DNA of 64,000 nucleotides, from assembly GCF_002855555.1 (NCBI RefSeq), contig NZ_PKRT01000001.1:2446001-2510000 (forward strand), in the 5' to 3' direction. The translations under genes and the position numbers were made by a program. This document shows positions 1 through 64,000 of the stretch, piece by piece (position 1 is the first letter of the stretch; the number at the start of each line of letters is the position of its first letter). The notes beneath the pieces were generated by a model. The model saw nothing but the letters and a program-made list of their open reading frames with translations, did no database searches and had not been told where the DNA came from. The stretch is from Novosphingobium sp. TH158. Its GTDB lineage: Bacteria; Pseudomonadota; Alphaproteobacteria; Sphingomonadales; Sphingomonadaceae.

Positions 1-2414
1 ATCATCGCCTGCGCCTCGTCCGCCGTCACGCCGAGGCGCGGGGCGAGGCCCCAGCGGCTGATGCCGTAGAGGATGGCGAAGTTGATCGTCTTGGCGCGCC
101 CGCGCGTTTCGCGGTCTACCGTGCCGAACAGCTCCTGCGCGGTGCGGGCGTGGATGTCCTCGCCATGGGCGAAGGCTTCCTTCAGTTCGGGCACGTCGGC
201 CATGTGCGCGGCAAGGCGCAGCTCGATCTGGCTGTAGTCGGCGGCCATCAGGACATGGCCCGGCTCGGCAACGAAGGCATCGCGGATCTGGCGGCCGATC
301 TCGGTGCGGATCGGGATGTTCTGGAGGTTCGGCTCGGTGGAGGACAGCCGGCCCGTCTGCGCGCCGACCAGGCTGTAGCTGGTGTGGACACGACCGGTGC
401 GCGGGTTGATCGCCGCCTGCAGCGCCTCGGTATAGGTGGAGCGCAGCTTGGTCAGCTGGCGCCATTCCAGCACCTTGGTGGCAATCTCCGCACCTTCGCC
501 GGCCAGCCCTTCCAGCACCGACTGGTCGGTGGAATACTGGCCGCTCTTGCCCTTCTTGCCGCCCTTGAAGCCCAGCTTGTCGAACAGGATCTCGCCAAGC
601 TGCTTGGGGCTGCCGATGGTGAATTCCTGCCCGGCGAGCGCGTGGACCTCTCCCTCAAGCTTGGCGATCTCGGCGGCGAAGGTGGCGGAAAGGCCGGCCA
701 GCCGGTCACGATCGACCTTGATGCCGTGCCGCTCCATCTGCGCGACGACGGGCACCAGCGGGCGGTCCACCCGCTCATAGATGCGCGTGCCGCCTTCATG
801 GCTGAGGCGCGGCTTGAGCACGCGGTGCAGCCGCCAGGTGATATCGGCATCCTCGGCGGCATATTCGGTGGCGCGGGCAATCGGCACTTCGGCAAAGGAA
901 ATCGCCTTCTGCCCGGTGCCGCACACGTCCTTGAAGGCGATGCATGTGTGCGAAAGGTGGCGCTGGGCCAGTTCGTCCATGCCGTGCCCGCCGCCGATCC
1001 CGTCGATCGCGCGGCCGGCATCGAGCGCGAAGGATATCACCATGGTATCGTCAAGCGGCGCCACGGCCACGCCATGGCGCGCCAGCACGTTGAGATCGTA
1101 CTTGGCGTTGTGCCCCACCTTCAGCACGGCATCGCTTTCCAGCAGCGGCTTGAGCAGGGCCAGCGCCTTGGCCCGGTCCACCTGCTGCGGCCTTTCGGCA
1201 AACATGTCGCTGCCGCCATGGCCCAGCGGGATATAGCAGGCATCGTTCGGCCCGAGCGCCAGGCTGATGCCGACAAGGTCCGCCTGCATGGCATCGAGCG
1301 CGCTGGTTTCGGTATCGAAGGCGACCAGGCGGGCGGCAAGGGCGCGCTCCACCCAGGCCGCAAGCCGCTCAACCGTTTGCACGCATTCGTAGGCGGCATG
1401 GTCCACCGCCGGCATGTCCGGCAGGGGCTGGCGGTTGCCCTCGGGCGCGGGGGCGGCTCCGGCGGTGACGGGCTTGGCGGGGTTCAGGTCCACCCGCCGC
1501 TCGGGGCTGCCGCGCCCGTCGCCCAGCCGCTTGAGCAGGCTGTGGAAGCCGTGCTCGCCAAGGAAGGCGGCCAGCGGATCGGGCGGGATCGCGCCCAGCT
1601 TGAAATCTTCCAGCGGCACGGGCAGCGGGCAGTCTTCCTTCAGCTGCACCAGCACCCGCGAAAGCCGCGCCATCTCGGCATGTTCGATCAGGTTGTCGCG
1701 CAGCTTGGACGGCTTCATTGCCGGGGCTGCGGCCAGTGCCGCTTCAAGGCTGCCGTGTTCCTGGATCAGCTTGGTCGCCGTCTTGGGGCCGATGCCGCGG
1801 ATACCGGGGACATTGTCCACCGAATCGCCCATCAGGGCCAGCACATCGCCCACCAGTTCGGGCGGCACGCCGAACTTCTCGACCACTTCGGCCACGTCGA
1901 TCCGCTGGTTCTTCATCGTATCGAGCATGTCGATGCAGGCTTCGCCATCGCCCTCCTGCGGCTTGCACTTGCCGACGAGCTGCATCAGGTCCTTGTCGGA
2001 GGAAACGATGGTCACGTCCCAGCCGCGCGTGGTGGCGGCGCGGGCGTAGGAGGCGATGAGGTCGTCCGCTTCCAGCCCTTCCTCCTCGATGCAGGGCAGG
2101 CTGAAGGCGCGGGTCGCGTCGCGGATCAGGGGGAACTGGGGCTTCAGGTCTTCGGGCGGGGGCGGGCGATTGGCCTTGTACTGGTCGTAGATGTCGTTGC
2201 GAAAGCTCTTGCCCGAGGCATCGAGGATCACCGCCAGGTGCGTCGGGCCGTCCGCCTTGTTCAGGTCTTCCGCCAGCTTCCACAGCATGGTGGTGTAGCC
2301 ATAGACCGCCCCCACCGGCACGCCGTGCGGATTGGTCAGCGGCGGCAGGCGGTGATAGGCGCGGAAGATATAGGCCGAGCCATCGACGAGATAGAGGTGC
2401 TGCTTGGCGTCCAT
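1..2414 (-). CDS. polA: DNA polymerase I, 3' end cut off by window edge
   Basis: About 804 codons are visible from the ATG at 2414; the last part of the palm domain lies outside the window. The order is 5'-3' exonuclease (flap nuclease) domain, 3'-5' exonuclease domain and polymerase domain. The proofreading domain looks active: it has FDTETS, NAKYDLN and YAAEDADI, which hold the metal-binding acidic residues. In the polymerase domain, motif A (DYSQIELR, near residue 726) and motif B (RGRAKTINFAILYG) are intact; motif C would be beyond the edge. The enzyme fills gaps and removes RNA primers in repair and replication. The upstream 281 bp separate it from a divergently transcribed lipoprotein gene. 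Confidence 0.96.
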   Translation of the reverse strand, partial: MDAKQHLYLVDGSAYIFRAYHRLPPLTNPHGVPVGAVYGYTTMLWKLAEDLNKADGPTHLAVILDASGKSFRNDIYDQYKANRPPPPEDLKPQFPLIRDATRAFSLPCIEEEGLEADDLIASYARAATTRGWDVTIVSSDKDLMQLVGKCKPQEGDGEACIDMLDTMKNQRIDVAEVVEKFGVPPELVGDVLALMGDSVDNVPGIRGIGPKTATKLIQEHGSLEAALAAAPAMKPSKLRDNLIEHAEMARLSRVLVQLKEDCPLPVPLEDFKLGAIPPDPLAAFLGEHGFHSLLKRLGDGRGSPERRVDLNPAKPVTAGAAPAPEGNRQPLPDMPAVDHAAYECVQTVERLAAWVERALAARLVAFDTETSALDAMQADLVGISLALGPNDACYIPLGHGGSDMFAERPQQVDRAKALALLKPLLESDAVLKVGHNAKYDLNVLARHGVAVAPLDDTMVISFALDAGRAIDGIGGGHGMDELAQRHLSHTCIAFKDVCGTGQKAISFAEVPIARATEYAAEDADITWRLHRVLKPRLSHEGGTRIYERVDRPLVPVVAQMERHGIKVDRDRLAGLSATFAAEIAKLEGEVHALAGQEFTIGSPKQLGEILFDKLGFKGGKKGKSGQYSTDQSVLEGLAGEGAEIATKVLEWRQLTKLRSTYTEALQAAINPRTGRVHTSYSLVGAQTGRLSSTEPNLQNIPIRTEIGRQIRDAFVAEPGHVLMAADYSQIELRLAAHMADVPELKEAFAHGEDIHARTAQELFGTVDRETRGRAKTINFAILYGISRWGLAPRLGVTADEAQAM

Positions 2415-2695
2415 GGTCGAATCTCTAGCAGCATTGCCCCCCGATGCCACCCGAGCGCTGGGGAAAACCTGTGGCCATACGTCTGCCACATTTACGTGCG
2501 ATAGGGGAAGAATCGGCGGAAAACCGCCACACTGGCTCGACGCAACTGGCGTCTGAGCGACAAGTGCTTGCATCCTGCAGCGAACCGCATTATTTGTCCG
2601 CGCGAAGTCTACTGGATAGGTAGGCTTTACCGGGAGGATTCGCGGCATTGGGCCAAGGGTTCGAACGGGGTCCACTCGCTTAAGGATTACGATAC

Positions 2696-2893
2696 ATGCG
2701 CAAGATCGTTCTCGCCGCCGCTGTTGCCGGCGTCTTCGCTCTGTCGGCTTGCAAGGGCCAGGAAGCTGCTCCGGAAGCCACCACCGAAGCCACTGAAGCT
2801 GCCACCACCGAAGCTTCGGCTCCGGCTGTTGACGCTTCGGCTGCTCCGGCTGCTGACGCTTCGGCTGCTGCCAGCGAAGCTCCGAAGATGTAA
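2696..2893 (+). CDS. Small Ala/Thr/Glu-rich lipoprotein
   Basis: This 65-residue protein starts MRKIV and has a hydrophobic signal segment ending in a lipobox (LSAC), so Cys19 is probably lipidated. The mature part is a low-complexity chain of Ala, Thr, Glu, Pro and Ser without any domain I recognise. Its N-terminus closely resembles that of the next gene (3102-3407), which suggests tandem paralogues or at least shared signal peptides. It has its own terminator at 2918-2953. Function is unknown; an envelope role is inferred only from the lipobox. Confidence 0.8.
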   Translation: MRKIVLAAAVAGVFALSACKGQEAAPEATTEATEAATTEASAPAVDASAAPAADASAAASEAPKM

Positions 2894-2917
2894 TCTTCGC
2901 CTTCTGGCAAAGAATTG

Positions 2918-2953
2918 GGGCGTGCAGGCTTGGCCTGCGCGCCCTTTTCTTTT
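2918..2953 (+). terminator. Intrinsic terminator after first small lipoprotein
   Basis: A 12-bp stem with one G-T pair (GGGCGTGCAGGC against GCCTGCGCGCCC) closes a 3-nt loop and is followed by TTTTCTTTT. Confidence 0.85.
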
Positions 2954-3101
2954 GTCTTTTGTTGCACTTGCGAGATTGCGGACAGGGCGATTTGGCGGAT
3001 TGACTCGCCCCCCGGCACGATCCAGCTTTCGCCCCGGGCTGGCGGAGTCGCATCACGCGGGGCTGCTGGCCGGGTCCAGACGCAACAAAGGATTATTGCC
3101 C

Positions 3102-3407
3102 ATGCGCAAGATCGTTTTCCTCGCTACCGCGGCTTCGGCTGCCCTTGCCCTCTCTGCCTGCTCGAAGAATGAAAACGCCGCCGATGCCGTTGGCGATGCC
3201 GCCTCGGGCGCGGTCGAACAGGCTTCGGGTGCCGTCGATGCCGGCGCTGCCAAGGTCGATGAAGCGGCTGACAAGGCGGCCGACAAGGTTGGCGAAGCGG
3301 CCGGCGACGTGAAGGCTGCGGGCGAAGACGCGATCAAGGCCGGCGCGGCCAAGGTCAGCGAAGGCGCAGACAAGGTGAAGGCGGCGGCGGACAAGGTCGC
3401 CCAGTAA
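3102..3407 (+). CDS. Small lipoprotein with LEA-like amphipathic repeats
   Basis: The protein has 101 residues and starts at the ATG that gives MRKIVFL; a longer open frame upstream has no plausible signal. The lipobox LALSAC predicts lipidation. The mature part is a run of imperfect 11-residue Ala/Lys/Asp/Glu units (AADKAADKVGEAAGDVKAA type), the pattern of LEA or apolipoprotein-like amphipathic helices. Such repeats are associated with desiccation or osmotic stress, but no specific role can be assigned. It lies tandem to the lipoprotein at 2696 and has its own terminator. Confidence 0.85.
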   Translation: MRKIVFLATAASAALALSACSKNENAADAVGDAASGAVEQASGAVDAGAAKVDEAADKAADKVGEAAGDVKAAGEDAIKAGAAKVSEGADKVKAAADKVAQ

Positions 3408-3434
3408 GGCTGTTTTATCCTGAGAAGCCTCAGA

Positions 3435-3471
3435 GGCGCGCCCCGGTCATCGCCGGGCGCGCCTTTTCTTT
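3435..3471 (+). terminator. Intrinsic terminator after second small lipoprotein
   Basis: GGCGCGCC-containing arms at 3435-3446 and 3452-3463 pair with one bulged base around a short loop and are followed by TTTTCTTT. Confidence 0.8.
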
Positions 3472-3492
3472 GTCGGGGACGAGTGGCTGGCT

Positions 3493-4608
3493 TTAGCGCA
3501 GCGCGGCACGGCGCGAGCTGGCTGCCTCGGCAAGGTAGCCATCGTAGAGCGCGCGGGCGATCGCGGCGATGCGGGCATCGCGCTGCGGCTTGCCGCCCTG
3601 TCCGGTCACGTAGATCGCCACCGCCAGGTTGCGCCCGTCGGGCGTCTTGATGAAGCCGACATCGCTGGCCGTGTTGGAAAGCGTGCCGGTCTTGTGCGCC
3701 ACCTGCGTGCCCTGCGGCAGCAGGCCGCGGATGCGGTGCTTGCCGGTGACGGTGCGGCTCATCGCGCCCAGCAGCACGTCGCTCGACATCGGGCTCAGCC
3801 ATTCGCGGCGGTAGATGCCCGAAAGCAGCCGAACCATGCCCAGCGGGGTCACGCTGTCACGCTTGTCGATCGAAACCGCGGGGTTCACCGCGCCATCATC
3901 GCGCACCAGGGTGGCGATGGTGCGGTCAATGCGGAAATCGGTGATGCCGGTGCGCGAATGGACCCAGCGCGTCACGGCATGCGGCCCGCCGACTGCGGCC
4001 AGCAGGGCATCGGTTGCCTGGTTGTCGCTGCGGGTGATGGTCGCCTCGATCAGGCTCAGCGCGCTCATCATCGTGCCTTGGCGGACCGGGGCCTGCGCGC
4101 TGGAGAACTTCTTCGACGGCACGGGGACCAGCAGCGGGTACTGGTCGTACAGCTTGAAGCGGCCCTCATCGACGCCGGCGAGGAACGTGGCGACAATGGC
4201 GATCTTGCTGGTCGAGGCCATGGGGAAGGCCTGTTCGCCCAGCACGGTAACCGCGCGGCCGCTGTCGAGATCGAGCGCGGCAACGCCGATGCGGCCCTGC
4301 GAGCCTTCCGCCAGCGCCGCGATCGAGGCTTCGAAGGGGTTGGCAAAACTGGGCATGGCAGGGGCCGGGTTGACCGGGGCCAGTGCCACCAGCGGCGCGG
4401 CCTGCGCGCTTGCCTTGGGCGCAACGGAGCGCTGCACAGTGATGCGGGGGGCAGCAACCTCTGCCCGCACCTTCGGCGCGGCAGCGGTGAACATGCTGTC
4501 GAATTCGGCTTCGAGCGAGCCGGCGGAGGCGGCGTGGGCCGGAGCCATGGCCGCCAGTGAGGCCGCCGAAAGCGCCGTCAGCAATCGCAAAGTCAGTCCC
4601 GTTTTCAC
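3493..4608 (-). CDS. Class A beta-lactamase-like serine hydrolase lacking Glu166
   Basis: The 371-residue protein starts with GTG and carries a Sec signal peptide (cleavage near AHA-AS), then a Pro/Ala-rich linker to about residue 90, then a penicillin-recognising fold. Key motifs are S132-T-S-K135 (nucleophile and general base), S194-D-N196 and K306-T-G308. The omega-loop segment that normally reads DRxEPELN reads DRTIATLV, so the deacylating Glu166 is replaced by Ile. It may therefore be acylated by beta-lactams without turning them over well, or act as a D,D-peptidase-like or unknown periplasmic serine enzyme. Resistance should not be inferred from family membership. Confidence 0.8.
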   Translation of the reverse strand: MKTGLTLRLLTALSAASLAAMAPAHAASAGSLEAEFDSMFTAAAPKVRAEVAAPRITVQRSVAPKASAQAAPLVALAPVNPAPAMPSFANPFEASIAALAEGSQGRIGVAALDLDSGRAVTVLGEQAFPMASTSKIAIVATFLAGVDEGRFKLYDQYPLLVPVPSKKFSSAQAPVRQGTMMSALSLIEATITRSDNQATDALLAAVGGPHAVTRWVHSRTGITDFRIDRTIATLVRDDGAVNPAVSIDKRDSVTPLGMVRLLSGIYRREWLSPMSSDVLLGAMSRTVTGKHRIRGLLPQGTQVAHKTGTLSNTASDVGFIKTPDGRNLAVAIYVTGQGGKPQRDARIAAIARALYDGYLAEAASSRRAALR

Positions 4609-4631
4609 GCTGCAAAACCTAGTCCGAGGAG

Positions 4632-4656
4632 GTTTACATATGCTCTACAGTTTACA
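4632..4656. repeat. Direct repeat GTTTACA upstream of serine hydrolase
   Basis: GTTTACA occurs twice, 18 bp start to start (4632-4638 and 4650-4656), in an AT-rich patch just upstream of the GTG start at 4608. It could be an operator or part of the promoter; there is no adjacent regulator gene to support this. Confidence 0.3.
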
Positions 4657-4833
4657 ATTTCGCCGCCAAGAGGCTAGCGGTGAAATGCACCGGGCGCGCG
4701 AGAAAATGCAAAAAACCGCAGAAAACCGTGCCTTATGTTGCAAAAAATTAACGAGTGCCACTCCGGTTTGCCCTCTCGGCAGGGGTTAAAACGCACAAAT
4801 ATGCAACACATTGGCCCGCCGCACGGCCACATG

Positions 4834-4864
4834 AAAAAGGACCGGAGGATTGCTCCCCCGGCCC
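4834..4864 (-). terminator. Intrinsic terminator of outer-membrane barrel gene
   Basis: Read on the minus strand, GGGCCGGGGGA pairs with TCCTCCGGTCC around a 4-nt loop and is followed by TTTTT. The same hairpin, with one base difference, ends groEL at 6979-7009. Confidence 0.85.
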
Positions 4865-4896
4865 TTCCTTGCCCGGACTGTGGCAGTCGGTGAATC

Positions 4897-5637
4897 TCAG
4901 AAGCCGACGCGAAGCCCCAGGCCGTAGCTGGTGGTCTTGATCTTGCCGAGCTGGTAGCCCGACACCGCATCATAGGCGACATCGACCTTGCTGACCCGGC
5001 GGTGGCGGAAGTCCGCGGTGAGCGCGATCGAGTCCGAGAGCTTGAATGCCACGCCCGCACCGATCTGCCAGGCGAACTTGCCCTTGCCTTCGCCGTCCAC
5101 CTCGAAGCCGGCCACGCCAAGGCCGCCGCCGATGTAGGGCTCCACCTTGCCGCCCATGGGGATGTCGAACCACAGGTTGGCCATGGCGCTAAGCTGGCGC
5201 AGCTTGGGGCCGGATGCGAAGTTGACAGTATTGGTGCCGCTGAGCGTGCAATTGGTATATTCGATGTAATCGCAGAAATCGGTCGCATCGGCGCCAGTCA
5301 GCGTCACCGCCGTGCCGTTGACCTTGGCCAGCGAAACGGCCCGGATGGAATTGCGGGCATAGGCGATCTGCAGGTCGGCGCGAACGGTGCCGAAATCGTA
5401 ACCCAGCGTGCCGCCGAACATCGCGGCCGACTTCAGGTCATAGCTGCCTTCGACCGTGTCCTTTGTCCCGTTGGCGACACCGAAGGTGCCGTCGGCATCG
5501 TAGATCGTCACCGGCACGTCGCTGACCGCGTTAACGCCAGCTTCGAGGCTGCCATAAAAACCGCGCCCCTCATCGGCCAGTGCCGCGCCCGGCACGAATG
5601 CCGCTGCAACCATCAAGCTCGCAATCATCCTGTTCAT
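4897..5637 (-). CDS. Outer-membrane beta-barrel protein
   Basis: The protein has 246 residues with a clear signal peptide (cleavage after GAALA). The mature chain alternates hydrophobic and polar residues, has several Gly/aromatic-rich strands (YGSLEAGVN, YIGGGLGVAG, YGLGLRVGF), and ends in a terminal Phe, as expected for BamA-assembled barrels. Its size suits an 8-stranded OmpA/OmpW/Ail-like barrel. It is monocistronic with a strong terminator. Transport or adhesion function is unknown. Confidence 0.8.
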   Translation of the reverse strand: MNRMIASLMVAAAFVPGAALADEGRGFYGSLEAGVNAVSDVPVTIYDADGTFGVANGTKDTVEGSYDLKSAAMFGGTLGYDFGTVRADLQIAYARNSIRAVSLAKVNGTAVTLTGADATDFCDYIEYTNCTLSGTNTVNFASGPKLRQLSAMANLWFDIPMGGKVEPYIGGGLGVAGFEVDGEGKGKFAWQIGAGVAFKLSDSIALTADFRHRRVSKVDVAYDAVSGYQLGKIKTTSYGLGLRVGF

Positions 5638-5811
5638 CGTATTCCCCTGAGTAGAATATCCCTGTGCCGGCCAAGGCCGGCTGCCTTTGCCGATAGACAG
5701 GGCCCTGCCGGGGAAAAATTCCCCGAACGTGGAAGCAATATGCTTCCCCCAAGGGGGAGGGGTTCGGTATTTTCTATTGTGCGATCATGCACTTGCATAT
5801 AGCCCCAGGCC

Positions 5812-6951
5812 ATGTCGAGCGAATGGGGGCGGCACCCGAAATCCCAGGGTGCGTTGGCGCGGCGGAGGATGCTGGAACACCTGGACCTGCTCTGTTCGAG
5901 CGGTGCCGGGCTTGAAGCGATCGCGGCAAGCGCCTGCGATATCATCCGGCATTATGTCGGCTCGGCATCGGCAACGATGTTCTGGAAAGGCGGGGATGGC
6001 GAGGCTGCCGGCTTCTACCACGATTGCGCCACGGCCGAACTCAAGGACCTGTTCGTCACCCGTTTCGAGGAACTGTTCTCATCGCCTGACGAGCCCAACA
6101 TGATGTCGCTGGCAGAGTCGGTGGGGCCGCTGATCGGCAAGCTGGTGACACCCGAGGGCGTGGCGGCGTTCCAGTCCTGCAATGTCTATCGCTACCTCTG
6201 CGAACCGCTGGGCCACCATTACAGCCTGGATATCCGCATCGAAGTGGCCGGGCGGGGTGTGGCGGCCATGTTCCTGTTCAACGGCGAAGGCCGCCCCTTC
6301 GGCAAGCGCGAACTTGAAGCGGTCGAACCGGTCCAGAAGCTGCTTGCCAAGGCAGCCGCGGAACGGCGCGAAGGCGTGCACTGGCTATCCGCCTCCGATC
6401 GCACGGCGCACTTCGTGACGGATCTCGAGGCAACCCGACTGCTGGCCATCAACCAGCCGGCCGAACGCCTGCTGATGCGAGGGCACCTCTTGCGCCAGAA
6501 CGTGCCGATCGTCGGCGAAGTGCGCAAGGCCCCGGGCTTTGCCATGCAGCTTGCCGCGCAACTGGCGCAGGGCGGGCCGGCATCGCTGCACCTGCCGATG
6601 GCAGACGGGCGGCTGGTCGCCACGGCGACAAAGATCCGCTCGCTCGCCCAGGGAGACGACATGCACGCCACCAACATGTCCGTCTCGCTCGACCTGCAGG
6701 TACCGGCCGATGCCATCGTCGCCGACCATGTGGCTGCCTTGCCGTTGACCTACCTGCAGAAGTCGATCGCCCTGTTCGCCATGCTGGGCGGTGCCCGCAG
6801 GGATTGCGAGGCGCAGTTCTCGATCAGCGAGGAAGCGCTCAAGAAGCACCTGCGCGCAATCATCCAGGTGCTTGGTGTGTCGGGGTGGACCGATCTGGGG
6901 CCCCTGGCACGTCAGGTGGTGCAGGATCGCATCGCCGCCCTGGCCGGCTAA
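5812..6951 (+). CDS. LuxR-like regulator with degenerate helix-turn-helix
   Basis: I do not see a named family for most of this 379-residue protein. Residues about 20-190 look like a GAF-type sensor domain, and the middle (about 195-305) resembles a PAS-like segment. The last 60 residues align by eye with a LuxR/GerE helix-turn-helix (LPLTYLQKSIALFAML then FSISEEALKKHLRAIIQVLGV), but the usual LTxRE start and the NKEIA segment are missing. It may be a LuxR-type regulator with altered DNA recognition. The ATG at 5812 has no clear Shine-Dalgarno; an internal ATG at 5869 follows GGCGGAGG too closely to be better. Confidence 0.6.
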   Translation: MSSEWGRHPKSQGALARRRMLEHLDLLCSSGAGLEAIAASACDIIRHYVGSASATMFWKGGDGEAAGFYHDCATAELKDLFVTRFEELFSSPDEPNMMSLAESVGPLIGKLVTPEGVAAFQSCNVYRYLCEPLGHHYSLDIRIEVAGRGVAAMFLFNGEGRPFGKRELEAVEPVQKLLAKAAAERREGVHWLSASDRTAHFVTDLEATRLLAINQPAERLLMRGHLLRQNVPIVGEVRKAPGFAMQLAAQLAQGGPASLHLPMADGRLVATATKIRSLAQGDDMHATNMSVSLDLQVPADAIVADHVAALPLTYLQKSIALFAMLGGARRDCEAQFSISEEALKKHLRAIIQVLGVSGWTDLGPLARQVVQDRIAALAG

Positions 6952-6978
6952 GCCGGCTGCACCCCGCCTTGTCACACG

Positions 6979-7009
6979 AAAAAGGGCCGGAGGATTGCTC
7001 CCCCGGCCC
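6979..7009 (-). terminator. Intrinsic terminator of groESL
   Basis: On the minus strand an 11-bp perfect stem (GGGCCGGGGGA with TCCTCCGGCCC) with a 4-nt loop is followed by TTTTT, 28 bp beyond the groEL stop. It is almost identical to the hairpin at 4834-4864. Confidence 0.9.
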
Positions 7010-7037
7010 ATGTTTTCCGTTCGGGATGGACCCGGGC

Positions 7038-8696
<1,659 letters not shown>

Positions 8697-8726
8697 TTAT
8701 CTGGATGGATTGGAGGTGGACGGTGC

Positions 8727-9014
8727 TCAGCCGAGAATGCCGAGGATGTCCGATTCCTTCATGATCAGCAGGTCTTCGCCATCGACCTTGACTTCGGTGC
8801 CCGACCACTTGCCGAACAGCACGCGGTCACCCACCTTGACGTCCATGGCGATGCGATCGCCGTCTTCGTCACGCGCACCTTCGCCAACGGCGACGATTTC
8901 GCCCTCGGCGGGCTTTTCCTTGGCGTTATCGGGGATGATGATGCCGCCGGCGGTCTTTTCTTCAGCTTCGACGCGGCGAACCAGCACGCGATCGTGCAGG
9001 GGACGGAATGCCAT
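8727..9014 (-). CDS. groS: Co-chaperonin GroES (Hsp10)
   Basis: The 95-residue lid of the GroEL chamber starts at the ATG at 9014 ([12 protein letters not shown]), preceded by GAGAGGAAA as ribosome-binding site; the longer open frame upstream crosses the CIRCE element and is not used. The mobile loop is around [12 protein letters not shown]. It is the first gene of the groES-groEL operon. Confidence 0.97.
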
Positions 9015-9047
9015 TGGTGATTTCCTCTCAATGGGTTGACATGGTTT

Positions 9048-9072
9048 TGGCACTCCCCCTTCGAGAGTGCCA
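9048..9072 (-). promoter_or_regulatory. CIRCE element (HrcA operator)
   Basis: TGGCACTC and GAGTGCCA form a perfect 8-bp inverted repeat with exactly 9 bp between them. The known CIRCE consensus is TTAGCACTC-N9-GAGTGCTAA, so arms and spacing match. It lies directly after the predicted -10 element and in the 5' UTR of groES, the position where HrcA represses groESL in many alphaproteobacteria. Confidence 0.92.
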
Positions 9073-9080
9073 GCGGGGCG

Positions 9081-9110
9081 CATATGGGTGGGGGTTCATC
9101 CTGCGTCAAG
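9081..9110 (-). promoter_or_regulatory. Heat-shock (sigma-32/RpoH) promoter of groESL
   Basis: On the minus strand CTTGAC (9110-9105) is separated by 16 bp from CCCATATG (9088-9081). This resembles the RpoH pattern CTTGAA-N-CCCATnT. The start point would fall at the edge of the CIRCE element, so groESL probably has dual RpoH/HrcA control. Confidence 0.7.
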
Positions 9111-9131
9111 GTGACTCGCAGGGAAAAAATT

Positions 9132-10511
9132 TCAGGCCGGAACCAGCCCCAGCCGCTCGCGCCGCCACCAGCGCCAGCCCAGCAATGCGGCCACCACGAC
9201 CAGCCCCGCCATCAGCCCGATCCACACGCCGACCCCCTCCAGCGGGGTGCCGAGGCCGAGCCAGGCGGCAACGGCGAAACCGACCAGCCAGTAGCCCGAA
9301 AGCGCGATGATCATCGGCCACTTGGTATCCTGCAGGCCGCGCAGGGCGCCTGCCGCAACGGTCTGCACGCCATCGAACAGCTGGAAGGCTGCGGCGATGA
9401 CGAGGTATTGCAGCGCGAAGGCGACCACCTGCGCGTTTTCGGCCGCATCGGGATCGACATAGGCCGAGATGATCAGGCGCGGCGCGCCCAGCATGGCGGC
9501 AATGGCGATCACCTGGGCGGCAAGGCAGACGCCGAACACCGCAAGCCCCGCGCGCGCCACGCCCTGCCGGTCTCCCGCGCCATAGTGATAGCCCACGCGG
9601 ATCGTCGCGGCCTGGCCGATGCCATAGGGGATCTGGAAGAAGGCGGCGGCGACTTGCAGGGCGATGGTGTGCGCCGCCAGTTCCGCCGCGCCCAGGTTGC
9701 CCATCAGGTAAGCGGCCGATCCGAACAACCCGCCTTCCGCCATCACCGTGAGCGCAATGGGGATGCCCAGCCGCACCATGGTTTTCAGCCGCGACCATTC
9801 GGGCCGCCAGATCCGCCCCCAGATATGGGTGCGGCGCATCCGCCGGTCGGTCTGGATGACGACGATATAGGCCAGCATGGTGATCACGGCGGTGATCAGG
9901 CTGGACAGCGCCGAGCCGGGCAGGCCGAGCGCGGGGAAGCCGAAATGGCCGAAGACCAGCGCGAAGTTGCCGATCACGTTGACGAGGATCGCCAGCGCCG
10001 TGATTAGCGTGGCGAACACCGGCTTGCCCATGGTCGAAACGAAGGTGCGCAGCACGTTGCCGACGATCATCGGCAGCAGCGCGAAGCTCAGGATCGTCAG
10101 GAACTCCTGCGCCATCGCGGCGATCTTCGGGTCCTGCCCGGTGGCCAGCATGATGGCGTGGCCGAACTGGCAGACTACCATGCCCACCGCCGCGCAGAGC
10201 AGGCTGAGCCACAGGGCCATGCGCATGGTGCGGCGCACTTCGCGCACCGAATGCCGCTTGTGCCCCAGCTCTGCCGCGATCAGCGGGGCCGCGGCGCCGG
10301 TGAGGCCCAGCAGCCCCCAATTGACCAGCATGAAGATCGACACGGCCAGGCTCGATGCCGCCAGCGCCTCCTGCCCCAGCCGGGCGACGAAGATCACGTC
10401 GCTGGCATAGACCGCCATCTGCAACAGGTTGGCAAGCGCCAGCGGCCCCGCCAGTCGCAGGGTCGCGCCGATTTCCGCGCGCATGGGAGAAGGGGTGCCG
10501 GTCTGCGCCAT
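9132..10511 (-). CDS. MATE-family multidrug/Na+ antiporter
   Basis: From the ATG at 10511 (MAQTGTPSPM) the protein has 459 residues, the normal MATE length; the open frame extends further upstream but without transmembrane character. About twelve hydrophobic segments are visible in two homologous halves, with the typical start LRLAGPLALANLLQMAVYASD. NorM-like proteins export cationic drugs in exchange for Na+ or H+. It is divergent from the cytochrome gene at 10641 and its stop is 60 bp from the groESL promoter. Confidence 0.9.
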   Translation of the reverse strand: MAQTGTPSPMRAEIGATLRLAGPLALANLLQMAVYASDVIFVARLGQEALAASSLAVSIFMLVNWGLLGLTGAAAPLIAAELGHKRHSVREVRRTMRMALWLSLLCAAVGMVVCQFGHAIMLATGQDPKIAAMAQEFLTILSFALLPMIVGNVLRTFVSTMGKPVFATLITALAILVNVIGNFALVFGHFGFPALGLPGSALSSLITAVITMLAYIVVIQTDRRMRRTHIWGRIWRPEWSRLKTMVRLGIPIALTVMAEGGLFGSAAYLMGNLGAAELAAHTIALQVAAAFFQIPYGIGQAATIRVGYHYGAGDRQGVARAGLAVFGVCLAAQVIAIAAMLGAPRLIISAYVDPDAAENAQVVAFALQYLVIAAAFQLFDGVQTVAAGALRGLQDTKWPMIIALSGYWLVGFAVAAWLGLGTPLEGVGVWIGLMAGLVVVAALLGWRWWRRERLGLVPA

Positions 10512-10640
10512 GGAGCCGGACCGGATAGGCGCTGGTTGCGCAAAGGGAAAGCGCGGATGCACAGAAGGCGCGTGGCGGGGCGTTGACGGAAAATCCGGCG
10601 CGGCGCATGGAGGCGCACCCCGTTCAACAAGGAGCGCCCG

Positions 10641-11072
10641 ATGCGCAAGTTCTTTGCCCCTGCCCTGTTGCTCGCCCTGGCAGCCTGTGGTGGCGGTGCC
10701 GACAAGGCCGATGCCCCTGCCGAGACCGCTGCCGATACGCCTGCCGCGCCGAGCCCGGCCGAAACCGGCCCGAGCCTTGCCTCTGCCCCTGCCGCTTTCG
10801 GCCAGTGCGCCGCCTGCCATGCGATCAAGCCCGATGCCAACGGCGTCGGCCCGACGCTGTTCGGCGTGGTCGGCCGCAAGGCGGGAAGCATGACGGGCTA
10901 TGCCTATTCCCCGGCGATGACCGCCTCGGGCCTGACCTGGGACGAAGCGACGCTCGATGCCTACCTGGCCGATCCGCGCGCCAAGGTGCCGGGCACCAAG
11001 ATGGTCTATGCCGGCCAGCCCGATGCGGCCAAACGCAAGGAACTGATCGATTTCCTCAAGACGCTGAAATAG
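10641..11072 (+). CDS. Lipoprotein c-type cytochrome (cytochrome c2-like)
   Basis: The 143-residue protein has a lipobox (LALAAC, Cys16), an Ala/Pro-rich linker and one class I cytochrome c domain. The haem site is C56-A-A-C59-H60 and the probable sixth ligand is Met121 in PGTKM. NGVGPTLFGVVGRKAG and the final RKELIDFLKTLK helix are typical of cytochrome c2/c552. It likely carries electrons on the outer face of the inner membrane. A good ribosome-binding site (AAGGAG) precedes the ATG. It stands alone and is convergent with 11092-11832. Confidence 0.92.
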   Translation: MRKFFAPALLLALAACGGGADKADAPAETAADTPAAPSPAETGPSLASAPAAFGQCAACHAIKPDANGVGPTLFGVVGRKAGSMTGYAYSPAMTASGLTWDEATLDAYLADPRAKVPGTKMVYAGQPDAAKRKELIDFLKTLK

Positions 11073-11091
11073 CGCCCGCCCTCGGCCGGGC

Positions 11092-11832
11092 TCAACAGGG
11101 CTCGGCGATTGCCGCGCTGGCGCGGGCAAGCTGGCCCTCGCTGGCGAAAGGCACCTGGATGCGCCCGCTTTCCAGCGGATCGCCCAGGATCGGCTGCATG
11201 ACGATCCGGCCGTCGAGCCGGATATCGAGCGGCAGGTTGAGCGAGTTCTGCGAGACCTGCCGCAGCGCCTTTGCCCCGCGCGGATCGAAGGCGATGGTCA
11301 GCGCCATGGTACCCGGCGCAGCACGGCCCGATTGCCTTGCCACCACGCCCGCCTTGCAGGCCCGCACCGGGCCGATCCACAGACCCTGCGCCATGGGCGC
11401 GGTGCGCGCCGCCGATGCCGCCTCGTAAGCGGCAATGGCCGAGACCGCGCGGGTGGCGGACTGGTTTAGCGTGGCGACCGTGCAGGTGGGGAAGGCCTTT
11501 TGCGTGGTATCGCGCCAGAAAGCCTCGACACCCCGCGCATCGAGATCGTGCCCCTTTACCTGCATGCCCCAGATGCCGCGGTCGCGCCCGATCGCATTGT
11601 CCAGCCGGTCTGCCAGGTCGGTATAGCGGCGGCGGGTGGCCAGCGGCACCTTGTGCAGCGCGCAATTATCGAGGAACCCGGCATAACGGCGCGCGTCATT
11701 CAGCCGCGCCTGCAGGTCTGCCGGGTATTCCAGCGGCAGGCCGGGAAGCGGCAGGGGCGCGGCGGGCTTTGCCAGGGCCGAGGGGGCCAGCAGCAGCGGG
11801 GCAAGGGCGATCAGGACAACCGGACGGGACAT
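11092..11832 (-). CDS. Secreted protein with SecDF P1-head-like domain
   Basis: The 246-residue protein has a signal peptide (cleavage after PSALA). Residues about 30-130 are helical and unassigned, with cysteines near 56 and 117. The C-terminal part (FDPRGAKALRQVS, then LPLDIRLDGRIVMQPIL) resembles the P1 head subdomain of SecD, where FTxxGxxxFxxxT is followed by LAIVLDGxVxSAPxI. There are no transmembrane helices beyond the signal peptide, so it is not a translocase subunit. It sits downstream of rplL but behind that operon's terminator. Function is unknown. Confidence 0.65.
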   Translation of the reverse strand: MSRPVVLIALAPLLLAPSALAKPAAPLPLPGLPLEYPADLQARLNDARRYAGFLDNCALHKVPLATRRRYTDLADRLDNAIGRDRGIWGMQVKGHDLDARGVEAFWRDTTQKAFPTCTVATLNQSATRAVSAIAAYEAASAARTAPMAQGLWIGPVRACKAGVVARQSGRAAPGTMALTIAFDPRGAKALRQVSQNSLNLPLDIRLDGRIVMQPILGDPLESGRIQVPFASEGQLARASAAIAEPC

Positions 11833-11876
11833 GAGCTTCGCGCCTTGCTGCAGGGCCGATGAGAGGAGGATGAACG

Positions 11877-11905
11877 AAAAGGGCGGCCCCGAAGGACCGC
11901 CCTTT
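11877..11905 (-). terminator. Terminator of rplJ-rplL, likely bidirectional
   Basis: A GGGCGG(T/C)CC stem with a TTCG-type loop is flanked by AAA and TTTT on both sides. It lies 26 bp after the rplL stop. Confidence 0.85.
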
Positions 11906-11930
11906 CCTGTTTGCGAGAACTCGCGAAGTC

Positions 11931-12308
11931 TTACTTGACTTCGACGGTGCCGCCGGCGCCGGTGATCTTGGCAGCGATGTCGTCGGCTTCAGCCTTCGAA
12001 ACGCCTTCCTTGATCGCCTTCGGAGCGGCTTCCACCAGCGCCTTGGCTTCGGTCAGGCCGAGCGAGGTGATCGCGCGGACTTCCTTGATGACGGCGATCT
12101 TGTTGCCGCCGTCGCCGGTCAGGATGACGTCGAATTCGGTCTTTTCTTCGACCGCTTCAGCAGCAGCGCCACCGCCAGCGGGGGCAGCAACGGCAACGGC
12201 AGCAGCGGCGCTGACGCCCCATGCTTCTTCCAGGGCCTTGGCAAGGTCAGCCGCCTCGAGGACGGTCAGCTTCGAAAGTTCTTCAACAAGCTTGGCGATA
12301 TCGGCCAT
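11931..12308 (-). CDS. rplL: Ribosomal protein bL12 (L7/L12)
   Basis: The 125-residue stalk protein recruits translational GTPases. It has the N-terminal dimerisation helix ([15 protein letters not shown]), the flexible Ala/Gly hinge and the C-terminal domain ([40 protein letters not shown]). It follows rplJ by 66 bp; this spacer holds a 7-bp hairpin (12334-12353). rpoB does not follow it, unlike the canonical operon. Confidence 0.98.
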
Positions 12309-12374
12309 GATGTTTCACTCCAGATTGATGTGGCCGGAACAGGGATGTTCCGGTGGAAAGTTGAATGCGTCTTA

Positions 12375-12884
12375 TCAAGCAGCCTTGGCGTATGCGCCGA
12401 AGACGCGGGCCAGCTTCGCCGCCGGAGCGGTGGTGAGCTGGGCGATCTTCGTGGCAGGCGCCTGGATAAGCCCGATGAGGGTGCCGCGCAGTTCGTCGAG
12501 CGAGGGCATCGAGGCGAGCGCCTTGACACCTTCGGGGGTCAGAACCTGGGTACCCATCGAACCGCCAACGATTTCGATCTTGTCGTTGGCCTTGGCGAAC
12601 TCGACAACGGCCTTGGCCGCCGCGACCGGATCTTCCGAAGAAGCCAGCGCCGTCGGGCCGGTGAGGAATTCACCGATGCCGACGTAGTTCGTGTCCTGGA
12701 TGGCAAGCTTGGCAAGACGGTTCTTCGCAACCTTGTAAGTCGCACCCGCATCGCGAATCTTCGTGCGCAGCTCGGTGGACTGCGCCACCGAGAGACCCAG
12801 GTTGCGGGTGACGACCACCACGCCGGCCTGGTTGAAGACCGCGTTGAGCGAAGCGACCGATTCGGCTTTCTGCGAACGATCCAT
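12375..12884 (-). CDS. rplJ: Ribosomal protein uL10
   Basis: The 169-residue protein anchors L7/L12 dimers to the ribosomal stalk. The start [17 protein letters not shown] and the segment [13 protein letters not shown] are typical, and the Ala-rich C-terminus is the L12-binding helix. It is the first gene of a two-gene operon with rplL and has a long, structured leader (12885-13130). Ribosome-binding site AAGGAGTAAGGC precedes the ATG. Confidence 0.98.
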
Positions 12885-13130
12885 GCCTTACTCCTTCACA
12901 CATGGCTGCACGGGAAATGCCCCTGCAACCGGCTACGTTGTCCCATGCGCCGAAGCACACGGGGCGAGTCCGTCGATGGGGGAAGGAGCTGCGGAAAACC
13001 GCAGACTTGGCACCGCACCCGCAATCGGGCGAAGGGCCGTGGAATCTCTTTTCCCCGTCTAGGCTGCAAATTAAGGTGGAAGCCACCAGCAACTGTCTCG
13101 GACGGATGATCGGCAGCACGGGGCCACCGG
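12885..13130 (-). promoter_or_regulatory. Probable L10 autoregulatory mRNA leader
   Basis: About 245 nt lie between the predicted promoter and rplJ with no gene in them. The minus-strand RNA has several pairings, for example CTGCGGTTTTCCGCAG and TGGTGGCTTCCACC. In many bacteria L10-L12 binds such a leader and represses rplJL translation. Assignment rests on position, length and hairpins; I cannot confirm a match to the Rfam L10 leader model. Confidence 0.45.
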
Positions 13131-13141
13131 TCAGGTCCGCG

Positions 13142-13169
13142 CCATTAGCAGCATGGCCGCACGAGTCAA
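13142..13169 (-). promoter_or_regulatory. Promoter of rplJL
   Basis: On the minus strand TTGACT (13169-13164) and TAATGG (13147-13142) are separated by 16 bp. It is a good sigma-70 type match and explains transcription independent of rplKA. Confidence 0.6.
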
Positions 13170-13246
13170 GGATCTGCGCGGCTCAACGCTTCGTTAACCA
13201 TATGCTGCCATCCCGCCTTCTACGTGATTGTCCGTGAAGGGGTGCC

Positions 13247-13891
13247 ATGACTACGACCGTTGAAAGCCAGGTGCGAAGCGCGGCGCCTTCGTGGCTTACC
13301 CCGCGCTTTGCCGACCGTGCCGAGCAGGTGGCCATCGTCATCCTGTGGGGCATCCTCGCCTGGCGCGTCGAGTTTTCCGACAATCCCTGGGCGCCGCTGC
13401 TGCTGCTTTCGGAATCGACCATCGCCTTCTTCACCCTGATCCGCCGCCCGACCGAGAAGCTGTCGATGCGGCTGGGCGACTGGCTGCTGGCCATGACCGC
13501 CACCTGCGCCGGCCTGCTGGTGGTGCCGGGCGTGGTGCTGGTGGAAGCGCTGGTGCCGCTGGCCGTGCTGCTGTTCATCGGCGGCAACCTGTTCCAGCTG
13601 TGGGCCAAGCTGGTGCTGCGCCGCTCCTTCGGTGTCGCGCCGGCCAACCGCGGAGTGAAGATTTCCGGCCCTTACCGCTATGTCCGCCACCCGATGTACC
13701 TGGGCTACGGCATCGTCCACCTGTCGCTGCTGCTGCTGATGTTCTGGCCGCTCAACATCGTGATCTACGCCATCGGCTGGTGGGCGCAGATCCTGCGCAT
13801 CCTTGCCGAGGAGCGCGTGCTGAGCCAGGACCCGGCCTACGCCGAATACATGAAGCAGGTGAAGTGGCGCCTGATCCCCGGGGTGTTCTGA
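13247..13891 (+). CDS. Isoprenylcysteine/phospholipid methyltransferase-family membrane protein
   Basis: The 214-residue protein has about five transmembrane segments and the C-terminal signature GPYRYVRHPMYLGY followed by an LAEERVL segment. These are SAM-binding elements of the ICMT/PEMT superfamily. The family methylates lipids or prenylated thiols in the membrane; bacterial members are mostly uncharacterised, so the substrate is unknown. It is divergent from rplJ and ends with a strong terminator. Confidence 0.8.
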   Translation: MTTTVESQVRSAAPSWLTPRFADRAEQVAIVILWGILAWRVEFSDNPWAPLLLLSESTIAFFTLIRRPTEKLSMRLGDWLLAMTATCAGLLVVPGVVLVEALVPLAVLLFIGGNLFQLWAKLVLRRSFGVAPANRGVKISGPYRYVRHPMYLGYGIVHLSLLLLMFWPLNIVIYAIGWWAQILRILAEERVLSQDPAYAEYMKQVKWRLIPGVF

Positions 13892-13923
13892 GGGCCCTTT
13901 CGCCAACCGATACGCCATACGTC

Positions 13924-13960
13924 AAAGGGCGGCGCCTTGGGGGGAAGGCGCCGCCCTTTT
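13924..13960 (+). terminator. Strong terminator after methyltransferase gene
   Basis: A perfect 12-bp stem (GGGCGGCGCCTT with AAGGCGCCGCCC) has a G6 loop and a TTTT tail, with AAA on the other side. Confidence 0.9.
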
Positions 13961-14022
13961 GCCATCGGCCGGCGCGGGGGGCGGGGTTCGCCAGCCGGGC
14001 GAATTTCAGGCGGGAAGGCAGC

Positions 14023-14268
14023 TCATGCGCCCTGCCCGCCATTGTCGAAGCCCAGCAGGTCGCCCGGCTGGCATTCCAGGACTTCGCAGATCGCTTCCAG
14101 CGTCGAGAAGCGGATCGCCTTGGCCTTGCCGGTCTTGAGGATCGACAGGTTGGCGAGGGTGATGTCCACCTTGGCCGCCAGTTCGGTGAGCGTCATGCGG
14201 CGGGCGTGGAGCAGGTCGTCGAGCCTGACCACGATGCGCGTCCGTTCTTCGGTTTCCTCGCCCATCAC
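14023..14268 (-). CDS. XRE-family (Cro/CI-type) transcriptional regulator
   Basis: The 81-residue protein is almost entirely one helix-turn-helix domain (MTLTELAAKVDITLANLSILKT). Short XRE proteins of this kind are usually found directly after a DUF2975 membrane protein, as here, with start and stop overlapping by 4 bp. It is the last gene of a probable operon that starts with two micropeptides. It may repress that operon through the palindrome at 15150-15161. Confidence 0.88.
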   Translation of the reverse strand: MMGEETEERTRIVVRLDDLLHARRMTLTELAAKVDITLANLSILKTGKAKAIRFSTLEAICEVLECQPGDLLGFDNGGQGA

Positions 14269-14822
14269 ACGGTCCCTTCCAGGTCTTCGCGCATCTTCGC
14301 GCCTTCGCGGAACACGCGGGCAAGGATGAACAGGAGGAGCGCCATCAGGATGCCGCCGAGGCCGATGCCGACGTCGAGACCGCCCCTGCGAAACATGTGC
14401 GTGAGATATCCGGCCAGTGCGCCGCCCGGGATCGAGGCGACCTGTGCGACCACGCTCATCCAGCCCATGCGTTCAAGGCGGGTTGCATTGCCGGGATTGA
14501 ACGCATCGCCCGAGCCGACACTGTCGATGATCGCGCGCAGTTCGCGCAGCCAGAAATAGGCCAGCGCCAGAAAGGCGGCAAAGAACGCCAGCAGCACGGC
14601 GATAGCCAGGACGATTCCCGGCCCGGGGTTGCTCACGGCATGATGCGAGATGCGGACGATCACCTCGTCCTGCATGAACGGCAGGCTGACGGCGACGATG
14701 GCAAGGATACTGCCGAAGATGGCCGACAGCACCATGATCATGTTCACCAGCACGCGCGCCGATGTCAGCAGCCAGTCGCGCCGGGGCAGGGCGGAGGGAG
14801 GGGCGATGTTGTCTTGGTCCAC
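14265..14822 (-). CDS. DUF2975 family membrane protein
   Basis: The 185-residue protein has four hydrophobic segments (about 22-48, 65-95, 125-145, 150-172), the topology of DUF2975 proteins. It contains the family-like loop IDSVGSGDAFNPGNATRL between helices 2 and 3. Function is unknown; the constant link with a small XRE regulator suggests a membrane sensor or a partner that controls it. It overlaps the XRE gene by 4 bp. Confidence 0.8.
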   Translation of the reverse strand: MDQDNIAPPSALPRRDWLLTSARVLVNMIMVLSAIFGSILAIVAVSLPFMQDEVIVRISHHAVSNPGPGIVLAIAVLLAFFAAFLALAYFWLRELRAIIDSVGSGDAFNPGNATRLERMGWMSVVAQVASIPGGALAGYLTHMFRRGGLDVGIGLGGILMALLLFILARVFREGAKMREDLEGTV

Positions 14823-14868
14823 GGGGTCCTCCGGCAGGTGCAGGATCGGGGGCGATCAGGCAGGACGA

Positions 14869-14976
14869 TCAGGCGACGGCCGGGGCCAGCGTCGTTGCCC
14901 ACAGCAGGGTCGAGACGTGCAGGGCAATGGCGATGGCGGTGGCGCGGGCGAGGATCGGGCTCATGGCGGATTTCAT
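14869..14976 (-). CDS. Micropeptide, 35 aa, hydrophobic
   Basis: The ATG at 14976 opens a 35-codon frame with one hydrophobic segment (about residues 7-32). It lies 46 bp upstream of DUF2975 on the same strand and 23 bp after the next micropeptide. Its motif LLWATTLAPA resembles ALWAPTISPA in that neighbour, so the two look like paralogues. AAGGAAA precedes the start. It may be a membrane peptide, but length alone makes the call uncertain. Confidence 0.5.
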   Translation of the reverse strand: MKSAMSPILARATAIAIALHVSTLLWATTLAPAVA

Positions 14977-14999
14977 GGCGGGGTTTCCTTGAACGGGGG

Positions 15000-15128
15000 T
15001 CATGCCAGCGTGTGCAGCGCGAGCGCGGCATCGCTGGTGAGGCGGGCGGGACTGATCGTCGGGGCCCAGAGCGCGAAGACCATCACGGCGGCCATCAGCG
15101 CGGCGAGAGGGGACTTGGTTGCGGTCAT
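15000..15128 (-). CDS. Micropeptide, 42 aa, hydrophobic
   Basis: The ATG at 15128 follows GGAGAACGATCA, a good ribosome-binding site, and encodes 42 residues with one hydrophobic segment (SPLAALMAAVMVFALWAP). It is the first open frame after the strong promoter at 15161-15189. Its motif LWAxTxxPA is shared with the next micropeptide. No known family is recognised. Confidence 0.55.
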   Translation of the reverse strand: MTATKSPLAALMAAVMVFALWAPTISPARLTSDAALALHTLA

Positions 15129-15149
15129 TGATCGTTCTCCGATAATCTC

Positions 15150-15161
15150 AATATCGATATT
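15150..15161. promoter_or_regulatory. Palindromic operator candidate for the XRE operon
   Basis: AATATCGATATT is a perfect 12-bp palindrome that overlaps the downstream edge of the -10 element. A related half site, AATATCGA, is at 15197-15204, upstream of the -35. Both suit autoregulation by the XRE protein encoded at 14023-14268. Confidence 0.55.
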
Positions 15162-15189
15162 CAATAAGCCGAGTCGCATTTATTGTCAA
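15161..15189 (-). promoter_or_regulatory. Promoter of micropeptide-DUF2975-XRE operon
   Basis: On the minus strand a perfect -35 (TTGACA, 15189-15184) is 17 bp from TATTGA (15166-15161). The region is strikingly AT-rich for this genome. Confidence 0.7.
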
Positions 15190-15288
15190 TCAATAATATC
15201 GAAAAACAATATGTGATGCATCGATTCTCGAAAAAGCGCGGATGCTTCGGCCCTTGCCCTGGCCTTGCCGGCGTGGAATGGCGCGCCG

Positions 15289-16359
15289 ATGCAGGCTGAC
15301 CCATCCCGACCGGCGCGCGGTCCCTTCGGCACCGGTCCGGACACGCTTGTCAGCGTTCAGTACCTGCGCGCTCTGGCTGCCCTGATGGTGCTGGTAACCC
15401 ACGGCGTCGGGCCGGCGGGCGGGCCTGTGCAGGCGCTCGGCGCGGGCGTGGACCTGTTCTTCCTGATCAGCGGCTTCATCATGATCGTCACCACGGGCGA
15501 GCAGACCACGCCGCGCACCTTCATGATCCGGCGCATCGTGCGGGTGGTGCCGCTATACTGGCTGCTGACCCTGCTGGCCGTTCTGACCGCCCGTTACATC
15601 CCGATGTTCCATTACCCGATCGCCTGGTGGCAGGCGCTGGCAAGCTTCCTGTTCGTGCCGGTGGCAAGCGCATGGAACCCCGAAATGGCGCGGCCGGTGA
15701 TCGGTCTGGGCTGGACGCTTAACCACGAGATGCAGTTCTACGCGCTCTTCGCCGCTGCCCTGTTCCTGCCGTGCCGCTGGCTGCCCTGGGTGGTTGGCGG
15801 GACGATCTGCCTGCTGGTGGCGGCGGGCATTGTCCTGGCTCCGTCATCGCCGGCAGCGGCCTTCTGGCTGGATCCGGTCAAGCTGGAGTTCGTCGCGGGC
15901 ATTGTCGTGGCCGTGGCGTGGCAGCGGCGGGTGCGGCTCGCGCGTCTTGCGGCAATCTTCGCGCTGCTGGGCGCGCTGGGCATCGGGCTGCTTGCTGCCG
16001 GGCTGCTGGGGGTGCCGGGCAACCCCCAACGCCCTCTGCTGATGGGGCTGTTCGTGCCCGTGCTCTGCCTGGCGCTGTGGCTTGAACAGACCGGCCGCCT
16101 GCCGCGCTGGCGCTGGGCCATGCTGCTCGGCGATGCGAGCTATTCGATCTACCTGTGCCAGTTCTTCGTCCTCCTGGCCTTCGCCGGGCTGGAACTGCGC
16201 CTGGGTGCGCCGCCGATGCTGCGCCTGCCTTTCGTGCTGGCCGGCGGCATCGCGCTGGGACTGGTGGTGCATTTCGCCTTCGAGCGGCCGGTCCACCGCG
16301 CCCTGCTCGAACGGCTGCGGATCGGGCGCGCTGGCAGCACATCGCTCGCCCCGGCCTGA
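15289..16359 (+). CDS. Acyltransferase family 3 (OafA/YrhL-like) membrane protein
   Basis: About 356 residues with ten or so hydrophobic segments. The start LVSVQYLRALAALMVLVTHG followed by LFFLISGFIM is the signature of family 3 acyltransferases, with the catalytic His in VTHG. These enzymes O-acetylate or otherwise acylate surface glycans or antibiotics. I chose the ATG at 15289; a TTG at 15265 is also in frame, and neither has a strong ribosome-binding site. It is divergent from the XRE operon and ends just before the rpoB promoter. Confidence 0.88.
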   Translation: MQADPSRPARGPFGTGPDTLVSVQYLRALAALMVLVTHGVGPAGGPVQALGAGVDLFFLISGFIMIVTTGEQTTPRTFMIRRIVRVVPLYWLLTLLAVLTARYIPMFHYPIAWWQALASFLFVPVASAWNPEMARPVIGLGWTLNHEMQFYALFAAALFLPCRWLPWVVGGTICLLVAAGIVLAPSSPAAAFWLDPVKLEFVAGIVVAVAWQRRVRLARLAAIFALLGALGIGLLAAGLLGVPGNPQRPLLMGLFVPVLCLALWLEQTGRLPRWRWAMLLGDASYSIYLCQFFVLLAFAGLELRLGAPPMLRLPFVLAGGIALGLVVHFAFERPVHRALLERLRIGRAGSTSLAPA

Positions 16360-16382
16360 GCCGCGAAAACCGCGCCCGGCGT

Positions 16383-16411
16383 TTGACTCAAAGGCCCCTC
16401 GCGCCTATAGG
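16383..16411 (+). promoter_or_regulatory. Promoter of rpoBC
   Basis: TTGACT (16383-16388) and TATAGG (16406-16411) are exactly 17 bp apart, giving a leader of about 230 nt before rpoB. This gives rpoBC a promoter of its own, away from rplJL. Confidence 0.7.
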
Positions 16412-16573
16412 CGGCCCCTCGCTCGGCGCTTCGAGCAAGGGTTCCCCATGCGCAGGGGGTTCCCACGGAAGGAGGCGGCGGGTTTTCCATCTGACGCGAC
16501 AGGCTGCAGGCCATGCCCGTTCCCCCGTGGGGAAAGGTGCGTGTGCTGTGTGGCCTTTTGTCGTCTCCTGATG

Positions 16574-16603
16574 GTGCCATTCGTTGCGCGTGGCACAGTT
16601 TTT
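16574..16603 (+). terminator. Attenuator-like hairpin in rpoB leader
   Basis: GTGCCA and TGGCAC form a 6-bp stem with an 11-nt loop, followed directly by AGTTTTT, 45 nt before the rpoB start. It has the form of a weak intrinsic terminator. The leader further upstream also has a GGGTTCCCC/GGGGGTTCCC-type pairing. Confidence 0.4.
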
Positions 16604-16647
16604 CCGCCGGATTTCCGGCATTTTAGAGCAAAGAGGCAAGACCCCTC

Positions 16648-20820
<4,173 letters not shown>

Positions 20821-20894
20821 GCGGAACGGGGCGGCCGGCGCCGCCCCTTCCAGCCACTCCGCCCACAGAATTTCACCCGTAAGGGAAAAGAACC

Positions 20895-25175
<4,281 letters not shown>

Positions 25176-25210
25176 GCTCCTCGCCCGCACCTTCCGGGTG
25201 ACGCAAAACA

Positions 25211-25243
25211 AAAACCCCGCCGGTTCGCGCCGGCGGGGTTTTT
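25211..25243. terminator. Bidirectional terminator after rpoC
   Basis: AAAACCCCGCCGG and CCGGCGGGGTTTTT form a near-perfect stem with a 6-nt loop; A-runs and T-runs on both sides let it serve rpoC and the minus-strand operon that ends at 25292. Confidence 0.92.
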
Positions 25244-25291
25244 CGTTGTCGAACGCCAGGACCGCGCCCGCCCTGAACGGGTGAGGCGGGC

Positions 25292-25501
25292 CTATTTCGT
25301 GGTGAACTGCCCCGCCTGAGCGCGGAAATTGGCGCGGGCAAAGGCGCGGGCATCATTGGCCGTGCGGAACCGTTCGTCCTGCAAGTTGGCCGAGATGAGC
25401 GGGTAGCCCTGCGAGTTGTAGCGCGTTTCGCGCACAGTCAGGCGGTAATCGCCCTGGGCATCCTTGGCGATGAGGAACGGATGCGAGGTTTCCTTGCGCA
25501 T
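25292..25501 (-). CDS. Small protein in cold-shock/IF-1 operon (69 aa)
   Basis: I do not recognise a family. The 69-residue protein is soluble, charged and has no Cys; it reads like a compact alpha/beta fold (DYRLTVRETRYNSQGYPLISANLQ, then an Ala/Arg-rich helix NDARAFARANFRA). It is the last of four co-directional genes (csp, infA-like, 63-aa, 69-aa), 20 bp after its neighbour. A role in RNA or stress physiology is inferred only from context. Confidence 0.7.
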   Translation of the reverse strand: MRKETSHPFLIAKDAQGDYRLTVRETRYNSQGYPLISANLQDERFRTANDARAFARANFRAQAGQFTTK

Positions 25502-25521
25502 GGTGGCAATCCTTTGCTGGT

Positions 25522-25713
25522 TCAGACCCGCATGGTCCGTTCGTTATCGATCCGCTGGCGTTCAGCGAGGGTTGCCCCCCGCTGGTCCGCCAGTTTCTGC
25601 CAGGCAGCCTGCGATCGCAGAAAGCGTTCGCGCTGATGCGGCAGGCTGGCCTCGCTGGCCTGCCTGCCGCACATGGCAGCCTGTTCGAGGAAGAAGCTGA
25701 CGTTCGGATGCAT
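25522..25713 (-). CDS. Small helical protein in cold-shock/IF-1 operon (63 aa)
   Basis: This 63-residue protein is predicted almost all-helical and rich in Gln, Arg and Ala (FFLEQAAMCGRQASEASLPHQ, then RERFLRSQAAWQKLAD). No family was recognised. It lies 8 bp after the IF-1 stop and 20 bp before the 69-aa gene, so it is very probably cotranscribed with both. Confidence 0.7.
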   Translation of the reverse strand: MHPNVSFFLEQAAMCGRQASEASLPHQRERFLRSQAAWQKLADQRGATLAERQRIDNERTMRV

Positions 25714-25721
25714 GGCGATTC

Positions 25722-25982
25722 CTATCGGCGCTTGCGCACCGGGCCGCCACCGCCCGATCCGGGCCCCTTGTCCCGAAAGACGATGCGGCCCTTCTGCAGG
25801 TCATAGGGAGTCATCTCGACGCGAACCCGGTCACCCACGACAGAGCGGATGCGGAACTTGCGCATCTTGCCTGCGGTATAGGCGATGATCCGATGGTCGT
25901 TTTCGAGCATGACGCCGAAGCGACCATCGGGGTAGATTTCGTCGATCTGGCCTTCGAGGGTCAGCAACTCCTCCTTGGCCAC
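25722..25982 (-). CDS. infA: Translation initiation factor IF-1 or a paralogue
   Basis: The 86-residue OB-fold protein begins MAKEELL and contains the IF-1 signature segments [39 protein letters not shown] and VFRDK. IF-1 blocks the ribosomal A site during initiation. It is 14 residues longer than the usual 72, with a Gly/Pro/Arg tail ([14 protein letters not shown]). Position right after a cold-shock gene and before two small genes is unusual. Whether it is the sole IF-1 or a second, stress-linked copy cannot be told from this window. Confidence 0.85.
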
Positions 25983-25986
25983 GGCC

Positions 25987-26193
25987 TCAGGCCGCTTCGA
26001 GGTTCACGGCCGAGCTCTTGCCGCGCCGGTCGGTTTCCATCTCGTACTTGACGCGCTGGTCCTTCTCGAGCGTGGCCATGCCCGAACGTTCGACGGCACT
26101 GATGTGGACGAAGTTGTCCGGAGCGCCGCCATCGGGAGCGATGAAGCCGTAACCCTTGTCGGTATTGAAGAATTTTACGGTGCCGATAGGCAT
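25987..26193 (-). CDS. Cold-shock protein (CspA family)
   Basis: The 68-residue single cold-shock domain has both RNA-binding motifs (KGYGFI and FVHIS). Such proteins melt RNA structure or act as antiterminators. It opens a four-gene operon with an IF-1 gene only 4 bp downstream, and it has a long 5' UTR of about 115 nt from the predicted promoter at 26318-26346, as is typical for csp genes. Confidence 0.95.
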
Positions 26194-26317
26194 GGGATGT
26201 TCCTTTCGCGAACAGGTTTACCCGCGGCAAAGCGCCGCGAGCAGCAAAGGTGGCGAGAAAGGGAACGAGGAGCCGCAAGGGGCAGAAAGTTCCGTCGCAG
26301 GCGACGAGAGCCACTTG

Positions 26318-26346
26318 CCTATGCACGAAAACTGCGTCTTTGGCAA
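26318..26346 (-). promoter_or_regulatory. Probable promoter of the csp-infA operon
   Basis: On the minus strand TTGCCA (26346-26341) and CATAGG (26323-26318) are 17 bp apart. CATAGG resembles the TATAGG of the rpoB promoter. Confidence 0.45.
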
Positions 26347-26404
26347 ACGAATGTCCCGCACGGCAGAGATTGCCCCGTCGCCGGCCCGGCTCTAGGGTCT
26401 TGCC

Positions 26405-28066
26405 ATGACCGATATGCTCAGGATCACCCTCGCCCAGCTTAACCAGTCCGTCGGCGATCTTGCCGGCAACGCCGCCCGGATGCTCGAAGTGCGCGAGCGG
26501 GCGCGGATGGCGGGGTCGGACCTCGTGGTCTATCCCGAACTGCAGCTGATCGGCTACCCGCCCGAAGACCTCGTGCTGAAGCCCGCCCTGATCGAGCGCG
26601 CCGCGGCCGAATTGCAGAAGCTGGCCAAGGTCACCGCCGATGGTGGCCCGGCCATGCTGGTGGGATCGGTCTTCGTCGTCGATGGCGCGCTGCATAACGG
26701 CGTCGCCCTGCTTGAAGGTGGCAAGGTGGCGGCGATCCGGCTGAAGCACGAGCTGCCCAATTACGGCACCTTCGATGAAATCCGCCTGTTCCAGCCCGGC
26801 CCCCTTCCCGAGCCGATCCTGTTTCGCGGGGTGATGATCGGCGTGCCGATCTGCGAGGACATCTGGCATCCTGACGTCTGCCAGCACCTTGCCGATTTCG
26901 GGGCCGAACTGCTGCTCTGCCCCAATGGCAGCCCCTACGAGATCGACAAGGACACGCTGCGCATCGATGGCGTGGCCAAGCGGCGCGCGGTCGATACCGG
27001 GCTGCCGCTCGCCTACCTCAACCGAGTCGGCGGGCAGGACGAGCTGGTGTTCGATGGCGCCAGTTTCGTGATCAACGGCGATGGCAGCCTGGCCGTGCAG
27101 ATGACCGACTGGGAGGAACAGGAAGTCACCACCACCTGGCGGCGCGGCGCGGGCGGGTGGGCCTGCGAGAAGGGCGAGATCGCCCCGCTGGCCGATCACC
27201 CGGAAGACATCTACTGCGCCATGGTGCTGGCGCTGCGCGACTATGTCGATCGCAACCGCTTCCCCGGCGTGGTGCTCGGCTTGTCAGGCGGGATCGACAG
27301 CGCGATCTGCGCCGCCATCGCTGCCGATGCGCTGGGCCCCGACCGGGTGTGGTGCGTGATGCTGCCCAGCCGCTTCACCAGCCAGCTCAGCCTTGACCTT
27401 GCCACCGAATGTGCGCGGATGATCGGCTGCCGTTACGACACGATCCCGATTGCACCGGCGGTCGATGCCTTCGATACCATGCTGGCCGGGAGCTTTGCCG
27501 ACCGGGCGGTCGACATCACCGAGGAGAACGTCCAGTCGCGCATCCGCGGGGTGAGCCTGATGGCGCTGTCCAACAAGTTCGGCCCGATGCTGCTGACCAC
27601 CGGCAACAAGAGCGAGATGAGCGTCGGCTATGCGACGATCTATGGCGACATGGCGGGCGGCTACAACCCGCTGAAGGACGCCTACAAGATGACCGTCTTT
27701 GCCATCAGCAAGTGGCGCAACAGCCACAAGCCGAAGATCGGCCTTGGTCCGGACGGCCCGGTGATGCCCGAGGGCATCATTACCCGCCCGCCTTCGGCCG
27801 AGCTGCGTCCTGACCAGAAGGACGAGGATTCGCTGCCCGCCTATCCCGTGCTCGATGGCATCCTGCTGGGGCTGGTGGAGCACGAAAAGAGCGTCAACCA
27901 GCTCGTCGCCGAAGGGTTCGATCGCGATGTCGTGGTGCGTATCGAGCGCCTGCTACACCTGGCCGAATACAAGCGCCGACAGGCCCCTCCGGGCGTCAAG
28001 CTTGGATCACGCAACTTCGGGCGCGACCGGCGCTACCCCATTACCCACAGCTTCCGCAGCGCCTGA
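26405..28066 (+). CDS. nadE: Glutamine-dependent NAD+ synthase
   Basis: The 553-residue fusion has an N-terminal nitrilase-type glutaminase and a C-terminal synthetase. The Glu-Lys-Cys triad appears in VVYPELQLIGYPPED, RLKHELPNYG and GVPICEDIW. The ATP pyrophosphatase loop is LGLSGGIDSAICAAI near residue 297. It converts nicotinate adenine dinucleotide to NAD+ in the last step of NAD synthesis. Its 3' end overlaps the convergent gene at 28007-28891 by 60 bp. Confidence 0.97.
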   Translation: MTDMLRITLAQLNQSVGDLAGNAARMLEVRERARMAGSDLVVYPELQLIGYPPEDLVLKPALIERAAAELQKLAKVTADGGPAMLVGSVFVVDGALHNGVALLEGGKVAAIRLKHELPNYGTFDEIRLFQPGPLPEPILFRGVMIGVPICEDIWHPDVCQHLADFGAELLLCPNGSPYEIDKDTLRIDGVAKRRAVDTGLPLAYLNRVGGQDELVFDGASFVINGDGSLAVQMTDWEEQEVTTTWRRGAGGWACEKGEIAPLADHPEDIYCAMVLALRDYVDRNRFPGVVLGLSGGIDSAICAAIAADALGPDRVWCVMLPSRFTSQLSLDLATECARMIGCRYDTIPIAPAVDAFDTMLAGSFADRAVDITEENVQSRIRGVSLMALSNKFGPMLLTTGNKSEMSVGYATIYGDMAGGYNPLKDAYKMTVFAISKWRNSHKPKIGLGPDGPVMPEGIITRPPSAELRPDQKDEDSLPAYPVLDGILLGLVEHEKSVNQLVAEGFDRDVVVRIERLLHLAEYKRRQAPPGVKLGSRNFGRDRRYPITHSFRSA

Positions 28067-28891
28067 GGGCGCCTCGGACGCGGCCTTGCGCTGCTGGCGG
28101 ATCGCGGCCGGTCGCAGCGCCAGGACGAGCAACACCGATGCCAGCCACAGCCAGTTGCTGGCAAAGCCGGTCATCTTGTGGAACAGCCGGGCCTCCGGCG
28201 CGGGGAACTGGTTGACCATGGTCACGTGGGGGGCGTTGTAACGCAGGATTTCCCACTTCTGGCGTTCGGCCTGGGTGATGTAGAGCCGCTTGCGCCCGGC
28301 CTCTGTCCGCATTTCGTCGAGCGGGTGCAACCGGGTGCGATCGCGGTCAACCGGGCCCCAGGGGTCGACGATGTACCAGCGGTTATCAATCCAGGCCGCC
28401 GTGAAGAAATGCCGCGGCACGCCCACGGTCGCATAGGTAACGCCCATCTGCTTCAGCGCGGCCTGCACCACCAGTGCCTGCTGGCTGCAGGCGGCGGCAT
28501 CGTATTGCAGGATCTCGCTCGGCTCGACCAGGGCATCGTAATCGGGATTGACGATCCGGGCAGACAGCCAGGCCAGCCAGTTTTCACGCAGGCCATAGCG
28601 GGTGTAGCCATGGTAGAACCGGTTCCGGACGATCTCTTCCAGTTCATGCACCTGGTCGACCAGCGGCGCGCCCGTCGTACGGGAGCGGGTCAGCGCGACA
28701 ATGTCCTCGACACTTTTAAGGTCACCGTACGTCGGATCGTAGCGTTCCTTGGGCGTCACCCAGGGCGGCTGCTTCGCGGGCGGGGCAAGGAACGATCCGG
28801 CGGTGAATGCGCAGATGACGAGGGCGACGGCTGCAGCCAGCCGGAACACGCCAAGGGGGCCTAGCCACGGTTTGCGAAGCGGGAGTGCCAT
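28007..28891 (-). CDS. Membrane-anchored transglutaminase-like protein
   Basis: The 294-residue protein has an N-terminal transmembrane segment (about 15-37) and another near 245-262, with a periplasmic domain between. The domain shows a papain/transglutaminase-type triad: Cys in AAACSQQALVVQAAL, His in PRHFFTAAWIDNRW and Asp in YIVDPWGP. Members act as proteases or crosslinking enzymes; the substrate is unknown. Its last 20 codons overlap the end of nadE on the other strand. Confidence 0.75.
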   Translation of the reverse strand: MALPLRKPWLGPLGVFRLAAAVALVICAFTAGSFLAPPAKQPPWVTPKERYDPTYGDLKSVEDIVALTRSRTTGAPLVDQVHELEEIVRNRFYHGYTRYGLRENWLAWLSARIVNPDYDALVEPSEILQYDAAACSQQALVVQAALKQMGVTYATVGVPRHFFTAAWIDNRWYIVDPWGPVDRDRTRLHPLDEMRTEAGRKRLYITQAERQKWEILRYNAPHVTMVNQFPAPEARLFHKMTGFASNWLWLASVLLVLALRPAAIRQQRKAASEAPSGAAEAVGNGVAPVAPEVA

Positions 28892-29092
28892 GATATAGGG
28901 GAAAATACCTAAATAATATCAATCACTTGGCTCTCCCGCCCGTTAACCTTTCTTGCCTTGAGCGGCAACCTCCCTGCCTGCGGAACTGCCGCCAAACTGG
29001 CACGAGTTGCCATGCCTCTGCGACGGGCCGAGGCGCGACCCGTGAATTTCCAGCTTCTTGGTGGTGGTGTCGTTGCGGCGCTTGCCGCGCGC

Positions 29093-30244
29093 TCAGCTTG
29101 CCTCTGCGCGGCGCAGGGCGTGGACCCCATAGGGCGCCGCTTCATCGCCGCTTGCGCCCTTGGCGCGGTACAGCGCGCGATCGGCCACGCGCAGCAACTG
29201 GTCGAGCGTGGTGCCGTCGTCCGGCCAGACGGCAATGCCGAGGCTGGCGCCGACATGCAGCCGGTGCCCTTCGAACTCGAAGGGGAGGGCAAGCGCGGCA
29301 AGCAGTCCGGTGCCGATGGCCTCGGGCGAACGCTGCGAACCGGGCAGCACCAGCACGGCGAATTCATCGCCGCCGATGCGGCTGGCAATGCCGTCCGTTC
29401 CGGTCACATCGGAAAGGCGCTGGGCGACCTGGCGCAGCACTTCGTCACCCGCGGCATGGCCGTGCCGGTCGTTCACCGGCTTGAACCCGTCAAGGTCGAG
29501 CAGCAGCACCGAGGGGCCGTGCCCGCCCCGGGCATGGCCGACCGACTTCTCCAGCCGGTCCTGCAAGGCGCGACGATTGGCAAGCCCGGTCAGCGGATCG
29601 GTCTGCGACAGGGCAACCATGCGCTGTTGCAGCACCAGCAGCTCGACAAAGCGGTCATGCTGGAAGCGGAGCAGCGCGAACAGGAAGCCGGACGTGACGA
29701 TGATCGAGGCTGCGGCGGAAATCGCCATGCGATCGCCTGAAAGCAGCATGGCCATGGCGATCGGGCCAAGGCCCACGGCAAGATGGAAGGTTGCGGCACC
29801 GCGCAGCATCGACAGGCAATAGGCGGTCGAAAGCGTGCCCATGGCCATGTAGAGCGGGAAATAGATCGCCCGGTCCGGATCGGCCAGCGCCCAGCTGTTC
29901 AGGCACCACAGGCTGCACGGGATCGCGGTAAGCGCGGAAATCACTTGCCCGCGCAGCACCATGGAGCGGGCCTTGTCCACCGTGGGCAGCCCCGGCGGAC
30001 GACGCAGCCAGACGATCATGCGGGTGACGCAGATGGTGACGACCAGCGCCGGCACGCCAAGGCGAATCCACACTGGCCCCTGCGGGCTGCCGGCAATGGC
30101 CCCGGCGATGATCAGCACGATGGCGATATAAAGCATCGGCGCCATGCCGCGCAGGCGCTCGTACTGGGCAAGGACATAGGCTTCGGCAACCTGCGCGGGA
30201 ACGCGCGGCCACAGCCAGTCCTTCAGTGCTTGCGCCAGTGTCAT
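29093..30244 (-). CDS. Membrane diguanylate cyclase (GGDEF)
   Basis: The 383-residue protein has five to six N-terminal transmembrane segments (about 35-200) and a C-terminal GGDEF domain starting at DPLTGLANRR. The active site RIGGDEF is intact, so c-di-GMP synthesis is likely. The usual inhibitory I-site RxxD before it reads TGTD, so feedback inhibition is probably lost. About 200 bp without a gene separate it from the transglutaminase gene downstream. The sensor type is not recognised. Confidence 0.92.
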   Translation of the reverse strand: MTLAQALKDWLWPRVPAQVAEAYVLAQYERLRGMAPMLYIAIVLIIAGAIAGSPQGPVWIRLGVPALVVTICVTRMIVWLRRPPGLPTVDKARSMVLRGQVISALTAIPCSLWCLNSWALADPDRAIYFPLYMAMGTLSTAYCLSMLRGAATFHLAVGLGPIAMAMLLSGDRMAISAAASIIVTSGFLFALLRFQHDRFVELLVLQQRMVALSQTDPLTGLANRRALQDRLEKSVGHARGGHGPSVLLLDLDGFKPVNDRHGHAAGDEVLRQVAQRLSDVTGTDGIASRIGGDEFAVLVLPGSQRSPEAIGTGLLAALALPFEFEGHRLHVGASLGIAVWPDDGTTLDQLLRVADRALYRAKGASGDEAAPYGVHALRRAEAS

Positions 30245-30350
30245 GCGCTCCAGGCTAGGGCGTAAAGGTCAACTTACGGTAAAAAACGGGTAAATTCGGC
30301 GCAACACCTTCGCGCTTGGCCTGCCGCCGGGGTCGGCTATATGCCCATGC

Positions 30351-31682
30351 ATGATCACCACCCGCTTCGCCCCCAGCCCCACCGGCCGCCTGCATGTCGG
30401 CAATGTCCGCACGGCGCTGCATAACTGGCTTCTGGCGCGGCAGGCGGGCGGGCGGTTCCTGCTGCGGATCGACGATACCGATGCCGAGCGCAGCCGCGAG
30501 GAACACGTCGAGGCGATCCGTGCCGACCTTGCCTGGCTGGGCCTGGTGCCGGACGGGGAAGAGCGGCAGTCCGCCCGCTTCGACCTTTACGAGCGCGAAT
30601 TCGCCAGGCTGGTCGCCGCCGGCCGCGTCTATCGCTGCTATGAAACCGCGCAGGAACTGGATCTCAAGCGCAAGGTGCTGCTGGGGCGGGGCCTGCCGCC
30701 AATCTACGACCGCGCCGCCCTGTCGCTGAGCGAAGCGGACCACGAGGCGAAGGCAGCTGCCGGGGAACGGCCGCACTGGCGCTTCCGGCTCGATCATGAC
30801 CGGCCGATCGAATGGGTCGACGGCATCCGCGGCCGCCAGCACTTCGATCCCGCGCAAATGTCCGATCCGGTCGTGCGCCGGGCGGACGGGTCGTGGCTCT
30901 ATATGCTGCCCAGCGTGATCGACGATATCGCCATGGGCGTTACCGACGTGCTGCGCGGCGAAGACCACGTTTCCAACACCGCCGCGCAGGTGCAGATGTT
31001 CGGCGCCTTCGGTGTCGATCCCCCGGCCTTCGCGCATGAGGCGCTGCTGGTGGGCAGCGAGGGCAAGCTGTCCAAGCGGCTCGGCTCGCTCGGCATGGAA
31101 GAACTGCGTGAAGCCGGGATCGAGCCCGAGGCCGTGCTTTCGCTGCTGGCACGGCTGGGCACCTCGCAGCCGGTCGAAGCGGTGATCGACCGCGAGCAAC
31201 TGGCAGCAGGTTTCCGTCTCGATACCTTCGGCCGCGCCCCGGCCCGCTTCGACGAGGCGGAACTGGCGCGGCTCAACGCGCAGGTCGTGCACCAGTTGTC
31301 CTTCGCGGCGGTGCGCGAACGTCTGCCAGAAGGCATGGACGGGGCGGCGTGGCAGGCCGTGCGGCCGAATCTCAACACCGTCGCCGAGGCGGCGGACTGG
31401 TGGGCGGTGGTCAAGGGGCCGATCTCCGCACCGGATTTCGCAGCCGAAGACCGCAGCTATCTTGCTGCCGCCGCCGACGCGCTGGGCGGCATCGAATGGG
31501 GCGAAAATCCGTGGCCGGCGCTCACCGGCGCGCTCAAGGAAAGCACCGGGCGCAAGGGCAAGGCCCTGTTCCTCCCGCTCCGCCTTGCCCTCACCGGACG
31601 CGAGCATGGGCCGGACATGGCGGCCCTGCTGCCGCTGATCGGGCGCGATGAGGCTTTGGCTCGGCTGGGGGCGATGGGCTGA
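30351..31682 (+). CDS. gltX: Glutamyl-tRNA synthetase
   Basis: The 443-residue class I synthetase has the HIGH-type motif HVGN in APSPTGRLHVGNVRTALHN and KLSKR as the KMSKS motif. Alphaproteobacteria often carry two GltX proteins; this may be the discriminating or the second one, which the sequence alone does not settle. It is divergent from the GGDEF gene and is followed by a 517-bp non-coding stretch holding a repeat element and a short leader frame. Confidence 0.93.
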   Translation: MITTRFAPSPTGRLHVGNVRTALHNWLLARQAGGRFLLRIDDTDAERSREEHVEAIRADLAWLGLVPDGEERQSARFDLYEREFARLVAAGRVYRCYETAQELDLKRKVLLGRGLPPIYDRAALSLSEADHEAKAAAGERPHWRFRLDHDRPIEWVDGIRGRQHFDPAQMSDPVVRRADGSWLYMLPSVIDDIAMGVTDVLRGEDHVSNTAAQVQMFGAFGVDPPAFAHEALLVGSEGKLSKRLGSLGMEELREAGIEPEAVLSLLARLGTSQPVEAVIDREQLAAGFRLDTFGRAPARFDEAELARLNAQVVHQLSFAAVRERLPEGMDGAAWQAVRPNLNTVAEAADWWAVVKGPISAPDFAAEDRSYLAAAADALGGIEWGENPWPALTGALKESTGRKGKALFLPLRLALTGREHGPDMAALLPLIGRDEALARLGAMG

Positions 31683-31720
31683 TTTATCCTGCCGCGTTTT
31701 GCGTTCCGGAACCGTCGAGG

Positions 31721-31895
31721 GGTTCTCGCAGAGGGCGCAGAGGAAGAAGAAGAGGCGCAGAGATGTTGCTTCTGCGGCGAAGCCGCTTTGCCAATCCACT
31801 GCTGCATTGCGGGCAGCGCGGCGGGATAGAGGGAGCCTTCGGCTCGGCGCGGCCCCTCTGCGCCTCCACTTCTTCTCCGCGCCTCTGCGTGAACC
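31721..31895 (+). repeat. Repeat element copy 1, inverted-terminal-repeat type
   Basis: The 175-bp element begins GGTTCTCGCAGAGG and ends with the imperfect reverse complement CCTCTGCG(T)GAACC, with arms of about 40 bp. A GAGCCTTCGGCTCGGCGC segment lies in the right half. A related copy is at 33312-33463 in opposite orientation. There is no open frame inside that I would defend, so it looks like a MITE or REP-like element. Confidence 0.75.
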
Positions 31896-32028
31896 ATCCC
31901 CGCCGAGCCTGCCACCGCACCCACCGGAAGCGACGACAAGAATGAAAGGTTTCCGCTGAAACAATATTTCCGCTGCACCGCAACAAAGGGCATTTACATT
32001 GCGCGACCGCGCGGCTAGGGGCGCGCTC

Positions 32029-32109
32029 ATGTTCGTCAAGCCGATCATTACCATTACCAGCAAACCGACCGCCGTCGCGGGATCGGTTGCCCTGGTGCGT
32101 GGCAAGTAG
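32029..32109 (+). CDS. Possible leader peptide (26 aa) upstream of asd
   Basis: A 26-codon frame starts at the ATG at 32029 with a purine-rich TAGGGG upstream. Its residues 6-10 are Ile-Ile-Thr-Ile-Thr, like the Thr/Ile runs of threonine operon leader peptides. It ends 15 bp before a GC-rich hairpin with a short T-tract, 90 bp before asd. The products of the asd pathway include Thr and, through it, Ile. The role as an attenuation peptide is inferred; no homologue was checked. Confidence 0.4.
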   Translation: MFVKPIITITSKPTAVAGSVALVRGK

Positions 32110-33231
<1,122 letters not shown>

Positions 33232-33255
33232 TCGGCCACCCGGACAAAAGTGCTG

Positions 33256-33288
33256 AAAGGGGCGGGTGGAATTCCACTCGCCCCTTTT
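33256..33288 (+). terminator. Intrinsic terminator of asd
   Basis: AAAGGGGCG and CGCCCCTTTT close a long palindromic stem (GGTGGAATTCCAC in its centre). Confidence 0.9.
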
Positions 33289-33311
33289 GCGTCTGCGGAA
33301 AGGTCGGAATT

Positions 33312-33463
33312 GTTCTCGCAGAGGCGCAGAGAACTGCGCCGAGCCGAAGGCTCAATCTTCAACGGACACTTCCGATCGAGCCCATGCAGGCGATTCGAGA
33401 GCGGGTTCGCCGCAAGCGGAACATCTTCGCGCCTCTCTTCTTCCTCTGCGCCTCTGCGAGAAC
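33312..33463 (-). repeat. Repeat element copy 2, inverted relative to copy 1
   Basis: The 152-bp element begins GTTCTCGCAGAGGCGC and ends GCGCCTCTGCGAGAAC, a perfect terminal inverted repeat of 16 bp. Its reverse complement lines up with copy 1 for most of its length (AGAGGAAGAAGA, AGATGTT, CTGCGGCGAA-like, then GAGCCTTCGGCTCGGCGC). It lies 4 bp from the stop codon of the MEKHLA gene. Confidence 0.75.
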
Positions 33464-33466
33464 TCT

Positions 33467-33928
33467 TCAAAGCTCAGTCCAGCAACGGAAGCTGGCCGCC
33501 TGTCCGCAGACGCCGCCGTCCGCCCCGATCAGGTTCCACACCGTGGCCTGTTCGATGCGGAAGCGCTGGCCCGTCAGCGATATCCGCACGCCGGAATAAT
33601 CGGCGATGAAGCCGTCGCGGCTGACCCGGTCGAGCAGCGCCTGCCGCTCGGCGCGGTTGGGCGCTTCGGCGGACAGGCGCGATGGCATGCCGATGATCTG
33701 GTCCAGCCTTGCATCGAAGCGCGCAAGTGCCGCCCGGTTGGCGAAATAGAACAGCGGATCGGCCTCGGTCCCGTGGGCCAGGATCACCTGCGGCGCGTTC
33801 CACAGGGCCTCGGCCAGGTCTTCGCCCTCTGCGACAAGCGGCGCGCCCAGCAGCCGTGCGTGGCTCTGCGCGATCAGCGCGATGCGGCGGGCAAGGGCGG
33901 GATCGCGGAAGCGGTCGGGCAGGTCCAT
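33467..33928 (-). CDS. MEKHLA domain-containing protein
   Basis: The 153-residue protein is a single PAS-like MEKHLA domain. Typical segments are ADPLFYFANRAALARFD, MPSRLSAEAPNRAERQALL, GFIADYSGVRIS and ATVWNLI. The domain also occurs in plant HD-ZIP III proteins and many bacteria; its ligand is unknown. The stop codon lies 4 bp from repeat copy 2. Confidence 0.85.
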   Translation of the reverse strand: MDLPDRFRDPALARRIALIAQSHARLLGAPLVAEGEDLAEALWNAPQVILAHGTEADPLFYFANRAALARFDARLDQIIGMPSRLSAEAPNRAERQALLDRVSRDGFIADYSGVRISLTGQRFRIEQATVWNLIGADGGVCGQAASFRCWTEL

Positions 33929-33961
33929 CGGCGCCTGCGCTAATCCAGCACGCCGGCAAAA

Positions 33962-33996
33962 GCAAAGGCGGGAGGCAGCCGAAACTGCCCCCCGCC
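33962..33996 (-). terminator. Terminator of the autotransporter-like gene
   Basis: On the minus strand GGCGGGGGGCAG pairs with CTGCCTCCCGCC (one mismatch, 6-nt loop), followed by TTTGCTTTTG. It lies 23 bp after the stop at 34019. Confidence 0.75.
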
Positions 33997-34018
33997 CTCG
34001 GTGGAAGCCGGGACTGGC

Positions 34019-34942
34019 TTAGAACCCGAAGGTCAGGCCCACGCGGCCGGCAGTCTTGCCGCCCTTGTTGAAGCCCGTGGCGACGCCGGCGTTGACGGCG
34101 ACGTTCGGCGAGACCAGCGCGTTGAGCTGGAACGAGCCGGCATAGGCGCCGTCATAGGTGGCGACGTTGGCCGTCATCGAGACCTTCTTGTCGGGCAGGA
34201 AGGTCGCGCCGCCCATGGCCACGGCAACGGCGGTGGAAGCCGCTGCGTAGTTTTCGAGGCGGCCAACCCGCGAGGTCAGCGACGAAAGGCTGGTGCCCAT
34301 CGCGTTGATCTGGTTCTGCAGGTTGATATCGGCATTGGTGCGGTTGGTAATCTCGGTGTTGAGATTGTTCGTCAGCAGGGCGTCAGCGTTGGTGCGGGCG
34401 GTAATCTCGTTGTTGAGATTGGTGGTCAGCAGAGCTTCCGCAGCCGTGGCGCGGGTGATCTCCGCCTGCAGCTGGCTGCCATTCACGGCATCGGTGCTGC
34501 TTGCGCTGACCGTGCCGGCAGCAACGTTGACGATCTTGCGCTCTGCCCCGACGGCGCCGACCGAGACGGTGTTGGCTGCCGAAGCGACCGATCCCGCACC
34601 GATGGCAACGCTGTTGGCACCGCTGGCGATTGCACCGCCGCCCAGGGCGACGTTGCCCGCCGCATTTGCCTGGGCACCGCCGCCGAAGGCGATGGCGCTG
34701 GCAAAGTCAGCCCGCGAGCTGGTGCCGATGGCGATGCCGTTGGCGCCGGCTGCCTGCGAATCCCAGCCGATGGCCGTGGACGCCGAACCGGCAGCACGAG
34801 CCGAAACACCGAGGGCCGAGGCCTGCGCGCCGGTCGCGGTCGCGCCGTTGCCCAGAGCCGTCGAGTTATCGCCAAGCGCCTTGGCATTGTTGCCGCCTGC
34901 GAGCGAGCTGGAACTGCGCGGGATTCCCCGTCCGGCGCAGTG
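34019..34942 (-). CDS. Trimeric autotransporter (YadA-like) adhesin, 5' end unresolved
   Basis: Two parts are clear. The first is a head of about ten 14-residue Hep/Hag repeats (GDNSTALGNGATATG, GANSVAIGAGSVAS types) with the neck VSASSTDAVNGSQL. The second is a coiled-coil stalk and a C-terminal YadA anchor ending GRVGLTFGF. No ATG, GTG or TTG with a signal peptide exists in frame: the frame stays open to 35254 but its first 110 codons look non-coding and contain AT-rich promoter-like DNA. It is either 5'-truncated, frame-disrupted, or uses an unusual start; treat it as a possible pseudogene. A terminator lies at 33962-33996. Confidence 0.6.
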   Translation of the reverse strand, partial: HCAGRGIPRSSSSLAGGNNAKALGDNSTALGNGATATGAQASALGVSARAAGSASTAIGWDSQAAGANGIAIGTSSRADFASAIAFGGGAQANAAGNVALGGGAIASGANSVAIGAGSVASAANTVSVGAVGAERKIVNVAAGTVSASSTDAVNGSQLQAEITRATAAEALLTTNLNNEITARTNADALLTNNLNTEITNRTNADINLQNQINAMGTSLSSLTSRVGRLENYAAASTAVAVAMGGATFLPDKKVSMTANVATYDGAYAGSFQLNALVSPNVAVNAGVATGFNKGGKTAGRVGLTFGF

Positions 34943-34948
34943 GTCCCG

Positions 34949-34977
34949 ATCTATGGTACCGGGCGGCGGACTGTCAA
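34949..34977 (-). promoter_or_regulatory. Promoter-like sequence inside the open frame of the adhesin
   Basis: On the minus strand TTGACA (34977-34972) is 17 bp from ATAGAT (34954-34949). If used, the RNA would begin inside the reading frame with no start codon before the Hep/Hag repeats. Confidence 0.35.
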
Positions 34978-35196
34978 ACCGGTTGGCGAAAAATATTGAA
35001 TAAGTACAATAGCTTAAAGTATATTGCCTTAGGTGGTAATGCGGGTTCTCCGGGCCGGCGGATCCGCGTTTGCGGGGGGGGCTTTCGCAGGACAGGGGCA
35101 ATCCCCCGGCAATCGTGCGGAAGTCTATGGACTTGCGGGCAATAGGTCGCCATCTTCCCGGGCGGGAGCCATTGGGAAAAAGGGATAAGAGGGCAC

Positions 35197-35598
35197 ATGA
35201 CCCAACCGTTTGACGCGCCTGCCTGGTCCAGCCTGATCCTGGGCATGGCCGCAATGTTTGCCGGCATCGGCGCGCTGAGGAAGCCGGGCATCTGGCGCAC
35301 CATGCTTGAAGAGATCGAGCGTTCGCCCACGCTGCAGTTCCTCTGCGGCCTGATGGAACTGCTGATCGGCACCCTGGTCTACCTGGCGAATCCCTGGGCC
35401 CCGGCCGACGTGCTTTCCTGCGTGATGAAGGCGCTGGGCGGGCTGATGATGATCGAGGCCGTGGCGATCCTCGGCTTCGTCGATATCTACACCCAGTTCT
35501 GGCTGCGCAGCCTGACGCACATGCACCGCGGCTGGGCGATGACGACCGTGCTGTTCGGCCTGGCGCTGAACATCGCCGGTGCCATGCGCTTCAACTAG
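35197..35598 (+). CDS. Four-helix membrane protein of unknown function
   Basis: The 133-residue protein has four hydrophobic segments (about 11-27, 46-66, 75-97, 113-130), with FCxxx-free helices and a central acidic EIERSPTLQFL loop. I know of no named domain for it. It overlaps the next convergent gene by 4 bp at its stop. GATAAGAGGG upstream of the ATG may be the ribosome-binding site. Confidence 0.75.
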   Translation: MTQPFDAPAWSSLILGMAAMFAGIGALRKPGIWRTMLEEIERSPTLQFLCGLMELLIGTLVYLANPWAPADVLSCVMKALGGLMMIEAVAILGFVDIYTQFWLRSLTHMHRGWAMTTVLFGLALNIAGAMRFN

Positions 35599-36227
35599 GT
35601 CTCGCGCATCATTCCCGAGGGATAGGGCTGGAGCAGCGCTTCGGCCCCTTTCCATTCGCTGCGCAGCCAGGTGGTCCAGGCGCGCGGGTCGGCAGGCAGG
35701 ATTGCCGGCATGCGATCGTGCCCGGCATCGCGCAGCAGGGCATTGGCCTCAACCGTCAGTAGCGCGAGCGAGGAAATCTCGCTGTCCTTCCACACCCCGG
35801 CCATGGCGAACAGCGGCTGGTCGGCGCAGGCCAGCCAGTGCTGGCGGCGCTTGCCGCTTGCAGGGGCGATCCGGCCCCAGGCCATGAAGGCGCTGGCCGG
35901 AACGAGGCAGCGGAACTCGCTGTTCCTGAGGTTGCCGATCCAGAAAGGCGAATCCGGGTTGCGCACGGTGAGCACCAGCCGCGACGGATCGCCGGCAGAA
36001 GGCGGGGGCGGCACGCCCCACAGGCGCGGGATCAGGCGGCGCGGCGGATCGCCCGCAGGCCTGGGCCCGGCCACTTCCTCACGGCCCGAGGTGATGACCG
36101 GGGCAAAACGGCCCGGCGCGATGGTGCCGCCGGCCCAGGGATCGGCCCCGGCATGGGCGCCGAACCGGGCGGCAATGGCAGCGGCGGGGGCATCGAGGCG
36201 GTAAAGGGTCAGCACGCTGCCTGCCAT
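35595..36227 (-). CDS. SRAP (YedK/HMCES)-like protein lacking Cys2 and Glu
   Basis: From the Met at 36227 the protein reads MAGSVLTLYRLDA, where active SRAP proteins read MCGRY: Cys2, which crosslinks abasic DNA, is Ala. The segment RCLVPASAFMAWG replaces RCLIPADGFYEW, so the catalytic Glu is Ala too. The His of GHDRMPAIL is kept, as is IAPGRF. The length (210 aa) is normal. It is either a non-catalytic DNA-binding SRAP or has gained another activity. A start at 36239 adds four residues. Confidence 0.75.
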   Translation of the reverse strand: MAGSVLTLYRLDAPAAAIAARFGAHAGADPWAGGTIAPGRFAPVITSGREEVAGPRPAGDPPRRLIPRLWGVPPPPSAGDPSRLVLTVRNPDSPFWIGNLRNSEFRCLVPASAFMAWGRIAPASGKRRQHWLACADQPLFAMAGVWKDSEISSLALLTVEANALLRDAGHDRMPAILPADPRAWTTWLRSEWKGAEALLQPYPSGMMRET

Positions 36228-36298
36228 GGCGCGCGGCACGGCGCGCTGTCCAGCCGGGTTAGCACATTGTTAGGCATGATCGCGTAACCCCGGCCGCG

Positions 36299-37315
36299 AT
36301 GAATGACGGCGCAGCGATCCTTCAGGCGATTGCCGAACGCGGGCAGCATTTCCTTGCCCTCGTGTGGGAGCGGCTGGCCGGTCAATTCGTCTCTCCCTGG
36401 GCCGATCTTTCGCTGTTCACGCTCGGCTCGGCGCTGCTGGTCGCGGCGCTGTGGGTGTCGCGCGGGCGGCGGCGGCCTGTGAAAGTGCTGGTCCGCGCGC
36501 TGTTTCCGCGCCGCTGGCTTTTCGGCCCCTCGGCCCGGGCGGACTGGGGCTTCATGCTGCTCAACAAATTCGTTGCCGGGGCGCTGGTCGGCTGGGCAAT
36601 CGTCTCGGGCACGCTGATCGGGCAGGGGGTTGAACACTGGCTGGCCAGCCTGTTCGGCCCTGCCACTGCACCCGCCGCGCCGCACGGCTGGGTGGCAATT
36701 GTCCTGGCCACGGTGGCGCTGTTCCTGGCGCATGAGGCGGCCTATTTCACCGATCACTACCTGGCGCACCGCGTGCCGCTGCTGTGGCACTTCCACCGCG
36801 TGCATCACCTGGCCGAGACGCTGAGCCCGCTGACGAACAGCCGGGTCCATCCGGTCGATTCGGTGGTGTTCTTCAATATCGTCTCGGTGTTCACCGGCAC
36901 CATGCTCGGCATTCTGGCCTATGCCCTGCCGGGCGCGCAGCCGCTGGAGCTGGCCGGCACCAACGCGGTGATCATCGTTGCGCTCTACCTGTTCACCCAC
37001 TTGCAGCACAGCCACATCTGGCTGCCGGTAACGGGCAAGTGGGGGCGGATCATCATGAGCCCGGCGCACCACCAGCTGCACCATTCCGACAATCCGGCGC
37101 ATTACGACTGCAACTTCGGCAGCAACCTTGCCCTGTTCGACTGGCTGGCCGGCACGCTCGTCGTGCCCGAAGCGCGGCGCCAGAAGCTGACCTTCGGCGC
37201 AGGCCCCTATCCGGTCGATCCGCATTCGGTCCACGGCGCGCTGGTCCAGCCGTTCATCGAGGCGGCGGCCCCCCTGCTGCGCCGGGTGCGGACCGGCGAG
37301 GCGGCCCGCACCTGA
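36299..37315 (+). CDS. Sterol desaturase / fatty acid hydroxylase family protein
   Basis: The 338-residue membrane protein has four or more transmembrane segments and the di-iron histidine motifs DHYLAH, HRVHH and HQLHH with LHHS. It likely hydroxylates or desaturates a lipid substrate (carotenoid, sterol-like or fatty acid) using O2. The exact substrate cannot be read from the sequence. It is convergent with the MBL gene (7 bp gap). Confidence 0.9.
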   Translation: MNDGAAILQAIAERGQHFLALVWERLAGQFVSPWADLSLFTLGSALLVAALWVSRGRRRPVKVLVRALFPRRWLFGPSARADWGFMLLNKFVAGALVGWAIVSGTLIGQGVEHWLASLFGPATAPAAPHGWVAIVLATVALFLAHEAAYFTDHYLAHRVPLLWHFHRVHHLAETLSPLTNSRVHPVDSVVFFNIVSVFTGTMLGILAYALPGAQPLELAGTNAVIIVALYLFTHLQHSHIWLPVTGKWGRIIMSPAHHQLHHSDNPAHYDCNFGSNLALFDWLAGTLVVPEARRQKLTFGAGPYPVDPHSVHGALVQPFIEAAAPLLRRVRTGEAART

Positions 37316-37322
37316 CACGCCG

Positions 37323-38189
37323 CTACAGCGCGTTCACCGGCAGCTTGAGGTAGACCTTGCCGTTCGCCTCTGCCGGGGGCAGGGCACCGGCGCGGATGTT
37401 CACCTGCAGCGAAGGCAGGATCAGCACCGGCGCTTCAAGCTGGGCATTGCGCGCCTCGCGCAGTGATACGAAGTCTGCCTCGGTCACGCCGTCACGGATA
37501 TGGACATTGGCGGCGCGCTGTTCGCCGACAGTGGTTTCCCAGCGATAGTCCTTGCGGCCCTCGGGCAGGTAATCGTGGCCGACGAACATCCGCGTTTCTG
37601 GCGGAAGGGCCAGGATCTTGCGGATCGAGGCATAGAGCGCCGCTGCGCTGCCGCCGGGAAAATCGCTGCGGGCCGTGCCATAGTCCGGCATGAACAGCGT
37701 ATCGCCCACGAAGACGGCATCGCCGATCACATAGCTGACGCAGGCCGGGGTGTGGCCCGGCGTGTGCAGCACGCGGATCGACAGCTCGCCCAGCGGCAGC
37801 TCCTCGCCTTCCTCCACGAGCCGGTCGAACTGGCTGCCATCGGGGGCAACGTCGGTGGCGGCAAACAGCGGGGCAAACACCTTCTGCACCTGGGTGATGT
37901 GCCGCCCGATAACGATCGGCGCGCCGGTCTTTTCGCGCAGGTAATGGGCGGCGGAAAGGTGATCGGCATGGGCGTGGGTTTCCAGGATCCAGTCCAGCTT
38001 CAGCCCCTGCGCCGCCACATAGCCCAGCACGGCATCGGCCGATGCGGTCGACGTGCGGGCGTTGCGCGGATTGTAGTCCAGCACCGGGTCGATGATCGCC
38101 GCGCGCAAAGTTGCGGGGTCGTGGACCACGAACGTGGCGGTGAAGGTGGCCGGATCGAAGAAGGCTTTGACGGTAGGGGCATTGGACAT
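37323..38189 (-). CDS. MBL-fold persulfide dioxygenase-like (Blh/ETHE1 type)
   Basis: The 288-residue metallo-beta-lactamase-fold protein has the metal motif THAHADH near residue 72, plus HTPGHT and a distal HDYLPEGR. Together with Asp in GDTLFMPDYG this fits the ETHE1/persulfide dioxygenase branch, which oxidises glutathione persulfide to sulfite. It is divergent from bigR-rhodanese-tauE, sharing one 64-bp promoter region, which is the classical BigR arrangement. Confidence 0.88.
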   Translation of the reverse strand: MSNAPTVKAFFDPATFTATFVVHDPATLRAAIIDPVLDYNPRNARTSTASADAVLGYVAAQGLKLDWILETHAHADHLSAAHYLREKTGAPIVIGRHITQVQKVFAPLFAATDVAPDGSQFDRLVEEGEELPLGELSIRVLHTPGHTPACVSYVIGDAVFVGDTLFMPDYGTARSDFPGGSAAALYASIRKILALPPETRMFVGHDYLPEGRKDYRWETTVGEQRAANVHIRDGVTEADFVSLREARNAQLEAPVLILPSLQVNIRAGALPPAEANGKVYLKLPVNAL

Positions 38190-38209
38190 GAATCGTCTCC
38201 TTTGCGCCT

Positions 38210-38247
38210 ATATTAGGGCTTGCTAATTTAGAATCAATGCATATAAT
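38210..38247. promoter_or_regulatory. Divergent promoters and BigR operator candidate
   Basis: Plus strand: TTGCTA (38220-38225), 16 bp, TATAAT (38242-38247). Minus strand: TTGATT (38237-38232), 16 bp, TAATAT (38215-38210). ATTAG-N6-CTAAT at 38212-38227 is an inverted repeat overlapping both promoters, a likely site for the BigR/SqrR repressor. The plus-strand -10 is only 6 bp from the bigR ATG, so bigR mRNA is probably leaderless. Confidence 0.65.
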
Positions 38248-38253
38248 GATGCC

Positions 38254-38580
38254 ATGTTCGATCTCGCCCGTTTCAACCTTGCCATGTTCGAGGAAAGCGC
38301 CGGCCGCGCCGCCGCCCTGCTGCGGCTGCTGGGCAATGAAAAGCGCCTGATGGTCCTGTGCCAGCTGTCCGAGGGGGAACTCTCCGTCGGCGAGTTGCAG
38401 ATGCGCGTCGGGCTTTCGCAGTCCGCGCTGTCGCAGCACCTTGCCCTGCTGCGCGAACAAGGCGCGGTGGCAACCCGGCGCGAGGCGCAGACGATCCATT
38501 ACCGGATCGCCGACCCGGCCGTGATGCGGGTGATCGAGACCCTGGCGGAGCTGTTCTGCCCCGCCGAACTGAGGAACTGA
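38254..38580 (+). CDS. bigR: BigR/SqrR-type persulfide-sensing ArsR-family repressor
   Basis: The 108-residue winged helix protein has the recognition helix SQSALSQHLALLRE. Its two Cys (C36 in RLMVLCQLSE and C102 in AELFCPAEL) are 66 residues apart, as in SqrR (C41, C107) and BigR, where they form a tetrasulfide bridge on reaction with sulfide-derived persulfides and release DNA. It heads the rhodanese-tauE operon. Confidence 0.92.
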   Translation: MFDLARFNLAMFEESAGRAAALLRLLGNEKRLMVLCQLSEGELSVGELQMRVGLSQSALSQHLALLREQGAVATRREAQTIHYRIADPAVMRVIETLAELFCPAELRN

Positions 38581-38585
38581 AAACC

Positions 38586-39119
38586 ATGACTGCCACGCTC
38601 CACAAGCTCTCCCCCAAGGAAGTCCAGGCCCGTCTTGCCTCTGGCAAGGCCGTGCTGGTCGATATCCGCGAGGCCGACGAATTCGCCCGCGCGCACATTC
38701 CCGGTGCCCGATCGCAGCCGCTTTCGGCATGGGAACAGGCGCACCTGACGATCGATCCCGATGCCGATGTGGTCTTCACCTGCCGCACCGGCATGCGCAC
38801 GGCCGGTGCCTGCGACCGGCTGGCGGCCCGCGTCTCGGGCGATGCCTTCGTGCTCGATGGCGGACTTGATGCCTGGTCGAAGGCCGGCCTGCCGGTGGCC
38901 GAAGACCGCAAGGCGCCGATGGAGATCAACCGGCAGGTGCAGATCACCGCAGGCCTGATGATCCTTGCCGGCGTGGTGCTCGGCTTCACCGTCGCGCCCG
39001 GCTGGTTCGGCTTGTCCGCCTTCGTCGGTGCGGGCCTGACCTTTGCCGGGCTCACCGGCACCTGCGCCATGGCACGGCTGCTGATGGCCATGCCGTGGAA
39101 CAGGCCGCGGGCAGCCTGA
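38586..39119 (+). CDS. Rhodanese with DUF2892 membrane tail
   Basis: The 177-residue protein has an N-terminal rhodanese domain (active Cys in FTCRTGMRT) and a C-terminal pair of hydrophobic segments with the DUF2892 pattern (ITAGLMILAGVVLGF, GLTFAGLTGTCAMARLL). It probably moves sulfane sulfur at the membrane. It starts 5 bp after bigR; the longer upstream frame overlaps bigR and is rejected. Confidence 0.92.
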   Translation: MTATLHKLSPKEVQARLASGKAVLVDIREADEFARAHIPGARSQPLSAWEQAHLTIDPDADVVFTCRTGMRTAGACDRLAARVSGDAFVLDGGLDAWSKAGLPVAEDRKAPMEINRQVQITAGLMILAGVVLGFTVAPGWFGLSAFVGAGLTFAGLTGTCAMARLLMAMPWNRPRAA

Positions 39120-39123
39120 CGCC

Positions 39124-39888
39124 ATGACCGGGTGGGAACCGCTGCTGCTCGCCTTGGCCGGCGGCGCGCTGATCGGCCTGCTGCTGACCCTGTTCGGCGG
39201 CGGCGGATCGGTGCTGGCAACGCCCTGGCTGGTCTACGTCGTGGGCGTGGCCGATGTTCACGCGGCCATCGGCACCTCGGCAGCGGCCGTGGCGGTGAAT
39301 GCCGCCACCGGCCTTGCCGCCCAGGCGCGCGCCGGGCGGGTCAAGTGGCCCTGTGCCACGGTTTTCGCCCTATCCGGGCTGGCCGGCGCGCTGGCCGGCG
39401 CGCACCTTGCCAAGCAGGTGGACGGGCAGGCGCTGCTGATGTGGTTCGCCTTCGCCATGATCGCGATTGCCGTCTCGATGCTGCTGCCGAAAAAGAATGC
39501 CGGCGATCCGGGCGTCCACCTGACCCCGCCGATGGTACTCAAGCTAGCCCCCGTCGGCCTGCTGACCGGGCTTGCCGCAGGGTTCTTCGGCATCGGCGGC
39601 GGCTTCCTCATCGCGCCGGGGCTGATGGCTTCCACCGGCATGACCCTGGCCAATGCCGGGGCAAGCTCGCTCGTCTCGGTCACCCTGTTCGGCACGGCGA
39701 CAAGCGCCAGCTACGCGCTGTCGGGCCAGATCGACTGGCCGCTGTTCGGCGCGCTGGTGCTGGGCGGGGCCATGGGCACGCTTGCCGCCCTGCCGGTTGC
39801 CCGGCGGCTGGAAAGCCGGGTGGTGCTGGCCCGCACGGTCTTTGCCCTGATGGTGATCGGCGTGGCGCTGTTCATCCTGCTGCGCTGA
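39124..39888 (+). CDS. TauE/SafE-family sulfite exporter
   Basis: The 254-residue membrane protein has about eight transmembrane segments. The two halves carry LLLTLFGGGGSVLATP and LAAGFFGIGGGFLIAPGL, the repeated glycine-rich motif of TauE/SafE (DUF81). It likely exports the sulfite produced by the MBL dioxygenase. It starts 4 bp after the rhodanese gene. Confidence 0.9.
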   Translation: MTGWEPLLLALAGGALIGLLLTLFGGGGSVLATPWLVYVVGVADVHAAIGTSAAAVAVNAATGLAAQARAGRVKWPCATVFALSGLAGALAGAHLAKQVDGQALLMWFAFAMIAIAVSMLLPKKNAGDPGVHLTPPMVLKLAPVGLLTGLAAGFFGIGGGFLIAPGLMASTGMTLANAGASSLVSVTLFGTATSASYALSGQIDWPLFGALVLGGAMGTLAALPVARRLESRVVLARTVFALMVIGVALFILLR

Positions 39889-39912
39889 TGAAGGCGCAGG
39901 CCGGCCTGCCGG

Positions 39913-41925
39913 TCAGAGCCGGCAGGTCTGGTAGTCGGTAAGCTCGCAAGTCATGATCGCGCGTTCGCCGGTGGCCTGCTGGGCGGGAGTCAGCCGTTTC
40001 CACAGTGCATCGACCCGCGCCCCGTCCTTGGACGTTCCATAGCGCATCGCCGATTTGGCCCAGAACCAGGCGCGCATCAGGTCAACCGGGGTTCCCTTGC
40101 CGGTTTCGTAAAGCTGCGACAGCTCCACCATGCTCTTCTGGTCCGGCTGTTTCTCGACAGCGATCTTGCGCCATTTGAAAGCTAGCTGCGGATTGCCAAG
40201 GCCGGGCGGGCTGGTTCTGGAATAGATGCTCGCCAGCTGGCCTGCCGCACTCTCGCTGCCAGCGGCGTGAGCCATTTCGTAGTAACGCGCCGCCAGCCGA
40301 TAGTGCCCCAGCACTTCGGCAATCTTGGTGGGGTTGCTGCCCATGTAATTGGTGCCCAGCGCCCCGCGCAGGTGATAGACTTCGGCTGCTGCTCCGGTGG
40401 CCCAGGGGTCGCGGGTGGCCGCTGCCCGGTCAAGCCAGGATCGTTCCATGCCCTCGTCCTTGGCCAGCCCGTGCCAGCCAAGGAAATGCCAGCGCGCCAG
40501 TTCGACCATGGCGGACGGGTATCCGCGCTCTGCGGCACTGCGCATCAGGCGCAGGCGCTCTGCATCGGAGATTTCGCTATCGCTGTCGGCAACCTTGTAC
40601 ATCGCCTGGAGCAGGCTCTGCCGCGCGGCCTTGCGGTAGAAATCGCGGGCCTGCTGGCTGTACCTGCGCTCGATCGCATCCTGCTGGTCCGAAGTGAGCT
40701 CCTTGCCCTTCGCATCCTTCGTGGGGGCGCGGTCATACTGGGTTTCCGAGGCATAGGTGTATTGCGCCAGGGCATTGCCGGCATCGGCCTGCTGCTTCAG
40801 CCATGCCTTGGCCTGGGCTTCCTTTTCGTCTGAGACCCGGCTCATGGCCTGCACCGCCTTGGTCATGTCGCGCGGAAAGCCCTCGGCCCCGGCATAGAGC
40901 AGGCCGAGCTGGTAATTGTGATCGCCATATTCGGCCTGGCTGAGGAATCGCACGGCATCGGCCACGTTCTTCGGCACGCCATCGCCGGCGAGCGCCATTT
41001 CGCCCATGCGGACCCAGGCTTCCTCGCGATCATACTTGCCGATGTCCGTAGCCTGCGCGACTTTGGCGTAATAGCGATAGGCCGTGGCGGCATCGCGCGG
41101 CACGCCCTCGCCGTCGTCCAGCTTATCCGCCAGCCGCTGCGCGGCAATGGTCAGCCCGCCGTCGGCAGCCTTGCGATACCATTTCACCGCCTCTGCCGGG
41201 TTGAACGCCTTGGACTGCTTGTCGTCGTAGGCCAGCCCGACAAGGTACTGCGCCCGCAGGTTGCCAGCATTGGCTGCGAGCTCGACGCAAGGCCCGCCTT
41301 CGCCCAGCCGCTGGCCGCCCATCTTGTAAAAGGCATAGTCGGCGCGCAGCAGGTCTGTCCCCGTGCCCTTGCCGGTCTGGTAGGCCATGCCGAGGCAGGC
41401 CCGGGCAAAGGGGTCATCGGTTCGCGACCACTGGGTCACCGCCCCCGCAGCATCGCCTTCCTGCCACAGCATGCGGCCAAGGTGCGCGCGTGCGTGCCCG
41501 GAATAGAAGGGATAGTTCCGGTTGGCGGCGGCTGTGAACCAGCTCTTCGCCTCCGCCTTGAGCGCAGGGGCATTTTCGCGTTCCAGCTCCTCGCCAATCT
41601 TCAGCATGGCCTGGATGTCGCCCAGTTCCGCAGCACGGCGGAAAGACGCGCGCGCCGCCGCCGGGTCCTTGGCTCCGCCCATGCCCTGTTCGTGCAATTG
41701 CCCGAGCACGAAGTGGGCGCGGGCGAACTGGGCGAGCGCCGGTTCGGCGAGGATGGCCCGCACGGCAACGAAATCCTTGCGCTTCTGGGCATCCCCCGCC
41801 CGCTCCAGAGCGGCCTTTTCCGATGGGGTGGGTTCGCGTTCCTGCGCGGTGGCGCTGGCCGGAAGCGCGAAGAGCGCCGCCGCTGCCAGCAGTCCCGCAA
41901 TGCTCTTCCGAAAACTGCCGCGCAT
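39913..41925 (-). CDS. Secreted Sel1-repeat protein
   Basis: The 670-residue protein has a signal peptide (cleavage after ATAQ) and is built of many Sel1/TPR-like 36-residue repeats. Examples are LGQLHEQGMGGAKDPAAARA, VGLAYDDKQSKAFNPAEAVK and LADKLDDGEGVPRDAATAYR. These form superhelical protein-protein scaffolds, often in the periplasm. The client is unknown. It ends 24 bp from the convergent tauE gene. Confidence 0.88.
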   Translation of the reverse strand: MRGSFRKSIAGLLAAAALFALPASATAQEREPTPSEKAALERAGDAQKRKDFVAVRAILAEPALAQFARAHFVLGQLHEQGMGGAKDPAAARASFRRAAELGDIQAMLKIGEELERENAPALKAEAKSWFTAAANRNYPFYSGHARAHLGRMLWQEGDAAGAVTQWSRTDDPFARACLGMAYQTGKGTGTDLLRADYAFYKMGGQRLGEGGPCVELAANAGNLRAQYLVGLAYDDKQSKAFNPAEAVKWYRKAADGGLTIAAQRLADKLDDGEGVPRDAATAYRYYAKVAQATDIGKYDREEAWVRMGEMALAGDGVPKNVADAVRFLSQAEYGDHNYQLGLLYAGAEGFPRDMTKAVQAMSRVSDEKEAQAKAWLKQQADAGNALAQYTYASETQYDRAPTKDAKGKELTSDQQDAIERRYSQQARDFYRKAARQSLLQAMYKVADSDSEISDAERLRLMRSAAERGYPSAMVELARWHFLGWHGLAKDEGMERSWLDRAAATRDPWATGAAAEVYHLRGALGTNYMGSNPTKIAEVLGHYRLAARYYEMAHAAGSESAAGQLASIYSRTSPPGLGNPQLAFKWRKIAVEKQPDQKSMVELSQLYETGKGTPVDLMRAWFWAKSAMRYGTSKDGARVDALWKRLTPAQQATGERAIMTCELTDYQTCRL

Positions 41926-42114
41926 GTCTTTCCCCCAAGTGGTTTACACTTATGATGCCGGTTCCGGCCTTGTCGGGCAAGCTGCGTCGTTGACATGAGC
42001 AGAGGCTGAACGAAGGCCACCAAACACTCTGCCCGAAAGTGCACGTTGCAGAGCGGACGCGGCACCCTATCTCCCGATCAAAGGCCCGCCTGGGCGACAA
42101 CGGACATTCCTGCC

Positions 42115-42963
42115 ATGCGACGTGCCATCATCCCCGCAATCACCGCATCGCTGCTCGCTGCCGCCCCGGCGCTCGCGCAGGAACAGGGGCCGCCTCCGGG
42201 CGTCGCGCAGGGCGGCGGCAAATGGGGGCCTGACCGCGTGACCGTGGGGCTGGGCGGCGGCATTGCGCCCGACTATTCGGGCTCGGACGATTACGAGTTC
42301 CAGCCCGGCGGCATTGTCCAGGGCACAGTTTCCGGCTTCAACTTCGCCATGCGCGGCACGAACCTGTACGTCGACCTTGCGCGCGAGCAGCGCGGTTCGG
42401 GGATCGACGTGATTGCCGGCCCGGTGTTGCAGGTGCGCCTTGAGCGCAATGGCTCGATCGAGGACCCGCGCGTCGCTGCCCTTGGCAAGCGCAGCGCCGC
42501 TTTCGAGGCTGGCGGCTATTTCGGCATCGGCAAGCGCGGCGTGCTTTCGCGCTTTGACGAGGTTTCGATGGATGTCACGCTGGTCCACGACGTGGGCAGC
42601 GTGCACAAAAGCTACGTCATCCGCCCCTCGCTGGGATACCAGACGCTGATCGGCAAGCGCACCTTCACCCAGCTTCGCGCTTCGGCGGACTTCGTCGGCA
42701 AGGGCTTTGCCCGCACCTATTACGATGTGCCCGCCGGCAGCCTGCTGCCGGCCTATTCGACCAATGGCGGCGGGCTGGAGAGCGTCGGCCTCACCGCGCT
42801 GGCCACCCATGCGCTGGGTCGCGATCCGCGCCGGGGGTGGAGCGTCTTCGCACTTGGCGGCTGGTCGCGCGTCACCGGCAGGTTCGCCCGCTCGCCCATC
42901 GTATCGGTTGCGGGTGACCCCAACCAGTTCCGGCTGATCGGCGGGCTGGGATATACCTTCTGA
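42115..42963 (+). CDS. MipA/OmpV family outer-membrane protein
   Basis: The 282-residue protein starts at ATG 42115 (MRRAIIPAITAS) with a signal peptide ending LAQ. The mature part has the family segments TVGLGGGIAPDYSGSDDYE, FEAGGYFGIGKRG and SVGLTALATHALG and a terminal Phe (GGLGYTF). MipA-like barrels scaffold murein enzymes or serve as porins. It is followed 38 bp later by the TPP riboswitch. Confidence 0.88.
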   Translation: MRRAIIPAITASLLAAAPALAQEQGPPPGVAQGGGKWGPDRVTVGLGGGIAPDYSGSDDYEFQPGGIVQGTVSGFNFAMRGTNLYVDLAREQRGSGIDVIAGPVLQVRLERNGSIEDPRVAALGKRSAAFEAGGYFGIGKRGVLSRFDEVSMDVTLVHDVGSVHKSYVIRPSLGYQTLIGKRTFTQLRASADFVGKGFARTYYDVPAGSLLPAYSTNGGGLESVGLTALATHALGRDPRRGWSVFALGGWSRVTGRFARSPIVSVAGDPNQFRLIGGLGYTF

Positions 42964-43000
42964 GGCGCTGGACTAGCGCCGCCACCTCGCTTAAAAGAGC

Positions 43001-45001
<2,001 letters not shown>

Positions 45002-45048
45002 GCGTCTTGCCCCGGTCCGTCCCGGCGATAGCTGATCTGGATCATTGA

Positions 45049-45070
45049 ATTCGATTGCTGGCCATCGAAT
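45049..45070. repeat. Inverted repeat upstream of secreted protein gene
   Basis: ATTCGAT and ATCGAAT are 8 bp apart, 40 bp before the gene at 45110. It could be an operator; no regulator is adjacent. Confidence 0.35.
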
Positions 45071-45109
45071 AGCTGCAGAACGGCGTCGCGGTTCTGAAAG
45101 GCATTATCG

Positions 45110-46243
45110 ATGGGCAGCAATCGGGGAAGGTACCGGCTCCTGAGCGGGGCAATCGGCGCAGCACTGCTAGTCGCCAGCCCCGCCGGACTTTCCGCGCAAG
45201 ACAATGCGCGAACCCCGTTGGGCGCCGACATGAAGGGCGAGACGACCGTCGAGGCGGAGGCGGGCAAGATCGAGGCAAAGCTGCTTTCGGGCCTTGCCGT
45301 AAAGAATGCCGCGAAGCGTATCGTTGACGAGATCGGCACCGATTACACCAACCTGACCTTCGTTGTCCTGCCCCTGCCCAAGGACGAGACGGCATCGAGC
45401 GACTATGTCGGTGGTGCCGGCTGGGACGTGCTGCCCAACCTGGAAAGCCTGCCGAAGCTTAACGACATGCTCCAGCTGCGCGAGGACCTTGACGGGTTCA
45501 AGATGCGCTATGCCAGCATCGTTGCGGCCGGCACGAAGGCCTGCAAGCCGGCGCTCCAGTCAGAGGCCATCGACAAGTCGATCACCGGATCGCTGGGCTC
45601 CGCCACATCGGTTCTCAACGCGGCTACCCCGCTGCTTGACCTGTTCAAGCAGGATTTCACCTATGGCGGGCATTCGCTGAGGATCAGGGACGGGATGCTG
45701 GTTTCGGCCATTCGCGGTGAAATTGCCAAGCGGCGCAAACCGCTGGCACCATCCGCAGCATCCGGCGGGGCCCGGACCTTTGCCGCGGCAATGCAGATGC
45801 TCGAACGCGAACTTTCCGCTTTGCCAACCGCTGCCCGGTGCGCCGAAGATAGCGGCGCGGAACAATTGCGAAAGGAACTGGCGGATGAATTTGCCCGGTT
45901 CCGCGCCGACCTGTCATGGCCCGGCAGCGAGGAAGGGCTGACCGTGCTGGAAGCTGCCGAAAAGCAATTGCGCCAGTTCGGCCCGAGGCCAGCGACGCTG
46001 GTGCTTTCCATCGATGCAAGCGGGGCGACGACCGTAAAGAAGAAAAACCTCTTCACCATGTTCGGCGCGGAATCGCTGACGGTCTCGAGCGGGGTCGTGG
46101 TTTCGTACGAATTCTACGAGCCCCGGTCCGGCGGCGTGCGATCCCTGCGTGCCGGCGGTGTCCTCAGCTGCATGTCGGGCGCAGTCGGTTTTCGCGCGAT
46201 CCACAAGGGCCGCAAGGTGACTTCGCAGGCGACCTGTTACTGA
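45110..46243 (+). CDS. Secreted protein of unknown function
   Basis: The 377-residue protein has a signal peptide (cleavage near LSAQ). No domain is recognised. Features seen are a helical central region (QLREDLDGFKMRYASI, TFAAAMQMLERELSALP) and a Ser/Thr- and Val-rich beta C-terminus ending in RKVTSQATCY with two possible disulfide cysteines (VLSCMSG and ATCY). It stands between thiC and the channel gene; context gives no function. Confidence 0.8.
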   Translation: MGSNRGRYRLLSGAIGAALLVASPAGLSAQDNARTPLGADMKGETTVEAEAGKIEAKLLSGLAVKNAAKRIVDEIGTDYTNLTFVVLPLPKDETASSDYVGGAGWDVLPNLESLPKLNDMLQLREDLDGFKMRYASIVAAGTKACKPALQSEAIDKSITGSLGSATSVLNAATPLLDLFKQDFTYGGHSLRIRDGMLVSAIRGEIAKRRKPLAPSAASGGARTFAAAMQMLERELSALPTAARCAEDSGAEQLRKELADEFARFRADLSWPGSEEGLTVLEAAEKQLRQFGPRPATLVLSIDASGATTVKKKNLFTMFGAESLTVSSGVVVSYEFYEPRSGGVRSLRAGGVLSCMSGAVGFRAIHKGRKVTSQATCY

Positions 46244-46269
46244 TCCGGCAATCGGCGCCGGGCGGAAAG

Positions 46270-47322
46270 TCAGCTCGTCCGGATAACCTCGACGATGCGG
46301 TCGCCCTCGGCGATTACCGGGTTCTGCCAGAAGCCCAGCGTTTCTTCGCCGCGGACCAGCTTGATCGCGCGGCCGGTGGTGATCGCGTCGAGCGGTTTGC
46401 CGACCTCGCTGGCGCTGGCACGGCGCTCGTGGAGCAGCAGGCCGGCATCGGCGGAGGCAAGGTCGGCGAGCGTGTCCACCGCGTGCCGGTCTGCGGCGGC
46501 GCGGGCGAGCATGTGGCCGCCCATGCGGACCGGGTTGAGCACGATATTGGCCCCGGCCTGGGCGAGCAGGTCCTCGTTTTCCTCAAGCCGGGCCGTGGCG
46601 CTGATCTGCACGTCGGGATGGAGCTGGCGTGCGGAAAGGACGACCAGCGCGGTCGCATCGTCGCGGCTGGTGGAAACCAGCACGGCGCAGGCGGTTTCGA
46701 TGCGCGCTGCCTTCAGCACCGAATTCTGCGTGGCGTCGCCCTCGATCGCGCTGAAGCCTTCGGCGGTCGCGGCGGCAATGCGGGCCGGATCGGGATCGAC
46801 GACCACGATCTGTTCGGGACGGACCCCGCCTGCCACCAGTTCACGCGCGGCGAAGCTTCCGCCCGCGCCATAGCCGCAGATGATCGTATGGTCTTTCAGG
46901 GAGTTGCGGATCATGGCGGTGCGTATCCTGTCGATCGAATTGCGGAAGACGAAATCGTAGGCCGTGCCCAAGAAGATCAGCCAGACGAAGACCCGGATCG
47001 GCGTGACGACGAAGGATTCGAACAGCTTGGCCTGGTCGCTGATCGGCACGATATCGCCATAGCCCACCGTGGTGATGGTGATCGTGGTGAAATAGATGGC
47101 GTCGATGAAGCTGATGTGGCCGTCGATATTGTCCTTCAGGCCGTCGCGGTCGAACCAGTGGACGGCGAGTGCCATGCCCATCAGCGCCAGCACCAGCATC
47201 ACGCGCAGGCCCAGCGACTGCCACGGATCGAGCGTGGCGCGGCGGCGCAGGGGATGGAAGCGGTCGGCCCGCTTCAGGCCCTGGCTGCGATAGACGACGG
47301 GGGCGCGAAGACGCATGGCCAT
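46270..47322 (-). CDS. Potassium channel with RCK (TrkA-N/C) domain
   Basis: The ~350-residue protein has two transmembrane helices around the selectivity filter TTVGYGD, then a cytoplasmic RCK domain with the nucleotide-binding GYGAGGSFAARELV (GxGxxG type) and VVVDPDPARI, then a TrkA-C-like domain. It is a ligand- or NAD-gated K+ channel of Kch/MthK type. Start taken at 47322 or 47316 (MAMRLR); the longer frame to 47358 has no better site. Confidence 0.9.
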   Translation of the reverse strand: MAMRLRAPVVYRSQGLKRADRFHPLRRRATLDPWQSLGLRVMLVLALMGMALAVHWFDRDGLKDNIDGHISFIDAIYFTTITITTVGYGDIVPISDQAKLFESFVVTPIRVFVWLIFLGTAYDFVFRNSIDRIRTAMIRNSLKDHTIICGYGAGGSFAARELVAGGVRPEQIVVVDPDPARIAAATAEGFSAIEGDATQNSVLKAARIETACAVLVSTSRDDATALVVLSARQLHPDVQISATARLEENEDLLAQAGANIVLNPVRMGGHMLARAAADRHAVDTLADLASADAGLLLHERRASASEVGKPLDAITTGRAIKLVRGEETLGFWQNPVIAEGDRIVEVIRTS

Positions 47323-47438
47323 GTGATGCGCATTCCCGCACGAAAAGGCAACCGGCACTGCGGCTTGCCGAAAATCGTGGCGCGCGCGGCAAGGTGCGCT
47401 AAACTCTGCCCGTCGCCGGTCCGAGAAGGAGGGTACTG

Positions 47439-47708
47439 ATGCGGCATATCAATCCATTCAGGGCAGCAACATCGGTGGGCGTGGTGCTCGGCCTGTTCCA
47501 TTTCGCCTGGGCCATGCTGGTGGCGCTGGGCTGGGCGAAGCCGATCATGGACTTCGTGCTGGGCCTGCATTTCATCCAGCTGGAATATGGCATGGCCCCC
47601 TTCGCCGCAGGCACGGCGGCAGGGCTCGTCGCGCTGACCTTCAGCGTGGGATACCTGTTCGGGCTGGTCTTCGCGCTGGTGTGGAACCGGCTGGTCGGCA
47701 AGCCCTGA
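47439..47708 (+). CDS. Small membrane protein of unknown function (89 aa)
   Basis: The protein has two long hydrophobic segments (about 11-36 and 55-82) linked by a short loop (GLHFIQLEYGMAPF). Such two-helix proteins are common in sphingomonads but have no assigned role. The ATG follows AGAAGGAGGG, a good ribosome-binding site. Confidence 0.75.
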   Translation: MRHINPFRAATSVGVVLGLFHFAWAMLVALGWAKPIMDFVLGLHFIQLEYGMAPFAAGTAAGLVALTFSVGYLFGLVFALVWNRLVGKP

Positions 47709-47726
47709 CTCCGCCGGGGGCGGCGC

Positions 47727-47996
47727 TCAGGCCAGCGGGTTCTCGTGGTAGAATTCCACCTGCATCTTCGCCCCCGCGGCGGGCTCGACATGGTGCAGCA
47801 CTTCCGGCGGGATGAGGCCGGGATTGCCCGGCGTCACCCGCACGTTGCCCGATCCGTCCTCGAAGACGAGCAGGACTTCCCCTTCCAGCACGTTCAGCAG
47901 GCCCCAGGTTCCCGCCTTGGTCGAATGGGCCGAACGGATGCCTGCGGGCAGGCGGTCGGACGTCCAGACGGAGGTGGTCTTGTAAGGCTCTGCCAT
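47727..47996 (-). CDS. DUF1971 cupin-like protein
   Basis: The 89-residue single-domain protein has the DUF1971 pattern TKAGTWGLLNVLEGEV followed by PGLIPPEVLHHVEP and FYHENP, a cupin-like barrel. It is sometimes fused to tellurite-resistance methyltransferases, and here it is alone. It lies 11 bp after the PhnA-like gene on the same strand, so cotranscription is likely. Confidence 0.8.
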   Translation of the reverse strand: MAEPYKTTSVWTSDRLPAGIRSAHSTKAGTWGLLNVLEGEVLLVFEDGSGNVRVTPGNPGLIPPEVLHHVEPAAGAKMQVEFYHENPLA

Positions 47997-48007
47997 CGCG
48001 TGGTCTC

Positions 48008-48316
48008 CTAGCGTTTGCGGACGAACTCTGCCCGCAGGACAAGCCCCTTGATGCCGGGATACCTGCAGTCGATTTCCTGCGCATCGCCGGTCAGGCGGAT
48101 CGAGGGGATGACGGTGCCCTGCTTCAGCGTCTGGCCCGCGCCCTTGACGGTAAGATCCTTGACCAGCGTCACCGAATTCCCGTCGGCCAGCAGGTTGCCC
48201 ACGGCATCGCGCACTTCAACCGCGCTTTCCGCGGCCCGCTTTGCGGCCAGTGCCGAGGCGGGCAGCCATTCGCCGCTGTCCTCGTCATATACATAGTCTT
48301 CGTCGTCGCCGCTCAT
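48008..48316 (-). CDS. PhnA/YjdM-domain protein lacking the zinc ribbon
   Basis: The 102-residue protein aligns with the C-terminal PhnA domain (VRDAVGNLLADGNSVTLVKD, GTVIPSIRLTGDAQEIDC). E. coli YjdM has an N-terminal CxxC zinc ribbon; here that part is replaced by an acidic segment (DDEDYVYDEDSGEWLPA) with no CxxC. Despite the name, a role in phosphonate use is not supported by context. I chose the Met at 48316; 48334 is possible. Confidence 0.85.
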   Translation of the reverse strand: MSGDDEDYVYDEDSGEWLPASALAAKRAAESAVEVRDAVGNLLADGNSVTLVKDLTVKGAGQTLKQGTVIPSIRLTGDAQEIDCRYPGIKGLVLRAEFVRKR

Positions 48317-48330
48317 CGGGTTCCCTGTCT

Positions 48331-48927
48331 TCATCCTGCCTGCCAGACGCGGATCGCATCGACCGGCCAGACGAGCATTAGCACGTTGAGGGTAAGGTTG
48401 TCGCGGATCATCGCCAGGGTAAACAGCTCGAAGGCCAGTGCCAGCGCCACGCTCGCCCAAGCCGGCAGGCGACTGGCGACAAGAAAGCCCAGCACCATGA
48501 AGCCGATGTCGGACAGCGAATTGACCACGCTGTCGCCGGCATAGCCATAGCTCATGGTCACGGCGCGATAGCGGTCGATGATCACGGGCGAGTTTTCCAG
48601 CAGCTCCCAGAAGCCTTCGAAGGCAACGGCGATCGGCAGCGCCCAGATCGCCGGCCTGCCGCCGAACCATCGCCAGCGCCGCCACAGCAGGTGTGCGAAG
48701 AAATAGAACAGCAGGCCATGGATCACGTGGCTGAACGAATACCAGTCGGCGATGTGCTGGCTGTTCTCGGCAGACTGGACCAGCCCGTGCCACAGTTTCA
48801 CCGTGCCGCACTGGCAGATCGGCACCCGCCCCATGGCAAGCAGCACGGCACCGATGGCCAGCGCCATGACCAGCGAGAGAACCGCGCTCCGGCGGTTGGG
48901 AAGGAGGCTCTGCATCGTGTTCATCAT
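48331..48927 (-). CDS. DUF2585 family membrane protein
   Basis: The 198-residue protein has four to five hydrophobic segments and conserved-looking motifs CQCGTVKLWHG, SHVIHGLLFYF and GYAGDSVVNS. These match the DUF2585 family by eye. Function is unknown. It precedes the PhnA-like and DUF1971 genes closely, giving a probable three-gene operon. Confidence 0.78.
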   Translation of the reverse strand: MMNTMQSLLPNRRSAVLSLVMALAIGAVLLAMGRVPICQCGTVKLWHGLVQSAENSQHIADWYSFSHVIHGLLFYFFAHLLWRRWRWFGGRPAIWALPIAVAFEGFWELLENSPVIIDRYRAVTMSYGYAGDSVVNSLSDIGFMVLGFLVASRLPAWASVALALAFELFTLAMIRDNLTLNVLMLVWPVDAIRVWQAG

Positions 48928-48971
48928 GCCCGATCGTTGCGCCTTCGCAAGCTTTGGCTAAGAAAGTGCGA

Positions 48972-49871
48972 ATGAACCGCACGGTGCCGATAACCGACGA
49001 GCAGATTGCCGCCTTCGCGCGCGATGGCGCGGTCGTGCTGCGCGGGGTGCTGGACACGGCGGAGCGCGACCTGCTGGCCGCCGGGGTGGAAGAAGCCTGG
49101 CACCGGCGCGACCATCGCCACTCCATCGTCCGCAATGCGGAAGGCCGGGGCGAGACGCTGGTCGAGCAATACCCCAGCCAGTCCAGCCCGTCGCTTGCCG
49201 CGCTGTTGCAGGGCGGGCTGCCCGCGCTGATTGCCGCGCGGATGATGGGCACGCCCACGGCCCAGCTGATCTTCGACCAGGTGTTCTACAAGGCGGCAGG
49301 CCCCATCGCGCCGACCCCCTGGCACCAGGACACGCCCTTCCTGCGCGTGCGCGGAGACCAGATGGCGCGCGTCTGGCTCTGTGCGGATCGCAGCCCGGGA
49401 GACCTGACCTTGCAGGTGGTGCGCGGATCGCACCGCTGGAACGTGGTCTACAACACCCGCACTGTCGCCGCATCGCCGGTCATGTCGGAGCGCAAGGGAG
49501 AGTTCGAGGCGACCCAGCTGGGCGATGCCCACTTGCCGCTGGTGCCGGACGTGGCGGGCAATCGCGACAGTTTCGACATCCTGCGCTTCGATGTCGAGCC
49601 CGGCGATGCGCTGGTGTTCCACGGCAACGTCCTGCACGGGGCCGATGGCCACCCCGACTGGCCGAGCCCGCGCCGCGCTTTCGCCACCCTGTGGGGCGGG
49701 CCGCAGCTGCGCCATCACCGTAGCGAGGGAAAGAGCTTTCCGCCGCCCGGTGGCGAACCGGACGGGCCGATACCGCACGGCGATGCCATATCGCTGCACC
49801 CGCGCGCGTTTCCGCAGGGCTGGCCCATCGCCCGCGCCGATGGACTGGCGCAGCCGTCGCGGCGCGGCTAA
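48972..49871 (+). CDS. Phytanoyl-CoA dioxygenase (PhyH) family protein
   Basis: From the ATG at 48972 the protein has 299 residues. The Fe(II)/2-oxoglutarate motif HxD is in PTPWHQDTPFL, the distal His in DALVFHGNVLHGAD, and the 2OG-binding Arg probably in RRAFATLW. It hydroxylates an unknown substrate. The LOG gene follows after 10 bp, likely cotranscribed. Confidence 0.88.
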   Translation: MNRTVPITDEQIAAFARDGAVVLRGVLDTAERDLLAAGVEEAWHRRDHRHSIVRNAEGRGETLVEQYPSQSSPSLAALLQGGLPALIAARMMGTPTAQLIFDQVFYKAAGPIAPTPWHQDTPFLRVRGDQMARVWLCADRSPGDLTLQVVRGSHRWNVVYNTRTVAASPVMSERKGEFEATQLGDAHLPLVPDVAGNRDSFDILRFDVEPGDALVFHGNVLHGADGHPDWPSPRRAFATLWGGPQLRHHRSEGKSFPPPGGEPDGPIPHGDAISLHPRAFPQGWPIARADGLAQPSRRG

Positions 49872-49881
49872 GGCAGCGGGC

Positions 49882-50463
49882 ATGAAACGCCTTGCCGTCT
49901 ATTGCGGGTCTGCCAGTCCCGCCGATCCGCGCTATATCGAACTCGCCGCAGAGGTTGGCCGCGGCCTTGCCGAACGCGGCATCGGGGTTGTTTATGGCGG
50001 CGGCCGGCTGGGCCTGATGGGCGCGGTTGCCACGGGGGCCTTGCAGGCCGGCGGCGAGGTGATCGGCGTGATCCCCGAAGCGCTGGTATCGTCAGAGGTC
50101 GCCAACCGCGAATGCACCGAACTGCACGTGGTGCCCGGCATGCACGAACGCAAGCTGGCCTTCACCGAGCTGTCCGACGGGTTCCTGACCATTCCCGGCG
50201 GCGTCGGCACCATGGACGAGCTGTGGGAGGCCGTTTCCTGGGCGCAGCTGGGCTATCATTCGAAGCCGGTCGGCGTGCTCAATGCCTTCGGGTTCTATGA
50301 CCAGCTGCTGGCCTTCAACCGCCACATGATCGAGGTGGGCTTCATCCGTCCCGCCCATGCCGGGATCATCATTGCCGAGCACGAACTGGACCTGCTGCTC
50401 ACCCGCATGGCCGCGCACGAGCCGCACACGCCGATCTTCGCCATGAAGGCGGACGATCTCTAG
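49882..50463 (+). CDS. LOG family (cytokinin-activating-like) phosphoribohydrolase
   Basis: The 193-residue Rossmann-like protein starts at ATG 49882 and has the two LOG motifs: PGGVGTMDELWE and, before it, GGGRLGLMG. LOG proteins release free base from nucleotide monophosphates. The stop codon overlaps the convergent channel gene's stop in the palindrome CTAG (50460-50463). Confidence 0.9.
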   Translation: MKRLAVYCGSASPADPRYIELAAEVGRGLAERGIGVVYGGGRLGLMGAVATGALQAGGEVIGVIPEALVSSEVANRECTELHVVPGMHERKLAFTELSDGFLTIPGGVGTMDELWEAVSWAQLGYHSKPVGVLNAFGFYDQLLAFNRHMIEVGFIRPAHAGIIIAEHELDLLLTRMAAHEPHTPIFAMKADDL

Positions 50464-50843
50464 GGCCTTGCGCCCCGGACCTGTTCCAGCCGTTCCAGTC
50501 GCTCGTCGATCCGCTTCAGGCTATCGAGGATCTGCACCTGCTCTTCATGGGTGAAGGCATCGCGATCCTCGTTGAGGCGGTCGACCAGCCGCACGACGAT
50601 CATCGGCGCGACGACGAAGATCGACAGGTGCATCAGCGCAACCGCCACGAACTGCCCCGCGCCGGTCTTGGGGCTGATATCGCCATAGCCGGTGGAGGTG
50701 GCGGTGGTCGCCGCCCAGTATAGCGCCGTGGTATAGTCCAGCCCTTCGAAGCGGGCGAGCAGGGCGGCGCTGACCAGCAGCAGCACGGCATAGATGATCG
50801 CCAGTTCGACGAAGGTATCGGTCGCAGCCCTCAGCTTCTTCAT
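50460..50843 (-). CDS. Small ion channel (Ion_trans_2), last gene of DUF350 operon
   Basis: The 127-residue protein has two transmembrane helices around the filter TSTGYGDISP and a C-terminal coiled coil (EEQVQILDSLKRIDERLERLE). It is a two-helix potassium-type channel without an RCK domain. It is 3 bp after the ATP-grasp gene, so cotranscribed with the DUF350-YgiB-ligase set. Confidence 0.9.
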   Translation of the reverse strand: MKKLRAATDTFVELAIIYAVLLLVSAALLARFEGLDYTTALYWAATTATSTGYGDISPKTGAGQFVAVALMHLSIFVVAPMIVVRLVDRLNEDRDAFTHEEQVQILDSLKRIDERLERLEQVRGARP

Positions 50844-50846
50844 GGC

Positions 50847-52004
50847 TCAGTCCTCGATGATGTGGGGGATGAAGCGCGATCGGTTGGCGGTGATCAGCCC
50901 GTCCTCGCGGATGCCCAGACCGGCCGCCTCGCCGCCGACGATCCACGCACCGAGCACCGGATAGGCCTTGCCCCCGACCGGGCCGAAATCGCGCAGCGGG
51001 TAGCGTTCCTGGTAGACCAGCCGCGCCCGGCTGTAATTGCCTTGCGAGCGTGCGACGACGCGCCCATCGGCGACCACTTCGACATTCGCCCCCTCGCGCG
51101 CCAGCACCGGCTTCGAGACATAGTCCTTGCCCGCCTTGTGGGCATCGAAAGTGGCGGGCAGCAGGTTGGGATGGCCGGGGAACATGTCCCACAGCACGGC
51201 CAGCACCGCCTTGTTGCTCCACATCATCTTCCACACCGGTTCGATCCACAGGGTGTCGGTGATGCGCGGCAGGATCTTCTCGCCGAAATCCTCCACCGCC
51301 ATCCATTCCCATGGATAGAGCTTGAACAGCGCGGTGATCAGGTAATCGTCCTGGTCGAGGATGCGCCCCTGCGCATCGATGCCGATCTGGTCAATCAGCA
51401 CGCCCTGCGTCTCGCAGCCGGCCTCCATGGCGATCTCGCGCATGTAGGTGGTGGTGATCGTGTCCTCGTGCGCCTCGTCGTCGACATGGGTGAACCAGGC
51501 CCGTCCGCCGGGCAGGCGGGGCAGGATCGTGCGCCAGCGCGCCACGAGCTTTTCGTGCAGGCTGTTCAGCTGGTCGCGCTGGGGAAAGCGGTCTTCCTTC
51601 CAGTCCCACTGGACGATGGCGGTTTCCAGCATGGAGGTGGGCGTATCGCAGTTGAACTCGAACAGCTTGGGCGGGCCGCTGCCGTTGTAGCCGAAATCGA
51701 AACGGCCATAGTCGAGCATGGGGTCCTGCCGCTGCCAGGCCTGGCGCACGGCATCGTGGTAGGCGGAGGGGATGCCGCAGAGCGAGAGCAGCCGTTCATC
51801 GCCCGCGATCTTATCGCCGGCCTGGCGGTAAAGCGACTGGACTTCCTCGGCCGCGGCCTCGATCGCCTCGATCTCCGCCAGGGTGAAGCTGTAGCAGGCG
51901 CTCTCGTCCCAATAGGCGCCGTCGGCATCGCTGTGCCAGATCAGCCCCTGTTCCTCGACCGCCGCCTGCCAGTTCTCGCGCGGCTGGACCGCAAGCCGCT
52001 TCAC
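50847..52004 (-). CDS. Glutathionylspermidine synthase-like ATP-grasp amidoligase
   Basis: The 385-residue protein belongs to the GSP-synthetase ATP-grasp family (YgiC/YjfC type). It contains LFEFNCDTPTSMLE, YPWEWM, LLPATFD and SKPVLAREGANVEVV, the segments that bind ATP and carboxylate substrate. It lacks the amidase domain of true E. coli Gss. It likely forms an amide bond between an unknown acid and an amine. The gene order DUF350, YgiB-like, this ligase copies E. coli yjfL-yjfM-yjfC. Confidence 0.9.
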   Translation of the reverse strand: MKRLAVQPRENWQAAVEEQGLIWHSDADGAYWDESACYSFTLAEIEAIEAAAEEVQSLYRQAGDKIAGDERLLSLCGIPSAYHDAVRQAWQRQDPMLDYGRFDFGYNGSGPPKLFEFNCDTPTSMLETAIVQWDWKEDRFPQRDQLNSLHEKLVARWRTILPRLPGGRAWFTHVDDEAHEDTITTTYMREIAMEAGCETQGVLIDQIGIDAQGRILDQDDYLITALFKLYPWEWMAVEDFGEKILPRITDTLWIEPVWKMMWSNKAVLAVLWDMFPGHPNLLPATFDAHKAGKDYVSKPVLAREGANVEVVADGRVVARSQGNYSRARLVYQERYPLRDFGPVGGKAYPVLGAWIVGGEAAGLGIREDGLITANRSRFIPHIIED

Positions 52005-52005
52005 G

Positions 52006-52404
52006 TCAGGAGCGGCCGCCGCCGAACGAGCGCGAGCTTGAGCCGAAGCCCCCGCGCGAGACCGCGGCCGAGCGGGTCAGGTTGGTGGCCGAAGGCGCGC
52101 TGGCGTAGGACTTGAACGGGTCTGCCGTGGCGCTGCCGACAAAGCGCTTGTCGCTGATCGAATCCCCGTAATAGGGCACCGGCGAGCGCCGGGCGATGTA
52201 GTACCAGCCGCCCGAATGGCCCGAGCGATAGGTGCTGCGGTTGTTGCAGCGCCAGTCCTCGATGCGCTGGCCGTTCTGGTCCACGCAGACGCGGGTGTCG
52301 TTATCGGCGATCACGTTGCCGTCCCAGTCATCGCCGGACGAGCAGCCCGCAAGCGACGAAAGCGTCGCCGCCATGGCCGAGGTGAGGACGAGTTGTTTCT
52401 TCAT
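52006..52404 (-). CDS. YgiB/YjfM (DUF1190)-like lipoprotein
   Basis: The 132-residue protein has a lipobox signal (LSSLAGC) and a small periplasmic domain with paired Cys (TRVCVDQ and DWRCNN). It ends in a Ser/Gly-rich tail (RGGFGSSSRSFGGGRS) typical of YgiB proteins. It is probably an outer-leaflet partner of the ATP-grasp ligase. The ligase ATG begins 1 bp after its stop. Confidence 0.85.
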   Translation of the reverse strand: MKKQLVLTSAMAATLSSLAGCSSGDDWDGNVIADNDTRVCVDQNGQRIEDWRCNNRSTYRSGHSGGWYYIARRSPVPYYGDSISDKRFVGSATADPFKSYASAPSATNLTRSAAVSRGGFGSSSRSFGGGRS

Positions 52405-52429
52405 GGGCTCTATCCTTCGTCAGGGCCGG

Positions 52430-52837
52430 TCAGGGCACCATGCAGGCGGCCTGCAGCACGCCTACGCCAAGCCCCATGCCGCCCACGAAGATGCCCGATG
52501 CGGTGCAACCTTCGGCAATGCGCTGCGAGATCGCCTTGAACAGGAAGCGCGCCACGATAACGAAGACCGCCAGCTGCACCAGCGCGGCCACCGCACCCCA
52601 CAGCAGCATGTCGGGGATGGAGACCGAATGGCCGATGACGATGGCCATGGGCACGGCAAAGCCCAGGAAGGTGCCGGTCAGCTGCGTGGCGGCAGCCGAA
52701 TTGCCATCGCGGATCAGGGCGAATTCGCGGTGCGGCGTGCAGAACGAATAGAGCGCCAGGAAAGCCGCTGCCAGCGCCACGGCCGAGCCGAAATAGGCCA
52801 GGAAGTGAGGCAGGGTCTGGGTGAAATAGTGCAGCAT
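52430..52837 (-). CDS. DUF350 family membrane protein (YjfL-like)
   Basis: The 135-residue protein has four transmembrane segments and the DUF350 pattern (AAATQLTGTFLGFAVPMAI, then GCTASGIFVGGMGLGVG). It opens the operon, 25 bp before the YgiB-like gene. DUF350 genes usually accompany GSP-synthetase-like ligases. Function unknown, probably a membrane platform for the modification system. Confidence 0.88.
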   Translation of the reverse strand: MLHYFTQTLPHFLAYFGSAVALAAAFLALYSFCTPHREFALIRDGNSAAATQLTGTFLGFAVPMAIVIGHSVSIPDMLLWGAVAALVQLAVFVIVARFLFKAISQRIAEGCTASGIFVGGMGLGVGVLQAACMVP

Positions 52838-52877
52838 CGATCTTCCCCCTTGCGGCGCTGTCCAGTGGCGCGGCCTT

Positions 52878-52893
52878 CAGCGTTTATACGCTG
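52878..52893. promoter_or_regulatory. Inverted repeat at DUF350 operon promoter
   Basis: CAGCGT-TTAT-ACGCTG is a 6-bp inverted repeat. On the minus strand it contains TATAAA, a plausible -10, 40 bp before the DUF350 start. Confidence 0.4.
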
Positions 52894-52941
52894 ACCATGC
52901 CACCGGGGCGGGCAAGTAGCAACCTGTTGTGGCAAAACGAT

Positions 52942-54195
52942 TCAGACGGGATGTGGGCCCTTCGAACCCGGCGGGTTGAGCCGGCGGAACAGGCGACCGC
53001 GCTCGCTGAACAGCACCAGCGCCAGCGCCATCAGGCCCGAGATCACCAGCGCCTGCGAAAAGGGCAGCGCGGTCTGGTCGTAGGACTGGCCCACGGCCCA
53101 GCCGATCAGCGATGCCAGCGCCAGCCGGATGAAGGCCTGGACCGAGCTTGCCGCCCCGGCAATCCGGGCGAAGGGCTGAAGCGCGATCGAGCTGAAGTTC
53201 GCGCCGACAAAGCCCATCAGCATCATGGTCAGCGACTGGGCGATGACGAACTGCCAGAGCGTCTGGTGTCCGCTGCTTGCCATCCACAGCTGCAGGCTGC
53301 CCACCACCAGGTAGGCCAGCAGCGCGGTGTGCGAGACGCGCCGCGCGCCGAAGCGTTCGACAATGCGCGAATTGGTGAAGTTGGCGCAGGCCATGGCCAG
53401 GGCCATGCCGCCGAAGATCACCGGGAACAGCGCTCCTGCGCCGAAATGTTCGGCCACCAGCTGCTGGCTCGACTGGATATAGCCCCAGCCGACGCCCAGC
53501 ATGAAGGCGCTGCCCAGCACATAGCCGATGGCGGAGCGCGTCATCACCGCCTCGCGCATGTTGGCGGCGATGATCTTCGGATCGATCGGCTGGCGGTATT
53601 CGGGGTGCAGCGTTTCGGGCAGCCGCGCCCAGACCCACACCATCATCAGCAGCCCCAGCAGGCCCATCGCGCCGAAGATCCAGCGCCAGCCGATGGCCAG
53701 CATGATCCCCTGGCCGACCGTGGGCGCCAGCATCGGCACGACAAGGAAAATCACCGAAATCAGCGATTGCAGCCGCGCCATGCGATCGCCCTCGAAACGG
53801 TCGCGGATGATTGCCGGCGGCACGACGGAAAGCCCGGCGCTCATCAGGCCGAGCACGAAGCGCATGGCGATCAGCGCATCGATATCGTTGACCAGTGCCG
53901 ATGCCAGCGACAGCACGACATAGCCGGCCACGCAGGTCAGCAGCACGGTCTTGCGGCCGAAACGGTCCGCCAGCGAACCGGGAAACAGCGAGCCCAGCCC
54001 CAGCCCGATCAGGAACACGCCGATGATCAGCTGCCGCTTGTTGGGATCGGCAACGTTGAGCTCGCTGGAGATCACGCCCAGCGCGGGCAGCATGGCATCG
54101 ACGGCAAAGGCATGAAGCGCTTGCAGCAGGGCCAGCATGAACACCAGTTCGCGTTCGCCGATGGCCAGCGGCGCCGGGGGAGGAGTGGGCGACAT
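52942..54195 (-). CDS. MFS drug transporter (Bcr/CflA-like)
   Basis: The 417-residue protein has twelve hydrophobic segments and the motif-A signature GSLADRFGRKTVLL. The start FALLQALHAFAVDAMLPAL-like segment and GLMSAGLSVVPPAIIRDRF fit the Bcr/CflA (DHA1) subfamily. Start taken at 54195 (MSPTPPPAP); the longer frame is not membrane-like. It is divergent from dinB. Confidence 0.88.
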   Translation of the reverse strand: MSPTPPPAPLAIGERELVFMLALLQALHAFAVDAMLPALGVISSELNVADPNKRQLIIGVFLIGLGLGSLFPGSLADRFGRKTVLLTCVAGYVVLSLASALVNDIDALIAMRFVLGLMSAGLSVVPPAIIRDRFEGDRMARLQSLISVIFLVVPMLAPTVGQGIMLAIGWRWIFGAMGLLGLLMMVWVWARLPETLHPEYRQPIDPKIIAANMREAVMTRSAIGYVLGSAFMLGVGWGYIQSSQQLVAEHFGAGALFPVIFGGMALAMACANFTNSRIVERFGARRVSHTALLAYLVVGSLQLWMASSGHQTLWQFVIAQSLTMMLMGFVGANFSSIALQPFARIAGAASSVQAFIRLALASLIGWAVGQSYDQTALPFSQALVISGLMALALVLFSERGRLFRRLNPPGSKGPHPV

Positions 54196-54286
54196 GGCCC
54201 CGTCAATGAACGTTTGCCCAGCCAAGTGCCACCCCCGACGGCGAATATTTCGCACAGTGTGGCAGAAATCGAATAGCATGGGCGCC

Positions 54287-55408
54287 ATGGAAACGACCGA
54301 CCCGGATGAGGTGCGCGAGCCGATGGGGCTGCGCAAGATCATCCATGTCGACATGGATGCCTTCTACGCCTCGGTCGAGCAGCGCGACGATCCCGCGCTG
54401 CGCGGCCGGCCGGTGGCCGTGGGCGGCGATGGCCTGCGCGGGGTGGTTGCGGCGGCAAGCTATGAGGCGCGGCGCTTCGGCGTGCGCTCGGCGATGGCCT
54501 CGGCCAAGGCCAGGCGGCTGTGCGCGGAGCTGGTTTTCGTGCGGCCGCGCTTTGCCGTGTACCGCGAGGTGTCGCGCCAGATCCGCGCGATATTCCGCGA
54601 ATATACCCCGCACGTGGAGCCGCTTTCGCTCGACGAGGCCTATCTCGACGTCACCGAAGACCTCAAGGGCATCGGCTCCGCCACGCGCATCGCCGAACTG
54701 ATCCGGGCCCGGATCAAGGCCGAAACCGGGCTGACTGCCAGCGCCGGGGTTTCCTACAACAAGTTCCTCGCCAAGATCGCCAGCGACCAGAACAAGCCCG
54801 ATGGCCTGTGCCTGATCCGCCCGGGCGAGGGCGCGCGTTTCGTTGCGCAGCTGCCGGTGCGGCGCTTCCACGGCATCGGCCCCAAGGGCGCGGAAAAGAT
54901 GGAGCGGCTGGGCATCCACACCGGCGCGGATATTGCGGCGAAGGACCTGCACTTCCTGCGCCAGCACTTCGGCAGCCAGGCGGAATACCTCTACCGCGTC
55001 GCCCGGGGGATCGACCTGCGCCGGGTGAGCGCCGACCGTCCGCGCAAGTCGGTCGGGGCGGAGCGGACCTACGATCACGACATCTCCACCGGCCCCGCCA
55101 TGCACGAGGCACTCGACCGGATCGTCGCCATTGTCTGGGGCGATATCGAGCGGTTGGGGGCCAAAGGCCGCACGATAACGCTCAAGCTGCGCTATTCCGA
55201 CTTCACCCTGAAAACGCACGCCCGCTCGCTGGCGCAGGTGGTCAACGGGCGCGCCGAATTCGCGGCCATCGGTCATGCCCTGTTGGACGAGCTACTGCCC
55301 CTGCCGCAGCCGGTCCGCCTGCTGGGGCTGACCCTGTCATCGCTGGAGGGCGATGGCCCGGCCGGCCCGGTCAGCCCGCGAGAGGCCGCGCAGCTTTCGC
55401 TGCTGTGA
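54287..55408 (+). CDS. dinB: DNA polymerase IV
   Basis: The 373-residue Y-family polymerase carries the catalytic DMDAFYASVE, SLDEAYLDV and the little-finger region. It bypasses lesions with low fidelity. No clear LexA box was seen upstream. The start at 54278 (MGAME) is three codons longer and equally possible. Its last 38 bp overlap the convergent NUDIX gene. Confidence 0.95.
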   Translation: METTDPDEVREPMGLRKIIHVDMDAFYASVEQRDDPALRGRPVAVGGDGLRGVVAAASYEARRFGVRSAMASAKARRLCAELVFVRPRFAVYREVSRQIRAIFREYTPHVEPLSLDEAYLDVTEDLKGIGSATRIAELIRARIKAETGLTASAGVSYNKFLAKIASDQNKPDGLCLIRPGEGARFVAQLPVRRFHGIGPKGAEKMERLGIHTGADIAAKDLHFLRQHFGSQAEYLYRVARGIDLRRVSADRPRKSVGAERTYDHDISTGPAMHEALDRIVAIVWGDIERLGAKGRTITLKLRYSDFTLKTHARSLAQVVNGRAEFAAIGHALLDELLPLPQPVRLLGLTLSSLEGDGPAGPVSPREAAQLSLL

Positions 55409-55862
55409 CATAGCCCGGCAACGCGCCGACCAGCTTGGGGGACATAGCCTGCGGCAGGCGGTCAAGCGCGAAAAAGCACGCCTCGATCACCTCGCGGCCA
55501 TCGGGCCGGGGGCTGTCTTGCGTCCAGCCGGCAACGATGCGGACCTCGTGACATGCGCCATGCAGGACATCGCTGACGAAGCCCACCTCGACCATGCCGG
55601 ACAGTTGCAGGCCCGCCTCTTCCATCACTTCACGCGCGGCGGCGGCGCGGGCATCTTCGCCGCGCTTCAGACCTCCGCCAGGCAGCATCCAGCCGCGCGA
55701 GCCATAGGAATGGCGGATCAGCAGCACCCGGTCCGTGTCGTCCAGAACCACCACCCGGCAGCCTGTCACCCGCGCGCCGCTCCATCGCCACCAGCGCAGG
55801 CGGATGAAGTGGACCGTGCGCAGCGCAACGATGTGGACGGGGCGGGGTATCAGGTAAAGCAT
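55371..55862 (-). CDS. NUDIX hydrolase
   Basis: The 163-residue protein has an intact Nudix box: GGGLKRGEDARAAAAREVMEE then AG. The N-terminal part is hydrophobic/Arg-rich (HFIRLRWWRWSG). It cleaves a nucleoside diphosphate-linked substrate that is not identifiable. It overlaps the start of pgl's end by 13 bp and the dinB 3' end by 38 bp. Confidence 0.9.
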   Translation of the reverse strand: MLYLIPRPVHIVALRTVHFIRLRWWRWSGARVTGCRVVVLDDTDRVLLIRHSYGSRGWMLPGGGLKRGEDARAAAAREVMEEAGLQLSGMVEVGFVSDVLHGACHEVRIVAGWTQDSPRPDGREVIEACFFALDRLPQAMSPKLVGALPGYVTAAKAARPLAG

Positions 55863-56470
55863 GTGACGGGCGCGTGCACCACCTTCAGCAGCCGCGCCAC
55901 CGGCAGGTCATTGGCGCCCAGTGCCGCCGCCTCGAACAGTGCGCGCTTTTCCGCGCCGCGAATGACGAAGAACAGCGCGTCGCAGTCGGCGAGCGCCGGA
56001 ATGGTCAGCGTCAGCCGGTCGAACGGGGCTTCGGGCGGCAGGGGATCGGGCGTGATGCGGCGCAGCGGCAGCGGATCGTCCGCCTGTGGATCGGTATTGG
56101 GGAACAGCGAGGCGACGTGGCCATCGTTGCCCATGCCCAGCCAGGCGAGCGCGAAACGCGGCGGCACCGCGCCTTCCGCCAGTGGCACGATCCGCGCGCC
56201 CAGCGGTTCCAGCAGCGCCCGGATGCGGCCGACATTCGATGCGGCATGGTCCTCGGGCACGATGCGGTCATCCCCCGGCCAGACGCAGACGCGGCGCCAG
56301 TCGATGGCGTGATGCGTCAGTTCGGCAAGGATCGGAAAGGGGGTGGATCCGCCCGGCAGGGTGATAGCCACCCCTTCCGAGCCCGCCCGCTGCAGCGCGA
56401 TCAGCAGGCGGTCGGCGATCCAGTCGGCAATGGCGCGGTCGCTGGCGTTGTCGATCACTTCGATGGGCAT
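55850..56470 (-). CDS. pgl: 6-phosphogluconolactonase
   Basis: The 206-residue protein has the Pgl motifs LPGGSTPFPILAEL, VWPGDDRIVPEDHAASN and WLGMGNDGHVASLFP. It hydrolyses 6-phosphogluconolactone in the Entner-Doudoroff/pentose route. It overlaps the NUDIX gene by 13 bp and is probably cotranscribed with it. Confidence 0.93.
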   Translation of the reverse strand: MPIEVIDNASDRAIADWIADRLLIALQRAGSEGVAITLPGGSTPFPILAELTHHAIDWRRVCVWPGDDRIVPEDHAASNVGRIRALLEPLGARIVPLAEGAVPPRFALAWLGMGNDGHVASLFPNTDPQADDPLPLRRITPDPLPPEAPFDRLTLTIPALADCDALFFVIRGAEKRALFEAAALGANDLPVARLLKVVHAPVTCFT

Positions 56471-56507
56471 GGCATGGGTCTAGCCCCTTTGCGCCGCCCT
56501 GTCGCGC

Positions 56508-56969
56508 CTAACCGATCACGCTGGAGAGGAACCATACCCGCTGCTCGGCCTGGTCGGTCCAGTCATCGACGATGCCGTCGGTGGCATTGTCCCCCGCATT
56601 GCCGGCGGCTTCCTTCACCTCGCGCAGCCGGGCGATGAAGGCGCGGTTATCGGCCACCAGTTCACGCACCATGGCTTCGGCATCAAGGTCGGCGGCGTCC
56701 TGATCGGCGATGGACGAACGCGCGGCGATGGCGCCGATCGAGGTCAGCGTGGCGCCGCCGTTCTTGCGCACGCGTTCGGCGATCAGGTCGGTCAGGGCGA
56801 AGATTTCCGCCGCCTGCTCGTCAAACAGCAGGTGCAGGTCGCGGAACTGCGGGCCCTTGACGTGCCAGTGGAAATTCTTCGTCTTGATGTAGAGCGCAAA
56901 GCTGTCAGCCAGCAGGTGGTTGAGGCTGTCGACAAGCGCGCGTCGGGCATTGGCATTGTGGTCAGTCAT
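56508..56969 (-). CDS. dps: Dps-type DNA-binding ferritin-like protein
   Basis: The 153-residue protein forms a ferritin-like dodecamer that oxidises iron with H2O2. The ferroxidase site residues are in NFHWHVKGPQFRDLHLLFDEQAAE. An AT-rich upstream region contains the palindrome TTTGATCAAA (57049-57058), a possible regulator site. Confidence 0.94.
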   Translation of the reverse strand: MTDHNANARRALVDSLNHLLADSFALYIKTKNFHWHVKGPQFRDLHLLFDEQAAEIFALTDLIAERVRKNGGATLTSIGAIAARSSIADQDAADLDAEAMVRELVADNRAFIARLREVKEAAGNAGDNATDGIVDDWTDQAEQRVWFLSSVIG

Positions 56970-57048
56970 GGTCCGGTTCCCTTTCGCTGGGCAATAAAGG
57001 GATCATGCCGCAAATCGTTCAATCGGTTAAACTGATAAGAATGGAAAG

Positions 57049-57058
57049 TTTGATCAAA
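57049..57058. promoter_or_regulatory. Palindrome upstream of dps
   Basis: TTTGATCAAA is a perfect 10-bp palindrome 80 bp before dps in an AT-rich stretch that also contains GTTTAA repeats. It may be a site for a stress regulator. Confidence 0.35.
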
Positions 57059-57066
57059 TTAAACGA

Positions 57067-57621
57067 TCAAGGCAATCCGCGCCAGGCAAGCAGCAATCCG
57101 GCGAGCAGCAGGAAGGCACCGGCGATCCGCCGCAACCGGGGCATCAGCGGATGGCCTGCGATTTCGGGCGCGGTCCATGCCGTGGCCAGCGCCACCGCGC
57201 CGCTGGCAATGGCACCCAGGGCCGCGGTTACCGGCGCGGCGCTGAGCAGGGCGAGGGCAAGGACCATGAAGCGCACGGCGTCGGTCACCTGCTGCGCAGC
57301 GATGACAAGCCCTGCGGCGAACAGCGACTGCGTCGGCTCCTCTGGCGGGCGCTTGGCCCCCAGCAGCAGCGCCTCGCCACCGGCAAGCACCAGCGCAATT
57401 CCGGCGAAGATCATCTTCGCGCCGCTGCCCGGCACCTGCCCCGAAAGCGTCGTCGCCAGCCAGGCGGCGGCGGCACAGGTCAGCGCGGTGACGGCAAGCG
57501 CGACGATAAGCAGCCCCGGCCGCGCACCCTGCCGGGCAGACATCTGCGCCACCAGCAACTGGTCGCGCGCGCCAAGGCTGGCGAGCAGGCAGGCAAGGAA
57601 GGCGAAAAGAAAGCCGCTCAT
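57067..57621 (-). CDS. TMEM165/GDT1 (UPF0016)-like membrane protein with altered motifs
   Basis: The 184-residue protein has six hydrophobic segments in two halves, the GDT1 layout. Where cation-transporting members have ExGDKT, this one has LGARDQL and QQVTDAVRF, so only the Asp is kept. Transport function is therefore doubtful. It lies upstream of dps on the same strand. Confidence 0.55.
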   Translation of the reverse strand: MSGFLFAFLACLLASLGARDQLLVAQMSARQGARPGLLIVALAVTALTCAAAAWLATTLSGQVPGSGAKMIFAGIALVLAGGEALLLGAKRPPEEPTQSLFAAGLVIAAQQVTDAVRFMVLALALLSAAPVTAALGAIASGAVALATAWTAPEIAGHPLMPRLRRIAGAFLLLAGLLLAWRGLP

Positions 57622-57674
57622 GCCGGTTCAGCCACGGCGCCTTGGCGGCAGGGCGGGTTTCGTGCCACCCGCGC

Positions 57675-58229
57675 CTAGAGCCTCGGCAGCGTCACTCCGC
57701 GCTGGCCCATGTACTTGCCCGCGCGGTCGGCATAGCTCGTCTCGCAGGGCTCGTTGCCCTTGAGGAACAGGAACTGGCAGGCGCCTTCGTTGGCATAGAT
57801 CTTGGCGGGCAGGGGCGTGGTGTTGGAGAATTCCAGCGTCACGTGGCCTTCCCAGCCGGGTTCCAGCGGCGTCACGTTCACGATGATGCCGCAGCGGGCA
57901 TAGGTGCTCTTGCCCAGGCAGATGACGAGCACATCGCGCGGCACGCGGAAGTATTCGACCGTGCGGGCAAGCGCGAAGGAATTGGGCGGGATCACGCAGA
58001 CGTCGGTCTTGCGGTCGACGAAGGAGTTGGCGGCGAAGTCCTTGGGATCGACCACGGCGCTATCGACATTGGTGAAGATCTTGAACTCGTCCGCCACGCG
58101 CGCGTCATAGCCGTAGGAGGAGAGCCCGTAGGAAATGCAGCCTTCGCGCCGCTGGCTTTCGACAAACGGCTCGATCATGCCGTTTTCGCGCGCCTGCTGC
58201 CGGATCCACTTGTCTGAAAGAATCGCCAT
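57675..58229 (-). CDS. dcd: dCTP deaminase
   Basis: The 184-residue trimeric enzyme starts at the Met at 58229 ([12 protein letters not shown]). It contains the substrate-binding [16 protein letters not shown] with the catalytic Glu and [11 protein letters not shown]. It makes dUTP from dCTP, the route to dTMP. The frame extends upstream to 58331 but without family sequence. Confidence 0.96.
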
Positions 58230-58284
58230 GCGCCTGTGATTCCCCAGCGAAGCGGCTGGGGCAAGGGCACTGGCACGGTTTTCC

Positions 58285-58806
58285 TTACCTGATTTCCCGC
58301 GCGCCCAGCTGCGGGTTGAGCCGCGTGACAAGGTTGAGCCACAGCTTGGGCCGTCTTACCAGGTTCTGCGGCACGTCGGCCCTGATGCCCACCATCTGCG
58401 CGATGCGGGCGACGAAATGGATGCAATTGCGCTTGTCGAGCAGGTAGCGCTTCTGGCCCGGCGCATCCTTCCACGCGTTCACCTCTGCGACGATGGCCTG
58501 GTACTGGGCATCGCTGAGCGGCACGGTAAAGTGCCGGTTGGTGGAGCGGATGTACTTGTCCTTTTCCACCTGGATGATCCCCGGCACCGGCCCGTTAAGC
58601 GCCGACAGCGCAGAGGCGCTGGTGGAATAGCCATAGTTTTCGCGCACCTGTCGCCCGTCGGCCAGGGTGCCTTCCAGCACGATGAAGGCATGGGGATAGC
58701 GCCCGCCCAGGTAGGATCCATTGAACGAATGGAAAGAAAGCAGGACCTGCGCCGATGCGGGCAAGGGCAGCAGGAGCAGACAAAGAGCGACCAGGAAGCG
58801 GAACAT
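58285..58806 (-). CDS. Secreted permuted papain-like (LRAT/NlpC-type) protein
   Basis: The 173-residue protein has a signal peptide (PASAQ). The domain reads [20 protein letters not shown] early and [10 protein letters not shown] later. His before Cys, with the NCxHF motif, suggests a circularly permuted NlpC/P60-LRAT fold. Substrate is unknown, possibly peptide or lipid amides. It follows dcd on the same strand by 55 bp upstream. Confidence 0.6.
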
Positions 58807-58877
58807 GCCCGCATCCTAGCCGCCAGGTGGTGGATGGTTCCGTGGCGCGATCGAAAATGCGCCGGACGGATAGGATG

Positions 58878-58918
58878 ACGGGCCTGCCCGATCGGGGAGG
58901 GTTGATGGACAGGCCCGT
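58878..58918 (-). terminator. Possible terminator after TonB receptor gene
   Basis: ACGGGCCTG and CAGGCCCGT form a perfect 9-bp stem with a 23-nt loop, 30 bp after the receptor stop. No T-run follows, so this is weak; a second short hairpin lies at 58923-58938. Confidence 0.35.
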
Positions 58919-58947
58919 ATGTCCCCCGCAGGCGGGGGGGAATTGGA

Positions 58948-61272
58948 TCAGAAGCGCACGCCGACCGTGACGTTCCAGGTGCGCGGATCGCCGTAGTAGA
59001 CGGTCTGGATGTTGCCGACCGAGCTGAACTCCTGCCCGTCGGTGCGATAGCGGCTGTCGGACACGTTCTTCACCATGCCGCGCAGGTAGTAGGAGCCAAG
59101 GTCCACCTGGGCATAGAGATTGCCGAGGAAGTAGCCCGGCTCGACCAGTCCCGGACGGTTATCGACCGAGAGGTAGTGCTTGTCGACAAAGCGGGCATCG
59201 CCGCCCAGCGTCAGCGTCGCTTCACCCATCGGGATCTTGTAGTCCGCGCCAAGGCGCAGCGTCAGCGGCGGCGCGAAGGCGGGGCGGCAGGTGATCGCCG
59301 TTCCGGTGGGGTTGCAGCTGTAGGACGGAGCGCGGCGGCCGTCGTTGAATTCCTGGTAATCGGCATCGAGGTAGCCGACCGAGGCATTCAGCGTCAGCGC
59401 CTTCGTCGGCTTGATCGTCGCCTCGATCTCGAAGCCCTGCATCCGCAGCTTGCCGGCGTTGATCACCGGGAAGCTGCCACCGTTGATGCCGGTGTTGCCG
59501 CCACCGACGCGGGCCTGGAAATCGCGGTACTGCGAATGGAACAGCGCGGCGGAAAGCAGGACGCGGCCATCGAGCAGGCTGGCCTTGGCGCCCAGTTCAT
59601 AGGTCCACACGGTTTCAGGCGCGAAAGTGGGGACGATCTTGGTGGTCGATCCCACTGCCAGCGTCACGTCGCCAAGGCCGTTGACGCGGCCGTTGAACCC
59701 GCCCGACTTGAAGCCCTTGCTGGCCGAAACGTAGATCGTGCTGTTCTCGGTCGGCTTGTAGGACAGGCTGGCCATCGGCGTCCACGCGTCGAACGTCACC
59801 CGGTCCAGCGTGTTGAACGGCGAGGGCAGGCTGTTCGGGAAAGTGAAGGTGCTGACGATGTTGATCGTCGAGAATACCGGGCTGGTCGTGGTTGCCGTGG
59901 TGGTGCGGAAATAGTCCTTCGATTCATGCGTGTAACGCAGGCCCGCCGTGAGCGAGAGCTTGTCGGTAAGGCTGTAGGTCAGCTGGCCGAAGGCGGCGTA
60001 GCTCTTGGTCACCTGGTCGTCGCTGATCGTGCGCAGGAAGTTCAGCGGCGTGCCGAGGTAGCGCAGGTAGCTGTCGGCATAGGCTTCCTGGTAGGAATCG
60101 ACGCCTTCGTTCAGGTAATAGAGGCCGAGCACGCCCTTCAGCTTGTCACTGGTGTACTTCAGCTGCATTTCCTGGCTGAACTGGTGCTGGTCCAGCCCGA
60201 CGAAGACATCGCCCAGCTCGGCCGCCGTCGCGTCGATATCGACGAAGAAGGCGGTCTTCAGCTTGCGATAGGCGGTGATCGAGGTCAGCTGCAGCGCATC
60301 CGACAGGTCGACGTTGATCGTGCCCGAGACACCCCAGTGGTCGAGTTCCTGCCCTTCGTTGCCCTTGAAGCTGGTCGAGGCCTTGAAGGCGTAGGGCGCG
60401 GTCGGCGCGGCAGCGATGATGAACGGAGTGACGGCCGAGAAGGTGGCGTTGTAGTCAAAGCCCACCAGGTCTGCCGTGGCATGGCCCAGCGTCAGGCTAT
60501 TGCGCTGGCGGGTATAGTCGCCCGAGACCAGCAGCTCGACATTTTCGGCGGCCTTGACGCGCAGGATCGAACGGAACGACAGGTTGTCGCGGTCATTGTA
60601 CTTGCGGCCCGTAGCCGGGTCGGTGACGATGCCGTCGCGCTGGTCATAGACCCCGGCGAGCGAGATCGCGGCCATTCCGGGCGCCAGCGGCACCGAGACA
60701 TAGCCCTTGGCGGTCATCTCGTTGTAGCGGCCATAGGTGAAGGCGGCTTCGCCGTTCAGCGCATCATAGTCCGGCTTCTTGGAGACGATGTTCACCGCGC
60801 CGCCGATGGTGTTCTTGCCATAGAGCGTGCCCTGCGGACCGCGCAGCACTTCCACGCGCTGGACGTCGAACATGTTGAGCAGCGCGCCCTGAATGCGGCT
60901 GAGATAGACGCCATCGACATAGACGCCGACCGCCGGGTCGAAGGTCTGCAGCGCGTCGGGCTGGCCGATGCCGCGGATGAAGAAATTGGCGCTGGTCGCC
61001 GAACCGCGGCCCTGCACGATGTTCACGTTGGGAACCGCGCCCTGCACGCCGGAAAGGTCGGCCGCGCCCAGCTTGGTTAGCTGCGCGCTGCCCATGGCGG
61101 TAACCGCGATCGGCACGTCGATCAGCTTTTCCTCGATCTTGCGCGCGACCACGGTGATTACTTCGCCATCGGCCTCTTCGGCGGGCGCATCCTGCGCGAA
61201 GGCGGGGGTGGCAAGCGTGGTGAGGGCCGTTGCGGCCAGGGCCATGCGGATGGTGCGACGCGTGCGGATCAT
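58948..61272 (-). CDS. TonB-dependent receptor
   Basis: The 774-residue outer-membrane receptor starts at the Met at 61272 (MIRTRRTIRMALA), after GGGAGAG as ribosome-binding site; the frame runs on to 61341 without signal sequence. It has a signal peptide (TPAFAQ), a TonB-box-like EVITVVAR, a plug domain (FFIRGIGQPDALQTFDPAVG, LRGPQGTLYGKNTIGG) and a barrel that ends in Phe (WNVTVGVRF). In sphingomonads such receptors import siderophores, sugars or aromatics. The TetR gene is divergent. Confidence 0.95.
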   Translation of the reverse strand: MIRTRRTIRMALAATALTTLATPAFAQDAPAEEADGEVITVVARKIEEKLIDVPIAVTAMGSAQLTKLGAADLSGVQGAVPNVNIVQGRGSATSANFFIRGIGQPDALQTFDPAVGVYVDGVYLSRIQGALLNMFDVQRVEVLRGPQGTLYGKNTIGGAVNIVSKKPDYDALNGEAAFTYGRYNEMTAKGYVSVPLAPGMAAISLAGVYDQRDGIVTDPATGRKYNDRDNLSFRSILRVKAAENVELLVSGDYTRQRNSLTLGHATADLVGFDYNATFSAVTPFIIAAAPTAPYAFKASTSFKGNEGQELDHWGVSGTINVDLSDALQLTSITAYRKLKTAFFVDIDATAAELGDVFVGLDQHQFSQEMQLKYTSDKLKGVLGLYYLNEGVDSYQEAYADSYLRYLGTPLNFLRTISDDQVTKSYAAFGQLTYSLTDKLSLTAGLRYTHESKDYFRTTTATTTSPVFSTINIVSTFTFPNSLPSPFNTLDRVTFDAWTPMASLSYKPTENSTIYVSASKGFKSGGFNGRVNGLGDVTLAVGSTTKIVPTFAPETVWTYELGAKASLLDGRVLLSAALFHSQYRDFQARVGGGNTGINGGSFPVINAGKLRMQGFEIEATIKPTKALTLNASVGYLDADYQEFNDGRRAPSYSCNPTGTAITCRPAFAPPLTLRLGADYKIPMGEATLTLGGDARFVDKHYLSVDNRPGLVEPGYFLGNLYAQVDLGSYYLRGMVKNVSDSRYRTDGQEFSSVGNIQTVYYGDPRTWNVTVGVRF

Positions 61273-61319
61273 GGAACGAACTCTCCCTGCGGCGCCCGAT
61301 TGCGCCGACTCCTGATTCG

Positions 61320-61348
61320 TCAATATTGAAAGTTGAACCACCTTTCAA
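61320..61348 (-). promoter_or_regulatory. Promoter of TonB receptor gene
   Basis: On the minus strand TTGAAA (61348-61343), 17 bp, TATTGA (61325-61320). The TetR operator candidate fills most of the spacer. Confidence 0.6.
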
Positions 61349-61352
61349 CTTT
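61329..61352. promoter_or_regulatory. TetR operator candidate
   Basis: AAAGTTGAA and TTCAACTTT are perfect 9-bp arms with a 6-bp spacer, between the receptor and the TetR genes. It overlaps the receptor promoter, so binding would block it. Confidence 0.7.
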
Positions 61353-61440
61353 TGATTGGCGAACGCGCCGGTTCGCGTTAAGCCGTGGCGCAGAGGCAAC
61401 AGCGGCGAAGGGCCGGCTGCCCGGCGGGAGACTTGGGAAA

Positions 61441-62076
61441 GTGGCGCAGGATCCGGCGCAGAAAGTGCAGAAGGGCGCGGCCAGCCCCGGCAAGGAGCCG
61501 CGCACCGCGCGTGGGCGCGAAACGCTGCGCCGCCTGCTCGATGCCGCCGCCGCCGAATTCGGCGAGCGCGGTTTCCATGAAGCCTCGATCAGCGGCATCA
61601 CCCGCCGCGCCGGCACCGCGCTGGGCAGCTTCTATACCTATTTCGACAGCAAGGACGCGATCTTCTCGGCGCTGGTGCGGCACATGAGCCAGTCGGTCGC
61701 CACGGCGGCCGCGGCGGGCGTTACCCCGGGCAGTACCGGCGTCGTCCGCGAGCGCGAGGCGCTGGCCGCTTTCCTTGCCTTCGCGCGTGAGCACAAGGAA
61801 TTGTACCGCATCATCGACGAGGCGGAATTTGCCGATCCAGCGGCCTGGCGCGCGCACTACGAAGGCACCGCCACCCGCATCGCGGCCCGCTTCGACGAGA
61901 GCGTTGCCGCTGGCAGCGTGGCTCCGGGCGACAGCGAGGTGCGCGCCTGGGCGGTGATGGGAATGAACGTGTTCCTGGGCCTGCGCTTTGGCATCTGGGG
62001 GGATGACCGCAGCGTGGATGACGTTGCCGCAGAGGCCGAGAAATTGCTGCGCGACGGTGTGGGCCGCCGGCCCTAG
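61441..62076 (+). CDS. TetR-family transcriptional regulator
   Basis: About 211 residues from a GTG start at 61441; a TTG at 61333 would add 36 poorly structured residues. The HTH reads GFHEASISGITRRAGTALGSFYTYFDSKDAIF, classical TetR. The C-terminal ligand domain is helical. It is divergent from the TonB receptor gene and probably controls it through the inverted repeat at 61329-61352. Confidence 0.92.
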   Translation: MAQDPAQKVQKGAASPGKEPRTARGRETLRRLLDAAAAEFGERGFHEASISGITRRAGTALGSFYTYFDSKDAIFSALVRHMSQSVATAAAAGVTPGSTGVVREREALAAFLAFAREHKELYRIIDEAEFADPAAWRAHYEGTATRIAARFDESVAAGSVAPGDSEVRAWAVMGMNVFLGLRFGIWGDDRSVDDVAAEAEKLLRDGVGRRP

Positions 62077-62080
62077 GCGG

Positions 62081-62845
62081 TCAGATCCCCGCCCACCACT
62101 GGTAGCCGCGCGCGTCCTCCCAATAGCCGCCCTTGCCGCCATAGAGCCCGGCGAGGCTGGACCGCGCCTCTATCCGCATCACGTATTTCGCGTGCTTGTA
62201 GCCCAGCTGGCGTTCTGCCCGCAGGCGGATCGGTGCGCCGTGGGCCACGGGCAGCGGCAGGTCGTTCATCGCCCAGGCCAGGATCGTCTGGGGATGGTGG
62301 GCCTCGATCAGGTCGAGCGATTCGTAATAGGGCGCAGAGCCGAAGCTGTCGGCGCAGTGGAACACGATGAAGCGCGCGGCGGGCAGCAGGCCCGCCTGCT
62401 TCAGGATCGGGCCGAGCTGCGGCCCTTGCCACTTGCCGATCGCGCTCCACCCTTCGACGCAATCGTGCCGGGTGATCTGGCTGCGCTGCGGCATGCCCCT
62501 CAGCGCCTCGAGCGGCAGGTCCAGCGGGCGCAGCACCAGCCCGTCGACCCGCAAGGCCCAGCGCGCGAAGCCATCGGCCAGATGGCTCGCCCAGGCGGCA
62601 TTGCCGTTGGCGTGCAGGTTGCCGTTGGCGCGGAACACCGGCGAGCGTTGCGAGGGCGCGAACTCGGGAGCCAGGGCATTGCCGGCGATGCCGCGCTGCA
62701 CGGCATAATGCGCGTCGGCCCCGGCCTCGAGCAGGCTGCGGAAGGGGCCGGGCTGCGTCAGCCGGTCGCACCCGCCAAGCAGCAGGCCACCGGCGCCAAG
62801 CGCTCCGGCAGAAAGCAGGCGGCGGCGGGAAAGCGGCTCAGCCAT
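62081..62845 (-). CDS. Molybdopterin-dependent oxidoreductase (sulfite oxidase fold)
   Basis: The 254-residue protein has a Tat-type signal (SRRRLL) with a lipobox-like GGCDR. The Moco-ligating Cys is in RHDCVEGWSAIGKW, typical of the YedY/SorA superfamily. The substrate is unknown. It overlaps the cytochrome b561 gene by 8 bp, which would supply membrane electrons. Confidence 0.88.
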   Translation of the reverse strand: MAEPLSRRRLLSAGALGAGGLLLGGCDRLTQPGPFRSLLEAGADAHYAVQRGIAGNALAPEFAPSQRSPVFRANGNLHANGNAAWASHLADGFARWALRVDGLVLRPLDLPLEALRGMPQRSQITRHDCVEGWSAIGKWQGPQLGPILKQAGLLPAARFIVFHCADSFGSAPYYESLDLIEAHHPQTILAWAMNDLPLPVAHGAPIRLRAERQLGYKHAKYVMRIEARSSLAGLYGGKGGYWEDARGYQWWAGI

Positions 62846-63578
62846 CGTGGGCCTCCTTGCGCGCTGGGGGCAGGGCGAAGCGACCGGTGATCATCGCGCG
62901 CACCCCGTTCACCGGCCCGGCGAGCAGCACCATGGCAAGGTGGACAATGACGAACAGCACCAGCCCGGCAGCGCACAGGAAGTGGACCGATCGCGCCGAC
63001 TGCCTGCCGCCGAACAGGTCCGGCAAGCCATGCAGCGCCGCGCCGATCGCCGGGGACATGGCCAGCCCGGTCAAAACCAGCAGCGGCAGCAGCACCAGCA
63101 GGACAAGGCAATAGGCCAGCTTCTGCAGCACGTTGTAGCGCGCCGCCGCCTCGCCGCGAGGCAGGCGCAGGCGGGCGTGGCTGGCGATGTCATGCCACAG
63201 GTTGCAGGGCGAGAGCTCTGCCAGCCGGGGCCGCAGGTCGCGCCACAGGTGCCCATTGACCAGCGACCAGCCGAGATAGGCAGCCGTCGCCAGGCCGAAC
63301 AGCCAGGCAAAGGCCAGGTGCCACAGCCGCGCATCGGCAAGGTTGTAGGTGGAAGGAAGGGTCATCCAGCCGGGAAACTCGGGCAGTTCCAGCCAGGCCT
63401 TGTCGGGATTGGCGCCAAAATGCCCCCAATAGAGCCGCGGGTGCGCGTTGGAGATCATCAGCCCGCTCATCAGCATGACGGTTGCCGTCGCAAGGTTCAC
63501 CCAGTGCCACAGGCGCGTGGACAGGCGGTGGCGCGCGATCACGCGCGGCGTTGCTTGCTGACCGGCAATGTCCTGCAT
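62838..63578 (-). CDS. Cytochrome b561-family membrane protein
   Basis: The 246-residue protein starts at Met 63578 (MQDIAGQQA) and has four transmembrane segments with His residues for two haems: RLWHWVNL, ADARLWHLAFAW, SVHFLCAAG and LFVIVHLAMV. It resembles the membrane subunit paired with formate- or YedY-like enzymes and overlaps the molybdoenzyme gene by 8 bp. The pair likely moves electrons between quinone and the Moco site. Confidence 0.88.
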   Translation of the reverse strand: MQDIAGQQATPRVIARHRLSTRLWHWVNLATATVMLMSGLMISNAHPRLYWGHFGANPDKAWLELPEFPGWMTLPSTYNLADARLWHLAFAWLFGLATAAYLGWSLVNGHLWRDLRPRLAELSPCNLWHDIASHARLRLPRGEAAARYNVLQKLAYCLVLLVLLPLLVLTGLAMSPAIGAALHGLPDLFGGRQSARSVHFLCAAGLVLFVIVHLAMVLLAGPVNGVRAMITGRFALPPARKEAHDG

Positions 63579-63650
63579 CGGCGATCCTTCCCTGCCGCCG
63601 GCAATGCTAGCCGCAGCCGCGCGATTGGGCAAATGGCACCGGGCGCCCGC

Positions 63651-64000
63651 TTAGCGGTGGCTGAGCCCCGGGTTCTCCGGCGTAAGCATGATCCGCAGCG
63701 AGTTCTGGACGAAGGCGATGGTGACATACTGGCCGACCATCGAGGGAAACTCGATCATCTGCGCCTCGTCCCAGCTCCGGGCCAGAACCTCCCATGTCTC
63801 GCTGGTCATGGCATGGTCGCCAATCAGCTCTTCCACGCCGCGCAGGACGGCTGCCTCGTGCTCGCTCCAGCCCGGATCGGCCGAACCGCGCGTCACCCGT
63901 TCCACCTCCTCGGCGCTCACCCCGAAGCGCTTGGCGATGTCGACATGCTGGCCCCATTCGTAAGGTGCGCGGGTAAGCCAGCCGATGCGCAGGATCGCCA
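63651..64000 (-). CDS. Carboxymuconolactone decarboxylase (AhpD-like) family protein, 5' end beyond window
   Basis: Its stop is at 63651; the start lies outside. The visible 116 codons include LTRAPYEWGQHVDIAKRFG, the family pattern with Glu, Trp and His. The usual CxxC of AhpD is not in the visible part. It may be a hydrolase/decarboxylase or peroxidase-associated protein. It is upstream of cytochrome b561 on the same strand, 72 bp away. Confidence 0.75.
   Translation of the reverse strand, partial: AILRIGWLTRAPYEWGQHVDIAKRFGVSAEEVERVTRGSADPGWSEHEAAVLRGVEELIGDHAMTSETWEVLARSWDEAQMIEFPSMVGQYVTIAFVQNSLRIMLTPENPGLSHR

Follow-up and report, generated by a model that had tools for sequence, protein, structure and literature searches.

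The window, the whole 64,000-nucleotide stretch of DNA analysed here, contains an operon of four minus-strand genes. According to the coordinates of their open reading frames, they run in the order DUF350 protein, lipoprotein, GSP_synth ligase and channel, with intergenic gaps of 25, 1 and 3 bp in gene order. The first gene (52430..52837, minus strand) encodes an inner-membrane protein of the DUF350 or YjfL type (UPF0719) with 135 residues, which matches Pfam PF03994 at positions 2–133 of 133 with an E value of 1.8e-33. The second gene (52006..52404, minus strand) encodes a small lipoprotein of 132 residues with the lipobox LAGC, two further conserved cysteines and the C-terminal tail SRGGFGSSSRSFGGGRS. 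The third gene (50847..52004, minus strand) has a GTG start and encodes an ATP-grasp ligase of the GSP_synth family and YgiC/YjfC type (peptide–polyamine ligase), which is 385 residues long and matches Pfam PF03738 with an E value of 3.1e-137. The last gene (50460..50843, minus strand) encodes a minimal potassium channel of 127 residues with two transmembrane helices (2-TM), the filter TSTGYGD and no RCK domain (Pfam PF07885, Ion_trans_2, E value 5.1e-13). The four gene families and their tight packing had been described in a first-pass annotation of this DNA; the open reading frames are found where it placed them, and three of the families are confirmed by Pfam.

An MFS gene lies upstream of the operon on the same strand. 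It is separated from the operon by 104 bp (52838..52941, minus strand; open reading frame coordinates), the putative promoter region, and a promoter within this gap is likely. A sequence scan found no sigma-70-like site in the gap, and a scan for promoters and terminators gave nothing exceeding chance. On the downstream side, a LOG-type gene on the opposite strand overlaps the last bases of the channel gene.

Relationship to known envelope modules

YjfL/YjfM/YjfC (YgiB/YgiC) is a known envelope module, and the window operon is a compact form of it from Sphingomonadaceae. Kinship to yjfL-yjfM-yjfC and ygiB-ygiC of E. coli had been proposed from the start and is borne out by the ligase, which shows 40% identity to YjfC, and by the DUF350 protein, which shows 42% identity to YjfL. 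In the E. coli operon yjfI-yjfJ-yjfK-yjfL-yjfM-yjfC, the genes for the DUF350 protein, the lipoprotein and the ligase follow each other in the same order and on the same strand as in the window, and an SRGG(F/Y)G tail is shared. The window operon differs from it in the lack of DUF2170, PspA and DUF2491, in a lipoprotein that is not recognised by the DUF1190 model and in the channel gene that follows. The E. coli ygiB-ygiC pair is similar in that the lipoprotein gene is directly followed by that of a peptide–spermidine ligase and in the RGGFG tail of YgiB, but neither DUF350 nor a channel is seen there. Of the earlier statement that DUF350 belongs to both E. coli sets, one half stands: it is present beside yjfM-yjfC, while none adjoins ygiB-ygiC on the side viewed. 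The DUF350 homologues in 12 relatives show 67–83% identity and share an invariant LQAACMVP end. The AF2 model of the window DUF350 protein is poor, with a pLDDT of 62.

A larger, classic form of the operon was recovered repeatedly. It contains DUF2170, PspA, a channel of about 350 residues with Ion_trans_2 and TrkA_N, DUF2491, DUF350, DUF1190 and the ligase, laid out as a single run or as two divergent halves. The two-halved layout is found in many alphaproteobacteria (L018, L045, L046, L047, L135 and L177), where the ligase is on the DUF2170–PspA side and DUF1190, DUF350, DUF2491 and the channel are on the other.

A 2024 study groups the same ligase with a potassium channel, DUF350 and DUF1190 and includes PspA-less variants; its PSP group 3 comprises CesT/Tir-PspA, a potassium channel, DUF350, DUF1190, DUF2491 and the ATP-grasp ligase (PMC11237479). 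The window operon resembles this group in combining a potassium channel, DUF350, a lipoprotein and the ligase in one operon, for which PspA-less variants are described. However, the group 3 channel has about 350 residues with TrkA_N/RCK, whereas the window channel has 127 residues, lacks RCK and, judged by similarity, belongs to another branch. Group 3 is characterized by the PspA-CesT/Tir dyad or its replacement genes, along with DUF2491, and by an RCK-type channel, and the window operon has none of these. The dyad, its described replacement genes and DUF2491 are all absent from the operon neighbourhood. PspA is also missing nearby, as the first-pass annotation had said; the sole PspA of the genome is about 1.45 Mb distant. 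Since the classic operon with a channel and PspA-less variants are known, neither the channel link nor the PspA absence is new in kind. The idea of an undescribed system has to be given up, as the module with channel and PspA-less variants is already in PMC11237479. The same applies to the channel as a new addition, for an RCK-type channel is already part of the classic operon and occurs in about 21 of the sampled neighbourhoods. New are the RCK-less channel with its apparently separate origin, its conserved linkage, its dispensability and the shared RGGFG tail.

Linkage and origin of the channel

KcsA is the best PDB match of the window channel, both by sequence and by fold, and the AF2 model of the channel has a pLDDT of 83. 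Two transmembrane helices and a (T/S)xGYG potassium filter are present, as in KcsA-type channels, which it also resembles in length and in the pore helix and the cytoplasmic helix. It differs from these channels in the filter, which is TSTGYGD and not of the TTVGYGD type, in the conserved DRDAFTHEEQ and in the constant position behind the ligase. An alignment of the operon-linked homologues shows both the filter TSTGYGD and DRDAFTHEEQ, which forms a conserved cytoplasmic helix. The channel is predicted to conduct potassium selectively; its filter has STGYG rather than TVGYG.

Among 196 congeneric genomes, the ligase is found in 33 and the window-type channel in 6, each time directly behind the ligase. 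When 84,980 species genomes were scanned, 12 close channel homologues were obtained (62–79% identity) from Novosphingobium, Sphingomonas and other Sphingomonadales, all of them in the four-gene order; five of these 12 genomes are the same as in the congeneric set. One further homologue with 56% identity has the same gene order. With the window included, this amounts to 14 distinct loci whose channels are at least 56% identical to that of the window. The identical four-gene order is present at 14/14 of these loci, each in a distinct genome, and chance adjacency of the four genes is ruled out by this linkage. Channel homologues with about 41% identity or less, which come from other Sphingomonadaceae and from actinobacteria, are unlinked to the ligase. 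Their filters are of the TVGYGD or TIGYGD type, with one TTGYGD.

In the ligase tree, the window ligase is located inside a clade of 26 members with a support of 100/100, and the channel is present in 13 of them and absent in the other 13. Deeper relatives have the lipoprotein and the ligase only, with no channel. No channel remnants were found in the loci of the channel-less relatives. One gain of the channel near the base of the clade together with several losses is the simplest reading, obtained with a tree method that is blind to gain versus loss. As half of the clade lacks the channel and shows no remnant of it, the core reaction can proceed without it; the channel is a frequent but dispensable last gene of the module. 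The first-pass annotation had made its case depend on the conservation of the channel beside this gene set. This holds for the close channel homologues, all of which are linked, and does not hold for the 13 channel-less operons of the ligase clade.

The channel might also be a passenger in a strong operon with no functional tie to the ligase, which would agree with its absence in half of the closest operons and in every deeper one. We consider it improbable, because the close homologues stand directly behind the ligase without exception across Novosphingobium and Sphingomonas, and because a different channel, of the RCK type, joined the classic operon (PMC11237479).

Pfam detects no TrkA_N/RCK domain in the window channel. 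The RCK channels found in the classic operon resemble it only weakly (at best 40% over 84 residues), and standalone small channels align with it over most of its length, including the C-terminal helix. On these grounds a truncated RCK channel of the classic operon was rejected, and the window channel looks as if it had been recruited independently. Since a channel of 127 residues without RCK differs from the classic RCK channel of about 350 residues, a channel has probably joined the cassette twice. The entry of two different potassium channels into one cassette would suggest that its job involves potassium flow or membrane potential.

A second potassium channel gene is found in the window at 46270..47358 (minus strand), 3.1 kb downstream of the operon and with genes between. 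Its product has 362 residues with Ion_trans_2 and TrkA_N and shows no close similarity to the RCK channels found in the classic operon. As a candidate for the displaced RCK channel of the operon it was rejected: with a profile built without this protein it scored 74 bits, while the operon channels exceeded 400.

The ligase and the lipoprotein tail

The window ligase spans positions 1–371 of 371 of the GSP_synth model and has no amidase domain according to Pfam. The nearest solved structures are those of E. coli YgiC (7uk8) and YjfC (7uk6). The window ligase retains all 53 residues that are shared by at least 97% of 139 homologues. In RefSeq, the products of E. coli ygiC and yjfC are named peptide–spermidine ligase, and a later paper cites Pederick et al. 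2023 (pmid 36745518) for this activity. The homology to YgiC and YjfC agrees with the initial proposal that the ligase would act on a peptide or polyamine, and it supports ATP-dependent bond formation between a peptide carboxylate and an amine as the likely chemistry. No AdoMet decarboxylase was found in the source genome, so the polyamine would come by another route; three genes of the PLP-decarboxylase fold are present in this genome. Among the other GSP_synth genes, one of the bifunctional type (L364, G537) has an internal TAG stop and is probably a pseudogene.

The window lipoprotein has no match in Pfam, and it stays below the cut-off of PF06693 (DUF1190), as does a relative. No DUF1190 match was found anywhere in the source genome. 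Aligned by hhalign with the DUF1190 profile, the lipoprotein gives a probability of 97.8% at 22% identity, and the best-aligned parts are the signal peptide and the tail. Compared with E. coli YjfM, similarity rises above noise only in the tail, VSRGG(F/Y)GxSS. The near-C-terminal tail in E. coli reads RGGYG in YjfM and RGGFG in YgiB. Judged by position and tail, the window lipoprotein probably works like a DUF1190 protein, and it may belong to that family.

The exact RGGFG motif is found in the last 60 residues of 64 of the 91 DUF1190-type and 21 of the 35 window-type ligase-adjacent lipoproteins, and a looser form in 82/91 and 31/35, respectively. Shuffled tails give 0.2% for the exact and 6.3% for the looser form; the counts are not independent, since many of the lipoproteins are related. 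At bifunctional or divergent GSP_synth ligases, an RGGFG-tailed neighbour was found at none of 16 loci. DUF1190 seldom occurs outside ligase carriers: of the 44 DUF1190-bearing genomes of the class sample, 41 have a ligase. In the remaining three, which have no detected ligase, the motif is absent in L350 and L352 and present in L351; the sample is tiny, the L351 contig stops where the ligase would be and L352 is possibly misread. As the tail is missing near the 16 other GSP_synth ligases and from two ligase-less DUF1190 genes, it tracks the YgiC/YjfC-type ligase. From these sequence comparisons, the RGGFG tail of the lipoprotein (approximately 52010..52060, minus strand) is the best candidate for a substrate or docking site of the ligase.

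Gly/Ser-rich low-complexity tails can also serve in assembly. The RGGFG tail could accordingly be a non-catalytic signal for envelope localisation or interaction, with ligase and lipoprotein sharing a pathway without contact. The DUF1190 protein of L351, which keeps its motif with no ligase in view up to the contig end, would fit such a signal, and the two ligase-less proteins that lack the motif, L350 and the possibly misread L352, argue against it within this small sample. We regard a pure localisation signal as unlikely.

Nine ligase-adjacent proteins that match neither the DUF1190 nor the window-type profile (L121, L131, L152, L163, L164, L166, L182, L187 and L189) still have an RGGFG or RSGFG tail, which often ends in GG. 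In the congeneric set, L237, L246, L251 and L252 contain a different, divergently oriented DUF1190–ligase pair, and the tail motif is degenerate or interrupted there.

Proposed function of the module

With a probability of roughly one half, we favour a compact form of the known module that acquired its channel separately, in which the ligase partners the lipoprotein via its tail and the channel adjusts the membrane potential. The cytoplasmic ATP-grasp ligase would activate the C-terminal carboxylate of a peptide with ATP and join it to a polyamine, like its E. coli homologues. The co-encoded lipoprotein would be the natural protein partner of the ligase via the RGGFG tail, either as the modified chain or as a docking site. 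The ligase has no signal peptide, while the lipoprotein is exported. Because the enzyme and the mature lipoprotein are on opposite sides of the membrane, a modification would have to precede export, and this location is the main difficulty of the substrate view. The C-termini of the window-type lipoproteins, mostly RS or GE and not GG, also count against the proposed mechanism.

The opposite location would be no obstacle to a ligase that makes a small soluble conjugate of a polyamine with a short peptide or a glutathione-like thiol, with the lipoprotein, DUF350 and the channel as co-regulated envelope-stress tools only. The GSP_synth relatives, which include glutathionylspermidine and trypanothione synthetases, point in this direction, and although E. 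coli YgiC is reported to lack glutathionylspermidine synthase activity, another small peptide could be used. However, no other partner of the ligase is as constant as the lipoprotein, whose most conserved part is the tail. With the tail absent near the bifunctional or divergent ligases and DUF1190 rare without a ligase, we find a soluble product rather doubtful.

In the favoured module with ligase and lipoprotein as partners, the DUF350 protein in the inner membrane may be a scaffold or a partner in translocation. The channel would let potassium flow and adjust the membrane potential once the module is switched on. As it lacks a ligand-binding domain, its gating may depend on a partner, on voltage or on free polyamine reaching the pore. 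The module as a whole might serve in a stress response. A more specific version would be that YgiC/YjfC-type ligases polyaminate the RGGFG C-terminus of the lipoprotein and that, in Sphingomonadaceae, the tail or free polyamine also acts on the channel. This version seems improbable to us. If true, polyamination would create a positively charged, membrane-anchored protein tail; no description of C-terminal protein polyamination by a ligase was found in the searchable literature.

The main interest of the operon is mostly the tail motif. The literature searched gave no natural substrate for ligases of the YgiC/YjfC type, which are widespread, and the near-universal RGGFG tail on the neighbouring lipoprotein is a direct and testable substrate candidate, which is applicable to E. 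coli too. In addition, the four-gene PspA-less form offers a simple version for testing the function of the module.
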